In this document: piece after piece, positions 1 through 64,000 of the stretch
Layout of the letters: each line of letters opens with the position of its first letter
Position numbering within the stretch: the first letter of the stretch is position 1
Assembly: GCA_013177825.1 (NCBI GenBank)
Contig: JABLXX010000001.1
Location: forward strand, 720,936-784,935
Source of the DNA: Syntrophaceae bacterium
Lineage (GTDB): Bacteria > Desulfobacterota > Syntrophia > Syntrophales > PHBD01
Direction: 5' to 3'
DNA length: 64,000 bases
Made by a program: the position numbers and the translations under genes
The notes under the pieces: model-generated
What the model was told of the DNA's origin: nothing
What the model saw: only the letters and a program-made list of their open reading frames with translations
The model's database searches: none

Positions 1-1185
1 GGCTCCTTCAAGTACACGGATTTCTTCCTGGCCAACGCCGGCACCCTGGCGGGGACCCGCCTTGCTCCCCTGGGCCTCGCGGCTCCCCTGGGCATCAGCT
101 TCTACACATTCATGCAGGTTGCCTACCTGGTCGATGTCTCCCGGGATACCAGCCGTCCCGGATCCCTGGCGGACGACGCCCTCTTCGGGAGCTTCTTCCC
201 CTATATCGCCTCGGGTCCCATCGTCCGGCATGATGCCCTGACCTCCCAGTTCGGCGGCTCCCCGGGGCTGCACGTCACGGCGGAGAACCTGGCCCGGGGT
301 CTTTTTCTCTTCTCCCTGGGGCTCTTCAAGAAGACCGCCCTGGCGGATAACCTCGCGATCACCGCGACGGGGGGATTCGACTCGGCGGCGACGCTGAACT
401 TCATGGAGGCCTGGCTCACCAGCCTGTCCTATACCTTCCAGCTCTATTTCGACTTCAGCGGCTACACGGACATGGCCCTCGGGGCGGCCCTGATGCTGGG
501 GATCGCCCTCCCGGCGAACTTCCTGTCCCCCTACAAGGCCGTGAGCCTCCGGGATTTCTGGCGCCGGTGGCACATCACCCTGTCGACGTTCCTCCGTGAC
601 TATCTCTACATCCCCCTCGGAGGCAACCGGAAGGGGGAGGCCCGGACTTACGGGAATCTCCTGGTGACCTTCCTGCTGTGTGGGCTCTGGCACGGGGCCG
701 CCTGGACCTTCGTCTTCTGGGGTTTCCTCCACGGGGCGGGGATGCTCGTCCAGAGGCTGTGGGACAAGACGGGGATCCGCATGTCCCGGGCCCTGGCCTG
801 GTTCGTCACCTTCAACTTCGTCAATATCGCCTGGGTTTTCTTCCGGGCCCGGGAGTGGGGGGACGCCCTGAAGGTCCTCAAGGGAATGTGCGGCCTGAAC
901 GGATTCGTCCTCTCGAAGAATCTTGCAGAGGTTCCGGTGGTCCGCGAACTGGCGGGGCTGGGCGTCCAGTTCGGGCAGTGGCACGAGCACCTGCCCAAGG
1001 CGCCGACGCACCTGTACCTCCTGTGCCTGGCCGCGATTCCGCTGGTCCTGCTGACAAGGAACTCCAACGAGCTGGCGGACCGCTTCACGCCGAACTGGAA
1101 AACGGCAACCGCCTTTGCCTTCTTCGTGGCCTGGGGTCTTCTTTCCCTGAACCGGGCGAGCGTGTTCCTCTACTTCAACTTCTAA
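1..1185 (+). CDS. MBOAT-family O-acyltransferase (AlgI-like), 5' end outside window
   Basis: The reading frame is open from base 1, so the start lies to the left of the window; 394 residues plus the stop are visible. The motifs are those of the membrane-bound O-acyltransferase family of the alginate O-acetyltransferase AlgI type: PLGISFYTF near the left edge, then WRRWHITLSTFLRDYLYIPL and the active-site segment CGLWHGAAW with the conserved His. Several hydrophobic segments follow, to a C-terminal FYFNF-type end. Such proteins move acetyl or acyl groups across the inner membrane onto exported polysaccharide, usually with an AlgJ/AlgX-like SGNH partner. No partner gene is visible downstream, so the substrate is unknown. 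Family assignment is secure; a role in exopolysaccharide acetylation is inference. Confidence 0.9.
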   Translation, partial: GSFKYTDFFLANAGTLAGTRLAPLGLAAPLGISFYTFMQVAYLVDVSRDTSRPGSLADDALFGSFFPYIASGPIVRHDALTSQFGGSPGLHVTAENLARGLFLFSLGLFKKTALADNLAITATGGFDSAATLNFMEAWLTSLSYTFQLYFDFSGYTDMALGAALMLGIALPANFLSPYKAVSLRDFWRRWHITLSTFLRDYLYIPLGGNRKGEARTYGNLLVTFLLCGLWHGAAWTFVFWGFLHGAGMLVQRLWDKTGIRMSRALAWFVTFNFVNIAWVFFRAREWGDALKVLKGMCGLNGFVLSKNLAEVPVVRELAGLGVQFGQWHEHLPKAPTHLYLLCLAAIPLVLLTRNSNELADRFTPNWKTATAFAFFVAWGLLSLNRASVFLYFNF

Positions 1186-1541
1186 GTCCTCCTTCTGAAT
1201 TCATTGGAACGCATGCCGGTTCTGAAATGGAAGCAGGCCGGAACTCCCGCGCCTGCCTGCCCGGCGATACGTGAAGTCGCCAGAATGCAACGTGATCAAG
1301 GGTTTGATGACCCTTCCCACCCCGCCGGCACCTAATCCTGCTTACGCAATAAAACCGTAATTTCAAGGCATTGCATTCCTTCCGCGCATCGTTTATCCCG
1401 CCTCCTATCATGCGGGGACCGGTTTCATTACGTCCGGTCCGCGCCTGAGCAAATTCCCCCACAGCCATTCCATTTTCCTGGATCTTATCGAGGCCTTTGA
1501 GGCCTGTCCCACAACATTTCCGAGAGGAGAGGATCGCCGGG
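1186..1541. other. Gene-free spacer between MBOAT gene and RHS gene
   Basis: No convincing ORF on either strand. A small dyad (AAGGGT...ACCCTT) lies near 1309-1326 but has no T-run. The RHS gene's Shine-Dalgarno-like GAGAGGAGAGG lies near the right end. No riboswitch was recognised. Confidence 0.5.
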
Positions 1542-4500
1542 ATGAAGAAAGCCGTTGTGAATCGCTGCCTGTTGCTTGTTGTGTGTCTGTTCGCATGGTT
1601 GTTCTTTCTTTCCACCGCCTGGGGAGCCTGCCGCGGTGGCGAGCGGATCGGTTACGAGACGCAGCAGATGCAGGTGGGCGCGACACAGATGCTCACGGTC
1701 ACCGGCGCCGGGCCGGACGGCTCGTACCGCTGGCGGGTCGCCTCGGGCGGCGGGACCCTCTCGGCGACGACAGGGGCATCCGTTGTGTACACGGCCCCCT
1801 CCTCGAACCCGGACTGTGTGAACAATCCCGTCATCACTCTCTCGGCGGACGGCGCCTCCTGCGACACCCTGCAGATCGCCGTGCACGGGTCCGGCACCAA
1901 CGACTGGTATTACCCTGTCTCGAAGGTGGGAGCCGTGGAGGTCTGCCAGGAGCATGCGGACCATACGGCCCTGTGCAGGGCCTGGATCGGATGCGACGGA
2001 AACCCCAGCGAGAACTGCCGGCCCTTTGGACCGAACTGTGGGATGACGTCTATATTTTGCAACTCCCATGGCTGGTTCCTGACCCGTCCCTGCAACTCCG
2101 AATCGGCACCCTACAATGTACCTCCAGGGACCTACTGCTCCGGCTCCATGGGACCGACCTACAAGGACATCCGGACCCCGATGATGAAGGCCAACGGCTG
2201 CTGCCCCGCGGCGCTCCTTCCGGCGGAGCCTCCGCCCCCGGCCTGTGACGTGTCGGTGACATCCTTCGGCGGGACCTCGACCGCCGTCGACGTCCAGAAC
2301 GGCGGGCGGGTGATCTTTTCCGGGACGATTGCCTCATCGGATCCCGTCTCCTGGACGGTGACCGTGGCGGGGAAGAAGATCGGGGAGGGGACTGGCTTCA
2401 CCGTGTCGGTCCCCTGGGACGGCCGGCTGGACGGACAGGTCGCGGAGATCGGCAAGACCCATCCGGTGAAGCTCGTGGCGGTGACCACCGAAGGCCGGTG
2501 CAGCGCCGAGGGGGAGACGGCCGCCACCGTCACCGCCTCGGAAAAAGACTGCAAGCTCCAGGTCAACATCGGCTCCTCGGCGCATGTCGCCTCAGGGGGA
2601 CTCTCCGATTCCCTGACCCTCTTCCGGCTCCCGGGCTCCCGGATGATGCCGGACTTCACGCTCTCCTACAACGGCGAAGACGGACGCAGGGGCGTCCTCG
2701 GTACCGGCTGGACTCACGACTACATGGAGACCCTCACGGCCGTTCCGGAGGAGGACCGGTACGTCTGGCGGGACGGCCAGGGAGGCCGGCTGGTGCTGTA
2801 CCGGAACGGTGAAGTCCACACCCCGGAGCATGCCTCCTATCCCGCCCTGACGAAGAACGCCGACGGGACGTACGACCTCTTCTCCCGGGACCTGACCCAC
2901 CGCCTCTTCAACGCCTCGGGGAAGCTCACGGCCATCCTGGACCGGAACGGAAACACCGTCACCCTCACGTACGATCCGGGCAACAACCTGACCGCCGTCA
3001 CCGACCCGGCGGGCCGGAAGATTGCCTTCGAGTATGATGCCGCCGGCCTCCTCGGCGCTGTCATCGACCCCAACGGCAACACCCACTCCTTTACCTACAC
3101 CGGGAAGACCGTGGCGGGGGCCGTCCTGGGGCAGGTCGCCTCGCACACCCCCGCGGGACTGCAGGCATGGAGATTTACGTACGACGACAACCTCCTGATC
3201 CTTTCGAAGACGGACCCCCGGGGGTACGAGACCTGCTATGCCTACGATGAAAATCATCGCCTGATCCAGTCGACGGATCCGGAGAGCAGGACCCGGGTGA
3301 TCCGGTACGATCCCGAGTCGGCCACCTCCACCCTGACGGAGAAGGATGGGGGGACCTGGACTTACCGGTATGAACCCATTCTCGGCGTTCTCCTGGAGAG
3401 GACAGATCCCCTGGGCTACACGACCCGCTACGGCTACGACGGCAACCGGAACCTGGTCAAACAGACGGAGCCCGACGGGAGCGAGACCGCCTACACCTAC
3501 GACGGCTACGGCAACGTCGCCTCGGTCACGGACCCCTTGGGAAAGACGACAACCTTCACCTACAGCGACCTCAGTCAGATCACGACCGTCACCGATCCCC
3601 TGGGGAACACGGTCCGCTACGGCTATGACGCCCGGGGGAACCTCCTCACCGTCACCGATGCGTCCGGTGCCGCCACCCGTTACACCTATGACGACCGGGG
3701 CAACGTCACCGCCATCACCGACGCCCTGGGGCGGACGCTCACGCTGCGCTATGACGCTTCGGGCAACCTCGTTTCCGTCACGGACCCGGAGAGGAACACG
3801 GCGATCCTGGGCTACGACGGCCTGGGAAACCGGATCCGGATGAAGGATGCCCTGGGGAACGCCACCGCGTTTGACTTTGACAGCCTGAACCGGCTCATCC
3901 GGATCACCGATCCCCTGGGGCACGTCACCCGCCTCACCCGTGATGCCGGCGGCAACCCCCTGTCGGTCACCGACCCCAACGGCCACGCCACGGGCTACAC
4001 ATACAATTACCGAGACCGGGTGATCGGGATCACCGACGCCCTGGGGCAGCATACGACCCTCATCTACGGCGGGTCGTCCTGCCCCTCCTGCGGCGGCGGG
4101 GCGGACAGACTGACGGCGGTGATGGACGCGAAGGGGCAGACCACGACCTTCGAATACGACCTGGCGGGGAGACGGACGAAGGAGACGGATCCCCTGGGGC
4201 ACGTCGCTTCCTATGCTTACGACGCCCGGGGAAACCTCGCCGCCCTGACACGGCCCGACGGGCGGACCATTACCTACCGGTACGACTGGAACGGGAGGCT
4301 GACCGAAAAGGTCTTCTCCGACGGATCGACCGCCGCCTTTCAGTACGACGACGCAGGGAACCTGGTCTATGCGGGGAATCAGAACATCGCCTACCGCTTC
4401 ACCTGGGATGCGAACCGCCGGATCACCGAGGTTGTCGATTCCGATGGCCGGCTGATCCGCTACTCCTACGATGCCCTGGGGAACCGGACGGAGATGGTCA

Positions 4501-6164
4501 CGCCGGAGGGGAAGGCCGTCTCCTACAGCTACGACCTCGACGGACGCGTTACCGGGATCGGGACGGCGGAGGAGACAGGCAGCGATGCGGGAAGCGGCAG
4601 CGGGAACGATGCAGACCACGGAGCTTACCGCTTCACCTACGATGCGGCGGGAAGGAGAACCCTGCTGGCCCGGCCGAGTGGGACAGCTACAACCTACAGC
4701 TACGACGCCGGCGGCCGCCTGGTGAAGATCCTCCACCGGGACAAGGACGGCAAGACCCTCGACACCGTCGGCTACGCCCATGACAACGCCGGCAACCGGA
4801 CCACCCGGGAGGAGAAGGACAAGACCGTCACCTACGGCTATGACGCCGTGGACCGCCTGATGGAGGCCGTGCCGAAGCCGAAATCGAAGAAGGGTATCCT
4901 GGGAAGGCTTCTCGATGAGATCGCCAAGAAGCAGAAGGAATCCTATGACTACGATTCCGTGGGGAACCGGGTCCGGGGTCCCGGGAAGAATGAGCGCCAG
5001 GCCCATGACGCGGGGAACCGGCTCCTGGAGGACAGGGATCACCGCTACGAGTACGATGCCAACGGCAACCTGATGAAGAAGACCGGAACGGGCGCTCTCG
5101 GGGCCGTCACCACCTACCGCTACGACGACGAGAACAACCTGATCGGGGTGCAGATTGCCCTGGGACCCCTCACGACGAAGATCCGATATGCCTACGATCC
5201 TTTCGGCAGGCGCATCTCAAAGACCGTCCTGGGGGAGATCGAGATCGGAGACAAGGAATTCAATATCCCCGCGCCCCGGACGATCCGCTATGTCTACGAC
5301 AACGAAGACGTGATCCTGGAATACCTGAAACACGGGGACAAGGAAGCGCGCATCGCCTCCTACCTCCACGGCCCCGGGATCGACGAGCCTCTGGCGGTGG
5401 AGAGGAGAGGACCCCCGCTCTTCGGGGACGGCGGGTTTGAGACCTATGACTACATCGCCGATGGACTGGGCTCCGTCACCGGCCTGGCGGATCAGAAAGG
5501 GCGCCTGGTCCAGCGGTACGAGTACGATTCCTTCGGGAACCCGAAGCCGAACCTCTCCCTTGTCTCCCAGCCCTATGCCTTTACCGGCCGTGAGTACGAC
5601 GCAGATACAGGCCTTTACTATTACCGCGCCCGGTACTACGATCCAAAGGCCGGGCGGTTCATCACCAGGGATCCCATTGGGCTTGCGGGAGGAATCAATC
5701 GATACGCTTATGTTGAAAATAATCCGACCAACATGTGGGATCCTTTCGGTCTGTTCAGTGCGGGAGGACCGGGCGCACGCTATCTCGGACATGCCGATTT
5801 TTCCGGGAGCGACAGATTTAACTATAATCTTGAAGATACAACCTTCGAAACATCTCCATTCAGGGCGCCAGAACGCCATTTTCGAGACTTATCAATATCG
5901 GAACGTGACGTCTCCGCAGCCATAGCGGTCTGTAATAAGGAGTCCTTTGAGAGGTCGATGCATCGAGGTCAAGATTATTTCTCCCATTACGCGAAAGGCT
6001 ATCGGTGGGCGCCCTTCCGCATTCTGAAAAATCTTGGTTTTGGACATATTTTCGACTTTAATGCGCCTGATGAAGATGTTCGCGCGTGGCAGCTGGCGCA
6101 GCAATGGACAAATAAGGGTTGGCTAAAGCAATGGAACATCAATTGTAACTGTAAAAAAAGATGA
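1542..6164 (+). CDS. Secreted RHS-repeat protein with polymorphic C-terminal toxin-like tip
   Basis: About 1540 residues. The start at 1542 is chosen because it follows a GA-rich ribosome site and begins a clear signal peptide (MKK, hydrophobic core, cleavage near AWGA). An Ig-like/Cys-rich N-terminal region of about 300 residues is followed by a DUF6531-type segment (LPGSRMMPDFTLSYNG) and more than 25 YDxxGN repeats. Next is the conserved RHS core (YYYRARYYDPKAGRFITRDP, ending WDPFGLF, about 1405). The last 130 or so residues are unrelated to the core and clearly lower in GC, the usual mark of an exchangeable tip. The tip has a His/Asp-rich pattern (HRGQDYFSH, GFGHIFD), reminiscent of metal-dependent lipases or nucleases; that is inference. 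RHS shells encapsulate and deliver such tips. The small gene directly downstream fits an immunity gene. Confidence 0.93.
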   Translation: MKKAVVNRCLLLVVCLFAWLFFLSTAWGACRGGERIGYETQQMQVGATQMLTVTGAGPDGSYRWRVASGGGTLSATTGASVVYTAPSSNPDCVNNPVITLSADGASCDTLQIAVHGSGTNDWYYPVSKVGAVEVCQEHADHTALCRAWIGCDGNPSENCRPFGPNCGMTSIFCNSHGWFLTRPCNSESAPYNVPPGTYCSGSMGPTYKDIRTPMMKANGCCPAALLPAEPPPPACDVSVTSFGGTSTAVDVQNGGRVIFSGTIASSDPVSWTVTVAGKKIGEGTGFTVSVPWDGRLDGQVAEIGKTHPVKLVAVTTEGRCSAEGETAATVTASEKDCKLQVNIGSSAHVASGGLSDSLTLFRLPGSRMMPDFTLSYNGEDGRRGVLGTGWTHDYMETLTAVPEEDRYVWRDGQGGRLVLYRNGEVHTPEHASYPALTKNADGTYDLFSRDLTHRLFNASGKLTAILDRNGNTVTLTYDPGNNLTAVTDPAGRKIAFEYDAAGLLGAVIDPNGNTHSFTYTGKTVAGAVLGQVASHTPAGLQAWRFTYDDNLLILSKTDPRGYETCYAYDENHRLIQSTDPESRTRVIRYDPESATSTLTEKDGGTWTYRYEPILGVLLERTDPLGYTTRYGYDGNRNLVKQTEPDGSETAYTYDGYGNVASVTDPLGKTTTFTYSDLSQITTVTDPLGNTVRYGYDARGNLLTVTDASGAATRYTYDDRGNVTAITDALGRTLTLRYDASGNLVSVTDPERNTAILGYDGLGNRIRMKDALGNATAFDFDSLNRLIRITDPLGHVTRLTRDAGGNPLSVTDPNGHATGYTYNYRDRVIGITDALGQHTTLIYGGSSCPSCGGGADRLTAVMDAKGQTTTFEYDLAGRRTKETDPLGHVASYAYDARGNLAALTRPDGRTITYRYDWNGRLTEKVFSDGSTAAFQYDDAGNLVYAGNQNIAYRFTWDANRRITEVVDSDGRLIRYSYDALGNRTEMVTPEGKAVSYSYDLDGRVTGIGTAEETGSDAGSGSGNDADHGAYRFTYDAAGRRTLLARPSGTATTYSYDAGGRLVKILHRDKDGKTLDTVGYAHDNAGNRTTREEKDKTVTYGYDAVDRLMEAVPKPKSKKGILGRLLDEIAKKQKESYDYDSVGNRVRGPGKNERQAHDAGNRLLEDRDHRYEYDANGNLMKKTGTGALGAVTTYRYDDENNLIGVQIALGPLTTKIRYAYDPFGRRISKTVLGEIEIGDKEFNIPAPRTIRYVYDNEDVILEYLKHGDKEARIASYLHGPGIDEPLAVERRGPPLFGDGGFETYDYIADGLGSVTGLADQKGRLVQRYEYDSFGNPKPNLSLVSQPYAFTGREYDADTGLYYYRARYYDPKAGRFITRDPIGLAGGINRYAYVENNPTNMWDPFGLFSAGGPGARYLGHADFSGSDRFNYNLEDTTFETSPFRAPERHFRDLSISERDVSAAIAVCNKESFERSMHRGQDYFSHYAKGYRWAPFRILKNLGFGHIFDFNAPDEDVRAWQLAQQWTNKGWLKQWNINCNCKKR

Positions 6165-6174
6165 AAGAAAACTA

Positions 6175-6618
6175 ATGAATACACATAAATATCTGATCAT
6201 TCTCGGAGCAGTTGTCGCACCGTTGATAATTGTCTTTTCCATGGTCGTAAACAGTCTGGCTGCAGACCTTCAATATACCGTCACAGACAGACCCGATGGC
6301 GGATATACAATAAAGATTGAATGTAAAAAGAGAATTTGGAGGCCTATCACGGCAGAAGGGTTCTTCCCGGTGCATAGAAGCTCTTATGTAATAGAATTCA
6401 AGGGGAAAGGTGTGGATTGGACTTTTCGGAACGCAGAGGGCTATTACTATTCCTTTCAGGAAATTGTCAGTAAAGACCGATCCTGGGATCTCGGCTATGC
6501 TTGGGTTGATCTCGATCGAAAGTATCTTTACCTGAGCTTGTTTTGGGCGATACATCCCGATGATGTTAAACCTCACTATGTCAATGGCCGCTATCGGCTG
6601 GATGGGAAAAAAGACTGA
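6175..6618 (+). CDS. Small exported protein, candidate immunity protein for the RHS tip
   Basis: 147 residues, starting 10 bases after the RHS stop and sharing its low GC. The N-terminus has a long hydrophobic stretch (about residues 5-27) ending VNSLAAD, so it is probably exported or membrane-anchored. The remainder is rich in Tyr, Trp and charged residues (YYYSFQEIV, DLGYAWVDLD) and looks like a small beta-rich domain. I do not recognise the family. Position immediately after a polymorphic RHS tip is the standard location of a cognate immunity gene. A periplasmic location would imply that the toxin acts in the envelope. Function is inferred from context only. Confidence 0.6.
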   Translation: MNTHKYLIILGAVVAPLIIVFSMVVNSLAADLQYTVTDRPDGGYTIKIECKKRIWRPITAEGFFPVHRSSYVIEFKGKGVDWTFRNAEGYYYSFQEIVSKDRSWDLGYAWVDLDRKYLYLSLFWAIHPDDVKPHYVNGRYRLDGKKD

Positions 6619-6671
6619 GAGGAGTTACGATGAATACTTGGAAATGTGCCTTGTGAAACTATTAAAAATGC

Positions 6672-6905
6672 GATTTCCCTCTGGATGTCTTCATTCCGGA
6701 ACCTGGGTCTTTCTACGTCATGGATCGAGGATACTTGGACTTTCATCGTCTCTATCTTCTCTCCCAGTCCATGGCCTTCTTTGTCATCCGCGCAAAGAAG
6801 AATCTTGTCGCCCGAAGGCTGTATTCCCATGCCGTCGATTAATCGAATGGTTTAATCTGTGACCAATCCATTGAATCTATTCGACTATTAATGGGACACT
6901 ACTGA
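6672..6905 (+). pseudogene. IS4-family transposase fragment (relic)
   Basis: Translated in the frame of 6687, this stretch reads IPEPGSFYVMDRGYLDF, then AFFVIRAKKNL, ARRLYSHAVD, a stop codon (TAA at 6840) and SNGLICDQSIE. This is the YREK/DDE-region signature of IS4-type transposases (family pattern: G-S/A-F-Y-V-M-D-R-G-Y-L-D-F, then A-F-F-V-x-R-A-K). It lacks both ends of the protein, is broken by at least one in-frame stop and ends at another stop near 6905. It is an inactive remnant, showing that the downstream edge of the RHS locus has taken insertions. Confidence 0.75.
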
Positions 6906-6994
6906 TATCGCATATTTTATCGCTACTATTTTGTATCTTTTTTAGCGAGATGATTTACACGTATGCGTATGTGATGTTGGCTAATGGCGTTGAC

Positions 6995-7205
6995 CTGATT
7001 ACCGGCATTGCATATCCGAAGGCTGGGCGGTTCATTGCTAAGGCTCCGTGCGACACGATGGGTGTCAGAGCTACACATCTGACAAGCATCCCAGCTTTGG
7101 TAGACAGGGGACGTTACCTCAACTGTCGAACAAGGAGACCATGGCGAGGCGGTTAAGGATCGAATATCCGGACAAGGGATCACCGCTACGAAATTGATCT
7201 CGTTC
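6995..7205 (+). pseudogene. Degenerate RHS core fragments
   Basis: At 7012-7037 the DNA reads close to the RHS core at 5640-5666: the translation YPKAGRFIAKAP matches YDPKAGRFITRDP of the intact gene. At 7180-7195 a 16-base stretch (GGGATCACCGCTACGA) is identical to 5036-5051 of the RHS gene, encoding DHRYE. The order of the two pieces is reversed relative to the intact gene and no reading frame joins them. They look like decayed pieces of a displaced RHS tip or core. The first match is the stronger; the second is short. Confidence 0.4.
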
Positions 7206-7305
7206 AAATCTATCCCCTTTTTCACTTTTCTGTGGTAAGCCTCGCCTGACCGGCGTCATCCTTGAACAGCACGGCGCCGGAACCTTCTACCAAGACAGGA
7301 TTCAT

Positions 7306-8241
7306 ATGGGATTGTTTGACCGCAAAAACGGATTTTTCGACAAGCTGAAGTCTGGGCTGGAAAAGACGAAGAAGCTCCTTCTCACCGACGTGGACGACCT
7401 GATCCTGGGGGCGAAGGTCATCGACCAGAAGCTCTACGACGACATCGAGGAGGCCCTCATCATGGCCGACGTGGGGCCCACCTTCGCCCACGAGTTGATC
7501 GAGCGGATGCAGGAACAGGTGAAGCGAAAGCAGCTGACCCAGCCGGAGCTCCTCAAGAAGGTCCTCCGGGAGTCCATGGAGGAGATCCTTGTGTCCGGGG
7601 CTTCGCCCCCGGTTTCCGTACCCGCCGGCAGTCCTCTCGTCATCATGGTCATCGGCGTCAACGGCACCGGGAAAACGACCACCATCGGCAAACTGGCCCG
7701 GTTCTACAAGGGTGAGGGGAAAGAAGTACTCCTGGTGGCGGCGGACACCTTCCGGGCGGCCGCCATCGAGCAGCTCGAGGTCTGGGCGAGCCGGACAGGA
7801 TCGCCCCTGGTGAAACAGCAGGCCGGGGCCGACCCGTCGGCGGTGGTCTTCGATGCCATGAAAGCGGCATCTTCTGTCAGGCAGCCGATTGTGATCATCG
7901 ACACGGCCGGCCGGCTCCACACAAAGGTCAACCTGATGGAGGAGCTCAAGAAGATGAAGCGGATCATGGACCGCGAGCTGTCCGGGGCGCCCCATGAGAC
8001 CTACCTCGTCCTGGATGCCACGACGGGGCAGAACGCTGTCTCGCAGGCCAAGCTCTTTCACGACGAGATCGGCGTCAGCGGGATCGTCCTGACGAAGCTC
8101 GACGGGACTGCCAAGGGCGGGGTCGTGATCCGCATCGCCCGGGAGTTGAAGATTCCCATCCGGTACATCGGTGTCGGCGAGGGGCTGGACGACCTGAGGC
8201 CCTTTGACGCGGCGGAGTTCGTGGAGGCGCTGTTCGACTGA
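7306..8241 (+). CDS. ftsY: Signal recognition particle receptor FtsY
   Basis: 311 residues comprising the NG domain of the SRP receptor GTPase, which docks SRP-ribosome complexes at the inner membrane. The P-loop is GVNGTGKTT (residues 117-125), followed by AADTFRAAA, DTAGRLHTK, TKLDGTAKGG and the C-terminal YIGVGEGLDDLRPFDAAEFV. The acidic N-terminal A domain of the E. coli protein is missing; only a short amphipathic start (MGLFDRKNGFFDKLKSG) precedes the N domain, as in many other bacteria. The ribosome site GACAGGA is modest. The gene immediately follows the RHS relics. A housekeeping gene; assignment is secure. Confidence 0.97.
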   Translation: MGLFDRKNGFFDKLKSGLEKTKKLLLTDVDDLILGAKVIDQKLYDDIEEALIMADVGPTFAHELIERMQEQVKRKQLTQPELLKKVLRESMEEILVSGASPPVSVPAGSPLVIMVIGVNGTGKTTTIGKLARFYKGEGKEVLLVAADTFRAAAIEQLEVWASRTGSPLVKQQAGADPSAVVFDAMKAASSVRQPIVIIDTAGRLHTKVNLMEELKKMKRIMDRELSGAPHETYLVLDATTGQNAVSQAKLFHDEIGVSGIVLTKLDGTAKGGVVIRIARELKIPIRYIGVGEGLDDLRPFDAAEFVEALFD

Positions 8242-8288
8242 GATCCCGGCCCGGGTGCAGCCGGCTTCGGGGCGCAGAGGAGGGGACG

Positions 8289-8945
8289 GTGGAGCGCATC
8301 TTTGCCGTTGGAGACGTCCACGGCTGCCGTGCCCTGCTGGAGAAACTCCTGGGGCGCCTCGATCTGCGTCCCGAGACGGACACCGTCGTCTTCATCGGGG
8401 ATTACATCGACCGGGGGCCGGATTCCCGGGGCGTCATCGATACCGTCCTGGAACTCCGGCGTCGGATTCCGAGGGTGATCTGCCTGCTCGGGAACCACGA
8501 ACGGATGTTCCTGGACTACCTGGAAGATCCCGCCACGGCGATGATGTTCCTGGGAAACGGAGGCGTCGCCACGCTGCGCTCTTACGGGCTCTGGAGGGGG
8601 GAGCGGCCGGCGATCGATGACCTCCCGGAGGAGCATCGGCTTTTTTTCGAATCGCTCTCCCTCTGGCATGAAACGGAGCATCATCTCTTCGTTCACGCGG
8701 GCCTCCGGCCGGGTGTTCCCCTGGCGGAGCAGGATCCCTGGGATCTCGTCTGGATCCGCCGGGAGTTCATCCATTCCTCCGCGTCCTTCGGAAAGATCGT
8801 CGTCTTCGGGCACACCCCCTTCCCGGAGCCCTTCGTGGACGGGACGAAAATCGGCATCGACACGGGCGCGGTCTACGGCGGTCCATTGACCTGCGTGGAG
8901 CTGCCGGTGATGCGGTTTCACACGGCGCAAGGAGGCACCGGTTGA
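8289..8945 (+). CDS. Metallophosphoesterase (PPP-type serine/threonine phosphatase or Ap4A hydrolase family)
   Basis: 218 residues with a GTG start preceded by GAGGAGGGG. The three metal-binding blocks of the calcineurin-like PPP group are clear: GDVHG (residues 8-12), GDYIDRG (about 37-43) and LLGNHE (about 70-75). Later histidines (LFVHAGLRPG, VFGHTPF) complete the dinuclear site. The family includes PrpA/PrpB phosphatases and symmetrical diadenosine tetraphosphatases; the sequence alone does not decide which. It overlaps the next gene by four bases (TTGA), so the two are probably co-translated, and it lies 47 bases after ftsY. Confidence 0.9.
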   Translation: MERIFAVGDVHGCRALLEKLLGRLDLRPETDTVVFIGDYIDRGPDSRGVIDTVLELRRRIPRVICLLGNHERMFLDYLEDPATAMMFLGNGGVATLRSYGLWRGERPAIDDLPEEHRLFFESLSLWHETEHHLFVHAGLRPGVPLAEQDPWDLVWIRREFIHSSASFGKIVVFGHTPFPEPFVDGTKIGIDTGAVYGGPLTCVELPVMRFHTAQGGTG

Positions 8946-9847
8946 GCAATCCGCTGATTCTCGAGTGCATCCCCAACTTCAGCGAAGGACGGGACCGACA
9001 GACCATGGAGTCCGTGGCGGCAGCCCTGGACGCGTATCAGGGGGTGAAGCGCCTGGACCTGTGCCTGGATCGGGACCACCACCGGAGCGTCCTCACTTTC
9101 CTGGGGGAGCCGGAGGCGGTGGTGAAGGGGGCTCTCGCCGTCTGCAGGCGAGCCCTGGAGCGGATCGACATGCGGGACCACCGTGGTGGCCACCCCCGGA
9201 TCGGGGCGGTGGACGTGATTCCCTTCGTGCCCCTGGGTGGGGCCGGGATGGACGTCGCCGTGGAGGCGGCCCGCCGGTTCGGTGCGGCCTTCGGGGAGGA
9301 GTGCGGCGTTCCCGTTTTCTTTTACGGCGAGGCGGCCCTCCGGCCCGAACGGCGTCAACTGCCGCAGCTCCGGCGGGGCGGCTACGAGGGGCTGCGGGAG
9401 CGGATGAAAAACCCTGCCTGGTGGCCCGACGCGGGACCGGTTTCCTTCAATGAACGTTCCGGGGCCTCAGCGGTGGGCGCCCGCATGCCGCTCGTGGCCT
9501 TCAACGTGAACCTGGACTCGGGAGATGTGGAGCTGGCCCGGCGCATCGCCGGCAGGATTCGGGAGTCCGGGGGCGGCCTGCCCGCGCTGCGGGCCATCGG
9601 GGTCTTCCTGGAGAGCCGAGGAATCGCCCAGGTCTCCATGAACCTGACGGACTGGCGGGTGACCCCCGTCCGTGCCGCCTTCGAGGCGGTGGAAGCGGCG
9701 GCGTCCTCGCACGGCGTCGGGATCCTGGAATCGGAACTGATCGGACTGGCGCCCCGGGGGGCCTTCACCGGCGTTTCCCCCGAGGCGATCAAACTGCGGA
9801 ATTTCAGCGAGAAACACTTCCTCGAATCGCATTTGCCTGGGTCTTGA
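8942..9847 (+). CDS. Glutamate formimidoyltransferase (FtcD N-terminal type)
   Basis: 301 residues with a TTG start that overlaps the preceding stop. It covers the two formiminotransferase subdomains: ECIPNFSEGRD at the N-terminus, HRGGHPRIGAVDVIPFVP (with the family's HPR) about residues 80-97, then AFNVNL and the conserved VSMNLTDWRVTP. The enzyme transfers a formimino group between formiminoglutamate and tetrahydrofolate, in histidine degradation or purine fermentation. The cyclodeaminase domain found fused in animals is absent, as is usual in bacteria. Its 3' end overlaps the convergent hypB by 44 bases. Confidence 0.92.
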   Translation: MSNPLILECIPNFSEGRDRQTMESVAAALDAYQGVKRLDLCLDRDHHRSVLTFLGEPEAVVKGALAVCRRALERIDMRDHRGGHPRIGAVDVIPFVPLGGAGMDVAVEAARRFGAAFGEECGVPVFFYGEAALRPERRQLPQLRRGGYEGLRERMKNPAWWPDAGPVSFNERSGASAVGARMPLVAFNVNLDSGDVELARRIAGRIRESGGGLPALRAIGVFLESRGIAQVSMNLTDWRVTPVRAAFEAVEAAASSHGVGILESELIGLAPRGAFTGVSPEAIKLRNFSEKHFLESHLPGS

Positions 9848-10484
9848 GCCAGTCAACCCAGGCGTCGAGGCCCGTACCGGTACGGCAGGAAACCTCAAGG
9901 ATCGGCGCCTTGGCGTTCAGCCGCCCGACCCGCTCCCGGAACGCCGGAACATCGAAATCCGACCCTTCCAGATAGTCCGTCTTGTTCAGGATCACCACGT
10001 CGCAGACACTGAACATCAGGGGGTATTTCAGGGGTTTGTCGTCGCCCTCGGGGACGCTCAGGATCATGGCGTTCTTCGTGGCCCCGGTGTCCACCTCGGC
10101 GGGGCAGACGAGGTTCCCCACGTTCTCGATGACGATCAGGTCCAGATTCGCCAGATCCAGTTCATTCAGCGCAAGGCGGATCATGGAGGCGTCGAGGTGG
10201 CAGAAGCCCCCCGTCCGGAGCTGAACGGCCGGGATTCCCTCCCGGGAGACTGTTTCCGCGTCAACGATGGAGTCGATGTCCCCCTCGATGACGGCGATCC
10301 GGAACCTCTCCCGAAGCCGGCGGAGGGTCTGGACGATCAGGCTCGTCTTGCCCGATCCCGGAGAGGACATCAGGTTCAGGAGGAACACCCCTCGCCGCTT
10401 CAGATCCGTCCGGATCTCCTCCGCCAGGGCCGTGTTGTCCGCCAGGATCTCTTCCTTGATTTCGATCAGCCGGATCTCGGCCAT
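9804..10484 (-). CDS. hypB: Hydrogenase nickel incorporation GTPase HypB
   Basis: 226 residues. The chosen ATG at 10484 overlaps the hypA stop as TGATG; a longer open frame upstream lies inside hypA and is not coding. The P-loop is SSPGSGKTSL (residues 40-49), with EGDI, the metal site GGFCHLD (about 92-98), ENVGNLVCPA and NKTD. HypB hydrolyses GTP while delivering Ni to the large subunit of NiFe hydrogenase together with HypA. There is no His-rich N-terminal nickel store. No hydrogenase structural genes are in the window. The gene is convergent with, and overlaps, the formiminotransferase gene. Confidence 0.95.
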   Translation of the reverse strand: MAEIRLIEIKEEILADNTALAEEIRTDLKRRGVFLLNLMSSPGSGKTSLIVQTLRRLRERFRIAVIEGDIDSIVDAETVSREGIPAVQLRTGGFCHLDASMIRLALNELDLANLDLIVIENVGNLVCPAEVDTGATKNAMILSVPEGDDKPLKYPLMFSVCDVVILNKTDYLEGSDFDVPAFRERVGRLNAKAPILEVSCRTGTGLDAWVDWLKTQANAIRGSVSR

Positions 10485-10834
10485 CAGATCACCTCCATGT
10501 TTTCGATGAAGTATTCCCGGCCGGAGATCAACATGGGCCGGTCCGCGCCGCACTCGGGGCAGCGGATCTCCGCTTCCTTCCGGACGTCGGCAGTGAATTC
10601 GGCGCTGCAGCCGGAGCAGCGGAAGCGCACCGGGATTTTCTGAATCTTCAGCACGGCGCCCTCCGCGAGGGTCCCCTTGCTGACGTAGTCGAAGTACCGC
10701 TGCATCCAGTCTTCCATCAGGTCGCTCAGTTCCCCCACTTTCAGGTGAATGGCCACGATCTTCCGGACGCGGTTTCTCTCGGCATGGCCGAGGACGATCT
10801 TCAGGACGCTTTCCATGACGGGGAGTTCGTGCAT
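10484..10834 (-). CDS. hypA: Hydrogenase/urease nickel chaperone HypA
   Basis: 116 residues. It begins with the invariant MHE nickel-binding start (MHELPVMESVLKIV) and has the two zinc CxxC pairs CSGC and CPEC at about residues 73-76 and 91-94. HypA binds Ni at the N-terminal Met-His and hands it on with HypB, whose gene overlaps it by one base downstream. Length is typical. The two form a hypAB operon read leftward. Their promoter should lie in 10835-11000, back to back with the XRE gene; none was resolved there. Confidence 0.95.
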   Translation of the reverse strand: MHELPVMESVLKIVLGHAERNRVRKIVAIHLKVGELSDLMEDWMQRYFDYVSKGTLAEGAVLKIQKIPVRFRCSGCSAEFTADVRKEAEIRCPECGADRPMLISGREYFIENMEVI

Positions 10835-11025
10835 GACGGCCTCGATGGTTTACGTTGATGCGGTACGGTGGTTTATCCGGGAAGCTCCGTCCGTGCAGCT
10901 TCCTGAGCATTCGCCTTCCCGGGTCTCATCCGGTATCAGAAAGGACAGGGGAAGGGAAGGGTGAAAATCGGAGATGCAGGCCTTACGGGAGATTGACACG
11001 CGATCAATGAAAAATCTTATCTTGC

Positions 11026-11054
11026 TTGACATGGAATATAATATTCATTAATGT
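11026..11054 (+). promoter_or_regulatory. Promoter with internal palindrome upstream of the XRE/ImmA gene
   Basis: A consensus -35 TTGACA (11026-11031) is followed at 17 bases by TAATGT. The spacer holds a 13-base perfect palindrome, GAATATAATATTC (11034-11046). A dyad between -35 and -10 of an XRE gene suggests autorepression; this is inference from position. Confidence 0.5.
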
Positions 11055-11085
11055 TTCATCGTCAACAAATGGAGGAGCCTTTCCC

Positions 11086-12213
11086 ATGACCAGAGAAGAA
11101 ATCGCATCCCGCCTGAAAACAGCCCGTGAAGCGGCAGGCCTGTCACTAAGCGAAGCCGCCAAACGACTGGGCTTTCCTAGCTACCAGACGTTGAGCAACA
11201 TCGAAAGCGGACAGCGGGAAGTCAAAGTATCCGAACTGGCCCGCTTTGCCCGAACGTATTTCTGCAATCTCGGAGATTTCCTCTCGGGCGAGACAACAGC
11301 GAAGGATTGCGCCGTCCTGTGGCGAAACCCGCCAGCGACAAGCGACAAGAAAAGGGAGGCGGAGCGGGAGATCCTGCACCTCTGCGAGCAGTACCACATG
11401 CTGGAGCGATTGCTGCGCGTACGGTCCGAAAAAGGATTCGTGGAGGTGACGCGCGAGTCGGTTCGGAACAATGCCTCGATCGGCCGTCTGGCCAAAGAAA
11501 TCCGAGGCATGATGGGCCTCGGCAAGAGACCGGCCTGTTCGCTCCATAAAGTCCTGGAACAGGAATACGGAGTCAAAATCATCTATTATCCACTTGCCTG
11601 CGGTTCCGCTGCATCCATGGTGCATCCGGACATGGGAAAAGCTGTTGTCATCAATGCGAACGAAGCCCCCTGGCGCCGGAATTATGACCTCGCCCATGAA
11701 CTCTTTCACCTGATCTTGTGGAAGGCTTTCTCACCGGAGGAAATGAACGACACCCTCTTTTTTGACGACGTGGAGAAAAAGGCGGACAAGTTCGCTTCCA
11801 TGCTGCTCCTTCCGGAAGACGAGATCCGTCGGGTGATTGAGCAGATCATCGAAAACAACAAACAACTTAAGTATTCCGACATCGTCGACGTGGCCGTTGA
11901 ATTCGGGGTGTCGGCAAAGGCGCTCCTTTACCGCCTCGCTTTCATCAATCTCATCAAATGGGAAACGGCCGATTCCATCGCCAAGGATGAAGAACTGGCA
12001 GAGGTGAGCCGGGAAAAGCGCTCACAGGATGTAAAGCCGATTCAATCCGAACGCTTCACCAATCTAGCCATCCGCTGCCTGCGCAAGGGACTGATTTCAA
12101 GGGGAAAGTTCGCTGAACTGCTGAGCATCGACCGCAGCGACATCGATGATTTCATAGAAGATTCGGGTTTGATGGAGTCGGAGGGGAAAACGATTGAAAT
12201 GATGGCTACTTGA
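11086..12213 (+). CDS. XRE-family regulator fused to ImmA/IrrE-type Zn peptidase domain
   Basis: 375 residues. The start at 11086 follows GGAGGAG at a good distance; a longer open frame to 11026 runs through the promoter. Residues 5-60 are an XRE helix-turn-helix (AAKRLGFPSYQTLSNIESGQ). Residues 150-250 carry the COG2856/ImmA metallopeptidase motif DLAHELFHLI (HExxH, residues 204-208) with a downstream Glu (EKKADKFASMLLLP). Such fusions repress a promoter and relieve repression by cleaving or sensing a partner. They occur in prophages, ICEs and toxin-antitoxin-like pairs. Here the 3' end overlaps a PIN-like frame, so the two probably form one module. Confidence 0.88.
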   Translation: MTREEIASRLKTAREAAGLSLSEAAKRLGFPSYQTLSNIESGQREVKVSELARFARTYFCNLGDFLSGETTAKDCAVLWRNPPATSDKKREAEREILHLCEQYHMLERLLRVRSEKGFVEVTRESVRNNASIGRLAKEIRGMMGLGKRPACSLHKVLEQEYGVKIIYYPLACGSAASMVHPDMGKAVVINANEAPWRRNYDLAHELFHLILWKAFSPEEMNDTLFFDDVEKKADKFASMLLLPEDEIRRVIEQIIENNKQLKYSDIVDVAVEFGVSAKALLYRLAFINLIKWETADSIAKDEELAEVSREKRSQDVKPIQSERFTNLAIRCLRKGLISRGKFAELLSIDRSDIDDFIEDSGLMESEGKTIEMMAT

Positions 12214-12700
12214 TGCCGACATTCTCATTGATTTCCTGTCGCTCGACATTCTCGACAAACTGGTTAAGATTCATGAGATCCATGCGGCATCATCAGTCAT
12301 CGAGGAGGTCCAGTACTTCAAGCGGGATGGCCAAAAGTACTCCGTTTCGTTACGTAAAAAGTACGTCAATACCGGTCTTATCAAGGAATTAAGCGCATCA
12401 ACGGGTGATGCGGCCGTTCTCTTGAGCAAACTTTCCCAACCCAACCCCTTTAATATCCACCCCGGAGAAATTGAATCTCTGGCAATACTGATCAGGGAAA
12501 GTAGCCTCACTTTCTGCACTTGTGATGCCGCCGCGATAAGGACGCTGCCTCTCTTGGATCTTGCGGAACGTGGGATATCTGCCGAGGAGTTGCTCAGAAA
12601 GTCAGGGTTGTTGAAGCCAGGACTGAAAGAGAGGCATACAGAAACTTACTTTATGAACAATATTGTGATTGGGAGTGAACAAAATATATACAACTACTGA
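12203..12700 (+). CDS. PIN-domain-like protein, start codon unclear
   Basis: The open frame encodes about 165 residues that look like a PIN-type nuclease: WLLDADILIDFL at the start, GEIESLAILI and TFCTCDAAAIR later, with the spaced acidic residues of the fold. The frame is closed by TGA at 12200 and no ATG, GTG or TTG occurs between it and the first conserved Asp; the first ordinary start (TTG, 12422) would remove half the domain. It overlaps the end of the XRE/ImmA gene in the +1 frame, where the sequence ACT TGA T stands at that gene's stop. Possibilities are a +1 frameshift fusion, a non-canonical start, or an inactivated toxin. Toxin-antitoxin pairing with the upstream gene is inference. 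Confidence 0.55.
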   Translation, partial: WLLDADILIDFLSLDILDKLVKIHEIHAASSVIEEVQYFKRDGQKYSVSLRKKYVNTGLIKELSASTGDAAVLLSKLSQPNPFNIHPGEIESLAILIRESSLTFCTCDAAAIRTLPLLDLAERGISAEELLRKSGLLKPGLKERHTETYFMNNIVIGSEQNIYNY

Positions 12701-12880
12701 TGTCCGAATCGATCCGGAGTTGACATATGAAGGGGTGCCGCCGGAGAATGTCCTCTTCCTCCCCTTCGGGAAAAACGGCGTTCGAGGCTACGTATCGTTT
12801 CATTCCGGTTTCTCTGTTAAAGGATGAGGATCCGGAGCGCAGTTGGGTTGTTGAGAAATGTTTAGCAAGGAGGACGGACC

Positions 12881-13642
12881 ATGCCTGACGAGTATGCACG
12901 CATCGCAATTGTGACCGGGGCGACATCCGGAATCGGTGAAGCCACGGCCAGAAAGTTCGTCACAGCCGGCTTCGGCGTGGTCGGCAACGGACGCAACAGG
13001 AAAAAGCTCGCAAGTCTGGAAAAAGAACTGGGTCCCGCGTTCCGTAGTGTCGCCGGGGACGCGGCGGACGACGTTGTGCTGGAGCGGCTTTTTGCCTCAG
13101 CCGCCGGGCATTTCGGCAGGCCCGCGGACATCGTCGTCGCCAATGCGGGAAGGGGGCTGAGCGGCTCGGTCAAGGACGCGGATTTGTCCCAATTCGAAGA
13201 CGTCTTCAAGATCAACGTGACCGGCGCCCTCCGGTTGTTGCAGAAAGCCGCGCGGAAGATGGTGGCGGGGCAGGAGGGCGTCTTTCCAAAGGCAGCGCTT
13301 GATATTGTTGTCGTCGGGTCCGTGGTGGGGCGGCACATATCGCCCTTTGGAGCGGTGTACGGAGCGACCAAATTTGCCGTCCATGCCTTGGCCGAGGGGC
13401 TCCGGCGTGAATTGGGACCGAAAGGGATTCGCGTATCCCTGGTCGAGCCGGGCGTGGTACTCAGCGGCTTTCAGGCTGTGGCGCGACACAGTGCGGAAAC
13501 CGTGAATTTTTTCAAGGATACATTCGGTCCGCTCCTGACGGGAAGCGATCTGGCGGAGGCGATCCACTTCGTTGTTACGCAGCCGCCTCATGTCCACGTC
13601 AGCAACATCACGGTTCGGCCCACACGGCAGGATTACCCCTGA
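12881..13642 (+). CDS. Short-chain dehydrogenase/reductase (SDR)
   Basis: 253 residues with a strong AAGGAGGA ribosome site. Classical SDR features are present: the cofactor motif TGATSGIG (about residues 12-19), NAG (about 89-91), and catalytic Ser (VVVGSVVG) with YGATKFA (YxxxK). NAD(P)H-dependent oxidation or reduction of a small carbonyl or alcohol substrate is expected; the substrate is not predictable. It lies 76 bases before the selenocysteine-type peroxiredoxin and may be cotranscribed with it. Confidence 0.88.
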   Translation: MPDEYARIAIVTGATSGIGEATARKFVTAGFGVVGNGRNRKKLASLEKELGPAFRSVAGDAADDVVLERLFASAAGHFGRPADIVVANAGRGLSGSVKDADLSQFEDVFKINVTGALRLLQKAARKMVAGQEGVFPKAALDIVVVGSVVGRHISPFGAVYGATKFAVHALAEGLRRELGPKGIRVSLVEPGVVLSGFQAVARHSAETVNFFKDTFGPLLTGSDLAEAIHFVVTQPPHVHVSNITVRPTRQDYP

Positions 13643-13718
13643 CGGAGAGCAGGGGGCGCTGCGGCCTGAGGTTCGGGATCGCGGCGCCTTCCCGCAACGG
13701 AAAAGGGAGGAGGAGACG

Positions 13719-14195
13719 ATGGCCAGAGTCGAGCTGAACACCCGCGCGCCGGATTTCACGTTGCCCGACCTCAACGGGAAAAGCATTACGCTCTCGGATT
13801 ATCGAAACCGGAAGAACGTCCTGGTGGTCTTCAACCGCGGATTCATCTGACCGTTCTGCCGCCGGCACATGGCGCAGTTGCGTCAGGATTATCTGCGCTT
13901 CGTGGATTTGGACACGGAAATCGTTGTCGTCGGGCCGGAGGATGCCGGGTCTTTCCGGAAGTACTGGGAGAAGGAAAACCTGCCGTTTGTCGGGCTGCCC
14001 GATCCCGGTCACACCGTTCTGAAGCTGTACGGCCAGGAGGTGAAGATTTTCAAACTGGGCCGGATGCCCGCGCAGATGCTGATCGGCAGATCCGGCATGC
14101 TTCGGTACGTGCATTACGGTCATTCGATGGCCGATATTCCTCCCAATGAAGAGATCCTCGATCTGATCAGCCGTCAGAATCCGGATGCGCGCTGA
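13719..14195 (+). CDS. Peroxiredoxin-like selenoprotein (in-frame TGA as Sec44)
   Basis: The frame from ATG 13719 (ribosome site AAAAGGGAGGAGG) runs to 14195 with one internal TGA at 13848-13850, residue 44 of 158. Before it: ARAPDFTLPDLNGK-type AhpC/TSA start and VLVVFNRGFI. After it: PFCRRHMAQLRQDY, VVVGPED, GLPDPGHTVLKLYG. The TGA falls exactly where AhpC/TSA-family proteins have the active Cys of a CxxC motif, giving U-P-F-C. Homology continues on both sides without frameshift, so this is better explained as selenocysteine than as a broken gene. A hairpin candidate lies downstream (13870-13885). The likely role is thiol-dependent peroxide reduction in the cytoplasm. Confidence 0.85.
13870..13885 (+). 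promoter_or_regulatory. Candidate bacterial SECIS hairpin after TGA 13848
   Basis: TGGCGC-AGTT-GCGTCA forms a six-pair stem (one G-U) with a tetraloop whose second base is G. The loop begins 25 bases after the TGA, inside the 16-37 range described for bacterial SECIS elements. A competing hairpin at 13856-13877 (loop GGCACAT) has a loop only 13 bases after the TGA. Confidence 0.5.
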
Positions 14196-14275
14196 TATCC
14201 CAGGGGCGGCATTCCGGTGTCCGCCCGTGAGAGCGTTTTGCAGCGCCGAGGTCCGGGTGTTCAGGGCTTCGCCAG

Positions 14276-14297
14276 GCCGCCGTCAGGCGGCTTTTTT
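14276..14297 (+). terminator. Rho-independent terminator after the peroxiredoxin gene
   Basis: GCCGCC-GTCA-GGCGGC followed by six T residues. It separates the SDR-peroxiredoxin pair from the ahbB-hemL operon. Confidence 0.88.
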
Positions 14298-14389
14298 ACG
14301 GCTGTCTCGCCGGGTCGCAACGCTTGATTTTTTCGGGGATTCATGACATGGAAGTCCGCAACTTTCTACCCGAAAAAGGAAATTCGCCG

Positions 14390-14854
14390 ATGCCGACCGA
14401 TCGTGTCCGCGCCTCCGTTGCCGCCCTTCTCCAGGGGGACCTTCCCCTGGCGGAACGACCCTTCGCGGAGGTGGCAAAGGCCGCCGGGACGACGGAGGAG
14501 GCGGTCCTGGAGGAACTCCGGGAAATGAAGGCGGAGGGGATCGTCCGGAAGTTCGGGGCGGTTCTGCGACATCAGCGGGCCGGATACACCCGGAACTCCA
14601 TGGTCGCCTGGGAGGTGCCGGAGGCGCGGTGCGACGAGGCGGGCAGGATCTTCGCGTCTCGCCGGGAAGTGACCCACTGCTACCGCCGGGAGCCGATGTT
14701 TCTCGGCCGGTACAGCGTTTTTACCATGGTTCACTTCCGGGAAGGCGAAGGCGCCGGATTCCTGGAAGAGCTCGCCGACCGGGCGGGGGCATCCGGCTAC
14801 CTGGTTCTCACAAGCGTGGAAGAACTGAAAAAAACCAGCATGGAGTATTTCTGA
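14390..14854 (+). CDS. Siroheme decarboxylase-type Lrp/AsnC protein (AhbB-like)
   Basis: 154 residues from the ATG at 14390, which follows AAAGGAA; earlier ATG/TTG starts lack a site. The N-terminal half is an AsnC-type helix-turn-helix. The rest matches the AhbA/AhbB/NirDLGH group: KFGAVLRHQRAGYTRNSMVAW, VTHCYRR, FTMVHF and the C-terminal KKTSMEYF. These proteins decarboxylate siroheme to didecarboxysiroheme in the alternative haem (or haem d1) pathway. Normally AhbA and AhbB act as a pair; only the B-like member is present here. The stop is one base before hemL, so tetrapyrrole synthesis is supported by context. Confidence 0.85.
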   Translation: MPTDRVRASVAALLQGDLPLAERPFAEVAKAAGTTEEAVLEELREMKAEGIVRKFGAVLRHQRAGYTRNSMVAWEVPEARCDEAGRIFASRREVTHCYRREPMFLGRYSVFTMVHFREGEGAGFLEELADRAGASGYLVLTSVEELKKTSMEYF

Positions 14855-14855
14855 C

Positions 14856-16139
<1,284 letters not shown>

Positions 16140-16156
16140 GATAACGGATTCGGAAA

Positions 16157-17899
16157 ATGCAAGACCAGACGCCCATGATCCTTCCTCCAGCCGGTTCCCG
16201 GCCCCTGGAGGAGTACGAGACCGCCTTTGCCCGCCGGGAGGACCCGTTTCTCGTTCATTACACCCTGGCTGGGGGCGGGATCGGGAAGTGGGCCTGGACG
16301 CGAGGGCAGTTCCGGGACCTCGCCGTCGGGGCTGCCGCCGCCCTGGCCCGGCTCGGGGCGATCCGGGGATCGCGGGTGCTTCATCTCTTTGCGGCCAACA
16401 GCCCCCGCGATCTGGCCTTTCGCCTGGCCGCCGTCCTGGCGGGTACCGTCCCGGTGACGGTCAACTGGCAGGCCGACGACCTGGAACGGATCGCCTACAA
16501 GGCCCGGGTGACGGAGGCGCGCATCGTCGTTCATGAGGGGCAGGGGCCGGAGCGCCTGGCCGCCCTCTCCTCCCTTCTGCCGGACGCGGTCTTTCTCGAT
16601 GCGGCGGATTTCGGCCATGAGGATGGAGCTCCCGTATCGGCAGGGCCTGCCTGGGAGGACGAGCGGATCATCATCTTTACGTCCGGGACAACGGGCCTTC
16701 CTAAAGGAGTGCGGCTGTCACACCGGAGCTATTGGACAAACCGCCTCACCTTCGAGGACTATTTCAGCCTGGGCGCGGAAGACCCGCTGGACCTCGTTCT
16801 CGTGAATCCCCTCCATCACGCCAATTCCTCCGCCATGTCCGACTGGGGACTCCGGAGGCCCGGCGCGGTCATTCACCTGGTCTCACGATACGGTACGGCC
16901 TTCTGGAGGATTCTCACCAAGGCCGCAGAGGGTCGGCGGGGACGCCTGGTGACGGCCCTGGTGGCCAGGCACATCGATTTCCTGGAGGACATGGACCGGG
17001 AAGGGACGCTTCCCTTGGAGAAGGATCGCCTGGAGAGGGCGCTACGCAATACGGAAATCCTCATCGGCTCCGCCCCCGTGGGGCCGACGACGGTCCGGCG
17101 CATCCTGCACTGGTGCGGCCGCCCGCCCCGGGTTCGCTTCGGCTCCACCGAGACGTGCCTCCAGGTGGCGGCGATTCCGGGGACGTTGGCTCCGGAAGCC
17201 GTTGTCAACGCCTTCGAGCGGGGCTGGAAACACGAGCACCGGGGCGAGCGGGCCGAGGGATACTACATCGGCCGGGACCATTCCCCGTTTACGGAAATGG
17301 ACGTCGTCCGGGTGGTCGATCCGGACCGGGAGGGTTACCTGGTTCCCTGTGCAGCCGGTGAACCCGGATACCTGGTTACCCGTGGCGGAAACCTGATGTC
17401 GGGATACGTCGGCGACGAGGAGGCGACCCGGGAGGTCTTCCGGGAGGGCTGGTACACGGGTCTCCGGGACATCGGGTTCCGGCTGGAAGGCAGCGACGGC
17501 GGACGGGATCTTTACTGGATGGCCCGGGACTCGGCCCTCCTGATCCGCGGCGGGGCCAATTATGCCTATGACCAGGTGGCGGCGGAGCTCTCGGCGGTTC
17601 TGACGGACCGGTTCGGCCTGCCCGCCGATTCGTTCCGGCTGGCCGTGGTGGGACTCCGCCTCCAGAGCGAGCATGAGGACAGCTGTTGCGTCACCATCGA
17701 GCTGAAGCCCGAGGCCGAGGGACGACGGGACGAACTGGCCCGGTCCTTCCGGGAGGTCGCGAAGAAATCCGTTTCCAAGGGGAGCCGGCCGGACTTCGTC
17801 CGCTTTGCCCCCGTTCCCCTCAACTTCAAGGGGGCGATCCTGGTGCCGGAACTGAAGAAGGCCTTCTCGGAAGCCTGGAAGGCCGGAGAGGTGGCATGA
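16157..17899 (+). CDS. AMP-dependent acyl-CoA synthetase/ligase
   Basis: 580 residues of the ANL adenylating superfamily. The AMP-binding loop is [19 protein letters not shown] (about residues 168-186); FGSTETCLQ and the Y-T-G-L-R-D-I-G hinge region follow, and the C-terminal lysine region contains [14 protein letters not shown]. It should activate a carboxylic acid as acyl-AMP and pass it to CoA; the substrate cannot be read from sequence. Its stop overlaps the following epimerase gene (ATGA), indicating translational coupling, and hemL ends 17 bases upstream. The pairing of an acyl ligase with a nucleotide-sugar epimerase hints at acylated sugar synthesis; that is inference. Confidence 0.9.
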
Positions 17900-18918
17900 A
17901 GAAGATCCTTGTGACCGGCGCCGCCGGGTTCATCGGATATCACGTGGCGTCCAGGCTCCTGGAGCGGGGAGACCTTGTCCTGGGCCTCGACAATCTGAAC
18001 GACTATTACGACGTCTCCCTGAAAGAGGCCCGCCTGGCTCTGTTGGAACCGCATCCCCGGTTCTCCTTCCGCCGCCTGGATATTGCCGATCGGGCCGCCA
18101 TGGAGGATCTCTTCCGAATCGAGCGGCCGGAGGTCGTGATCCACCTAGCCGCCCAGGCGGGGGTTCGCTACTCGCTTGTGAATCCGCATGCCTATATCAC
18201 GGCAAACATCGCCGGATTTCTGAACGTGCTGGAGGGGTGCCGCCACCATGGGGTGGAGCATCTCGTCTTTGCCTCCTCCAGCTCCGTCTACGGCGCCAAC
18301 ACCGCGATGCCGTTTTCGGTCCACCAGAACGTGGACCACCCGGTGAGCCTCTATGCAGCCACGAAGAAGGCCAACGAAGGCATGGCCCACTCCTATGCCA
18401 CGCTTTTCAAAGTCCCCTGTACGGGCCTCCGTTTCTTCACCGTCTATGGTCCCTGGGGGCGGCCCGACATGTCTTTGTTTCTTTTCACCCGGGCCATCCT
18501 GGCGGGCGAACCGATCGACGTGTTCAACCACGGGCGGATGAAGCGGGATTTTACCTTCATCGATGATATCGTCGAGGGGGTGATCCGCGTGGCCGACCGC
18601 ATCCCCGCCCCCAACCCGAAGTGGACGGGGAAGGCTCCCGACCCGGCGTCCAGCTTCGCCCCCTGGCGCCTGTACAACATCGGGAACAACAACCCCGTGG
18701 AGCTGCTTCACTTCATCGAGGTGATCGAGAAGGCCCTGGGCCGGGAGGCCCGGAAGAACTTCCTGCCTATGCAGCCGGGGGACGTGTCCGAAACCTACGC
18801 CGACGTGGACGACCTCATGGCCGACGTCGGCTTCCGGCCCGCGACGTCCATTGAGACGGGAGTCGCCCGCTTCATTGACTGGTATCGCGGATACTATGGC
18901 GGAGAGCCGGGAAGTTAG
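17896..18918 (+). CDS. NAD-dependent epimerase, UDP-glucuronate 4-epimerase type
   Basis: 340 residues from the ATG that overlaps the ligase stop. Extended [15 protein letters not shown] at residues 7-18, [28 protein letters not shown] and the catalytic YAATKKANE. The sequences DNLNDYYD and AGVRYS are typical of UDP-glucuronate/galacturonate 4-epimerases (CapI/LpsL). It would supply UDP-galacturonate for surface polysaccharide or lipid A. Gene order continues with gmd and fcl 160 bases and more downstream, so this is a nucleotide-sugar region. Confidence 0.9.
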
Positions 18919-19081
18919 GGACATGGGAGGATCATAGCGGGAAATGGGATGCGCACCCCTCATTTCTCTGTGCCGACCATGGATAGCCTTTTGTATGTAT
19001 ACGGTTTGCTTATAAAAGTAAGATCAAAGGGATAGAGAAAATGACAAATTCCCCATTTTTACCCAAGGAGAGTGTAAGCGC

Positions 19082-20113
19082 ATGAAAAAAGCCTTGATCA
19101 CAGGCATCACGGGCCAGGACGGTTCTTACCTGGCGGAGTTCCTTCTGGCGAAGGGTTACGCCGTCCACGGCCTGATCCGCCGGTCCAGCACGTTCAACAC
19201 CGACCGGATCGACCACCTTTACAAGGATTTCCACGACCCGGAGGCCCGGGTGTTCCTGCACTACGGCGACCTGTCCGTCTCGGGACAGCTGACGGACCTG
19301 ATCCACGCGATCGACCCGGATGAGATCTACCATCTGGGAGCCCAGAGCCACGTCCGGGTGAGCTTCGACATGCCCGAGTACACCGGGGACATCACGGGAC
19401 TGGGGACGCTACGGCTCCTGGAGGCGATCCGGAAATCGGGAAACCGGGCGAAGTTCTACCAGGCCTCATCCAGCGAGATGTTCGGCGCGGCGCCGCCGCC
19501 ACAGAGCGAACTGACGGCCTTCCAGCCACAGAGCCCTTATGCGGCGGCGAAGGTGTACGCCTATTACCTGGTCCGGAATTATCGGGACGCCTACAAGCTG
19601 TTCGCGTCCAACGGAATCCTGTTCAACCACGAGTCTCCCCGGAGAGGAGAGACCTTTGTGACCCGGAAGATCACCCGGGCGGCGACGCGGATCAAGCTGG
19701 GGCTGCAGGACAAGCTGTACCTGGGAAATCTGGAGGCGAAGCGGGACTGGGGCTACGCCGGGGACTACGTGGAGGCGATGTGGCTGATGATGCAGCAGGA
19801 GAAGCCCGACGATTACGCCATCGCCACGGGGGAGACCCACTCAGTGCGGGAGTTTGCCGAAAAGGTCTTCGCAAAGCTGGATCTGGATTACGGGCAGTAC
19901 GTAGCCATCGATCCGCGATATTTCCGGCCTACCGAGGTGGACGTCCTGCTTGGTGATTCTTCGAAGGCCCGGAAGGCCCTCGGGTGGGAGCCGAAGGTGA
20001 GCTTCGATCAGCTTGTGGAGATGATGGTCGACGCGGACATGGAGCAGGCGAAGCGGGAAAAGACGCTGCGGGATGCAGGGTACGACTGCACCGGCAATGG
20101 CCGGATGCTGTAA
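19082..20113 (+). CDS. gmd: GDP-mannose 4,6-dehydratase
   Basis: 343 residues. [15 protein letters not shown] at the N-terminus, [39 protein letters not shown] and [13 protein letters not shown] (YxxxK) are diagnostic of GMD, as is [17 protein letters not shown]. It makes GDP-4-keto-6-deoxymannose, the precursor of GDP-fucose and GDP-rhamnose. The following gene is the epimerase/reductase that completes GDP-L-fucose. The 163-base spacer upstream contains a TATAAA at 19011 that may belong to its promoter, and AAGGAGAG precedes the start. Confidence 0.96.
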
Positions 20114-20281
20114 GCCGAGCCGATAAGCACTTGTCTGGGGCTTGGCCTTGTCCCTCGTTTCTTCGACCTACGTGAGGATATGAATCGCTCCCCGGGAATC
20201 CGGCGCTTTGCATCCGGTCGCGGTTTTGCAGGTAGGACAATTGCCAGCAGGTAACCGTGCGGGTCCTGGAAGGGCAGTTGA

Positions 20282-21229
<948 letters not shown>

Positions 21230-21230
21230 C

Positions 21231-21260
21231 GGACCGGGGGGGCAGGGTTCCTCCCCGGCC
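21231..21260 (+). terminator. Possible terminator hairpin after fcl
   Basis: CCGGGG (21234) pairs with CCCCGG (21253), extended by GG and CC. The T-run afterwards is poor, so it may act only as an mRNA-end structure. Confidence 0.4.
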
Positions 21261-21515
21261 GTATTATGTTCCTTGCTGACACTCATTCTGCATTACTTGT
21301 TCTACGGCGGCTGCCGGTAAGAGCTTGAACCGCAGCCAGGCATCCAGGCCTTTCTTGAAAGCCCTCCCTCCTTCTTCACCTTGTGCATTCTGAAGTCCGA
21401 ATCTTACCCCGGCAGAAACGGCAAAACTTCCTGATCATGGCCACAACCTGAGAACAATTTGTCTTGATCGGCGTTGCAGGACCAGGCAGCAAAACGAAAA
21501 AGTGGAAGGAAACGC

Positions 21516-21548
21516 TTGACGACCGGCCATAGTAGTTCTAATTAGAAC
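21516..21548 (+). promoter_or_regulatory. MarR-gene promoter with palindromic operator
   Basis: TTGACG (21516-21521) is followed after 17 bases by TAATTA (21539-21544). The -10 region lies inside a perfect 14-base palindrome, GTTCTAATTAGAAC (21535-21548). MarR dimers bind such dyads, so autorepression by the next gene is likely. The rest of the 21230-21584 spacer shows no gene. Confidence 0.6.
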
Positions 21549-21584
21549 AGTCCCAAATCGAACTATGCGCAGTGGAGTTGTGTA

Positions 21585-22049
21585 ATGTCAAAGAGCAGGA
21601 AAAAGGAGAAGTCCTTCGCCCGCGAAGGAGGCTTCCTGATCGCCCGGATCTTCCAGGTATCGGGACGCGTCTTTGCCAGGAAGATGAGAGAGAGAGAATT
21701 GACCCGCATCACGCCCGAACAGGGGAGGATCCTCTTTGCCCTCTGGCGGAGCGACGGCATTGCCATCCAGGAACTGGCGGGAAAGACGTCGCTGAGCAAA
21801 TCGACGCTGACGGCCATGCTGGACCGTCTGGAGGAGGCGGGCCATATTGTCCGTGTTCCTTCCTCGGAGGACCGGCGGCGGATCATGATTCGACTGACCG
21901 AAAAGGACCGTCTGCTACGGGATGCCTATATAAAGATCTCCGACGAGATGAACGATCTGGTTTATCGAGGATTCAGTGATGAGGAAATCGATGCTTTTGA
22001 AGAGCAGTTGAAGAAAATCCTTCGGAACCTCGAGGAGGCCGAATCTTGA
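21585..22049 (+). CDS. MarR-family transcriptional regulator
   Basis: 154 residues. The winged helix is recognisable: TPEQGRILFALW, IQELAGKTSLSKSTLTAMLDRLEEAGHIVR (recognition helix) and the wing SSEDRRRIMIRLTEK. The protein starts with a basic stretch. It is probably a repressor whose ligand relieves binding at the palindrome just upstream. The next gene, an amidohydrolase, begins 19 bases later and is the likely regulated partner, perhaps acting on the inducing compound. Confidence 0.9.
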   Translation: MSKSRKKEKSFAREGGFLIARIFQVSGRVFARKMRERELTRITPEQGRILFALWRSDGIAIQELAGKTSLSKSTLTAMLDRLEEAGHIVRVPSSEDRRRIMIRLTEKDRLLRDAYIKISDEMNDLVYRGFSDEEIDAFEEQLKKILRNLEEAES

Positions 22050-22068
22050 CGGGAAGAGAGGAGAAGCC

Positions 22069-22917
22069 ATGAAAAACAGGACCGTGATTGACGTCTGGAT
22101 GCAGCACCCGACGCTGCGCTTCATCAACCATCCCATGTTCGAGTCGCTCCGCCGCTGGACCGGGCTTGGAACCGTGATGGAGGAGATTCCCCTGGAATTC
22201 ACCGTTGCCGCAATGGACCAGGGAGGGGTAGAAAAGGGGTTGATTTCCGCCTGGTGCGGACCCCGAGGGGAACTGATTTCCAATGACGAGGTGGCGGGAT
22301 TCGTAGGCCGCTTTCCGGACCGGCTGGTCGGCATCGCGACGGCCGATCTCTACCGGCCGATGGCAGCCGTCCGGGAACTCCGGCGCTGCGTCCGGGAACT
22401 CGGATTCCGCGGACTCCGCATCGTTCAATGGCTTTGGGACCTTCCCGTTACGGACCGGCGCTACTATCCCCTCTTTGCAGAATGCGTGGAGTTGGGCATT
22501 CCCGTTTGCCTGCAGGTCGGACACACGGGGCCTTTGTGTCCTTCCGAGCCCGGGCGCCCCATTCCGTATATCGACGTGGCCGCCATCGAGTTCCCTGAAC
22601 TGACGATGGTCTGCGGGCATGTCGGTTATCCGTGGACGCAGGAGATGATCGCCGTAGCCACCAAGCACCCCAACGTCTTCATCGATACGTCGGCCTATAC
22701 GGCGAAGCGATACCCTCCGGAACTGGTGGCTTACATGAAAACGAACGGGAAGAAGAAGGTTCTCTTCGGGACCAATTACCCCATGATCACACCCCAGAAG
22801 TGCCTCGCCGACCTCGATGCCCTGGGACTGGACGAAGAAACGAAGGCCCTGTTCCTATATGGTAACGCCTGTCGGATCTTCGGACTTCTATCCGCAACGG
22901 CATCGTCCGAGCGGTGA
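22069..22917 (+). CDS. Amidohydrolase_2-family (ACMSD-like) metal-dependent hydrolase
   Basis: 282 residues. TIM-barrel pattern of PF04909: GLRIVQWLWDLP, LQVGHTGP, MVCGHVGYPW, VFIDTSAYTAKRYP, VLFGTNYPMITP and the closing FLYGNACRIFGL. The family contains decarboxylases such as ACMSD and gamma-resorcylate decarboxylase and some hydrolases. The usual N-terminal HxH metal pair is not obvious (DVWMQHP instead), so activity may differ. It is cotranscribed with the MarR gene. The substrate, perhaps a hydroxylated aromatic acid, is not determinable. Confidence 0.85.
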   Translation: MKNRTVIDVWMQHPTLRFINHPMFESLRRWTGLGTVMEEIPLEFTVAAMDQGGVEKGLISAWCGPRGELISNDEVAGFVGRFPDRLVGIATADLYRPMAAVRELRRCVRELGFRGLRIVQWLWDLPVTDRRYYPLFAECVELGIPVCLQVGHTGPLCPSEPGRPIPYIDVAAIEFPELTMVCGHVGYPWTQEMIAVATKHPNVFIDTSAYTAKRYPPELVAYMKTNGKKKVLFGTNYPMITPQKCLADLDALGLDEETKALFLYGNACRIFGLLSATASSER

Positions 22918-23282
22918 TTTCGGTATTCCATTCGTCCCGCCAAGGCGCGATCCCGCTCCCAAAGCGGGACGAAAAACCAATCCCTATTTCTCATTAATTT
23001 ATTACTTGCAGTTTTCTCTCTGCAGGTATATGGGTTCCTGCATCTTCCCTATTTCCCGACAATCAACGAATGCAGCCGCTACCTATGAACAAGCGTCGTA
23101 GCGAGTGCACCTTCCATATCCGGCAGACAAATCAGGATGTGCCTGCACGTTATCCCGCGAGTATTGGTATCCATGCCCCATCTCAAGGAGTCCATACGGG
23201 TTGGGACCGTTTCCATGCCAGGGGTTTGCCCGTAAATGGACATGCATCTCTTCGACCCTAACAAAACAACAGGAGCGTTGGC
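22918..23282. other. Gene-free spacer with a stem-loop
   Basis: No supported ORF. TCCCGCT-CCCAA-AGCGGGA (22951-22969) is a perfect seven-pair stem, not followed by a T-run. AGGAG just before 23283 is the ribosome site of the next gene. Confidence 0.5.
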
Positions 23283-25274
23283 ATGCAAAGGAAGGAAAAA
23301 AATGTAGGAGCATCAACAGGATCGAAGGCATTCAAGGCAGGACAGGACAGATTTATGGAACTCATTAACCTCCTCCCACAGGCGGTGATCGAGATCCAGT
23401 TCGATGGAACGCTTCTCTTCGCCAATTGGCACAGCCGGAAACTCTTCGGTTACAGTATCGATGACGATGTTGTCGGCAAGGTAAACGTCTTCCAGCACGT
23501 TATCCCGGAGGATCGTGAAAGAATTGCCGACGGCATTGGGAAGATGGCCGCTGGAAAGAATGGACGGCCTCCCGAGATCACGGCGGTCAGGAAGGATGGA
23601 TCGACCTTTCCCGCCATTGTGTATGCGAATCTGATCATGACATCAGGCAATCCCGTTGGTGTCCGGGTGATCGTTGCCGATATCTCGGACAAGAAAGAAA
23701 TCGAAGAGGCCTACAAGGCCTTGGTGGACCATTCTCTCCAGGGGCTGGTCATCGTTCAGGACGGACGGTTTGTTTTCGTCAATGATTTCTTTGTCCGCAA
23801 TTGCGGTTTTACAAGAGAAGAACTTCTGGCGCTACCCTTTGACGACATGTGGCAGATGATCCATCCCGAAGACCGGGAACTGGTCATGAACATGCATAAG
23901 AACCTGCTGACCGGTGCGATGACAAAGGCTCCGGTTATCGAATACCGGGTCTTTGTCAAAGGACACGAAGGGCTTGAAATGCGCTGGGTCAGCGATTACG
24001 GGACGAGGATCGAATACAGGGGGCGCCCCGCTGTTCAGACCGCCCTCGTGGACATCACCGAACGCAAACTCTCTGAAATGGCCATCCTGGAAAGCGAAAG
24101 GAGATATCGGGACCTCGCGGAACTGCTCCCGCAAGGTGTCTTCGAGGCCGACATGAAGGGGCGGATTATCTACGTCAACCGCAGTGTCCTGGATATGTTC
24201 GGGATCGTGTCCGGCGATTTCGGAGCGGATACAATGATCGCAGACACGCTGGTGCTGAAGGATCGCGACAGAGCGGAGCGAGGGGTGAAAAGGGTTCTGG
24301 CCGGTGAGAAGGTGATGGCGGGTGAATATACCTGTGTTCGCAAGGATGGAACGACCTTTCCGGCCATGATTCTGGCCAACGCCATTATCAAGGACGGGAA
24401 ACCGGACGGGATCCGTGGCGTCATTGTGGACATCACCGTACGCAAGGAGATGAATCGCAAACTCGAGGAATCCGAGGCTCGTTATCGGACCCTGTTTAAT
24501 TCCACAGGAACGGCAACGGTGCTTAGCGATGAGGATATGAACATTGTGTTGGCCAACCAGAATTTTTATCGGCTCAGCGGATACTCGACGGACACCGAAC
24601 TGAAGTTCACGGATCTGATCCATTCGGATGACCTGAATTTCATGGTGGATTGCCACCGCCGGCGAAGAATCGATCCGGGATCCGTCCCGAGGAGTTATGA
24701 GTTCAGGTTCCGGCGTGCCGATGGAGCGATTCGCAACGCATTTCTCACTGTGGGCATGATTCCGGGTACGAAAAGAAGTGTTGCCTCGATTATCGACATC
24801 ACGGAACTCAAACAGGCTCAGGAAGAGCTTCGGAAAAAAACGTTCAGCCTGGAAGAAGCGAATTCTGCGCTGCGCGTTCTTTTAAAGCAGCGGGATGAAG
24901 ACAAGGCCGATCTTGAAAAGAACATCCTGACTAATCTGAAGGAAGTCGTTCTGCCGTTCCTGGACAAGCTCAAGGTACAAAACCTGAACGCTTCGCAACT
25001 GAATATCCTGGCGGTGATCGAGGAGAACCTCAAGGAGATCATGTCTCCTTTCCTGAAAAACATTTCGTACAATTATGCGAGGCTGACTCCCCGTGAAATC
25101 GAGATCCTGCTCCTCGTCAAGGAAGGCCGTTCAACCAAGGAAATATCACGAATCATCCACACGTCTGAACGCACAATCGATTTCCAGCGCAACAGCATCA
25201 GGAAAAAACTTGGAATAAGCAACAGCAAGGTCAACCTCAGGACCTTTATCATGAACAAGGAGGGATCGTTGTAG
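23283..25274 (+). CDS. Multi-PAS sensor with C-terminal LuxR-type helix-turn-helix
   Basis: 663 residues. Four PAS modules can be traced at about residues 20-135, 140-265, 270-390 and 395-520 (LFANWHSRKLFGYSIDD, FVFVNDFFVRNCGF, RIIYVNRSVLDMFG, IVLANQNFYRLSGYS), each ending in a PAC-like DIT/DIS segment. A charged helical linker follows and a LuxR/GerE domain ends the protein (LTPREIEILLLVKEGRSTKE, TSERTIDFQRNSIRKKLGI). There is no histidine kinase or receiver domain and no membrane segment, so it is a one-component cytoplasmic regulator. No neighbour identifies its target. Confidence 0.9.
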   Translation: MQRKEKNVGASTGSKAFKAGQDRFMELINLLPQAVIEIQFDGTLLFANWHSRKLFGYSIDDDVVGKVNVFQHVIPEDRERIADGIGKMAAGKNGRPPEITAVRKDGSTFPAIVYANLIMTSGNPVGVRVIVADISDKKEIEEAYKALVDHSLQGLVIVQDGRFVFVNDFFVRNCGFTREELLALPFDDMWQMIHPEDRELVMNMHKNLLTGAMTKAPVIEYRVFVKGHEGLEMRWVSDYGTRIEYRGRPAVQTALVDITERKLSEMAILESERRYRDLAELLPQGVFEADMKGRIIYVNRSVLDMFGIVSGDFGADTMIADTLVLKDRDRAERGVKRVLAGEKVMAGEYTCVRKDGTTFPAMILANAIIKDGKPDGIRGVIVDITVRKEMNRKLEESEARYRTLFNSTGTATVLSDEDMNIVLANQNFYRLSGYSTDTELKFTDLIHSDDLNFMVDCHRRRRIDPGSVPRSYEFRFRRADGAIRNAFLTVGMIPGTKRSVASIIDITELKQAQEELRKKTFSLEEANSALRVLLKQRDEDKADLEKNILTNLKEVVLPFLDKLKVQNLNASQLNILAVIEENLKEIMSPFLKNISYNYARLTPREIEILLLVKEGRSTKEISRIIHTSERTIDFQRNSIRKKLGISNSKVNLRTFIMNKEGSL

Positions 25275-26251
25275 AGGATAGATGGTTTTCCGTGAAGCGA
25301 TTCATCTTTGCCGAGATAAGGCTTTTGAAAAACCGCATCCTGTTGATTGTGGAAAACATGGCATATTCTCAGGCTGTTCTTCCATAGCGAGGAATGTGGT
25401 TGGTATCTCAAGTGACATAGGAAGTAATCCGAGGGAATTCAATCCCTTGACAAAACGTTCTTGACCAGTGCAAGGGCTTTTGCCCGCCCGAACCGAGGCA
25501 GTCCCGATCAATCCATATGAGGGGCTGCCTTTTTTCGTTAGGTTCTCTGCAGTCTTTCCCGCACTGCCTTTCCGATCCGTGCATACTGTTCCCTTGTATC
25601 ACTCGGGAGTGCTGTGGCACTGGAAGGTGAGCTTCGTCCTTGAGAGTTGTGAAGGGGTCCCGGTCGGCTCGGCAGCCAAACCCAGCTGTTGGCCATATGG
25701 ACCTATTGTAAGCTCTTCAGCTTTCCATGTCATGTGTCATCATTAAAATTCTTCCCCAAAGTCGGCCCCACTCTATTTCCTTCTTCCACCATCGCATAAC
25801 CCTTCTTGCAGGAACTTCTGTTTCATCAAAGGGCGGCTCCTCCACTGAATTTGAAATCAATTTTTCCCCGGAAGCCTGATGAATCAAACATCGCAAAGTA
25901 GTGCCCTCTTCTTTTTAGGATATTTAATCATATTGAGTAGATGAAAGAGTGTACCTAAGGCATGTACGCATTACCTATAAGATTATCTGGGATTGCCTAA
26001 ATGGGTTTTGGATGAAAAATTATCCCCAACAAAAGGGAACATGAAGTTCCGGAAGGGAAAACATTCATACGGTTCGTGCGAGAGAAAGATTCAAGGCAAG
26101 GATCAAGTATAATAAGAACGATTCCAGCACAGGATCAGGAAGCTATGAAATCCCATCGTCTGAAATGAACAAGTTGGAGAGATGTAATACCTTTGATGTG
26201 CGGATAAACAAAACAATACAATGGGATACAACAAAGGAAGGAGGTCCAGTT
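25275..26251. other. Gene-poor spacer of about 1 kb
   Basis: Short ORFs here lack ribosome sites and coding character. The region includes a terminator (25497-25536), a possible -10 TATAAT at 26108, and the strong ribosome site AAGGAAGGAGG (26234-26244) of the next gene. No tRNA, repeat array or known RNA was recognised. Confidence 0.5.
25497..25536 (+). terminator. Rho-independent terminator
   Basis: AGGCAGTCCC (25497-25506) pairs with GGGGCTGCCT (25522-25531; one G-U) across a 15-base loop and runs into TTTTTT. It lies about 220 bases after the PAS-LuxR gene, so an unseen short transcript could also end here. Confidence 0.7.
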
Positions 26252-26620
26252 ATGATGAACATGGGACAACGCGGAACGATTGAACAGCATGACAATGCAA
26301 ATGCTGTCGGAATGTCCGATCATGCAAACCGACTGACCGAGATTGAAGCCGATCTGACGGAGTGTGAAGATGGGGGAACGATGATGGAAGAGCCTACAAA
26401 GGTCGTTGTTTATGTTGTCGATGGTGTCATTCAATGTGTTCTCGCGACGAAAAATGTAGAAGTATATGTCGTCGAACATGACATTCGGCACGATCATGGC
26501 CGGCATGGAATAAACACAGAACTCTATGGCTTGCCCGTTATGTTGAGCAGACAGAAGAATGTGGTTGCTCCGCGACTGGTCAGAAAGGTCGCACGGGCCC
26601 ATCGAGATGCGCATTGCTGA
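26252..26620 (+). CDS. Hypothetical protein, 122 residues
   Basis: The start at 26252 is set by the very strong AAGGAAGGAGG eight bases upstream; an in-frame ATG at 26165 has no site. The first 55 residues are polar and acidic. The second half contains an alternating hydrophobic segment, TKVVVYVVDGVIQCVLATKN followed by VEVYVVEHDI, then a His/Arg-rich tail. I do not recognise a named family; the beta-strand segment resembles small domains found in many mobile-element and plasmid proteins. It stands alone, 180 bases before the sigma-54 activator. Confidence 0.65.
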   Translation: MMNMGQRGTIEQHDNANAVGMSDHANRLTEIEADLTECEDGGTMMEEPTKVVVYVVDGVIQCVLATKNVEVYVVEHDIRHDHGRHGINTELYGLPVMLSRQKNVVAPRLVRKVARAHRDAHC

Positions 26621-26800
26621 TGTTTGTTCATCGGATGCAATATCGATTCGGAACAGCTGACCATCACTCGCTCGATCGGGGCAGGGCTGGGGGGGAATTG
26701 GCAGGGCAGCATCGGAAAGAGGATAAACCACTTGCCGAATATTTATTGTGAACAATCTGTGGACGAGAAGAGAATGCCAGGTTCTGTTGAGGGGGCGTAG

Positions 26801-28288
26801 ATGAATCGAAATTGTTCTCCTGCCGATGTATTGACGAGAGAGTCAGATCATCCTTTTGAAGCATGCAGTGTTCATGAGTTGGAAGACATCCTCGAGGCAT
26901 CGCATGATGGTATTTTCATAACCGATGGCCGGGGGAATGTTTTGAGGGTGAACAGTGCGTGGGAACGGATTTGCGGCTTTTCCCGTGCGGACATCATCGG
27001 AAGAAATGCACAGGAACTGGTAAACGAAAAACTGTATTCGGAATCAGCTGTGATGGCCGCGATCCGTACCCAGAAGGCGATAACGATCCTTCTTGAAATG
27101 ACAAAGGGTGAGAAAGCCGGCCAGAAAATCATGGCAACGGCCATTCCGATCTTGGGTCTAGGCGGTGAAATCAAAAGAGTTGTTGCCAACATCCGGGATA
27201 TAACAGAGATACTCTATCTGAAGGAGCTTCTTGGGAAAACACAAGAACTGAACACAATTTATGCGACCGAGCTGGAGCAGGTGCGTTTACAGCAGTTGCT
27301 CAATCACAGCAATGTTATAGCTAGGAGCCAGGCCACCCGGAATATTCTGCAAATGGCTACTCAAGTGGCCAAGGTCGATTCAACCGTGTTGGTCACCGGC
27401 GAGTCCGGAGTCGGGAAAGAGGTGATCGCGAACACCATTCATCGCCTCAGCCCCCGCTCGGAAGGGCCTTTGATCAAGATCAACTGTGGCTCCATTCCCG
27501 AGAATTTGCTGGAGACGGAACTGTTCGGATATGAATCGGGAGCTTTTACCGGTGCCCGAAAGCAAGGCAAGCCAGGACTGTTTGAAATGGCGCAGAAAGG
27601 CACACTTTTCCTGGATGAGATTGGGGATATCACATTCAATTTGCAGGCAAAACTCCTTAGAGCCTTACAAGACCGTGAGATCATGAGAGTCGGGGGGTTG
27701 AAGCCAGTGCCAGTGGATGTCCGAATTATTACAGCAACCAACAAGGATCTGGAAGAAATGGTCAGGCAGGGCTCCTTCAGGAGTGACCTGTTCTATCGAT
27801 TGAATGTTGTTTCCATCCGGATTCCGCCACTGCGAGACCGACGAGAAGACATCCCTTTGCTGGCAATACGTTTTGTTGAAAAGATAAATGAGAGGTACTC
27901 TCTCAACAAGCGTCTTTCTCCTGATGTGATAGATGGGTTCCTTATGTATCCATGGCCCGGCAACATCAGGGAGCTTGAAAATGTTACGGAACAGATGATT
28001 GTTATGACTAAGGAGGATGAGGTCTCGGTCAGTCAGTTGCCGGCTTGTATAAGGAACTGTATCGTTCCCGGCAATGAGGGACGCAGACGTCTGGATCGGA
28101 TGCCGTTAAAAGATGCCATTGAACAAACGGAAAGGCAAATTCTGGAACAGGCTCTCAGGAAACACCGGAGCACCAGAAGCGTTGCACGGGCACTGGCAGT
28201 GAATCAGTCGACGGTTGTGAGAAAAATTCAGAAATACGGACTCTCATCTCTATGTCGGGAGATGGTTGATCATACGAGCCACGCCTAA
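26801..28288 (+). CDS. PAS-containing sigma-54-dependent transcriptional activator
   Basis: 495 residues. PAS domain at about 25-135 (GIFITDGRGNVLRVNSAWER). AAA+ sigma-54 interaction domain at about 172-400 with Walker A GESGVGKE (200-207), the sigma-54 contact loop GAFTGA (247-252), Walker B LFLDEIGD and the arginine region FRSDLFYRLNV. A TyrR/Fis-like helix-turn-helix lies at about 450-485 (STRSVARALAVNQSTVVRKI). No receiver domain is present, so the signal is probably sensed by the PAS domain. A near-consensus sigma-54 promoter lies 467 bases downstream, before the aldehyde oxidoreductase operon, which is the obvious target. Confidence 0.95.
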   Translation: MNRNCSPADVLTRESDHPFEACSVHELEDILEASHDGIFITDGRGNVLRVNSAWERICGFSRADIIGRNAQELVNEKLYSESAVMAAIRTQKAITILLEMTKGEKAGQKIMATAIPILGLGGEIKRVVANIRDITEILYLKELLGKTQELNTIYATELEQVRLQQLLNHSNVIARSQATRNILQMATQVAKVDSTVLVTGESGVGKEVIANTIHRLSPRSEGPLIKINCGSIPENLLETELFGYESGAFTGARKQGKPGLFEMAQKGTLFLDEIGDITFNLQAKLLRALQDREIMRVGGLKPVPVDVRIITATNKDLEEMVRQGSFRSDLFYRLNVVSIRIPPLRDRREDIPLLAIRFVEKINERYSLNKRLSPDVIDGFLMYPWPGNIRELENVTEQMIVMTKEDEVSVSQLPACIRNCIVPGNEGRRRLDRMPLKDAIEQTERQILEQALRKHRSTRSVARALAVNQSTVVRKIQKYGLSSLCREMVDHTSHA

Positions 28289-28520
28289 GTTTTGAGGAAT
28301 TGAGTTGGCGGGCTGAAGCTTATTGTTTCTTTGCTGTAATTCTTTGGCTATTCCCCATTCAATATACCTAAAATCACGATTCATGGCTCATGATTTCGGC
28401 TGCCATGTATCGGAGTATTGTCGGCCATCAAATAGAGTGTAGCAATATCAATCGGATCCTAAGATATTATCTATATTAATCCTCTCCCAGTCATTACAAT
28501 TCAAATTCAAACAGATAGTT

Positions 28521-28587
28521 TTAATGCATTAATATTAAGAGCATTATTAATGGATGCATAAATGAATATCCGATGCAATAATGCATC
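28521..28587 (+). promoter_or_regulatory. Cluster of ATGCAT-centred dyads, candidate activator binding sites (UAS)
   Basis: Three related elements stand in an AT-rich spacer: the palindrome TTAATGCATTAA (28521-28532), GGATGCATAA near 28552, and GATGCA-ATAA-TGCATC (28572-28587). They are about 170-235 bases upstream of the sigma-54 promoter, the usual position of enhancer sites. Binding by the upstream activator is inference. The rest of 28289-28754 shows no gene. Confidence 0.45.
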
Positions 28588-28754
28588 AATTGAAATAAAT
28601 TTATAAATACATATAGATAGCATTGTATCGCTTTTTATTATGTACTCAAGTGATGTTGTATGGCATCGTCCGTTAACTTCCTGCTATTAACTTAACCAGC
28701 TGTACTTCTTAGCTAAATCAGGGAATATCATTCCTCACAACTGATGATAATTTA

Positions 28755-28770
28755 TGGCACGGTTCCTGCC
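28755..28770 (+). promoter_or_regulatory. Sigma-54 promoter of the aldehyde oxidoreductase operon
   Basis: TGGCACGGTTCCTGCC has the invariant GG (28756) and GC (28768) with the required ten bases between, and differs from the TGGCACG-N4-TTGC consensus at one position. Transcription would begin near 28781. Confidence 0.85.
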
Positions 28771-28852
28771 TAATAGGGGCACAGATTGGCGGTGTTCCCC
28801 GAGTTGGCGCGTAAAGATTTTAAACCATTAAGAAAGGAAAGGAGGATGTTGA

Positions 28853-28939
28853 ATGGCTGTAGTTATGTCGGCAGGGGAAGCGGTAAAAAATGAAAGATTC
28901 GGGGGCGCCGCCATTCTTTATACAAATACAATGAGATGA
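28853..28939 (+). CDS. Micro-ORF of 28 codons at the head of the AOR operon
   Basis: The ATG at 28853 stands seven bases after an extended ribosome site (AAAGGAAAGGAGG). The peptide starts MAVVMSAGEAVKNERFGG and ends AILYTNTMR. It lies between the sigma-54 promoter and the oxidoreductase gene, ending 30 bases before that start. It may be a leader peptide, a small subunit, or a substrate for the ThiF-like E1 in the same operon. Only the ribosome site and the position support it; no family is recognised. Confidence 0.5.
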   Translation: MAVVMSAGEAVKNERFGGAAILYTNTMR

Positions 28940-28969
28940 AAGTAAATACGGAATTCTCTGGAGGATTCT

Positions 28970-30706
28970 ATGGATATGATTTTGAGAATCGATATGGGGG
29001 CTGAAGGCGGACCGGCGGCTAGGACAGAGGCGCCGGGAGAATATGCAGGTTATGGGGGGCGGGCGATGACGTCGGCAATCATCTCGAAGGAGGTACCGCC
29101 CCTGTGCCACCCTTTCGGCGCTGAAAACAAGCTGGTCATTGCACCGGGACTTCTTTCAGGGACCGGCGCGGCCATGTCGGGGCGGCTGTCCGTTGGCTGC
29201 AAGAGCCCACTCACGGGAGGTATCAAGGAAGCCAATTCAGGAGGACAGGCGGCCCAAGTTCTCGGTCGGCTTGGATATGCGGCGATTGTCCTGGAAGGAA
29301 AACCGGAGGCCGGACACCTCTACAAAATTCTCATCAAGAAGGATGGCATCCGGATCGAAGAAGACAACAGTCTGCGAATGCTCCCCAATTACGATCTGAT
29401 CCAGAGAATGAAGGAACAGTATGGCGATAAGATTGCCTGCATCTCCATTGGGCCCGCCGGAGAAATGAAGCTCTCAGCTGCATCGGTTGCCTGTACGGAT
29501 CCCGAACTCAGGCCGACCCGCCATGCCGGGCGCGGAGGCGTTGGCGCGGTTATGGGGGCGAAAGGGGTCAAGGTCATTGTGCTGGATGATTCCGGTTTGA
29601 AGAACCGTCAGCCGAAAGATCCTGAAAAATTCAGAGAGGCAAACAAGAAGTTTGTAGCGGGCCTTTCCAGTCACTCCGTAACCGGGCAGGCGCTTCCAGC
29701 ATACGGAACCAATGTCCTGACGAACATCGTCAACGAAGCGGGAGCCTATCCGACGTTCAACTTTCAACAGGGTCAATTCCAGGGGGCTTCGAAAATCAGC
29801 GGCGAGACCTTCGCCGAGCTGGAGACACAGCGTGGCGGGAATCCCTCGCACCCCTGTCACCGGGGATGCGTCATTCGCTGTTCCGGCATCTATAACGACA
29901 AAAACGGTAATTATATTAGCAAGCAGCCGGAATATGAAACCGTCTGGGCTCATGGAGGCAACTGCGGCATCGATGATCCCGACGACATCGCACTCCTTGA
30001 TTTCATGGACGACAACTACGGGCTCGACACCATCGAGATGGGAGCCGCCATCGGGGTTGCCATGCAGGCTGGGATTGCCCGGTTCGGCGACGCGGAGGCG
30101 GCCGTTAATCTGCTGAAGGAAGTGGGGGAGGGCACTCCTCTCGGAAAGATTTTGGGAAGCGGGGCGGCAATAACGGGCAAGGTCTTTGGTGTTGAAAATG
30201 TGCCTGTGGTCAAGGGGCAGGCACTTCCCGCCTATGACCCGCGGGCCGTGCAGGGGATCGGCGTAACGTATGCGACCAGCACCATGGGGGGAGACCATAC
30301 GGCGGGCTACTGCATCGCGACGAACATCCTCAAGTGCGGCGGTTTTGTCGACCCATTACAGGCGGAGGGTCAGGTGGAACTGTCCCGGAACCTGCAGATC
30401 GCCACGGCCGCCATTGACTCGACGGGCATGTGTCTGTTCATTGCTTTCGCTGTTCTGGACCAGCCGGAAACGTTCCAGGCCCTGGTCGACCTGCTCAACT
30501 CGTTCTACGGTTTGAAACTGACCGGTGACGACGTCTCTGCATTGGGCCGGAAGATCCTGGATATGGAACGCGATTTCAACCGCCGCGCCGGTTTCACGAA
30601 GGAGCACGATCGCCTACCGCGGTTCTTCACAAGAGAACCCCTCTATCCCCACAACACGACTTTCATGGTCAAGGATGCCGACTTGGACAGGGTGTTCGAT
30701 TGGTAA
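28970..30706 (+). CDS. Aldehyde ferredoxin oxidoreductase (tungsten/molybdenum pterin enzyme)
   Basis: 578 residues with ribosome site TGGAGG. The AOR family N-terminal domain begins ILRIDMG and includes LVIAPGLLSGTGA, SVGCKSPLTGG and HAGRGGVGAVMGAKGVK. The [4Fe-4S] ligands are C296, C300 and C304 (CHRGCVIRC) plus C488 (DSTGMCLF). GIDDPDDIALLDFMDDNYGL is in the C-terminal domain. The enzyme oxidises aldehydes to acids with ferredoxin, using a bis-pterin tungsten or molybdenum cofactor, in the cytoplasm of anaerobes. It is followed by a MoaD-like sulfur carrier and a ThiF-like E1, both implied in pterin sulfuration. Expression is probably sigma-54 dependent. Confidence 0.94.
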   Translation: MDMILRIDMGAEGGPAARTEAPGEYAGYGGRAMTSAIISKEVPPLCHPFGAENKLVIAPGLLSGTGAAMSGRLSVGCKSPLTGGIKEANSGGQAAQVLGRLGYAAIVLEGKPEAGHLYKILIKKDGIRIEEDNSLRMLPNYDLIQRMKEQYGDKIACISIGPAGEMKLSAASVACTDPELRPTRHAGRGGVGAVMGAKGVKVIVLDDSGLKNRQPKDPEKFREANKKFVAGLSSHSVTGQALPAYGTNVLTNIVNEAGAYPTFNFQQGQFQGASKISGETFAELETQRGGNPSHPCHRGCVIRCSGIYNDKNGNYISKQPEYETVWAHGGNCGIDDPDDIALLDFMDDNYGLDTIEMGAAIGVAMQAGIARFGDAEAAVNLLKEVGEGTPLGKILGSGAAITGKVFGVENVPVVKGQALPAYDPRAVQGIGVTYATSTMGGDHTAGYCIATNILKCGGFVDPLQAEGQVELSRNLQIATAAIDSTGMCLFIAFAVLDQPETFQALVDLLNSFYGLKLTGDDVSALGRKILDMERDFNRRAGFTKEHDRLPRFFTREPLYPHNTTFMVKDADLDRVFDW

Positions 30707-30735
30707 AATAACGATCGGTGTTGCTGCTGTGTTTG

Positions 30736-30765
30736 TTCCGGCGGGGGGAGTTATCCCCGCCGGAA
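30736..30765 (+). promoter_or_regulatory. Strong stem-loop between AOR gene and moaD-like gene
   Basis: TTCCGGCGGGG pairs perfectly over 11 bases with CCCCGCCGGAA around an eight-base loop. No T-run follows, so it may stabilise the AOR mRNA 3' end or lower expression of the downstream genes. Confidence 0.6.
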
Positions 30766-30813
30766 TGAATCATTTCCAAAATATATACGGGGACAGTTTA
30801 CTCCTTATCGGGA

Positions 30814-31038
30814 ATGAAAATTCAAGTGAAGCTGTTTGCCTCCCTACGGAGGGGGCGCTTTGACGTTTGCAGTCTGGAGTGCGGTGAAGGAACCGTCGTG
30901 GAGGATGTCTTGTCGATCCTGGGAATACCCGAGCAAGAGGCCTCCATCATCTTCATCAACAGCCGCATAGCGGACAAGCGCTCCCTCCTGCGAGGGGAAG
31001 ACAATCTGGCGATCTTTCCACCCATTGGAGGGGGATAA
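30814..31038 (+). CDS. MoaD/ThiS-family sulfur carrier protein
   Basis: 74 residues with a ubiquitin-like beta-grasp pattern: MKIQVKLFASLRRG start, EGTVVEDVLSILGI, FINSRIADKRSLLRGEDNLA and the C-terminal IFPPIGGG. The terminal Gly-Gly is the site of adenylation and thiocarboxylation. It should donate sulfur to molybdopterin for the neighbouring tungsten/molybdenum enzyme. The next gene, the likely activating E1, starts five bases after its stop. Confidence 0.9.
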   Translation: MKIQVKLFASLRRGRFDVCSLECGEGTVVEDVLSILGIPEQEASIIFINSRIADKRSLLRGEDNLAIFPPIGGG

Positions 31039-31042
31039 ACAA

Positions 31043-31861
31043 ATGGAGTCCATCGAAGGCTTTCTCGCATCCAATTCCCGGGAGGGGCTTGTTTCCCTCG
31101 CTGTCCAACAGGAAGCAAAACGCAGGTTTCATCTGACTCACCGGGAAACCGAGGAATTCATCCTCTCCATGGACCTGTTCCCGATCCGCTACGCCAGAAA
31201 CCGTAAGACCTTCTCCACGGAACAGCAGTTGAAACTCCTGAACAGCCGGATTGCCGTTATCGGCTGCGGAGGATTGGGCGGGTACATCGTGGAGGAGCTG
31301 GCCCGCCTCGGTGTGGGGTCGATCCTGGTCGTGGACCCGGATACTTTTAATGAGCACAACCTGAACCGCCAGCTATTCTCCGTTCCGGGAAACCTGGGGA
31401 TGCCCAAGGCTGTAGCCGCTGTGCGCAGGGCGAAAGAGATCAATCCCGCCATCCATGCCATCGCGATGGTCACATCCTTTTCGGAGGAGAACGGCGAAGA
31501 CCTGCTCATGGACATTCAAGTAGCCGCGGACGCACTTGACAATGTTCCCGCCCGCCTGGATCTGGCCGGAGTCTGCGACCGGATGGACATCCCCCTCGTC
31601 CACGGCAGCGTCGGCGGCTGGTACGGTACGGTGGCCACGCAGTATCCAGGTGAACGGACGATTCAGCGCCTTTTCGCCAATTTCTCGGGAAGCAAGGGCA
31701 TCGAGGAAGAACTCGGCAACACGTCGTTCACTCCTCCGCTGGTAGCCAGCATCGAGGTGGCGGAAATCATCAAAATCCTCCTAGGCGAGGGGACAACCCT
31801 GAGGGGCAAGCTTCTATCCATCAACCTGATCGACATGGAGATTGTGGACATCAATCTGTAA
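31043..31861 (+). CDS. ThiF/MoeB/HesA-family adenylyltransferase (E1-like)
   Basis: 272 residues from ATG 31043, which follows GGAGGGGG; a TTG at 31025 inside moaD is less likely. A helical N-terminal extension of about 60 residues precedes the Rossmann ATP site RIAVIGCGGLGGYIVEEL. DPDTFNEHNLNRQLF (adenylation Arg/Asn), ALDNVPARL and HGSVGGWYG follow. The two CxxC zinc pairs of MoeB are absent. It should adenylate the C-terminus of the MoaD-like carrier. The AOR-MoaD-ThiF order suggests dedicated cofactor sulfuration for the oxidoreductase. Confidence 0.88.
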   Translation: MESIEGFLASNSREGLVSLAVQQEAKRRFHLTHRETEEFILSMDLFPIRYARNRKTFSTEQQLKLLNSRIAVIGCGGLGGYIVEELARLGVGSILVVDPDTFNEHNLNRQLFSVPGNLGMPKAVAAVRRAKEINPAIHAIAMVTSFSEENGEDLLMDIQVAADALDNVPARLDLAGVCDRMDIPLVHGSVGGWYGTVATQYPGERTIQRLFANFSGSKGIEEELGNTSFTPPLVASIEVAEIIKILLGEGTTLRGKLLSINLIDMEIVDINL

Positions 31862-31865
31862 TTTT

Positions 31866-31902
31866 CGAGACCCCTCCACGCGGTGGGATCTCGTTGTTTT
31901 TT
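31866..31902 (+). terminator. Terminator of the AOR operon
   Basis: CGAGA (31866) pairs with TCTCG (31889), with inner CCC/GGG pairing, followed by TTGTTTTTT. Confidence 0.72.
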
Positions 31903-32267
31903 AGGAAACCGCTTCCTTTCCCCCATCTGCAGTCACAGCAGGGTTTTGCCTTCAGGAACTCCATGATCGGAGGATGAGGGGTTTGCCTCCCGATCCTGGA
32001 ATCCGCCAGCGCTCAATCTTGGGATAACCTTTTGATTCTGAGCACGTAACCGCCGGAGCGGTCTGATCGACAGGCCAGGGCAAGACTCGATTCACACCTC
32101 CCTGTGTTCCCGTGTTCGTGAGGAAGGCGGGAATACGGTGCTACCTGGACGGCATTAAGGAAAGCGACCGGAGGTTCTCCTGCTATTGCGCATTCGGATG
32201 CGGTTTTGGTCGTGAGCAATCATCCGAATGATTCAAATACAACGCTGGCGACATATTCGAGGCTGAC
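31903..32267. other. Gene-free spacer before the autotransporter
   Basis: No ORF with a ribosome site on either strand and no repeat or promoter that I could defend. Only a weak CGAGG precedes the autotransporter start. Confidence 0.45.
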
Positions 32268-35200
32268 ATGGAAACGAGAAAAAAAGTGAATAGAAGAAAT
32301 TATTTGTTCATTTTCGCAATTTTGTTGGCAATCCTCCTTTTCGCCTCACCTACTTGGTCAAGATGTCCCGGTGTAGGTGAAGTTAGCTCGGTCGTCATTA
32401 TCGATGGAGACGATGCTTGTTTAGATGGGGTCTCTGCAAATAACGCTTTGGAAGCATATATATATGGTTCGATCATTACTTCAGAAGGTCAGGCCGTCGT
32501 AAATAATAGTCACGATGACAATACAAAAGTTCGAGTTTATGCAACTGGCCAACTTACGACATCTTGGGAAAAGACTGTAGAGATATTTGCTACAGTTGAA
32601 ACACATAATAGTGCTGAAATTGTTAATCTTGGAGCTATCTCCAGCGATCATAATGCCGGTATCCGTGTGCGCGGTGGTCAAGCACTTGTCACAAACAATG
32701 GATACATATTTGGAGGACAATATGGAATTATGGCAGATGACAAAACTGCCAATCATAGTATTCGAAATGAAGTATCTTCCACCACCACAGTAAAAAACAC
32801 GATAAAAGGAGGTGTTGCAGGCATCCTGATTTCGAACGGCGATGTCATAAATGGTAAGGATGCTAAGATTATCGGTGGTGAGTCCGGAATCGAGGTTCAA
32901 GGTGGCGGGTCAAAGGTCAAGATCACAAATGATGGAGGTGACATCACTGGTGGTAAGAACGGGATCAAGGTCAATGAAGGAAGGGGAGATGTCACGATCG
33001 AAAATACGGGAGGCAATATCACTGGTAATGATTACGGAATCAAGGTTGAAGGAAGTGGGGGAGGCGTCACGGTCGACAATACGGGGAAGATTGAAGGTGA
33101 AAATGCGGACGGCATCCGTCTTGAAGGGACCGGATCCACCGTCAACAACAAGGAGGGGGGAACGATCAAGGGAGGAGTCGTCGGTATATCGGTAGTGGAG
33201 ACGGCTACAATTACCAATGAGAATGGTGCGACGATTCAAGGGACAAAGACGGGTGTTCGATACGAGCAATACAATACGTTCACAAACGATGGCAAGGTAG
33301 AAGGTACGGAGGAGGGGGGCATAGCTTTTGGAAAAGGTGGCGAACTCATCAACAATGAAACCGGTGAAGTGACCGGTAACGCGTATGCAGTATATACAGG
33401 AACCTATAATGACGATCCGACAAAGCAAACAGATAAACTCATTGTAACCAATTATGGCACCCTTTCAGCAACCGGTCCGAATGGAATTGGACTGGTGATC
33501 GGCAACGCCGAGTCAGACATCACCAACAAATCGCGAGGAAAAATAAAGGGCACAAAGTACGGCGTTTATGTCCTGGAGAACGGTAAACTGAAGAACGAAG
33601 CAGGTGCGACGATTATCGGCGGCACAGCAGGTGTAAGATTTGAGAACCAAGCAGAGTTTACAAACAGTGGCAGTATAGGCGAGATGGACCAAAAGACAGG
33701 CAAGGCTTCCGGCAAAGACGGTGTCGTTTTCGCGAACGGTGCGACATTATTTGCGAATGAATCCACCGGTTTTGTGGTCGGCAATGAGAACGGGGTAAAA
33801 TCCATCGGCGACGCAACGGTGATAAATAAAGGAACCATCACAGGTGGGGAGTATGGGGTGAGGGCCGTTGCCCGTGATGATGGCAGCGGCGGAAAACTGA
33901 GCTTAACGAATGAAGGGACCGTCAGCGGCGGTACAACGGGAGTTGAGGCCAACGGTGGTGATATTACGAACACAGGGAAAATTATTGGCGGGACTAATGG
34001 TATTAATATCTTCAGTGCAAGCACCGGGAACATGGAGATTACCAATTATGGGACAATTACCGGCGAGACGGGGTACGGGATTAATGCCAATCATAATGGA
34101 TCCGCTACAATCACAAATTCGGGGACAATCGAGGGAGCGATTCGAGGCATCGACATAAATAAAGGCAAAGTCATAAACAAAGCAGGTGCCAAGATCACGG
34201 GCGGCGAGAACGGCATTCGTGTTTATAAGAACGCTGTCATTGAGAACTACGGGACCATCAGCGGTGGGACGCAGAACGGCATCTATCTTGACGAAAACGG
34301 GACCGTCAACAATCGGGCGGGGGGATTGATTTGGGGAGATACATATAACGGCATATGGGCGAGGGGTACGAGCACGATCACCAATGCCGCAGGCGCAACG
34401 ATCCACGGGCAAACCACAGGGGTCCTGTACTCGCAAAACAACACGTTCACAAATGACGGCAAAATTGAGGGCGTCACTGGTAACGGTGTTGAATTCCAGG
34501 ACGGCGGCGAATTCACCAACAACGCCACCGGTGAAGTAACCGGTGGAAAGTATGGGGTGGCGACGACCGGCGGCACGATCACAAACGACGGGATTATTAG
34601 CGGTGGTCGAAGCGGTATTTATACAGGCGGGGAAAGCACCGCGAACCTGGAAATCGTCAATCGGGGGACAATCAGAGGTGATGCATTATACGGGATTGAG
34701 GCCCGGCATAAAGGGGCAGCCAATATTACAAATTGGAATAATATATACGGCAAGTATCGGGGTATCGAAATAAATAACGGTACGGTTACGAACAAGGCTG
34801 GTGCCAATATTACGGGCGGCGAGAACGGCATTCGTGTTTATAAGAACGCTGTCATTGAGAACTACGGTGCCATCAGCGGTGGGACGCAGAACGGCATCTA
34901 TCTTGACGAAAACGGGACCGTCAACAATCGGGCGGGGGGATTGATAGAAGGAAAAACATATAACGGCATCTGGGCAAGGGGTACGAGCACGATCACCAAT
35001 GCTGCAGGCGCAACGATCCGCGGGCAAATAACGGGGATTTTGTACTCGCGATACAATACGTTCACAAATGACGGAAAGGTGGAGGGCGTCACTGGAAACG
35101 GCATCGAATTCCAGAACGGCGGTGAATTCACCAACAACGCCACCGGTGAAGTAACCGGTGGAACGTATGGGGTGGCGACAACCGGCGGCACGATCACGAA

Positions 35201-38200
35201 CTACGGGAACATTGAGGGCGGCGATGCCGGGGTCGCGATGGGCGGCGGCACACTGTTAAACAACAACCTGATTTCCAGCAAGGGCACAGGCGTTCTGGCC
35301 GGGGCAGCTACCGTCGATAACAACGGAACCATTACCGGTGATGAGACCGGTGTTTCGATCAGCGGTGGCACACTTACGAATGACAATATAATTTTTGGAG
35401 GGATCACGGGTGTTTTAAGCAGCGGTGGTAACGATACAAACAACAGCATGATTTCCGGTGGTGAAACGGGTGTTGTGGTTATCGGGGCGGCTACTTTCAA
35501 TAATTACGGAACAATTGGAGAAATCGTCCAGGACGGGGAAGTCAAACAGACAGCTTTGACTGGTGTTGAGATATATAATGCCAATGCGATCGTAACCAAT
35601 AAAGGCTGGGTGACGACAGAAGGGAAAGTAAAAGGCGGTACGGTAAAAGGAACAAAATACGGCGTCCATCTCAAAAATAACAGCACGTTGACCAACGAGA
35701 AGGGAGCAACTGTCAGTGGCGGCGTGAATGGGATTGAGGTTGAATACGGTAACGTTGAAAACTACGGAGATATCCAGGGTGGTACTGGTTCAGCCATTCA
35801 TGTAGCCAGCGGCGGCTATGGCAAGCTTTATAATTATGCCGGAGGCAAGGTTACAGGTGAAACGTCCGGTACAGCCGTCCAAGTGGACAAGGACGCATAT
35901 GCCTACGTTGAGAACCAGGAGGGCGCAGAAATAAAGGCGGAAGGCAAGGCGATTGACCTCCTGGACGGGGGAAAGGGCGACATCAAGAACAGCGGAGAGA
36001 TCGAGGGGACCGGGACGGAGGGAACCGGGATTCATGTGGGCAAGGCTATGGATGTGGACGGCAAACTGGTACTTTCGGCCGTTGTGACGAATGAGGCCAC
36101 GGGGAAGATCAGCGGCGGCAAGGACGGTATGCTGATAGACGGCCTGAGTGTAATTTACAACTATGGGGAGATGAGGGGTGGTACTGGTTCAGCCATTCAT
36201 GTGGCCAGCGGCGGTCATGGCGAGCTTGTCAATTATGCCGGCGGCAAGGTTACGGGGGGTACGTCCGGTGCAGCCGTCCAGGTGGACAAGGACGCGTATG
36301 CCTATATTGAGAATCATGAAAAGGGAGAGATCGAGGGAGAGACGGCGATCGGCATCAAGGATGGGGGATCGGGCGACGTCGTGAATGTCGGTACGATCGA
36401 GGGGACCGGGACAGAGGGAACCGGGATCCATGTAGGGAAGACTACAGATGCGAACGGTGAACTGGTTCTTTCTACGACTGTAAGGAATGGGACCACAGGG
36501 ACGATCAGCGGCGGCAGGGACGGTGTGCTGATAGACGGCCTGGGTTTAATTTTAAACTACGGGGAGATGAAGGGTGGTACGGGTTCAGCCATTCATGTGG
36601 CCAGCGGTGGTCATGGCGAGCTTGTCAATTACGCCGGCGGCAAGGTTACGGGGGGGACATCCGGTTCAGCCGTCCAGGTGGACAAGGACGGGTATGCCTA
36701 CATTCTGAACCAGGAGAACGCAGAGATAAAAGGGAACGAGTCTGTCATCGATGTTAAGGGGGCGAGCGACATTGAAAACAGCGGCACGATTCAGCAGGAG
36801 AGTAAGTCCGGTACCGATGCTCAGAGTTTCTTATCGGAAAGCAGCATCATTAAAGCCGATGGGACCGTCAGGGCCGCCATCGGCGGCAACAATGCAGGTA
36901 CAGTCACCATCCTCAACAAGACATTGGGCACCATCAAGGGGGAGAGCGGAATCTTCCTGACCGGTACCGGCAACGACACACTCGACAATTACGGTACGAT
37001 CATCGGCACCGGCGGCACGGCCGTCAATATGGGGGGCGGCGATGACACGGTCATCCTGCGTTCGGGATCCCGGGTCACGGGTAACATGGACGGCGGAACC
37101 GGAACCGATTCCATCCTTTTCGAGGGATCCGGGGAAGTTATGAGCGGCACGGCCCTCAATTTTGAAAGCATCACGAAGACAGGCTCCGGGACGTGGACCG
37201 TCAACGGCGACCTCCACAGCGGAAAGACCATATCCGTCTATGGCGGCAGCACAAGCATCCTGAAGGTCAATGGTGATTATATACAGGATGCGAATTCGAC
37301 CTATATCGTGGAGTTCTTGGATGGGTATGCGGGAAAGATCCACGCCACGACGGCGCACCTCAATGGCGGCCTGGTCGTGGCCCTTGGGTACATCCGGGAA
37401 GGTGTCCACACGATCCTTGAGACGGAAAAAGGTGTGACGGGCACGTTTGACGGGCTCGGTGAACCGGGGGTGGAGCATAAGCTTGGCCGCTATATTTCGT
37501 ATGTGCTTCTCTATGACGACAAGAAAGCGGCCATTTCCTACTTCTGGCGGTCCAGGCACTTCGCGGAAGACGCCCTGACCCGAAACGAGAAGGCCGTCGC
37601 CTATTATCTGGACGGCATTTACAACAACCTTTCCGGGGATCTGGCCAACAACGTCTTCCGGGAGCTGATCAAGATGGACGATCCCATGCTCTTCCGCTCG
37701 GCCCTCAACCAGATGGGAGGGGCGAGCCATACGGCCTTTGTCACCGTCGACAAGGACCGCCAGAGCCATTACTACCGGAGCCTCCTCCGGCGCGAGGCGG
37801 ACCTTCCGTTCAAGACGACGGCGGACGAAAAACTCCAAAGCTTCCTGGGACAGACTGCTGCCATGGATGTCGACCAGATTTCTAATGCCCTCGCTGCCGT
37901 CGCCGCTCCCCTGGCTCACATCGCCGGCGGGATGGGGCTTCCCTGGAGCGTCTGGGGCAAGAGTTATGCAACGAAAGGCGAACGCCGGGGAGACGACATT
38001 GCATCGCGGTATGATTACTGGATGGGGGGAGCCCTGTTCGGGATGGATTATCGGCCGCTGCCGGAGCTTCGGCTTGGCGTCTCCATCGGGTACTCGAAGA
38101 CGGACATGACGATGAAGGACCTTCAGGACAGCGGCCAGGAGGACAGCTTCCAGAGTTCGCTGTACGCGTCTTATTCCCAGGACAACTGGTATGTCGATGT

Positions 38201-38774
38201 CGCACTCACCCAGGCCCGCAACAACTACACCATGAGCCGCTCCATTGACTTCGGCGAGATCTCACGGACAGCCGAGAGCAGTTACGACGGGTACGAGTTT
38301 TCAGGATACGCCGAGGCGGGCTACAGGCTGCAGGCGCGAGGTTTCCAAATCATGCCGGTTGTGTCCTGTCAGGCCCTCCGCCATCACCGGAACGGCTTCC
38401 GGGAGAGCGGTGCGGATTCCTTGAATCTGATCTCGGAAGGCGAGGATACCGACTCGCTGCAGACTTCCCTGGGTATGAAGATCAGCAGAACGTTCAATGC
38501 CGGCGAGAGACTTACATTAACGCCGGAATTCTCCGCCCGTTGGATCTATGAATTCGGCGATCCGGAGGCGCTCCTGAATGCCCGTTTTGCCGGTGCGCCA
38601 GCCGGCTCGTTCGCAGTGTACTCCGATAACGCCCGCCGGAGCAGCGCCGCCGCCACGTTGGGGGTCACCGGCGACATGGGAAAAAGCCTCGGCTTCTTCC
38701 TCCATTACGACGTCGAGCTGAGGGAACGCCAGGCCAGCCACGCCGCGAGCGGAGGTCTGCGATACAGCTGGTAG
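32268..38774 (+). CDS. Giant autotransporter (type Va) with repetitive passenger
   Basis: 2168 residues. A basic N-terminus and hydrophobic core (about residues 12-30) form an extended signal peptide. The passenger, about residues 40-1750, is a Gly/Asn/Thr-rich beta-helix built from short strands such as TITNAAGATI, NTFTNDGKIEG and GEVTGGKYGV. It contains large internal duplications. A junction segment (GDDTVILRSGSRVTG, SITKTGSGTWTVNGD) is typical of the autochaperone region. The last 290 or so residues are the outer-membrane beta-barrel (PF03797 type), from PWSVWGKSYATKG to the terminal GGLRYSW ending in an aromatic residue. No protease triad was seen in the passenger; adhesion or aggregation is likely. 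The passenger DNA is lower in GC than the barrel. Confidence 0.93.
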   Translation: METRKKVNRRNYLFIFAILLAILLFASPTWSRCPGVGEVSSVVIIDGDDACLDGVSANNALEAYIYGSIITSEGQAVVNNSHDDNTKVRVYATGQLTTSWEKTVEIFATVETHNSAEIVNLGAISSDHNAGIRVRGGQALVTNNGYIFGGQYGIMADDKTANHSIRNEVSSTTTVKNTIKGGVAGILISNGDVINGKDAKIIGGESGIEVQGGGSKVKITNDGGDITGGKNGIKVNEGRGDVTIENTGGNITGNDYGIKVEGSGGGVTVDNTGKIEGENADGIRLEGTGSTVNNKEGGTIKGGVVGISVVETATITNENGATIQGTKTGVRYEQYNTFTNDGKVEGTEEGGIAFGKGGELINNETGEVTGNAYAVYTGTYNDDPTKQTDKLIVTNYGTLSATGPNGIGLVIGNAESDITNKSRGKIKGTKYGVYVLENGKLKNEAGATIIGGTAGVRFENQAEFTNSGSIGEMDQKTGKASGKDGVVFANGATLFANESTGFVVGNENGVKSIGDATVINKGTITGGEYGVRAVARDDGSGGKLSLTNEGTVSGGTTGVEANGGDITNTGKIIGGTNGINIFSASTGNMEITNYGTITGETGYGINANHNGSATITNSGTIEGAIRGIDINKGKVINKAGAKITGGENGIRVYKNAVIENYGTISGGTQNGIYLDENGTVNNRAGGLIWGDTYNGIWARGTSTITNAAGATIHGQTTGVLYSQNNTFTNDGKIEGVTGNGVEFQDGGEFTNNATGEVTGGKYGVATTGGTITNDGIISGGRSGIYTGGESTANLEIVNRGTIRGDALYGIEARHKGAANITNWNNIYGKYRGIEINNGTVTNKAGANITGGENGIRVYKNAVIENYGAISGGTQNGIYLDENGTVNNRAGGLIEGKTYNGIWARGTSTITNAAGATIRGQITGILYSRYNTFTNDGKVEGVTGNGIEFQNGGEFTNNATGEVTGGTYGVATTGGTITNYGNIEGGDAGVAMGGGTLLNNNLISSKGTGVLAGAATVDNNGTITGDETGVSISGGTLTNDNIIFGGITGVLSSGGNDTNNSMISGGETGVVVIGAATFNNYGTIGEIVQDGEVKQTALTGVEIYNANAIVTNKGWVTTEGKVKGGTVKGTKYGVHLKNNSTLTNEKGATVSGGVNGIEVEYGNVENYGDIQGGTGSAIHVASGGYGKLYNYAGGKVTGETSGTAVQVDKDAYAYVENQEGAEIKAEGKAIDLLDGGKGDIKNSGEIEGTGTEGTGIHVGKAMDVDGKLVLSAVVTNEATGKISGGKDGMLIDGLSVIYNYGEMRGGTGSAIHVASGGHGELVNYAGGKVTGGTSGAAVQVDKDAYAYIENHEKGEIEGETAIGIKDGGSGDVVNVGTIEGTGTEGTGIHVGKTTDANGELVLSTTVRNGTTGTISGGRDGVLIDGLGLILNYGEMKGGTGSAIHVASGGHGELVNYAGGKVTGGTSGSAVQVDKDGYAYILNQENAEIKGNESVIDVKGASDIENSGTIQQESKSGTDAQSFLSESSIIKADGTVRAAIGGNNAGTVTILNKTLGTIKGESGIFLTGTGNDTLDNYGTIIGTGGTAVNMGGGDDTVILRSGSRVTGNMDGGTGTDSILFEGSGEVMSGTALNFESITKTGSGTWTVNGDLHSGKTISVYGGSTSILKVNGDYIQDANSTYIVEFLDGYAGKIHATTAHLNGGLVVALGYIREGVHTILETEKGVTGTFDGLGEPGVEHKLGRYISYVLLYDDKKAAISYFWRSRHFAEDALTRNEKAVAYYLDGIYNNLSGDLANNVFRELIKMDDPMLFRSALNQMGGASHTAFVTVDKDRQSHYYRSLLRREADLPFKTTADEKLQSFLGQTAAMDVDQISNALAAVAAPLAHIAGGMGLPWSVWGKSYATKGERRGDDIASRYDYWMGGALFGMDYRPLPELRLGVSIGYSKTDMTMKDLQDSGQEDSFQSSLYASYSQDNWYVDVALTQARNNYTMSRSIDFGEISRTAESSYDGYEFSGYAEAGYRLQARGFQIMPVVSCQALRHHRNGFRESGADSLNLISEGEDTDSLQTSLGMKISRTFNAGERLTLTPEFSARWIYEFGDPEALLNARFAGAPAGSFAVYSDNARRSSAAATLGVTGDMGKSLGFFLHYDVELRERQASHAASGGLRYSW
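34196..35199 (+). repeat. Near-identical 0.39-kb direct repeat inside the autotransporter passenger
   Basis: 34196-34584 is repeated at 34811-35199, offset exactly 615 bases (205 codons). The first 130 bases are almost identical and the rest differs at scattered positions. The in-frame offset suggests recent duplication within the gene. Confidence 0.85.
35775..36720 (+). repeat. Three in-frame tandem modules in the passenger
   Basis: The segment encoding GGTGSAIHVASGG and later AVQVDKDAYAY starts near 35775, 36174 and 36570. The spacing is 399 and 396 bases (133 and 132 codons). Copies two and three are closest to each other. Confidence 0.85.
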
Positions 38775-38825
38775 TTTATGAGAAAGTATTCCTGCTGCAA
38801 TTTTTCCCATTGAGAAAGGTAGATC

Positions 38826-39401
38826 ATGAAGAGAAGCATCGGTCCCTGCGACATGTTTTTTCCCGTCCCCGCGGCCCTGATCGTCAGCGGAGAGGGAGAA
38901 CAGGCGAACATCGCCACCGTATCCTGGATCGGTATTGTCAGCTCCGATCCTCCCACGATCGGGATATCCCTCAGAAAGGACCGCTATACCCTGCAATTGA
39001 TACGAAAGGGGCACGAGTTCAGCGTCAACATCCCTTCGGAGGACCTGTCGATCCAGGTCGATTACTGCGGAATCATCTCCGGGCGCGATGCCAACAAGTT
39101 TGAGGCGACCGGCTTTAAAACGGATGCCTCACTTTATATCAGGCCGCCCCTGATTCGGGATTGTCCCTATAACCTGGAGTGCATCGTGGTGGGCGAACAG
39201 GAGATCGGGGATTTCGTTCTGGTCATGGGAAAGATCGTCGCCAACCATATCGACGAGAACCTGCTGTCGTCGGAAGGAAAAGTGGAGATGAGCGCCGTCA
39301 GGCCGCTGGTCTACTGTGCCGGACCCAGGGAATACTGGAACCTGGGCTGCAAACTGGACGATGCATATACGGTCGGACTGTTCATGGACGCAATTGAATG
39401 A
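38826..39401 (+). CDS. Flavin reductase-like FMN-binding protein
   Basis: 191 residues, ribosome site GAAAGG. The sequence matches the flavoredoxin/flavin reductase fold: PVPAALIVSGEGEQANIATVSW, SSDPPTIGISLRKDRYT, FSVNIPS, YCGIISGRDANKF and IVVGEQEIGDFVLVMGKI. Such proteins bind FMN and act as NAD(P)H:flavin oxidoreductases or electron carriers in anaerobes. The partner is unknown. It begins 51 bases after the autotransporter stop but is functionally unrelated to it. Confidence 0.9.
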   Translation: MKRSIGPCDMFFPVPAALIVSGEGEQANIATVSWIGIVSSDPPTIGISLRKDRYTLQLIRKGHEFSVNIPSEDLSIQVDYCGIISGRDANKFEATGFKTDASLYIRPPLIRDCPYNLECIVVGEQEIGDFVLVMGKIVANHIDENLLSSEGKVEMSAVRPLVYCAGPREYWNLGCKLDDAYTVGLFMDAIE

Positions 39402-39556
39402 ACCCATTATTGGAAACGGAGGCACCCTGTCGTGACGACATTCCCGGATCCCATTCGAAGGCTTCCTGAAGCGGATATACCGCCGGGGAAAGAAATTGAA
39501 CTGACACGGGGATTCAGGGGGACCTTAAAAGAGCAATGTACAAAGGGGGGAATGCA

Positions 39557-40255
39557 GTGAAGACAATCGGTTTGATCGGGGGGATGAGCTGGGAATCGAC
39601 CATTCCGTACTATCGGATCATCAACGAAACCGTCAGGGAGCGGCTGGGAGGACTGCACTCCGCCAAGGTCTTTCTCTACAGTGTCGACTTTCATGAAATC
39701 GAGCGGCTGCAGCACGAAGGGAACTGGGACGGAGCCGGCGAAGTGCTGGCCGGAGCAGCATGCTCCCTTCAGAACGCCGGCGCCGACTTTATCGCCCTCT
39801 GTACGAACACCATGCATAAGGTGGCCGAGCGAATACAGGACGCCACAGATGTTCCCTTTCTCCACATCGCCGATCCCACGGCCGAAGAGGTCAAGCGCAG
39901 CGGATTCTGCACCGTGGGCCTGCTGGGCACCCGATTCACGATGGAACAGGATTTCTACAAGGGGCGTCTCCTGGACCGGCACGGCATCGAGGTCATCATT
40001 CCACATGAAGAGGACCGCGAACTCGTGCACAGGGTCATCTTCGAGGAGCTGTGCCTGGGACAGGTCCTGGAGGGCTCGCATCTGGAGTTCCGGCGCATTA
40101 TCGGCGATCTCGCCGATCGGGGAGCCCAAGGAGTCATTCTCGGCTGCACCGAGATCCAGATGCTGGTCAGCCAGCGAGACTCGGATGTCCGCATCTTCGA
40201 TACCACCGCCATCCATGCGCGAGGGGCGGCGGAGTGGGCGCTGGCAGGCTGTTGA
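39557..40255 (+). CDS. Aspartate/glutamate racemase family protein
   Basis: 232 residues from GTG 39557, placed by the ribosome site AAAGGGGGG; an ATG seven codons earlier has none. IGLIGGMSWESTIPYYRIIN is the family start. The two catalytic cysteines lie in LCTNTMHKVAE (about residue 78) and ILGCTEIQML (about 198). PLP-independent racemisation of aspartate or glutamate is expected. The next gene is a purine permease, 210 bases away; no linkage is obvious. Confidence 0.92.
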   Translation: MKTIGLIGGMSWESTIPYYRIINETVRERLGGLHSAKVFLYSVDFHEIERLQHEGNWDGAGEVLAGAACSLQNAGADFIALCTNTMHKVAERIQDATDVPFLHIADPTAEEVKRSGFCTVGLLGTRFTMEQDFYKGRLLDRHGIEVIIPHEEDRELVHRVIFEELCLGQVLEGSHLEFRRIIGDLADRGAQGVILGCTEIQMLVSQRDSDVRIFDTTAIHARGAAEWALAGC

Positions 40256-40465
40256 ACATGCCTGTTCACTGAATATTTTGCGCCCTTTGATACGGAAGCC
40301 GTCGCGTCTCATGATCCGGATTCCGAACAATCCGGCCGCCGGTCGCGTTTTTCTACAGTCCGGAACGGTTCCTCTTAGGCAACCCACAGTTCTTCTTCCA
40401 TATCTGGCTGCAAGAATGTATAGTCCGCATCACACTTCATACCTCCGATCCGGAGCCCCCAGTCC

Positions 40466-41869
40466 ATGAATGAATTTTTCCGATTCGAGGAACGCGGCAC
40501 GAACCTGCGGACCGAGCTTTCCGCAGGGGTCACGACGTTTCTGACGATGGCCTACATCATCTTCGTGAATCCCGGCATTCTCTCCGCCGCCGGGGTTCCC
40601 TTCGCCGGCGCTGCGACCGCCACGGCACTCGGAGCGGCCTTGATGTGCATCTGCATGGGTCTGGTGACGAACCGCCCGCTGGCCCTTGCCTCGGGGATGG
40701 GTCTGAACGCCGTCATCGCCTTCAGCGTCATCGGCTTCCAGCAGGCCAATGTCCCGTGGCAGGTCGGGATGTCGGTGATTTTTCTGGAGGGCGTCCTGAT
40801 TCTGATCCTGGTCCTTTCGGGGCTCCGGGAAGCGGTGATGAACGCCATCCCGCTGGATCTCAAGCGGGCCATCGGCGTGGGTATCGGCCTCTTCATCACC
40901 ATCATCGGGCTGAACGGGGGCGGGATCATCCGCCCGGCGCCGGTCACGCTCGTTGCCCTGGGTGATCTTTCACAGAAGTATGTGTGGGTTTCCTTCATCG
41001 GCCTTTTTGCCGTCCTGATTTTCAGGACGATCGGGATCCGGAGCTATATCCTCTTCGGAATCCTGGCAGCGACACTGGCTGCGCTGTTCCTGGGTGTAGC
41101 GAACCCCCCATCCGGAATCGTGGGGCCGCTCGATTTCCAGACGTTTTTCGGGCCTTTTCAGACAATCGACGGCACGTATGCCGTTCTCCGGGTGTTTACT
41201 CCCGCACTCCTGACCACGGTTTTTGCCGTCATGCTGACGGACTTTTTCGACACCATGGGAACGGTCGTTGCGGTGGGAGAGCAGGCGGGATTCGTGGACA
41301 GGGAAGGCCGGATTCCCGGAATCCGGGGCATCCTGACCGTGGATTCCGTGGCGGCGGTCACGGGAGGGCTTTTCGGGTCCAGTTCCATCACGACGTATGT
41401 CGAGTCGGCGGCCGGTGTCGCCGAGGGAGGCAGGACCGGCCTGACGGCGGTTGTGGTCGGCGTTCTTTTCGCGTTTGCGGCCTTCTTTCCGCCGATCATT
41501 CAGATGGTCGGCGGCGGCTTTGCGATTCCCAGCGCCCAGCAGTACGGACTGCTGGTCGGCACCGGCGCCACCGTTCCGGCGGGCGACTATCACCTTTATC
41601 CGATCACCGCGGGCGCCCTGATCGTCGTCGGGTTCCTCATGATGGGGATTGTCCGGGAGATCCAGTGGAGCAGCTTTGAAGAGGCCTTCCCGGCCTTTCT
41701 CATCATGGTCGGGATCCCGCTGACATACAATATCAGCTACGGAATCGGATTCGGGTTCATCAGCTATACGCTCCTCAAGATCGTGCGGGGCCGGTATCGC
41801 GATGTCCCGCCCCTTCTTTACGTCATCAGCGCCGCATTTTTGATCGCCTTTGCATTGCCGTTCGTTTGA
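40466..41869 (+). CDS. NCS2-family (AzgA-type) adenine/guanine/hypoxanthine permease
   Basis: 467 residues with 12 or more predicted membrane segments. AzgA subgroup signatures: FFRFEERGTNLRTELSAGVT at the N-terminus, TFLTMAYIIFVNP, ASGMGLNAVIAF, TDFFDTMGTVVAVGEQAGF, and GLFGSSSITTYVESAAGVAE with the conserved substrate-site Glu. It imports purine bases by proton symport across the inner membrane. Only 37 bases separate its stop from the following binding protein start, so the two may share a transcript. Confidence 0.92.
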   Translation: MNEFFRFEERGTNLRTELSAGVTTFLTMAYIIFVNPGILSAAGVPFAGAATATALGAALMCICMGLVTNRPLALASGMGLNAVIAFSVIGFQQANVPWQVGMSVIFLEGVLILILVLSGLREAVMNAIPLDLKRAIGVGIGLFITIIGLNGGGIIRPAPVTLVALGDLSQKYVWVSFIGLFAVLIFRTIGIRSYILFGILAATLAALFLGVANPPSGIVGPLDFQTFFGPFQTIDGTYAVLRVFTPALLTTVFAVMLTDFFDTMGTVVAVGEQAGFVDREGRIPGIRGILTVDSVAAVTGGLFGSSSITTYVESAAGVAEGGRTGLTAVVVGVLFAFAAFFPPIIQMVGGGFAIPSAQQYGLLVGTGATVPAGDYHLYPITAGALIVVGFLMMGIVREIQWSSFEEAFPAFLIMVGIPLTYNISYGIGFGFISYTLLKIVRGRYRDVPPLLYVISAAFLIAFALPFV

Positions 41870-41906
41870 TCGGCCTGAAACATCATTTCATTCGAGGAGG
41901 TATGGC

Positions 41907-43430
41907 ATGAAACTGCTTAGAATGGTTGTCCTTTTCGTGTCCTGTTTGCTGATCGTCATACCGACCGGCGCCGGTGCCGCAGCAGCGGGAAAGATTGTCG
42001 TCGCCCAGGGTGTGGACGTGTTGAGCCTCGATCCCCAGAAGGCGGGGACGTCCGTCGATCTGAACTACTGCTCCGCCGTATTCGACGGCCTTCTGCGGAG
42101 AACGGGGAAGGACGGGATTGTGCCCAATCTGGCGGAGAGTTATCGGAACGTCGATCCGACGACCTGGGAATTCAAGATCCGCAAGGGCGTCTTCTTCCAC
42201 AACGGAGATCCGCTGACCGCTGCCGACGTCGCCTTCAGCTTCAGCCGGACGAAGAAGGAGAGCAACCCCTTTAAAATGTTCTTTACGGGCCTGAAGGATG
42301 TGATCGTCGTGGATCCCTATACGGTTCGCATCGTTACGGCGAATCCCGATCCGATCCTGCCGAAACGGATGGCCTGTGTCGCGTATGTCGTCCCCGAAAA
42401 ATACATTCGTGAAAAGGGGGAGGAGTATTTTGCACACCATCCCGTCGGAACGGGCCGCTACAAATTCGTGAAGCACGTCGTCGGACAATTCGTCGAGATG
42501 GAGGCGAACGACCGCTACTGGGGACCGAAACCGGCAACGGTCAAGACGCTCGTGTTCAAAACCGTTCCCGATCCGGCCAAGCGCGTGGAGGATCTGAAAA
42601 GGGGACGGGTGCAGGTCGCGGTCGGCATTCCGCCCCGCGCCGTTCCCGATCTGCAGAAGAATGCCGGACTGAATGTGATCTCCGGTCCGAGCGGCAGGGT
42701 GGTGTTTATCGGTTTCAACCTGCTGAAGCCGGACGGCAGCCCGATTTCGGACAAACGGGTCCGCCAGGCCATCAGCCATGCCATCGACCGGGAGTGGCTC
42801 ATCAAAAGAACGCTCCATGGAAGCGGCGTACCCCTGGCCACACCCCTGGTCCCCTCCGTCGATGGGTATGATCCCTCGATCCCGCCGATCCCCTATGATC
42901 CGGCAAAGGCCCGCAAACTCCTGGCGGAGGCGGGTTATCCGAACGGATTTGAAATCACGCTGGCTACGCCTTCCGGACGCTACATCCACGACCAGCAGGT
43001 TGCCGAAGCGATTGTCGGGATGCTGGACAGGGTCGGCATCAGCGTGAGCGTAAAGCTGTATGATTGGGCCGCCTATCAGCAGGCTCTGGCGAGCCGCAAG
43101 CTGGAACCCATGTATCTGCTGGGATGGGGCAACCCGTTTTATGACGCCGACGGCGTGCTGATTCCACTCCTTTCAACCGGTACCCGCGTTTCCCATTATT
43201 CCAACCCGGAACTGGACAGGCTGCTGCAGGCGGCGCGCTTCGAGATGGATCCGCAAAAGAGGCAGGCCCTTTACCGCGAGAGCCTTCTTAGGATTCAAGA
43301 CGACGTCCCGGGGATCTATCTCTACGAAGAGGTCGCGCGTTACGGCCTCAGCAGGAACGTGGGCAATTTCCCCGCACCGGAGGGAAGCGAGCGGAAGGAC
43401 CTCGACATGCTGGAGTTGAAGGGCAGGTAA
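41907..43430 (+). CDS. ABC transporter substrate-binding protein, family 5 (peptide/nickel type)
   Basis: 507 residues from ATG 41907, preceded by GAGGAGG and starting a signal peptide (hydrophobic core about 6-22, cleavage near GAGAAA). SBP_bac_5 features: VDVLSLDPQKAGTSVDLNY, WEFKIRKGVFFHNGDPLTA, HHPVGTGRYKFV, VRQAISHAIDREWL and YDPAKARKLLAEAGYPNGFE. It binds a peptide or similar ligand in the periplasm. No permease or ATPase genes adjoin it, so it is an orphan that must use a transporter elsewhere. Its 3' end faces the MerB-like gene across 160 bases. Confidence 0.92.
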   Translation: MKLLRMVVLFVSCLLIVIPTGAGAAAAGKIVVAQGVDVLSLDPQKAGTSVDLNYCSAVFDGLLRRTGKDGIVPNLAESYRNVDPTTWEFKIRKGVFFHNGDPLTAADVAFSFSRTKKESNPFKMFFTGLKDVIVVDPYTVRIVTANPDPILPKRMACVAYVVPEKYIREKGEEYFAHHPVGTGRYKFVKHVVGQFVEMEANDRYWGPKPATVKTLVFKTVPDPAKRVEDLKRGRVQVAVGIPPRAVPDLQKNAGLNVISGPSGRVVFIGFNLLKPDGSPISDKRVRQAISHAIDREWLIKRTLHGSGVPLATPLVPSVDGYDPSIPPIPYDPAKARKLLAEAGYPNGFEITLATPSGRYIHDQQVAEAIVGMLDRVGISVSVKLYDWAAYQQALASRKLEPMYLLGWGNPFYDADGVLIPLLSTGTRVSHYSNPELDRLLQAARFEMDPQKRQALYRESLLRIQDDVPGIYLYEEVARYGLSRNVGNFPAPEGSERKDLDMLELKGR

Positions 43431-43590
43431 AGATCGGGTCCAGTCCCCGGCTCCGTCCGTGCTCGTTTCTCTCTACCCCGTCACCCGATGGCGGCCTGTC
43501 CTCTCCGTCCTGGGGGCGCTCCTGGCTTTTCCAAAGATCCCGGCCAAGGGCGCCCTCATACGGAACCTCCGGCTCTCCGTGGAGAGCAGG

Positions 43591-44376
43591 TCAGCTTCCC
43601 GTTTTCGCATCCGGAAACAGGGCGTCCCGCGGGAAACCGAAAATCACGCTCTGGATAAGCCTCGTCGCCGCCGCCGTCTGCTCCGCCGTGAAGTAGGCGC
43701 CGCGGATCCTGTGAACCCTGCTGCGGTATTCTCTTGCATGTTCTTCTGACCAGAAGAAGACGCTTTCCCGTCAGAATGAGTCGATGATGCTTTCCTCCTC
43801 CAGGTTGATCAGATCCACGACCGGCGAAAACGCGATCGGATTGCAGCCCTCCTCTTTCACCCGCCAGCGGAGATCGCTGTCGATCGAGATCTCCATGGGC
43901 CGGCAGCAGTGGGCGCATTCCGTTTGAATCGTGACCGACAGAGCCGTCCTGCGTAATTGCCCTTGCACGAAGGGCGTCGCGAATGCGTCCATCGCTCAGG
44001 CGGCGTAAATCGTTTCTCCGGTGTCGAAGATCACACGGTGCGGCGTCTTCTCGACGGTGACCGGGTAGGCCCATACGACCTCGCCTGCCTGGTTGCGGAA
44101 GAGGAAGGTCATGTGCTTTTCCAGGTCGTCCAGGATCGCATTCACCGTCCCGAGGGGCATAGACAGGGAGTCCGCGATGTGCCCGGGGGGCATGGGCCTT
44201 CCGAGGCGGGGGAGTTCCCGGACGACGAAATGGTGAACCGCGTTGTGCTCCCGGGTCATGAAACCGCGATGGGCCCCGTATTTTCTCGCAGCCTCGGGGA
44301 GCTTCTTCCTCCACAGAAAGGGGGGGACATCGATGACAAACCTCCACAATCCCATCATGACCCTGTTTTTACCCAT
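43591..44376 (-). CDS. MerB (organomercurial lyase)-like protein with two in-frame TGA codons at both catalytic Cys positions
   Basis: Start ATG 44376 has ribosome site GGAGG nine bases upstream; the frame gives 261 residues ending at TGA 43591. TGA codons occur at 43998-43996 (residue 127) and 43773-43771 (residue 202). Residues 75-125 resemble the MerB winged-helix part (GHIADSLSMPLGTVNAILDD, then VEKTPHRVIFDTGETIYAA). TGA127 then gives U-A-M-D, matching MerB Cys96-x-x-Asp99 (YAWCALD in E. coli). TGA202 gives DSF-U-RESVFFWSEEHA, matching the Cys159 region (SFCCHVHFFAS). Homology continues past both. Each TGA is followed by a perfect hairpin at SECIS distance. Carbon-mercury (or other carbon-metal) bond cleavage is inferred. 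The gene lies 65 bases after a MerR-type regulator. Confidence 0.85.
43741..43758 (-). promoter_or_regulatory. Candidate SECIS hairpin for Sec202 with GGUC loop
   Basis: On the minus strand TTCTTCT-GGTC-AGAAGAA is a perfect seven-pair stem. Its loop GGUC is that of the E. coli fdhF SECIS, and it starts 19 bases after the TGA (18 in fdhF by my count). Confidence 0.82.
43959..43975 (-). promoter_or_regulatory. Candidate SECIS hairpin for Sec127
   Basis: On the minus strand GCCCTT-CGTGC-AAGGGC is a perfect six-pair stem with a five-base loop carrying G at its second position. The loop begins 26 bases after the TGA at 43996, within the range of bacterial SECIS elements. Confidence 0.7.
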
Positions 44377-44441
44377 ATATTTGAACCTCCGGTTCTGTTG
44401 GTGATCCGTTGCCTGACGATGAGAGGCGGCATGCCTATGCG

Positions 44442-44975
44442 TCATTCCCTCGACCATTCCCGGATCCTGTCGATCTCGTCGCCCGTGATTCCCAGTCCCT
44501 CGAGAAATTCCTGATGGGACAGGGGGGCCATATTCTCGAAGGCCTTGTGCCACTTCACCAGCCCCTCGTCATCGAGGCCGGCGGCCCGGAGCATGGCGGC
44601 CCAGCTTTCCCCGTCGAGAACGGGATAGCGATCCCGGAGCGTATCGTCGTCGAGCATGCGGATGATGACGTGCTGCTGTTCCCGAAGCTGGCTGATCTCC
44701 CTGCCCAGCTCCAGCAGTCTTTTCTCGAGGACGTCGCGCAGGCTGTCCCGGGGAGACAGCAGGATCCGGGCGATCGCGGAGAGAGACAGCCCCAGCTGGC
44801 GATACATGCAGATCGTTTCCAGCCGCCGGGCGTCCTCCTCCGTGTATCGCCGGTAGTTGGCCCGGCTCCTGCCGGAGGGCGCAAGCAGTCCGATCGAGTC
44901 GTAGTAGAGAAGCGTGCTCCGGGACAGCCCGAAGCGCCGGGCCAACTGCCCGATGGTCATGGTCTTTCCTGTCAT
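44442..44975 (-). CDS. MerR-family transcriptional regulator
   Basis: 177 residues. The MerR helix-turn-helix is at the N-terminus (TIGQLARRFGLSRSTLLYYD, GLLAPSGRSRANYRRYTEED), followed by the dimer coiled coil (EKRLLELGREISQLREQQ) and an effector domain of about 60 residues. Only one Cys is present, so the three metal-binding cysteines of mercury-sensing MerR are missing and the ligand is unknown. An alternative start is at 44960. It is the first gene of the pair with the MerB-like selenoprotein and has a promoter with the 19-base spacer that MerR proteins act on. Confidence 0.92.
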   Translation of the reverse strand: MTGKTMTIGQLARRFGLSRSTLLYYDSIGLLAPSGRSRANYRRYTEEDARRLETICMYRQLGLSLSAIARILLSPRDSLRDVLEKRLLELGREISQLREQQHVIIRMLDDDTLRDRYPVLDGESWAAMLRAAGLDDEGLVKWHKAFENMAPLSHQEFLEGLGITGDEIDRIREWSRE

Positions 44976-45032
44976 GGATGGTTATTCCCCTTTCGGGACA
45001 TGGTCCTGTCTTCTGCATGAATCGTGATCGGG

Positions 45033-45063
45033 AGTGTAAACTGTGAAGCAATAGACGGGTCAA
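45033..45063 (-). promoter_or_regulatory. MerR-type promoter with 19-base spacer
   Basis: On the minus strand TTGACC (45063-45058) and TACACT (45038-45033) are 19 bases apart. This over-long spacing is characteristic of promoters that MerR-family activators twist into register. No strong dyad was found in the spacer. Confidence 0.6.
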
Positions 45064-45108
45064 GCGTTTGTGAAGAAATATTTTTCCTCCCGTATCCGTC
45101 CGGCAGAC

Positions 45109-45143
45109 GGAAAAAGAAAAGGCAGAACCTGCCGGCCCTGCCT
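45109..45143 (-). terminator. Terminator of the acyltransferase operon
   Basis: On the minus strand AGGCAG pairs with CTGCCT (45143-45120) and is followed by TTTTCTTTTT. It ends the long leftward operon whose last gene stops at 45198. Confidence 0.72.
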
Positions 45144-45197
45144 CTCTGCGTCTGAATGAAACCGTTCTTCAGGATCGGTCCCGGCTCGCCTGCGTTC

Positions 45198-46112
45198 TCA
45201 TCCTTCATCCACCCCCGGGGCTTCCACGCCTCCCCGTTGTTCCTCCCCCAGAAAATCCTCGAAGTGGTACCACTGGTCCGGATGGCTGCGGGCTTCCTCC
45301 TCCAGGATCCGGGCATAGGCCTGAACAGAGCGGCGGACGGCTTTGTCCCTGTCCTTCCTCGAAGTGGCTTTCACGGTCCAGGGCGGGCTGACCCGGATGC
45401 GGTAGCGGCCCCCGGCTTTGCGGTAGACAAAGAACGGCAGGATCGGTGCCCCCGACAGAAGGGAGAAGAGGTGGGGCGTCTCGGGGAGAAGGGTTTCGTG
45501 GTCGGCGAAGACGGCCGGGACGGACCGCTGGCTTTCGTGCCAGAGGCGGTCCCCGGTCATGGAGACCAGTCCGCCTTCGCGGAGGAAGCGGATCGCCTCG
45601 ACGAGATCGAAGGGCGAAGCCGCATCGGGAGATGCCGTCACGAGCCGTATGCCCCGCTCCGACAGGCTCTGCTTCTGCATCCGCTCGATCTGCTCCCGGT
45701 GTTTCTCTCCCACGTAAAGGAGAAGCTTCATCCCCTTTCCTTTCAGGAGGTGGGCCGAGACCTCCCAGTTTCCCAGGTGGGACATGAGCAGAACGCCTCC
45801 CCGTCCGGAGGCGACAGCCTCTTCCAGGTAATGAAATCCTTCGCTGTCGTAGGGGATTTTACCCCGTTCCTGGAACAGGAAACGGTCCAGGAAGACGGAG
45901 GTGAAGTTCTGGTACTGCCGCCAGGTCAGGAGGAGAGCGCGAAGAAGACCCCGCTCCGGGAGGAGAATCCGGTAAAAGCGGACACTCCGGGCAACCCGTC
46001 CGGGGAAAAACAGGAAGTAGCCGGCAGCGATAAACCACGCGAAAAACCGGAACACCCAGGGGCCGGCGTAACGGGTGAGGGTCGTGAGGAACCGGTAAAA
46101 GGCCAGCTTCAT
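45198..46112 (-). CDS. LpxL/HtrB-family lipid acyltransferase
   Basis: 304 residues from ATG 46112, overlapping the upstream stop (ATGA). An N-terminal membrane segment (VFRFFAWFIAAGYFLFF) precedes the HxxxxE acyltransferase motif in LLMSHLGNWEVSAHLL (about residue 110). VSMTGDRLW and FFVYRKAGGRYRI follow. The family adds acyl chains to lipid A or, in aryl-polyene clusters, to lipid-like polyene products. Position as last gene of an operon with an MMPL exporter fused to a methyltransferase favours the second role; that is inference. Confidence 0.88.
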   Translation of the reverse strand: MKLAFYRFLTTLTRYAGPWVFRFFAWFIAAGYFLFFPGRVARSVRFYRILLPERGLLRALLLTWRQYQNFTSVFLDRFLFQERGKIPYDSEGFHYLEEAVASGRGGVLLMSHLGNWEVSAHLLKGKGMKLLLYVGEKHREQIERMQKQSLSERGIRLVTASPDAASPFDLVEAIRFLREGGLVSMTGDRLWHESQRSVPAVFADHETLLPETPHLFSLLSGAPILPFFVYRKAGGRYRIRVSPPWTVKATSRKDRDKAVRRSVQAYARILEEEARSHPDQWYHFEDFLGEEQRGGVEAPGVDEG

Positions 46113-49100
46113 GATTCGTATTCCCGGGGCTTCCGGGCAATGAACCACCAGACCTCGCGGTCCGGCGACATGGATTCCGGAAGGCCGACTCGCAGACCCG
46201 TTTCTTCGATCGATCGCCGAACCTCTTCGACGGTGCGGAAGCGTGCCTGGCCGCCCTGCCGTTTCAGTCGCCTCTCCTCGAACCGGCGTTCCGGCGAGGG
46301 GGCCGGAAAGGCCGGGACGATGGCCCGGAGGACGAGGACGCCGCCCGGCTCCAGTACCGCTGCAATCCGGTCAAGGGTCAGGCGGAGTTCCCCGTCGTCG
46401 AGCATGTGGACCACGTCGAGGAGAAGCGCCGTGTCGACCGGGCCCTGGAGGGACGGCAGGTTCGGGGCCTTCCCGACCGTCATTTCACCCCTGCCGCCGA
46501 TGGCCCGGGAGGCGACCCGGACCCGGTCGGAATCGGGATCGATGCCGAAGACCCGGGCATCCGGATGGATCTCCAGGAGCCAGGACGAGGGGATGCCGTA
46601 TCCGCAGCCGATGTCCAGGATCCTCCGGGGACCGGAAACGAAGGAAGCCAGGCGCGGGAACATGGGATCCAGGCGCAGCTTGAAAAACACGAAGGCCCGC
46701 ACGTATCCCTCGATACGGCGGTAGCGGGCTAGCACGCGCCGGGCATGATTTTTCGATCCGGCCTCCACGGTTTCTTCCGGCAGTGCGATCGGCCGGTAGA
46801 GCCGCCGGAGGAGAGGCGGCACGATGGCCGTTGTTCCGAGGAAGGAATAGCCGATTCCCAGGGCGAGGGCGATCCCGGCGCTGCTCAGCATGGCATGGCT
46901 TGCCAGGGCCAGCACTCCGAACCCCAAAAACGTGGTGGCGAAGGAAAGCAGGACCGACAGGCGGACGAGTGCCATCGAGGGATGCTTTTCATCGAGGTAT
47001 CGCTGCTGGGAGCGGACGATGTACATGGCGTAATCGGTTCCCATCCCGATGATGACGGCGGACACCATGATCGTCGGGATGCCCGGGGGCCTTCCGATCA
47101 GGTGGAGGGTCCCCAGGGTGCAGATGAGCGCGAAGGCTGTAGGGGTCAGCGCGATAAGGGTCAGCCGGAGGTCCAGAAGATACAGCGCCGCCACCAGGAG
47201 GGTCAGGAGGCCGACAATGAGCGCCACCTGGAGAAAGCCTTCCAGAATGACCCTGCCGAGACGTTCCGTGAATACGCCTGGGTCGAACAGCCGGGCCAGG
47301 CCGGAGGAATGAAGGCGGTTGAAGAAGTCTTCTCCCCGGTAGGCGGGACCGGGCAGGACCGTGACGAACTGGCGCCAGGGGCCCGTTCCGGCGGCCGGTG
47401 CGATTCCCACCATGCCGTACAGGGACGCCGGAATCTCCACGGCGGCTCCCGCCGGCGATTCAAGCTGCCGCAGGAACGGGTCAAAGGTCCAGGGCCGGAA
47501 GCCTTCCGCTGCCGCCGCCTCGCCGAGTCTGTGCTTGCAAGCCTCCTTTCGCTCCGTCGTCCAGAAGGCCTGCCATGCCAGCCGGTTCGCCGCGGCCCGT
47601 TCCGGTCCCGGGAAGGCCATGGAGGCCACGAAGGCCGCCGACAGGGTTCCTCTGGCGAGTTCCTCGTCCAGCAGGGCCGTCAGGCGGTCTCCCTTTTCCC
47701 GCATCTCCCGATAGGTCTTCCCTTCGGACAGCAGGTAAACCCGGTTCAGGATGTCGCCCCAGGCCTGTTTCACCTCATCCTCCGCAGCCAGGGTTTCCGG
47801 GCGGACGGTGTTGAGGGACTTCAGGTCCACCTGGAAATCCAGCCGGGCAAAGGGCAGGAGAGCCAGGCACAGGGCCAGTGCCGCCCAGGGCTTCCAGGCT
47901 GGATCGGCGGAGGCCAGCTTCTCGGAGAAGCGCCGGAGCCAGGGAGTTCCCTCCCGGCCGGCCGGGGGCACGACGGGGAACAGGAACGGATAGACCAGGT
48001 GGACGAAAGCGAAGGTGAAAACGACGCCCAAGGCGGCGAAGGCGCCGAGTTGGGCCAGGGCCGGGAACCCGCTCAGGAACAGAAAGGCGAAGCTCACCGC
48101 CGTGGTCATCATGGCCAGGAGGCCCAGGGACCAGACCTCCCGCGTCGTGTCGAGCCCCCGGGTCTCGCGGGTCCGGTCGAGAAACAGGAGATAGGTGATC
48201 CCGTAATCGACGGTAAAGGATATGATGGCGCCGCCGAAGCCGATGGCGAGGACGGAGATCGAGGACCGGAAAAGGGACAGGACGAAGTAGGCCAGGGCCG
48301 TTCCCATCAGGGCGGGAAACAGGGCGAGCAGTCCCAGGAGAGGGCGGGGGAATCCGATCAGCAGGAGGATGGCCACTGCCACGGTGGAAAAGACCATAGC
48401 CCGGCGGGTGTCCGTTTTGGCGGCGCTCTCATTGTCCAGGGCGGCCCGGTAGGCCCCGACGGGGGTCAGAATGAGCCGGGGCGGTCCGGGCCAGGTCCGG
48501 TTCAGTTCCGCCTGGATGTCCGCGAAGAGACGATCCGCCCGCTTGGCGAAGTCGGTGGCCGTGGCCGAGGTCCCCGGTTCGGCGACGATGAGGACCCGGG
48601 TGCCGTCGGCGGCGAGAAGAATGTCTCCCGCCGGCCGGGCGCCCTTCGCCGGGGCCAGGTGCGACATCCGGCCGAGAATGAGAAAGCGGAGCCCCAGCGG
48701 ATCCGAGGCCAGCCAGCGGGTCTGGCCGATCCCTTCCAGTCCCTGAATCAGGGATGCCTGGGAGCGGATCGCCGTCCGGACGGCCGGTTTCTCCAGCAGG
48801 GGGGCGACGTTGCGCTGGAGGTCCTGCTCCGTGAACAGGAAGGGCAGGTTTTCCACGACCGCGTCCGCCAGTGTCGGGAAAGCCCCCATCTCCGCATCCA
48901 GTCCTACCCTGCGGAAGAGACCGCTGTCCCTCATCTTTTTGATGACGAGGGCCGCTCCTTCCTGAAGGGCCCGGGGATCCACCGGATCGCAACGGAGATC
49001 CGCGACGATGCGGTCCTGCATGGGATGGCTTTTCAGGACGGCCCTCGCGTCCGCCAGGACGGGGTCGCCGGCGGGGATGGCGTTGAGGATGTCCGTGTCC

Positions 49101-49198
49101 ACGCCCATGCGGCTCTTTCCGATCATGAACAGGGCCGCCACGATGATGACGACGGCCAGGGCCACGGACCAGCGCAGAACGGGAGGGGATTTCTTCAT
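46109..49198 (-). CDS. MMPL/RND-type exporter fused to a C-terminal SAM-dependent methyltransferase
   Basis: 1029 residues. Residues 1-790 or so form an RND/MMPL exporter: an N-terminal membrane helix, periplasmic domain, six-helix bundle with FGGAIISFTVDYGITYLLFL, a second periplasmic domain, and a second bundle with VSAVIIGMGTDYAMYIVRSQ. Residues 800-1029 are a class I methyltransferase (RILDIGCGYGIPSSWLLEIH, then VFGIDPDSDRV and TALLLDVVHMLDD). MMPL proteins of this type export lipids, including aryl polyenes. The fused enzyme would methylate the cargo or its precursor on the cytoplasmic side. It overlaps neighbours by four bases at both ends. No break is seen, so the fusion appears real. 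Confidence 0.9.
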   Translation of the reverse strand: MKKSPPVLRWSVALAVVIIVAALFMIGKSRMGVDTDILNAIPAGDPVLADARAVLKSHPMQDRIVADLRCDPVDPRALQEGAALVIKKMRDSGLFRRVGLDAEMGAFPTLADAVVENLPFLFTEQDLQRNVAPLLEKPAVRTAIRSQASLIQGLEGIGQTRWLASDPLGLRFLILGRMSHLAPAKGARPAGDILLAADGTRVLIVAEPGTSATATDFAKRADRLFADIQAELNRTWPGPPRLILTPVGAYRAALDNESAAKTDTRRAMVFSTVAVAILLLIGFPRPLLGLLALFPALMGTALAYFVLSLFRSSISVLAIGFGGAIISFTVDYGITYLLFLDRTRETRGLDTTREVWSLGLLAMMTTAVSFAFLFLSGFPALAQLGAFAALGVVFTFAFVHLVYPFLFPVVPPAGREGTPWLRRFSEKLASADPAWKPWAALALCLALLPFARLDFQVDLKSLNTVRPETLAAEDEVKQAWGDILNRVYLLSEGKTYREMREKGDRLTALLDEELARGTLSAAFVASMAFPGPERAAANRLAWQAFWTTERKEACKHRLGEAAAAEGFRPWTFDPFLRQLESPAGAAVEIPASLYGMVGIAPAAGTGPWRQFVTVLPGPAYRGEDFFNRLHSSGLARLFDPGVFTERLGRVILEGFLQVALIVGLLTLLVAALYLLDLRLTLIALTPTAFALICTLGTLHLIGRPPGIPTIMVSAVIIGMGTDYAMYIVRSQQRYLDEKHPSMALVRLSVLLSFATTFLGFGVLALASHAMLSSAGIALALGIGYSFLGTTAIVPPLLRRLYRPIALPEETVEAGSKNHARRVLARYRRIEGYVRAFVFFKLRLDPMFPRLASFVSGPRRILDIGCGYGIPSSWLLEIHPDARVFGIDPDSDRVRVASRAIGGRGEMTVGKAPNLPSLQGPVDTALLLDVVHMLDDGELRLTLDRIAAVLEPGGVLVLRAIVPAFPAPSPERRFEERRLKRQGGQARFRTVEEVRRSIEETGLRVGLPESMSPDREVWWFIARKPREYES

Positions 49199-49827
49199 GG
49201 GCGACGGCGCGAGCGGGTCTTTTTCGGCTCGATTTCCAGGAGAAGCCGGTTCTCCTTCCGGTACAGGATGGGCCGGACGATGTAATCCTTTTCCGGAACC
49301 AGTTCAATGGCCACCCGCATGGACCCGGAGGCGGGGTCGTGGCTGATCCGGACCTGGCGGATCAGGGGGCCTTTGCCGTCCTGTTGGGACGGCACCCCCG
49401 GATCGACGGAGGCATTGGAGACGTCGAAGTAGATCCGGGGCTTCTCCCCCGGCAGGGTTTTGAGGACGGGCCGGTAGGGGCGGTCGAAGATGAAGGACAC
49501 CTGTTCCCGGCCCTTTTGATCGACACCGCACCCGATGCTTTTCAGGCGGAGCGGGGCGACCGCCTTCACGGTTCCCGCTGTGCCGGGCTTTCCCACCGCG
49601 GGCCGCTTCGCCGCCTCCGGTTTGGGAGCGGCTTCGGTAGCCCGTCCGGACGGTTGCGCCGGCCCCGGTTTCACGACCGGCATAGCCGTGCCCGAAGGGG
49701 TGTCCGCAGTTGAAACGGGCGCACCGCCGGGCAGTTTTCCGGCCTCGGTGGCGGTTCGGCCGGACTCGCCGAAGGCCTGGGCGGCCGTGAGCAGGCACAG
49801 GACCAGGAGAATGCAGATACGGTTCAT
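49195..49827 (-). CDS. Exported AMIN-domain-like protein
   Basis: 210 residues from ATG 49827 (ribosome site GAGGAG). The signal peptide (MNRICILLVLCLLTAAQAFG) is followed by a long Pro/Ala-rich low-complexity linker. The C-terminal domain of about 110 residues has the pattern SIGCGVDQKGREQVSFIFDR, PRIYFDVSNASVD and YRKENRLLLEIEP, resembling AMIN domains of periplasmic proteins. It overlaps the exporter gene start, suggesting that it works with the MMPL pump in the periplasm, perhaps as a wall-binding or adaptor part. That role is inference. Confidence 0.75.
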   Translation of the reverse strand: MNRICILLVLCLLTAAQAFGESGRTATEAGKLPGGAPVSTADTPSGTAMPVVKPGPAQPSGRATEAAPKPEAAKRPAVGKPGTAGTVKAVAPLRLKSIGCGVDQKGREQVSFIFDRPYRPVLKTLPGEKPRIYFDVSNASVDPGVPSQQDGKGPLIRQVRISHDPASGSMRVAIELVPEKDYIVRPILYRKENRLLLEIEPKKTRSRRRP

Positions 49828-49889
49828 GGACCGGAAATCTCCTCGTAGTACGGCGGGATCCTTACCTGGCGGCCACCCCCGCCGGTCGG

Positions 49890-50624
49890 TCACCCGGAAG
49901 CCGGACGACCATTCTGGATCGGGGTTCCCGGTTCCTGCTCCTTCATCAGGGACCCCCAGTTCCCCCGGATGGTCTCCCGCTCCTGCCCCTTCCGGAGAAG
50001 TTCAAGGAACCGGCTGCGGGAAACGAAACGGGCTCCGAGGCTTCCCAGGTGGGTCGTGTGAACCTGGCAGTCCACAAGAAGAAAACCGAGTTTCTGGAGG
50101 CGCCGGACCAGGGCGATCAGGGCGATCTTGGAGGTGTTGCTCATCCCGGAAAACATGGACTCCCCGAAGAAGCACCCCCCGAGGGATACGCCGTAGAGGC
50201 CTCCCGCCAGTGTGTCCCCATACCAGACCTCCACGGAGTGGGCAAGGCCGGATTGGTGCAGCTCCCGGTAGGCCTCCCGCATCTCCGGGGTGATCCAGGT
50301 CTCCGGGTTTCCGGGCCGGGGCTTCCGGCAGGCGTCGACGACGGAGGTAAATGCGGTATCGAAGGTGACCCGGAAGAGATTTTTCTTGAGGAGCTGCCGC
50401 ATGCTCCGCGATACCTTCAGTTCGTCCGGAAAGAGGACGAACCGGGGGTGCGGAGACCACCAGAGAATGGGCTCGCCGGGGCCGTACCAGGGAAAAATCC
50501 CAAGCCGGTAGGCCTCGACGAGGCGGGGCATCGAGAGGTCTCCACCGACGGCCAGGAGCCCCGAGGGGTCGGCCAGCTGGACCGGCGGGAAGACGGGTTC
50601 CCGGGGAAGCTGGAAAACCGGCAT
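49890..50624 (-). CDS. aat: Leucyl/phenylalanyl-tRNA-protein transferase
   Basis: 244 residues. Diagnostic blocks are [76 protein letters not shown], and [21 protein letters not shown]. It adds Leu or Phe to proteins with N-terminal Arg or Lys, marking them for ClpAP through ClpS. The start is three bases after the clpA stop, and clpS precedes clpA, so the entire N-degron pathway is one operon. The downstream exporter genes follow on the same strand after 62 bases. Confidence 0.97.
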
Positions 50625-50627
50625 CGG

Positions 50628-52916
<2,289 letters not shown>

Positions 52917-52948
52917 ATGCCAATCCTTCCGCCGGGATTTCAGCCCGG

Positions 52949-53272
52949 TCAGGCCTCCTCCATGCTGCAGCGGAGGGGAAATTCCCTCTCTTTGGCCATG
53001 GAATGAACGAGGGATACCTTGGAGGAGGCGATATCATAGGTATACACCCCGCAGATGCCTTTCCCCTTGCGATGAACGTCCAGCATGATGCGTGTCGCTT
53101 CCGCCGCCGGCTTGTGAAAGACCGAGATCAGGACTTCCACGACGAAGTCCATGGTCGTGTAGTGGTCGTTGTGGAGGATCACCCGGAACATCCGAGGCTC
53201 CCGAAGGTCCACCTCGTCTTCTACGTCGATCCCTTCCCCGGGTCGGGGCGGTTCTGCCGGATAGTCAGCCAT
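52949..53272 (-). CDS. clpS: ClpS adaptor protein
   Basis: 107 residues. The core ClpS motif MFRVILHNDHYTTMDFVVEV begins about residue 28; VFHKPAAEATRIMLDVHRKG and the final AKEREFPLRCSMEEA follow. The N-terminal 25 residues are acidic and flexible. It recognises N-degron residues (Leu, Phe, Tyr, Trp) and presents the proteins to ClpA, whose gene follows after 32 bases. Confidence 0.97.
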   Translation of the reverse strand: MADYPAEPPRPGEGIDVEDEVDLREPRMFRVILHNDHYTTMDFVVEVLISVFHKPAAEATRIMLDVHRKGKGICGVYTYDIASSKVSLVHSMAKEREFPLRCSMEEA

Positions 53273-53393
53273 GAGTGAAAAACCGTTACCTCGCTTCTTG
53301 TCGCATGCCCATCGTCCTGAGTGGACGTCCAGGTTGATAATATAAGCAACCGGGGGGGAAATTCAAGCTCTCCCGGTAGAGGAATCCGGCGGG

Positions 53394-54134
53394 TCAGTCG
53401 GAGCGGCGGGACCGGAGGGCGCGGGGAATCAGGATCCGCTGGGCGATGAGAGAGGTGAACGTCCAGGAATTCCTCATGAAATCCAGAAACGGGCGATAGT
53501 GGGAAATCCGCAGGTCCCCGGGCGGATAGATCACCCGGACGGGAACTTCCATGACGGGGATATCTCGCCACCTCGCCCGGGCCAGGACTTCCACCTCGAA
53601 CTGGAAGCGCCTTGCCCGCACGCCCAGGTTCAGCGTTTCAGGGAGGGGATAGACCCGGAAGCCGCTCTGGGTGTCCGCCACGGGCGGCCCTCCGGAGGCC
53701 CGGACCCAGAAATTCGAAAATTCCCGGCCGAAACGACTCGTCCAGGGAACCTCCCGGGCGTCCATGCCGCGGCGGTTTCCCACGACGAGGGGCCGCTGTC
53801 CCTCCGGAATGGCCGCCAGAAGGAGTGGAATATCCTCCGGGTCGTGCTGTCCGTCGGCGTCGATCGTCACGGCCCGGTCGGAGAATCGTGCTGCCTCGGC
53901 CAGCCCTGTGAGAATGGCGGCTCCTTTGCCCATGTTTTCCCTGTGATGGAGGACCGTGATGTCCCCGATGGACGCCAGGGCCTCCGGGGTGCCATCGGTG
54001 GAGCCGTCGTTGACGGCGATCACCGGATATCCCTGGTCCAGAACCCGCCGGATGACCGATGCGACGGTCGAGCCGTGATTGTAGACGGGAATGACGACGG
54101 GCGCATGGCTCGGATGCTTCCGTTCGGCCCGCAT
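53394..54134 (-). CDS. Family 2 glycosyltransferase
   Basis: 246 residues from ATG 54134 (ribosome site AAGGGGAG); longer starts overlap the upstream gene. GT-A fold: PVVIPVYNHGSTVASVIRRV, VNDGSTDGTPEAL, ENMGKGAAILTGL, TIDADGQHDPEDIPLLL (DxD-type metal site) and QSGFRVYPLPE. It resembles dolichol-phosphate-mannose-synthase-like enzymes without a membrane domain. GT2 enzymes together with LpxL-type acyltransferases recur in aryl-polyene clusters, where they may decorate the polyene head or link it to lipid. The acceptor is unknown. It is the last gene of the leftward run beginning at 61933. Confidence 0.9.
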   Translation of the reverse strand: MRAERKHPSHAPVVIPVYNHGSTVASVIRRVLDQGYPVIAVNDGSTDGTPEALASIGDITVLHHRENMGKGAAILTGLAEAARFSDRAVTIDADGQHDPEDIPLLLAAIPEGQRPLVVGNRRGMDAREVPWTSRFGREFSNFWVRASGGPPVADTQSGFRVYPLPETLNLGVRARRFQFEVEVLARARWRDIPVMEVPVRVIYPPGDLRISHYRPFLDFMRNSWTFTSLIAQRILIPRALRSRRSD

Positions 54135-54159
54135 GGAAATCTCCCCTTCCGGAAGGGTT

Positions 54160-55890
54160 TTACTGCGCATTGTCACCCGGCACCGCATGGCGGAGAAAAG
54201 CCACGGCCCATGTTTCCGGCCCCATGTGGGCGGCGGACGTCATCGACAGGGGCTGGAGGAGGATCTCGGCGGCGGGAAAGCGCGAGCGGATCAGGGGGAG
54301 GACTTCTTTTTCCAGCCAGGGTCGGTTGTCCGAATGCTCAAGGAGCACCGGGCCGGTTCCTGCGGGAGCGAGCCCCGCCTCCAGTTTTTCGAGGGCATAG
54401 CGGACCTGATCGTTCCGGTTCCTTACGACCCCGACCTTCTTTGCCCCGTCGGGCAGGGGGCTGATGACGGGCTTCATATGAAGCATGTCGCCGAAGAAGG
54501 CGCTGCCTTTCGAGAGCCGGCCGCCCGCGGCGAGCCATTTCAGGCGGTCCAGGAAGATGTACTCCTCCGTCCGCGCCACGGCGTCCCGGGCGAAAGCCAC
54601 GACGGCCTCCGGGTCGGATGCCCGGGCGGCAAACCGCGCCGTCTCGATGACCATCAGGCCCAGCCGGCCCGAGGCGGCGCCGGTGTCGATCACCGTCAGG
54701 CGGTCGTCCCGGTCGTTCCGGCTCTTCCATTCCCGGGCCACTTCATAGTTGCCGGTGAATACGGACCCGACGCAAAGGTAGAGGACGCGCCCGAAGCGGC
54801 CGAGAACGCTCTCGTAGGTCTGCTGCCGCTCGAGGACGGAGGCCTGGGAGGTGGAGACCTTCTCACCCCGCCGCATGGCCTCGAACAGCTCGCCCGGCGA
54901 GAAAAGGGTTTCCGGGAGGCACCGTGTCCCCACGGTGAGATAGCTGTCCAGGAGCGTGACGCCCAGCTTCCGGGCCCCCTCCCGGGTCAGTGATCCCGCC
55001 GCGTCGGTCATGATGTGGATCGAGGATTCCGCCGCGGCCGTGCTGAAATCGGTGGTCTGCCGGGTCAGGTCGTCGACGGACCATCGGACGACGGGGCCGA
55101 TGGACTCGATGTTCTTCCTGAGGGAAACCGCGTCGTCGGTGTGAAGATGGACCTTCAGGTAGTCCTGTTCTCGGATAAGGACCACGCTGCGCCCGACGGC
55201 GGAAAGCCGGTTGTAGGTCTCCTCCGAGTCGTCCGCTCCCTGGAGCACCAGGTCCACGCACCATCCTCCCTCGTCGGGGCCGGACACGGACCGGCGGACC
55301 CGGAGGCGGTCTCCGAAGGCCTCGGTGACGGGGCGGACGCCCGCGATGGGGTTGCCCAGGGCGAGGAAGAACCCTTCGAAGAACAGGTACATGCCAAGAG
55401 CGCCCGCGTCGACGACGCCGGCGTCCCGGAGTTTCGGCTGCTGTTCCACCGTATCCCGAACCACGTCCTGAAGCCGGTCCATCAACCGGCGGTACCATCC
55501 CGGATCGGTCTCCCCGGGGGCGTCCCGGAGACCTTCTGCCAGGGCCTCGAAAAAGGTCAGCATGGTTCCGGGCTTGGGCTCCCGCACGGCACCACGGGCC
55601 TGGTCCGTTCCCCGGGCGACCGCGGCGGCAAGCGAGGGGATGTCTTCCGCGTGGAGGAGCCGGCTGAAGAAGCGGGCGGCGATGTTGCCCGAGTTTCCCC
55701 GGGCGGAGAGGAGCAGGTCACGGTTGAGGGCCTCCCGCTCGCGCTCCGGAAAGCGCAGCGGGGCCAGGCTGAGAACGAGATTCCGCCCCGTGTCGCCATC
55801 CGCCACAGGGAAGACGTTGATGTCGTCCAGAAGGTCGGACCAGGCGGTCACCCGTTCCACACCGGCGGCGAGGGCTCTGGTAAAATTCAT
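54160..55890 (-). CDS. FakA-FakB-type fusion: DAK2/DhaL kinase domain plus DegV fatty-acid-binding domain
   Basis: 576 residues. Residues 1-190 are a DhaL/DAK2 kinase domain with NVFPVADGDTGRN (metal-nucleotide site) and LSARGNSGNIAARF. Residues 200-290 resemble the FakA middle domain (YLKVHLHTDDAVSL). Residues 295-570 are a DegV/FakB lipid-binding protein (IHIMTDAAGSLTREGARKLG, VSTSQAS, WLAAGGRLSKG). In fatty acid kinase, FakB presents a fatty acid to FakA, which makes acyl-phosphate; these are normally separate proteins. In this cluster it could activate an aryl or fatty acid. It is nine bases after the thioesterase gene. Confidence 0.9.
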   Translation of the reverse strand: MNFTRALAAGVERVTAWSDLLDDINVFPVADGDTGRNLVLSLAPLRFPEREREALNRDLLLSARGNSGNIAARFFSRLLHAEDIPSLAAAVARGTDQARGAVREPKPGTMLTFFEALAEGLRDAPGETDPGWYRRLMDRLQDVVRDTVEQQPKLRDAGVVDAGALGMYLFFEGFFLALGNPIAGVRPVTEAFGDRLRVRRSVSGPDEGGWCVDLVLQGADDSEETYNRLSAVGRSVVLIREQDYLKVHLHTDDAVSLRKNIESIGPVVRWSVDDLTRQTTDFSTAAAESSIHIMTDAAGSLTREGARKLGVTLLDSYLTVGTRCLPETLFSPGELFEAMRRGEKVSTSQASVLERQQTYESVLGRFGRVLYLCVGSVFTGNYEVAREWKSRNDRDDRLTVIDTGAASGRLGLMVIETARFAARASDPEAVVAFARDAVARTEEYIFLDRLKWLAAGGRLSKGSAFFGDMLHMKPVISPLPDGAKKVGVVRNRNDQVRYALEKLEAGLAPAGTGPVLLEHSDNRPWLEKEVLPLIRSRFPAAEILLQPLSMTSAAHMGPETWAVAFLRHAVPGDNAQ

Positions 55891-55899
55891 ATCCGTCTC

Positions 55900-56355
55900 T
55901 CAGAACCCGAGGGGCAGGCGGATTTCGTCGGGGATGGAGAAAAGGATTTCCATCTCCGGTGCCTTCACGGCCACCTGTTCGGTCCGGCCGCGGGTGCAGA
56001 CCTGTCCGTCTGCCGCGAGCCGGATCTCGAAGTCGAAGACGAGCTTGAAGCGCGCCTCCCGGACGGTGGCCCGGCAGACGAATTCATCCTGGTAGCGGAG
56101 CGGGAGAATGTGTTTGGTCGAGGTCTTGATGATGGGAAAGACGATTCCGGTCCGCCGGTAGATCTCGTAGAGGTCGACCCCGCGGGCACCGAGCAGGGCG
56201 ACGCGGGCGTCCTCGAAATAATTCATGTAGTTGCCGTGCCAGACCACCTGGATGGGGTCCAGGTCGTAGAAAGGGACCCGACGGGTGATCTCGTAGCTGA
56301 TGGGTTCTTTGTTTTCCATTGTTATCCCGATTTCCTCGACGTTCCGTTGGGTCAT
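55900..56355 (-). CDS. Acyl-CoA thioesterase, 4HBT hot-dog family
   Basis: 151 residues. YbgC/4-hydroxybenzoyl-CoA thioesterase pattern: RVPFYDLDPIQVVWHGNYMN with the catalytic Asp (in D-x-D-P) and HGNY, then YFEDARVALLGARGV and PLRYQDEFVCRATV. It should hydrolyse an acyl- or aroyl-CoA/ACP thioester. It overlaps the ammonia-lyase stop by four bases (ATGA) and precedes the FakAB-like gene. The pairing would let a released aryl acid be re-activated as acyl phosphate; this is inference from order. Confidence 0.9.
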   Translation of the reverse strand: MTQRNVEEIGITMENKEPISYEITRRVPFYDLDPIQVVWHGNYMNYFEDARVALLGARGVDLYEIYRRTGIVFPIIKTSTKHILPLRYQDEFVCRATVREARFKLVFDFEIRLAADGQVCTRGRTEQVAVKAPEMEILFSIPDEIRLPLGF

Positions 56356-57899
56356 GCCGGCGTAGCGGAGCGGGCGATGAAGGTGACGATCGCCTCGATA
56401 TCCCGATCCATTTCCCGATCTTCCACGACGGCCGGCGAAAGGTTGCGGACCGCCCGGATCCAGCGGGCCAGCCGGGGCCGGATGCTCGTGTTGCCGCGGA
56501 TCTCGCAGGCCTGGACCGCCGCCAGGAGGTGGATGGCCGCCGCCCGTTCGGTGAGGGTGCAGACGCGCTCGGCGTCGCGGGCTGCGATCGTGCCCATGCT
56601 GACCTTGTCCTGGTTGTTCGACTCCGTCGGCCGGGAAAAAGAGGCCGCCGGCATGGTCAGCTTCAGTGCCTCCGCCGCCAGGGCCGAGATGGAGAGGGAC
56701 AGGGCCTTGAAGCCATGCCGGAGCAGGCTTTCCCGGCCGTTGGCCCGGACCAGGTCCGCCGGCAGGCCTCGATTGGTATGGGGGTCCACCAGCAGTGCCA
56801 CCTGACGGTCCGACAGGTCCGCCACTGAGGCGACGGCCGCTTTCAGGGCGTCCGCGGCGAAGGCGATGTGGCCGCCGTAGAAATTGCCGCTCATGACGGG
56901 GGGGCCGCCGGCGGGATCGAAGATCGGGTTGTCGTTGGCGCTGTTGGCCTCGGTCTCGATCCAGGGAACGATCCAGGCCAGGGCATCGGCCAGGACGCCG
57001 GCCACCTGGGGGACGCAGCGGACCGAATAGGGGTCCTGGAGGGTCTCCGGTGCGTCCGCCTCCATTGTCGACAGGGCATCCTTCGCTTCCAGGAGCTCCC
57101 GGAGACGCCGGGCTACTTCGATCTGGCCGGGATGGGGCTTGGCCTCCCCTGCGGCGGGATGGAAATGGGAGGACTTGCCGCGGAGGGCGTGGACCGTGAG
57201 CGCCGTGGCCCCGACGACGGCGTCGAGGATTCGGCGGGCCCGATCGGCTGCCAGAACGGCGATGCCCGTCATGGTCGCCGTGCCGTTCATAAGGGACAGG
57301 GCTTCCTTGGACTCGAAGGCATAGGGCGGGAGCCCCGTCTCCTGGATGGCCTGGGCGGCGGGCATCCGAATCCCGCGATAGAAGACCTCCCGCTCGCCGA
57401 TCAGGGCCGCAGCGACGTACGACATGGGGGTGAGGTCTCCCGAGGCCCCGACCGATCCCTCGCAGGGGACGACCGGCGTGATTCCCTCGTTCAGAAACCG
57501 GGCCATCCTCTCCAGGAGATCCACCGAGACGCCCGAGTATCCCCTGGCCAGGCCGATCATCCGGCAGAGCATCGCCGCCCGGGTCGCCTCGATCCCGATG
57601 GGGTCCCCGGTACCGCAGCCGTGAAAATGGAGGGGGCTGCTGCCCCCGTTCTTCAGGACTTCCTGCCGGGAGAGGCGCTTGCCGCAGGAGCGGCCGAACC
57701 CCGTTGTCACGCCGTAGACCGGGACGCCGTCCCGAATGGCGTCGGCCAGCAGGCGGCGGGACCGCTCCATGGCCCGGCGGAAGTCTTTGCCGCCACCAAT
57801 CCGCACCTCCCGGCCGTCTCTGGCGACGGACACGATGTCATCCAGCCCGACGGGATGTCCGTCGATGACGAGGGGGGTGATTTTACTCTTGGGTTTCAA
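56352..57899 (-). CDS. Aromatic amino acid ammonia-lyase (HAL/PAL/TAL family)
   Basis: 515 residues from TTG 57899, which has ribosome site GGAAAGG; a GTG at 57917 gives six more residues without a site. The MIO-forming Ala-Ser-Gly is in EGSVGASGDLTP (about residues 152-154), with YGVTTGFG before and SANDNPIFD, NFYGGHIAF and PTESNNQDKVSMGT after. The substrate-selecting segment is SSPLHFHGCGTG, unlike the SH of typical HAL or FL of PAL. Tyrosine or phenylalanine is therefore plausible, giving coumarate or cinnamate as starter. Context (thioesterase, dehydratase, FabG, exporter) favours polyene biosynthesis over histidine breakdown. Confidence 0.9.
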   Translation of the reverse strand: MKPKSKITPLVIDGHPVGLDDIVSVARDGREVRIGGGKDFRRAMERSRRLLADAIRDGVPVYGVTTGFGRSCGKRLSRQEVLKNGGSSPLHFHGCGTGDPIGIEATRAAMLCRMIGLARGYSGVSVDLLERMARFLNEGITPVVPCEGSVGASGDLTPMSYVAAALIGEREVFYRGIRMPAAQAIQETGLPPYAFESKEALSLMNGTATMTGIAVLAADRARRILDAVVGATALTVHALRGKSSHFHPAAGEAKPHPGQIEVARRLRELLEAKDALSTMEADAPETLQDPYSVRCVPQVAGVLADALAWIVPWIETEANSANDNPIFDPAGGPPVMSGNFYGGHIAFAADALKAAVASVADLSDRQVALLVDPHTNRGLPADLVRANGRESLLRHGFKALSLSISALAAEALKLTMPAASFSRPTESNNQDKVSMGTIAARDAERVCTLTERAAAIHLLAAVQACEIRGNTSIRPRLARWIRAVRNLSPAVVEDREMDRDIEAIVTFIARSATPA

Positions 57900-57971
57900 T
57901 GCGTTTCGCCTTTCCACGCGGGTTTTTACGATCGGGGCAAGAGCGTTCCTTATCGAAAGGGATTCCGTCCG

Positions 57972-59264
57972 TCAACCCTTTGTTGACGGATCCTCCCCGA
58001 CGGCCTCCCCGCGGCGCCCGAACCGGGAGGCCATCAGGTCCCGCCGCCGCCGGCGGTACGTACCGTCCTGGTGCTCCTTTTCGATCACCTTCTTGAGAAG
58101 CTTGAACATCTTGTAGGTCTGAGGCTCGTCCCGGTAGAACGTATCCCAGGCGTAATGGAACAGTTCCTGAAGCTTCTCCGGCGGCATGTTCCGTGGCTGG
58201 AAGACGACCTTGTCGGCGGTGTAGTCGTTCCAGTCATAGGAAAGGATTCTCCTCTCCCGGTGCAGGTCGTCGAAGGTCCGGGTATGGGGGAACGGCGTCA
58301 GGACGGTGAACTCCGCCAGGTCCAGCTCGATCTCCATCAGGAAGTCGATGAGGCGCTTGATGCCGTCTTCCGTATGGTCGTCGAGACCCAGGAGGATGGT
58401 TCCCTCGACGCCGATGCCGTGGTCGTGGTAGCGCCGGATGCGGTCCCGGATGGTGTCGGAAGTGTCGAAGACGGCCTGGTAGACGTACCAGGCCCCCGCT
58501 TGGGCGGCCAGATCCAGGATCTCCGGGTCATCCTCAATGGGGTGGCAGCACCAGTTTTTTTTCAGGGGGATCATGGCCCGGAAGAGGTCCTTTTCCCATT
58601 GGCTGTCCTGGGCAAGGGAGTTGTCCACCACGAAGAGCCGGTTGTTGTCGATGCCGGCGATCTCCTCGACCACCCGGTCGATGGGCCGGGGCCGGAACTG
58701 CCGGCCTCCGAGAAAGGAAACGCAGCAGGGGTAGCAGTTGAATCGGCAGCCCCGGGAGGCGTGGACCAGGTCCACCATCTGGACGCCCTTGTAGTTGTAC
58801 AGGTCCCGCTTCAGGATGTCCCGCCGGGCCGGGCCGATCCACTCCGTCGGCGGCCGGTCGGCAAAGAAATCATAGACTTTTTTCAGTTTTCCCGCCTGGA
58901 AATCGCCGATCACTTCTTCCATCCGGCCCTCCGCCTCGCCAAGGAAGATCGAATCGGCGTGCTCCGCCGTTTCCTCGGCGTGGAGCATCGTTCCGATCCC
59001 GCCGCAGAGGACGGGAATCCCACGGCGGCGATATTCGCCGGCGATTTCCCAGCCCCGCTTCACCTGGCTGGTGAGCATCATGGAGATGCCGACCAAGTCG
59101 GCCTTTTCCTCCAGATCGAGGGGCTCCACGTTTTCATCGGTAAAGGAGACCTCAACGCCGGGCGGCAGGGCTGCGGCGAATACCACCGGACCGTGGGGCG
59201 GCAGGTGAAATTCCGTCTGCCCCTCGAGTTTTTTCCAACGGGGATAGATCAGTTTCAGTTTCAT
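57972..59264 (-). CDS. B12-binding-domain radical SAM protein
   Basis: 430 residues from ATG 59264 (ribosome site AAGGA nine bases before; the 59273 start is too close). An N-terminal cobalamin-binding-type Rossmann region (ADLVGISMMLTSQVKRG, PVLCGGIGTMLHAEETAEHA) is followed by the radical SAM cluster site RGCRFNCYPC (CxxxCxxC, about residue 180). VEGTILLGLDDHTEDGI and LTPFPHTRTFDDLH follow. The DxHxGG-type B12 signature is not evident, so B12 binding is uncertain. The family includes methylases and C-C bond-forming enzymes. Its place between lipoprotein and ammonia-lyase genes suggests modification of the polyene product. Confidence 0.88.
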   Translation of the reverse strand: MKLKLIYPRWKKLEGQTEFHLPPHGPVVFAAALPPGVEVSFTDENVEPLDLEEKADLVGISMMLTSQVKRGWEIAGEYRRRGIPVLCGGIGTMLHAEETAEHADSIFLGEAEGRMEEVIGDFQAGKLKKVYDFFADRPPTEWIGPARRDILKRDLYNYKGVQMVDLVHASRGCRFNCYPCCVSFLGGRQFRPRPIDRVVEEIAGIDNNRLFVVDNSLAQDSQWEKDLFRAMIPLKKNWCCHPIEDDPEILDLAAQAGAWYVYQAVFDTSDTIRDRIRRYHDHGIGVEGTILLGLDDHTEDGIKRLIDFLMEIELDLAEFTVLTPFPHTRTFDDLHRERRILSYDWNDYTADKVVFQPRNMPPEKLQELFHYAWDTFYRDEPQTYKMFKLLKKVIEKEHQDGTYRRRRRDLMASRFGRRGEAVGEDPSTKG

Positions 59265-59298
59265 GACATGCATTCCTTGAACGGTGCGATGCGGATGC

Positions 59299-60012
59299 TC
59301 ATGGGGCGTCCTCCTCGTCCTCCTCTATGGGATTCTCCGGCCGGCTCTCCAGCCGGACGGGCGTCCCGGTCAGGAGGGTCAGCGTCAGCCGGTAGGGAAG
59401 GGAGCCGTGGCCCGTCAACTCCAGTCTCTTCGGGAGCCCGTGTTCATTGAGGCCCTCTGCCGTGAGCGTCCGGGTCAGGGTTCCCCCCCCGTACAGCCGG
59501 ACCTCCCACCGCTGCGGTCCCGTGAGGACCACGTCCGTGGCCGTGTCTCCGTCGGACCGGTAGCGGCAGACGGGGCGGTTTCCCTCTTCCACGCCCACGA
59601 TCTCGGGGACGGCCCCCGGCGGGAACAGGCAGAACGTCACATCCCGGATCAGGGAACGGGCGAAGTCCCTGTTGGTGAAGGGCGCAACGGCCCGCTCGAT
59701 TTCCAGGTTTTCGCCTTCGATCCGGGCGGTGAAGAGCACGAATCCCTCGAGGGTCATCAGGGTTAGCCGGAGGGTCTTCGCTGCGGGATCGGCAATGGTG
59801 ATCCCGATGGCGGAGGTCCCGCTCCCGTCGGGCAGGACCGCCTGGAGGGAGTGGATCAGCCGCGTTTCCTCCCGGAGAAATGGAAGCCGGCACTCCTGCC
59901 GGGTCCGTTCGAGAGAGGGGCCCTCTCCGGGCCGGATGGGCGGGAGCGCGCTGCAGGCCGCCAGGAGAAGTGCCGCCGCCGGAAGGAGGAAGAAGGCCCT
60001 GTAACGCCTCAT
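59299..60012 (-). CDS. Lipoprotein of DUF3261 type
   Basis: 237 residues from ATG 60012, overlapping the preceding stop (ATGA). Lipoprotein signal peptide with lipobox LLAAC (Cys about residue 20). The body has a beta-rich pattern (IGITIADPAAKTLRLTLMTL, FTARIEGENLEIERA, GTLTRTLTAEGLNEHGLPKR) as in DUF3261 proteins of aryl-polyene clusters, which accompany the LolA-like carrier. It is probably anchored in the outer membrane and receives the exported product. Family call by pattern; role inferred from context. Confidence 0.78.
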   Translation of the reverse strand: MRRYRAFFLLPAAALLLAACSALPPIRPGEGPSLERTRQECRLPFLREETRLIHSLQAVLPDGSGTSAIGITIADPAAKTLRLTLMTLEGFVLFTARIEGENLEIERAVAPFTNRDFARSLIRDVTFCLFPPGAVPEIVGVEEGNRPVCRYRSDGDTATDVVLTGPQRWEVRLYGGGTLTRTLTAEGLNEHGLPKRLELTGHGSLPYRLTLTLLTGTPVRLESRPENPIEEDEEDAP

Positions 60013-60677
60013 GGGGCCGCCTCGCCGGGTTGGGTGAAGATCCGCTCGACAAGCGGCAGGTTGTGTTCCGTCCGGGTGAACTCCAGCATGGTCCAGGCAT
60101 CCTTTCCTTCGACGATTTTTACGCTCCGGATGGCACCCAGCTTCTCCGGCGAGAGGGAGATCTCGATCCGGGCGATCAGGGTCATGAGGGATGGGTCCTT
60201 CGGGACCAGAACGACCCGGGCGGGCCGTCCCCCCTCGAGACGGGCTGTGAACCGGGGATCGGCGTCGAAGCGTCCCTGGGTCCAAGCGGAGATCTCGTCC
60301 ATCACCATCTGCATGCCCTGAAGCCGTTCGCCTGCCTCGGGAACCCACCCCTTGTCTCCGTAAATATAACGTTTGGCGCTGCCCTTGTGAATCAGAAGGA
60401 CGCTCCGGACGGGCTTCGTGTACTCCCAGCGGACCGAGGCGGGGGCCTGGAATGAGAAGCGCCCCTCCGACACGAACGGCTTTGCCAGGATTGGCAGGTG
60501 CTTCTTCTGGACGAACCGGGCGCGGACCGACCGGATCTGCCCCGCTTCCCGGCGGATGGCGTCCCACGAATCGGCCCACCCGGCGAAGATGAGCACCAGG
60601 GCTGCCGCGATCAGCGGGGCCGCCACGGCAAAACGTCTTTTGTGACGTGCAACACCTCGTAAAATGTCGAATTTCAT
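60009..60677 (-). CDS. LolA-like outer-membrane lipoprotein carrier
   Basis: 222 residues from ATG 60677 (an ATG at 60701 is also in frame). The N-terminal hydrophobic segment (about 20-37) is a signal or anchor. The LolA fold is suggested by IRSVRARFVQKKHLPILAKP, GRFSFQAPASVRWEYTKPVR, then QMVMDEISAWTQGRF and IARIEISLSPEKLG. LolA-like proteins carry lipids or lipoproteins across the periplasm and are standard members of aryl-polyene clusters. It is coupled to the DUF3261-type lipoprotein gene by a four-base overlap. Confidence 0.85.
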   Translation of the reverse strand: MKFDILRGVARHKRRFAVAAPLIAAALVLIFAGWADSWDAIRREAGQIRSVRARFVQKKHLPILAKPFVSEGRFSFQAPASVRWEYTKPVRSVLLIHKGSAKRYIYGDKGWVPEAGERLQGMQMVMDEISAWTQGRFDADPRFTARLEGGRPARVVLVPKDPSLMTLIARIEISLSPEKLGAIRSVKIVEGKDAWTMLEFTRTEHNLPLVERIFTQPGEAAP

Positions 60678-60693
60678 GAATGCGCCAAAATGG

Positions 60694-60743
60694 AGGGACA
60701 CTTCCTCCGTCCCACAGGTGCTGGAAATAGGGGAAGTGTCCCT
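60694..60743. repeat. REP-like inverted repeat between fabG-like and lolA-like genes
   Basis: AGGGACACTTCC (60694-60705) and GGAAGTGTCCCT (60732-60743) form a perfect 12-base inverted repeat around 26 bases. It fills the only sizeable gap in the operon. The sequence type resembles dispersed REP palindromes of deltaproteobacteria; only one copy is visible here. Confidence 0.6.
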
Positions 60744-60755
60744 GGATGAACCGGA

Positions 60756-61484
60756 TTAAAACATGCCGCCGTTGACCGAGATCACCTGGCCCGTGACGTA
60801 CGAAGCGTCGGCGGAGCAGAGGAAGCGGACCACCTTTGCCACTTCCTCGGGACGGCCGATGCGGTTCATGGGAATGATGTCCTTGATGCGGTCTACCGGG
60901 GCATGGGCGATCATTTCCGTCTCGATGAGGCCGGGAGCGACCACGTTGACACGGATGCCCAGGCGGGCCACCTCGGCGGCAAGGGAGCGGCTCGCGGCGA
61001 TGAGGCCCGATTTGGCGGCCGAGTAGTTCACCTGCCCGCGATTCGGCACCAGGGCCGCCACCGACGAGACGGACACGATGGACCCGGACCGGCTCCGGGC
61101 CATTTTCCGGAGGACCGGCTTGGTCATATTGTAGAAGCCCTTCAGGGTCGTCTGCAGGACCCGGTCCCAGTCGTCCTCGGGCATCATCATGAACAGCCCG
61201 TCGGCGGTGACGCCGGCGTTGTTCACCAGGACGTCGATCTTCTTGTTGTGATTCAGGATTTCCTTCAGGTGCCGTTCCGTTTCGGCGCTGTCGGCAACGT
61301 CGAAGCGAACCGTTTCGCCGTCGCCGCCCTCCTTCCGGATCTGTTCCAGGGTCTCCGCCGCCGCCGCGTCGTTGGAGCGATAATTGACGATCACGTAATA
61401 GCCCGCCCGGGCCAGCTCCATGGATACGGCCCGGCCGATCCCCCGGCTTCCGCCTGTTACGATAGCCACTGCGGCTTCGCTCAT
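60756..61484 (-). CDS. 3-oxoacyl-[ACP] reductase, FabG-type SDR
   Basis: 242 residues. AIVTGGSRGIGRAVSMELA at the N-terminus, LVNNAGVTADGLFMMM, SVSSVAALVPNRGQVNYSAAKSGLI (Ser-Tyr-Lys triad), VNVVAPGLIETEM and the C-terminal SYVTGQVISVNGGMF are standard FabG features. It reduces 3-ketoacyl-ACP with NADPH. The ATG overlaps the hot-dog dehydratase stop, so reduction and dehydration are coupled, as in polyene chain building (ApeQ-type). No ketosynthase is nearby in the window. Confidence 0.92.
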   Translation of the reverse strand: MSEAAVAIVTGGSRGIGRAVSMELARAGYYVIVNYRSNDAAAAETLEQIRKEGGDGETVRFDVADSAETERHLKEILNHNKKIDVLVNNAGVTADGLFMMMPEDDWDRVLQTTLKGFYNMTKPVLRKMARSRSGSIVSVSSVAALVPNRGQVNYSAAKSGLIAASRSLAAEVARLGIRVNVVAPGLIETEMIAHAPVDRIKDIIPMNRIGRPEEVAKVVRFLCSADASYVTGQVISVNGGMF

Positions 61485-61933
61485 GGTTCCGTCTTTGCCT
61501 CCCCGTTCTGTTCTTCACCGAAGACCTGGAGCTGCACACGGGCGAGGGCATCGCCTCCGGTCTCCACGAACCCTTCGAAAACGCTGTAACTTTCCAGGCC
61601 GTACAACTGCCGGACCCGGGTATGCAGGACCGCCCGGAATGGAATGACGTCTACCATAAAATCGGCGCTCTTGATGCCGACGATCCATCCCAGGGAGGCG
61701 CTCTTCTTTCCCTGGCGCTTTCGCCGGGCGCCGATGCAGACCGCCGCCGTCTGGGCCGTCAGCTCGATCAGCACGATCGGATCCACGCCGGCGGGACCGG
61801 CCGTAGGCCAGGCCGGGGTAACCACGGAACGTGCATCGGCCGTCTGGTCGTCCAGATCCATGATTTCGCCGATCAGCTTCATGCGGTCCCGGTGCGGGAT
61901 CAGGTCTTCGATCTCCAGGTCTGTCGTTTTCAT
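61481..61933 (-). CDS. 3-hydroxyacyl-ACP dehydratase, ApeP/FabZ-like hot-dog protein
   Basis: 150 residues from ATG 61933; a longer open frame upstream lacks coding features. IEDLIPHRDRMKLIGEIMDL contains the catalytic-type His, and DPIVLIELTAQTAAVCIGAR the conserved Glu helix. The later strand VQLQVFGEEQ ends the domain. It resembles the aryl-polyene dehydratase ApeP rather than FabZ proper. It is the first gene of the leftward operon and couples directly to the FabG-type gene. Confidence 0.85.
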   Translation of the reverse strand: MKTTDLEIEDLIPHRDRMKLIGEIMDLDDQTADARSVVTPAWPTAGPAGVDPIVLIELTAQTAAVCIGARRKRQGKKSASLGWIVGIKSADFMVDVIPFRAVLHTRVRQLYGLESYSVFEGFVETGGDALARVQLQVFGEEQNGEAKTEP

Positions 61934-62243
61934 TGGCCTTCTTCCGGATGGTCCGGGTCGATAGTCGCTCCTGTTAAAGGAGATAATTCCTTTTAAGTCA
62001 AGCGGAATCCGCTTCGGAGACACGCGCTGCACCGGCGGACAGGCGCCGCCGGGACGGGAATCCGTTTGCCCGGACAACGGCGGGCCGATTCGGGATCAGG
62101 GAAATTCGTTGACTCCCTCCCGTGGTTTTGGGTAAGAGGAGCCGTTTCTTGCCGAAAATCTTCCGGGAGTCTGGATCATCGCGAATCGTTTCTCAAATGG
62201 GCGTTTGGAGAATTGCCTTCGGCAGCGCTTTGGCGAAGGGGGG
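61934..62243. other. Divergent intergenic region
   Basis: Lies between the leftward polyene-type operon and the rightward ligase gene. No gene is supported; the promoters of both operons should be here, but no clear pair of -35/-10 elements was identified. A TTG at 62205 could extend the ligase. Confidence 0.45.
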
Positions 62244-63554
62244 ATGCTTCTTCCCCCGGAGGACGAAGGGGGAAACCTGTTCGAACTGGCCGAGGGAATC
62301 AAGAGGAGCCTCCCGCCGGGAGCCGGACCGGGGGACGTTCTTTGCCTCGCCACGGGGAGCCGCCAGCTGACCGCGGCGGCCGTTGTGGCGTCTCTGACCG
62401 GCGGCCCCCGGCTTGTCCTGCCCCATGCCCTTTCCGCAGCCGTGATTCGGGAGATCCACGACTGCCGTCCCCTGCTGGCGGTCCTGGCGGACGAGGCCCT
62501 GGAGGTTCCTCCGGGGGTGCCCCTCCTCCGGGAAGTGAAAAAAGCGCCGGCGGAGACGCCGCTCCTGGTTCGGGACGCCGACGAGCCCTTCCTCCATCTC
62601 TTCACCGGTGGTTCCACCGGCAGTCCCCGTCTCTGGAGCAAAACTCCGGGCAACCTGTTCGGCGAGGCCTTCTATCTGGCCGAGAAGTTTGGGATCGAGG
62701 GAACGGACCGGATCCTGGCCACCGTCCCCCCCGTTCATATCTACGGACTTCTTTTCTCGATCCTCCTGCCCCTGGTGACGGGTGCCCGGGTCGTTGACGC
62801 CATGCCGTCTTTCCCCGGTGAGATCGCCGGAGCCCTCCGGGAGACAGCGGCGACCGTCCTGGTGAGCGTCCCCGTTCACTACCGGGTCCTCCGGACGGCT
62901 CCCCTCCACGGCCATTCCCTGCGCTCCGCGTTTTCGTCGGCGGGCATGCTCGAAGCGTCCGACAGCCTGCAGTTTCACGATGAGACGGACGTCGGCATCA
63001 CGGAGGTATACGGTTCCACCGAAACGGGGGGCATCGCCCTCCGGAATCGCTCCGTCGATGGTCCCTGCTGGCATGCCTTCGGGGTCGTGGACTGGAAGAT
63101 CGAGGGCGAACTCCTGCACGTCCGCTCCCCCTTCCTGTCGCCGGAGATGGAGCGGGACGCAGACGGTTTTGTCGCCACCGGGGATCGCGTCGAGGCCGCC
63201 GGGGCGGGGTCCTTCGACCTGCTGGGCCGGATGGACGGGATCGTCAAAGTCGGCGGAAAAAGGGTCGATCTGCGGGAAGTCCTGGAAAAGCTGAAGGGAT
63301 TGGAAGGGGTCTCCGACGCCTACGTGACGGCCCTTCCCGTCGGAACGGGACGGCAGCAGGAAGTGGCGGCCCTCGTGGTGACGGATCACGCAGACGATAC
63401 CCTGAAGGGTGCCCTGGAGGCCATCCTGGAGCCCCCGGCCCGGCCGAGACTCCTGCGATCCGTTCGCCGGATCCCCGTCCTGGCCACGGGAAAACCCGAT
63501 CGCGCCCGCATCGAGGAAATCCTCCGCCACGGCGAGTCCGATGATTCTCATTGA
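62244..63554 (+). CDS. AMP-binding acyl/aryl ligase (ApeH-like)
   Basis: 436 residues from ATG 62244, immediately after GAAGGGGGG; a TTG at 62205 would add 13 residues. ANL superfamily: FLHLFTGGSTGSPRLWSKTP (P-loop), PPVHIYGLLFSILLPL, VYGSTETGGIA and FVATGDRVEAAGAGSFDLLGRMDGIVKVGGKRVDL split by the hinge. At about 440 residues it is shorter than usual acyl-CoA ligases, as are ligases of aryl-polyene clusters. It probably loads the aryl or cinnamoyl starter onto carrier protein or CoA. It overlaps the following ABC gene by 14 bases. Confidence 0.88.
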   Translation: MLLPPEDEGGNLFELAEGIKRSLPPGAGPGDVLCLATGSRQLTAAAVVASLTGGPRLVLPHALSAAVIREIHDCRPLLAVLADEALEVPPGVPLLREVKKAPAETPLLVRDADEPFLHLFTGGSTGSPRLWSKTPGNLFGEAFYLAEKFGIEGTDRILATVPPVHIYGLLFSILLPLVTGARVVDAMPSFPGEIAGALRETAATVLVSVPVHYRVLRTAPLHGHSLRSAFSSAGMLEASDSLQFHDETDVGITEVYGSTETGGIALRNRSVDGPCWHAFGVVDWKIEGELLHVRSPFLSPEMERDADGFVATGDRVEAAGAGSFDLLGRMDGIVKVGGKRVDLREVLEKLKGLEGVSDAYVTALPVGTGRQQEVAALVVTDHADDTLKGALEAILEPPARPRLLRSVRRIPVLATGKPDRARIEEILRHGESDDSH

Positions 63555-64000
63555 GAGCCTGTCGAAATCCTATGGTCCACAGAAGGCCCTGGACAGTCTG
63601 AGCCTTGCTTTCCGGGAAGGGGCCGTCACGGGCCTCCTCGGGCCGAATGGAGCCGGCAAGACGACGCTGGTCTCCATCCTCATGGGGATTCTCCCGAAGG
63701 ACCGCGGGCGGGTGGTCGTGGGCGGGTACGACCTGGACGACGGACTGGAAGAAGTCCGCCGGATTTCCTGCCTGGTGCCCCAGAACCTGGCCTTCTATTC
63801 CACTCTCACGGCCCGGGAGAACCTGTCCTTTTTCGGATCCGTCTGCGGCTTCTCCGGAAAGGCGCTCATGGAACGCATGGAGGCCGCCGTCGCCGCCGCG
63901 AGCCTGGAGTCCTTCCTCGACAAGCGGGCGGAGACCTATTCCGGAGGCATGAAGCGGCGTCTGAACCTGGCCATCGGGCTGATGGGGCGCCCCCGGGTCC
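63541..64000 (+). CDS. ABC transporter ATP-binding protein, 3' end outside window
   Basis: 153 codons are visible, starting at an ATG inside the end of the ligase gene. Walker A GLLGPNGAGKTTLVSILMG (residues 31-49), Q-loop LVPQNLAFYSTLTARENLSF and signature TYSGGMKRRLNLAIGLMG are all present. The pattern matches ABC-2-type export ATPases (CcmA/DrrA-like). The membrane partner should be to the right of the window. Because of the 14-base overlap it is translated with the ligase, suggesting export related to the polyene-type pathway. Confidence 0.93.
   Translation, partial: MILIESLSKSYGPQKALDSLSLAFREGAVTGLLGPNGAGKTTLVSILMGILPKDRGRVVVGGYDLDDGLEEVRRISCLVPQNLAFYSTLTARENLSFFGSVCGFSGKALMERMEAAVAAASLESFLDKRAETYSGGMKRRLNLAIGLMGRPRV

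Follow-up and report, generated by a model that had tools for sequence, protein, structure and literature searches.

The question raised by this locus is whether a reading frame broken by two in-frame TGA codons, in the places of both catalytic cysteines of MerB, encodes a protein with two selenocysteines (Sec), and what such a protein would do. The window is the whole stretch of DNA analysed, 64,000 nucleotides long. The gene lies on its minus strand (43591..44376) and comprises 261 codons and a final TGA (43593-43591), with GGAGG 9 nt upstream of the ATG at 44376. The in-frame TGAs are codon 127 (U127, 43998-43996), in the context AAUAMD, and codon 202 (U202, 43773-43771), in the context SFURES. 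The first-pass annotation, made from sequence alone, had described one frame with these two TGAs and MerB-like sequence throughout, and this was confirmed. Its product is almost certainly a two-Sec protein, a conclusion that rests on comparative sequence, without protein or selenium data.

The read-through protein matched the Pfam family PF03243 (MerB) with 54.2 bits against a cut-off of 27, over residues 107-236, a span that includes both TGAs. In a profile search of its own genome this gene was the only PF03243 match, with the two TGAs inside a single match. Profile A1, made from 29 family members, found MerB2 5c17 (9e-8) and MerB 1s6l/3f0o (2e-4) in the PDB. In the alignment to MerB 1s6l, U127 corresponds to Cys96, Asp130 (43987..43989, minus strand) to Asp99, Cys154 to Cys117 and U202 to Cys159; the roles of Cys96, Asp99 and Cys159 in MerB have been described (PMC4525700, PMC8261052). 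Asp130 and Cys154 are invariant in the 68 family sequences covering them, and the second cysteine of the C154-x-x-C157 motif (43906..43917, minus strand) is present in 63. The AlphaFold2 model (pLDDT 89) superposed on 5c17 with Z 22.9 (205 aligned, 2.5 Å) and on 3f0o with Z 20.8; MerB structures overall gave Z 20-23 and the first non-MerB row Z 5.2. The top Foldseek match was also a MerB structure (3f2f_B, 1.1e-11), and identity to MerB crystal structures in the Foldseek alignments was 17-20%. Membership in the PF03243 superfamily is thus supported by gathering score and by fold. The NCBIfam MerB equivalog cut-offs were missed by a wide margin (53/193 and 43.8/200 bits), and among the residues expected of an equivalog Asp99 is met by D130 and Cys at 96 and 159 is not, both being TGA. 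The first-pass annotation had placed the TGAs at MerB Cys96 and Cys159 with Asp99 beside, and had named a match to the alkylmercury lyase HMM as a check; the placement held and the match was positive.

The pattern scan of genome contigs returned 70 loci, all titled as MAGs, giving 71 rows with the window. Both sites are covered in 68 rows (the window and 67 relatives), where 67 are TGA/TGA and one is Cys/TGA (L062). The other three are fragments, two with TGA at the second site only and one with Lys there (L070). The peptide patterns omitted both Sec positions, so that Cys forms were not selected against, and included VFFWSEEH, so that the presence of FFWSEE in 71/71 rows is partly ascertainment. 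Profile searches, free of this bias, identified carriers at E <= 1e-10 in 13 of the 155 genomes from the window's class and in 4 of the 399 drawn from the class of the L062 genome; in the latter search at most 6 first-look candidates were scored in the listed genomes. Twelve of the 13 carriers had whole genes with two TGAs, and in the remaining one (G036) the gene is split by a frame break, the second piece having two TGAs; three of the 4 had two TGAs and the fourth is the L062 gene with one. Several of these loci repeat pattern-found genes. A Cys/Cys member was not found at E <= 1e-10 in the 155 and 399 genomes. Motif variants among the profile-found loci were QFFCSEEH (L102), CVFFRSEDDA (L103 and L104) and IFFWSEEH (L100, L107 and L108). 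L103 and L104 (genomes G034 and G028) form a diverged two-TGA branch that has FFRSEDDA and lacks Cys157, the corresponding stretches being CANSSSP and CANSLHP.

Going by the titles that submitters gave, 12 phylum-level groups are represented among the 68 longer rows, and 7 rows belong to none; labels drawn from 'Deltaproteobacteria' titles are unreliable. Only Actinomycetota, among six phylum-level groups tallied, forms one side of a branch in the tree. L062, with Cys127, is sister to L060, a TGA/TGA gene (support 100/97). L070 was considered as a non-Sec member and rejected, being a remnant in broken sequence. This decayed remnant (L070:4001-4171) and the frame-broken copy in G036 (C7:42342-43038) reflect either loss or assembly error. 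Seven pattern matches in viral contigs included no relative. The 51 matching plasmid records all showed identity below 60% and in no case covered 80% of the query; 9 of the 10 listed among them are annotated merB or alkylmercury lyase and one merA.

Several expectations of the first-pass annotation bear on these counts. It had suggested looking for Cys/Sec pairs at positions 127 and 202, and one Cys/Sec member (L062) was found. A lack of Cys homologues, given as a possible refutation, was not borne out in that the TGAs align with MerB Cys, with the correction that the Cys/Cys counterparts are distant canonical MerBs. Sequencing error, another of its refutations, is countered by the recurrence of the two TGAs in many separate assemblies. 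The argument that chance stops would not fall on exactly these two residues also stood, TGA/TGA in 67/68 rows being far beyond chance.

Each Sec codon is followed by a SECIS-type hairpin. Published rules for bacterial SECIS elements ask for a loop of 3-9 nt with G in the first two places, an upper stem of 4-16 bp, a distance of 16-37 nt between UGA and loop and an energy <= -7.5 (PMC13188914), and both window sites meet all four. The apical hairpin of the first element (43959..43975, minus strand), encoding part of TPFVQG, has 6 bp and a loop CGUGC after 26 nt, with -14.5 kcal/mol for the 45-nt stretch. The second element (43736..43763, minus strand; apical stem 43741-43758), encoding FFWSEE, has 7 bp and a loop GGUC after 19 nt, with -11.3 kcal/mol. 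The E. coli fdhF SECIS has the same apical loop, GGUC. Across the family, stem, loop and energy at U1 (the U127 site) were met in 64 of 65 distinct sequences, the exception being L067, without a standard hairpin 1; at U2 (the U202 site) stem and loop were met in 68/68 sequences and energy too in 61/68. Among the profile-found loci U2 stem and loop were present in 16/16 distinct sequences, 15 with the energy, and at U1 at least 5 pairs were present in 16/17 loci. The exception there is the Cys127 gene (L110, the same as L062), where TGT is followed by only 2 pairs and the U2 hairpin is intact. Since L062 is sister to the TGA/TGA gene L060, it is read, by inference, as having exchanged Sec for Cys and lost the hairpin that served this site.

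At the RNA level the first site shows compensatory changes and the second is almost invariant, synonymous bases included. Pairing at U1 was kept in 442 of 520 cells with 21 two-sided changes, and with partners slid by -2, -1, +1 and +2 the paired cells were 217, 213, 299 and 323 and the two-sided changes 1, 0, 10 and 4. At U2, 696 of 748 cells were paired, with zero two-sided changes among the pattern-found rows; in L103 and L104 the loop-closing U-A pair is changed to C-G, a compensated hairpin accompanied by Trp to Arg. Codon use in the hairpins is nearly fixed compared with the rest of the same genes. At U1 it comprises CCC in 65/65 (elsewhere 247/851), TTC in 67/67 (460/752), GTG in 65/67 (396/1132), CAA in 57/64 (165/500) and GGG in 64/67 (181/748); at U2, TTC in 70/70 at each of two codons (471/768), TCA in 65/70 (95/783) and GAA in 69/70 and 64/70 (499/1044). 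Fisher values were <= 3.4e-14 at U1 and <= 6.1e-14 at U2, kinship being ignored. An 18-base core, TTCTTCTGGTCAGAAGAA, is identical in 58/70 rows. In synonymous shuffles the fold energy fell sharply for stretches starting at UGA1 (mean Z -1.52, s.e. 0.11, against -0.41 three bases earlier), and no drop was seen at UGA2 (-0.03, the lowest value being -0.93 nine bases earlier). The flat result at UGA2 may be put down to FFWSEE itself spelling complementary arms. It is inferred that PFVQG and FFWSEE double as SECIS stems.

The protein is also under selection on both sides of the TGAs. In five pairs dN/dS was 0.09-0.30 before U1, and in four of them 0.14-0.27 between the Sec codons and 0.08-0.12 after U2. 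For the window against L002 the ratio was 0.59 both between the Sec codons and after U2, but these values rest on only 2 and 1 synonymous changes, too small a number to count. A Sec system in the same genome, a check named by the first-pass annotation, which gave its absence as a refutation, is present: tRNA-Sec with anticodon UCA (73.8 bits), SelA (606 bits, cut-off 268), SelB (363 bits, cut-off 242) and SelD (392 bits, cut-off 125), the latter with one in-frame TGA in GAGUACK. This SelD (L090, G000:C2:171816-172742) is itself a selenoprotein, as SelD is known to be. Among 50 other carrier genomes, hand-picked from 69 loci, SelA was identified in 47, with 45 above the cut-off. In the window's class it is found in 137/155 genomes and in 11/13 carriers; its presence within the class says little because 137/155 genomes have it.

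Tests of the gene's context for a link to mercury were weak or negative. A MerR-family regulator (44442..44975, minus strand) lies 65 nt upstream on the same strand. Of the 61 loci with at least 450 bases upstream, 40 had a same-strand ORF ending near the gene, and a MerR protein occupied the same place in 7 of these 40 relatives; with the window's own the upstream ORFs were MerR in 8/41 and MarR in 5/41. The window's MerR-family protein did not reach the cut-off of any metal-specific model among its matches. A mercury operon context was rejected, no neighbour cluster being present in more than 7/71 loci (simple ORF caller). MerA over the cut-off was not identified in the window genome (best match 323.9 bits, cut-off 454), and HgcA is absent from it. 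A link to mercury methylation was rejected as well: HgcA occurs in 10/13 carriers and in 68/142 other genomes (Fisher p 0.079, kinship uncorrected). The gene is either solitary or next to a MerR or MarR regulator, and not part of a mer operon. Mercury would be the natural first guess for the metal, and no neighbour proves it. Three further observations were made in passing. A partial HgcA match with one TGA inside was seen at G130:C56:20526-21065, Sec-containing HgcA being already listed in PMC13188914. In the window, the ORF at 32268-38774 (plus strand, 2168 residues) is repetitive and looks like an autotransporter-type surface protein, and the ORF at 46109-49198 (minus strand, 1029 residues) appears to be a fusion of an RND-type exporter and a methyltransferase domain, both as read from the ORF sequence.

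The reading preferred here, with a probability of roughly 0.72, is a MerB-fold protein with two Sec, probably a soluble organometal lyase; the lyase activity is inferred from MerB, and neither protein nor enzyme data exist. Under this reading the two UGA codons would be translated as Sec, each served by its own downstream SECIS hairpin, and two selenols would be placed where MerB has two mercury-binding thiols, beside the conserved Asp. By inference from MerB, the selenolates would capture R-Hg+ or another soft organometal, Asp130 would relay a proton to the carbon and the hydrocarbon R-H would leave, so that a carbon-metal bond would be cleaved. The metal may then be held as a bis-selenolate and later be taken off by cell thiols, by sulfide or by Cys154/Cys157 nearby; removal by thiols or sulfide is proposed because the window genome is without MerA over the cut-off. 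Any role of Cys157, next to Cys154, in passing on the metal or in reduction is guesswork. The central claim of the first-pass annotation, that both catalytic Cys of a MerB homologue are replaced by Sec, is supported, production of the protein and its substrate not being shown. Its suggestion that two selenols are apt for mercury or another soft metal or metalloid remains inferred, and no context names mercury.

Of the rival explanations the one that survives best, and remains possible, is a genuine two-Sec MerB-fold protein which is not a lyase, such as one that binds, senses or carries out redox chemistry through a Se-Se or Se-metal centre, acting for example in soft-metal sequestration or as a switch with the nearby CxxC. 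In its favour are the stand-alone gene without mer partners, the extra near-invariant Cys157 and the family-specific residues around the site. Against it are the functional equivalents at all MerB catalytic positions, with Asp130 in 68/68 rows. It is very unlikely that the protein is a version of SaoL, the MerB relative with one Sec known from the SAO system. The SaoL model does pick up all 29 members at E <= 1e-3, but the window protein scores 41.4 bits against a cut-off of 140, it has two Sec where one, in a CU motif, is listed for SaoL (PMC13188914), and Sao models had no match at E <= 1e-3 among four nearby window proteins. That the gene is a pseudogene or owes its TGAs to sequencing errors, as two in-frame stops and the remnant and frame-broken copy elsewhere might suggest, is all but excluded by the TGAs shared in nearly every row, by carriers in unrelated genomes and, in four of five pairs, by purifying selection that continues downstream of each TGA. 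Equally remote is a reading of TGA as some other amino acid, for instance Trp, or simple readthrough: the frame would be open under any sense reading, but 25 of the 39 window open stretches of at least 350 codons (shadow frames included) end in TGA, both sites align with Cys, the sole variant has Cys, and tRNA-Sec with UCA is present.

The two-Sec organometal lyase also admits a bolder version, which is compatible with the evidence though rather less likely than not. In it the gene would represent an unrecognised family of bis-selenolate organometal lyases in many phyla of uncultured bacteria, independent of mer, with substrates including organometals or organometalloids poorly handled by thiol MerB, and with PFVQG and FFWSEE shaped by the SECIS hairpins. 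The family would have Sec in both of the metal-binding places of an enzyme fold that is well understood, and since MerB chemistry has been worked out in detail the question of what Sec offers over Cys is directly testable, with the natural Cys/Sec relative L062 as a bonus for the comparison. It may also explain how organometals are broken down where merA and a recognised merB are both missing, and would point to an unrecognised selenium-based handling of toxic metal compounds. Gene surveys stopping at TGA would see only the first 126 residues.

A two-Sec MerB was absent from the 2026 table of 119 selenoprotein families or subfamilies (PMC13188914), from NCBIfam 20.0 and from the literature searched, Haft and Gwadz 2023 and Haft and Tolstoy 2025 being covered only via PMC13188914. 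In that table SaoL, given a single Sec within a CU motif, is the sole row identified as a MerB relative; the one MerB-like selenoprotein listed in PMC9312934 has the same representative, and the deep-Sep paper (PMC12013277) contains no word beginning with mercur or lyase by word counts. In NCBIfam 20.0 the 29 members match only MerB and SaoL models at E <= 1e-3. The two-Sec family is therefore apparently unlisted, whereas MerB relatives using Sec are already known. MbdU (NF045648) and NF041115 (metal-binding protein, putative mercuric reductase) also have two Sec and are metal-binding by name, but they are other families, neither model matching the window protein (E <= 1) or the 29 members (E <= 1e-3). 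The nearest published relative is SaoL (NF040728; Haft and Gwadz 2023, via PMC13188914), a MerB-like organometallic lyase that also uses Sec; it differs in its CU motif, the two Sec here being at the Cys96 and Cys159 places and the SaoL equivalog cut-off being missed. MerB itself (PF03243; 3f0o, 1s6l and, as MerB2, 5c17) has Cys where both Sec are found here, and the present family is without mer neighbours and under the NCBIfam MerB cut-offs, whereas the fold, the equivalents of Asp99 and Cys117 and the metal-binding positions are the same in both.
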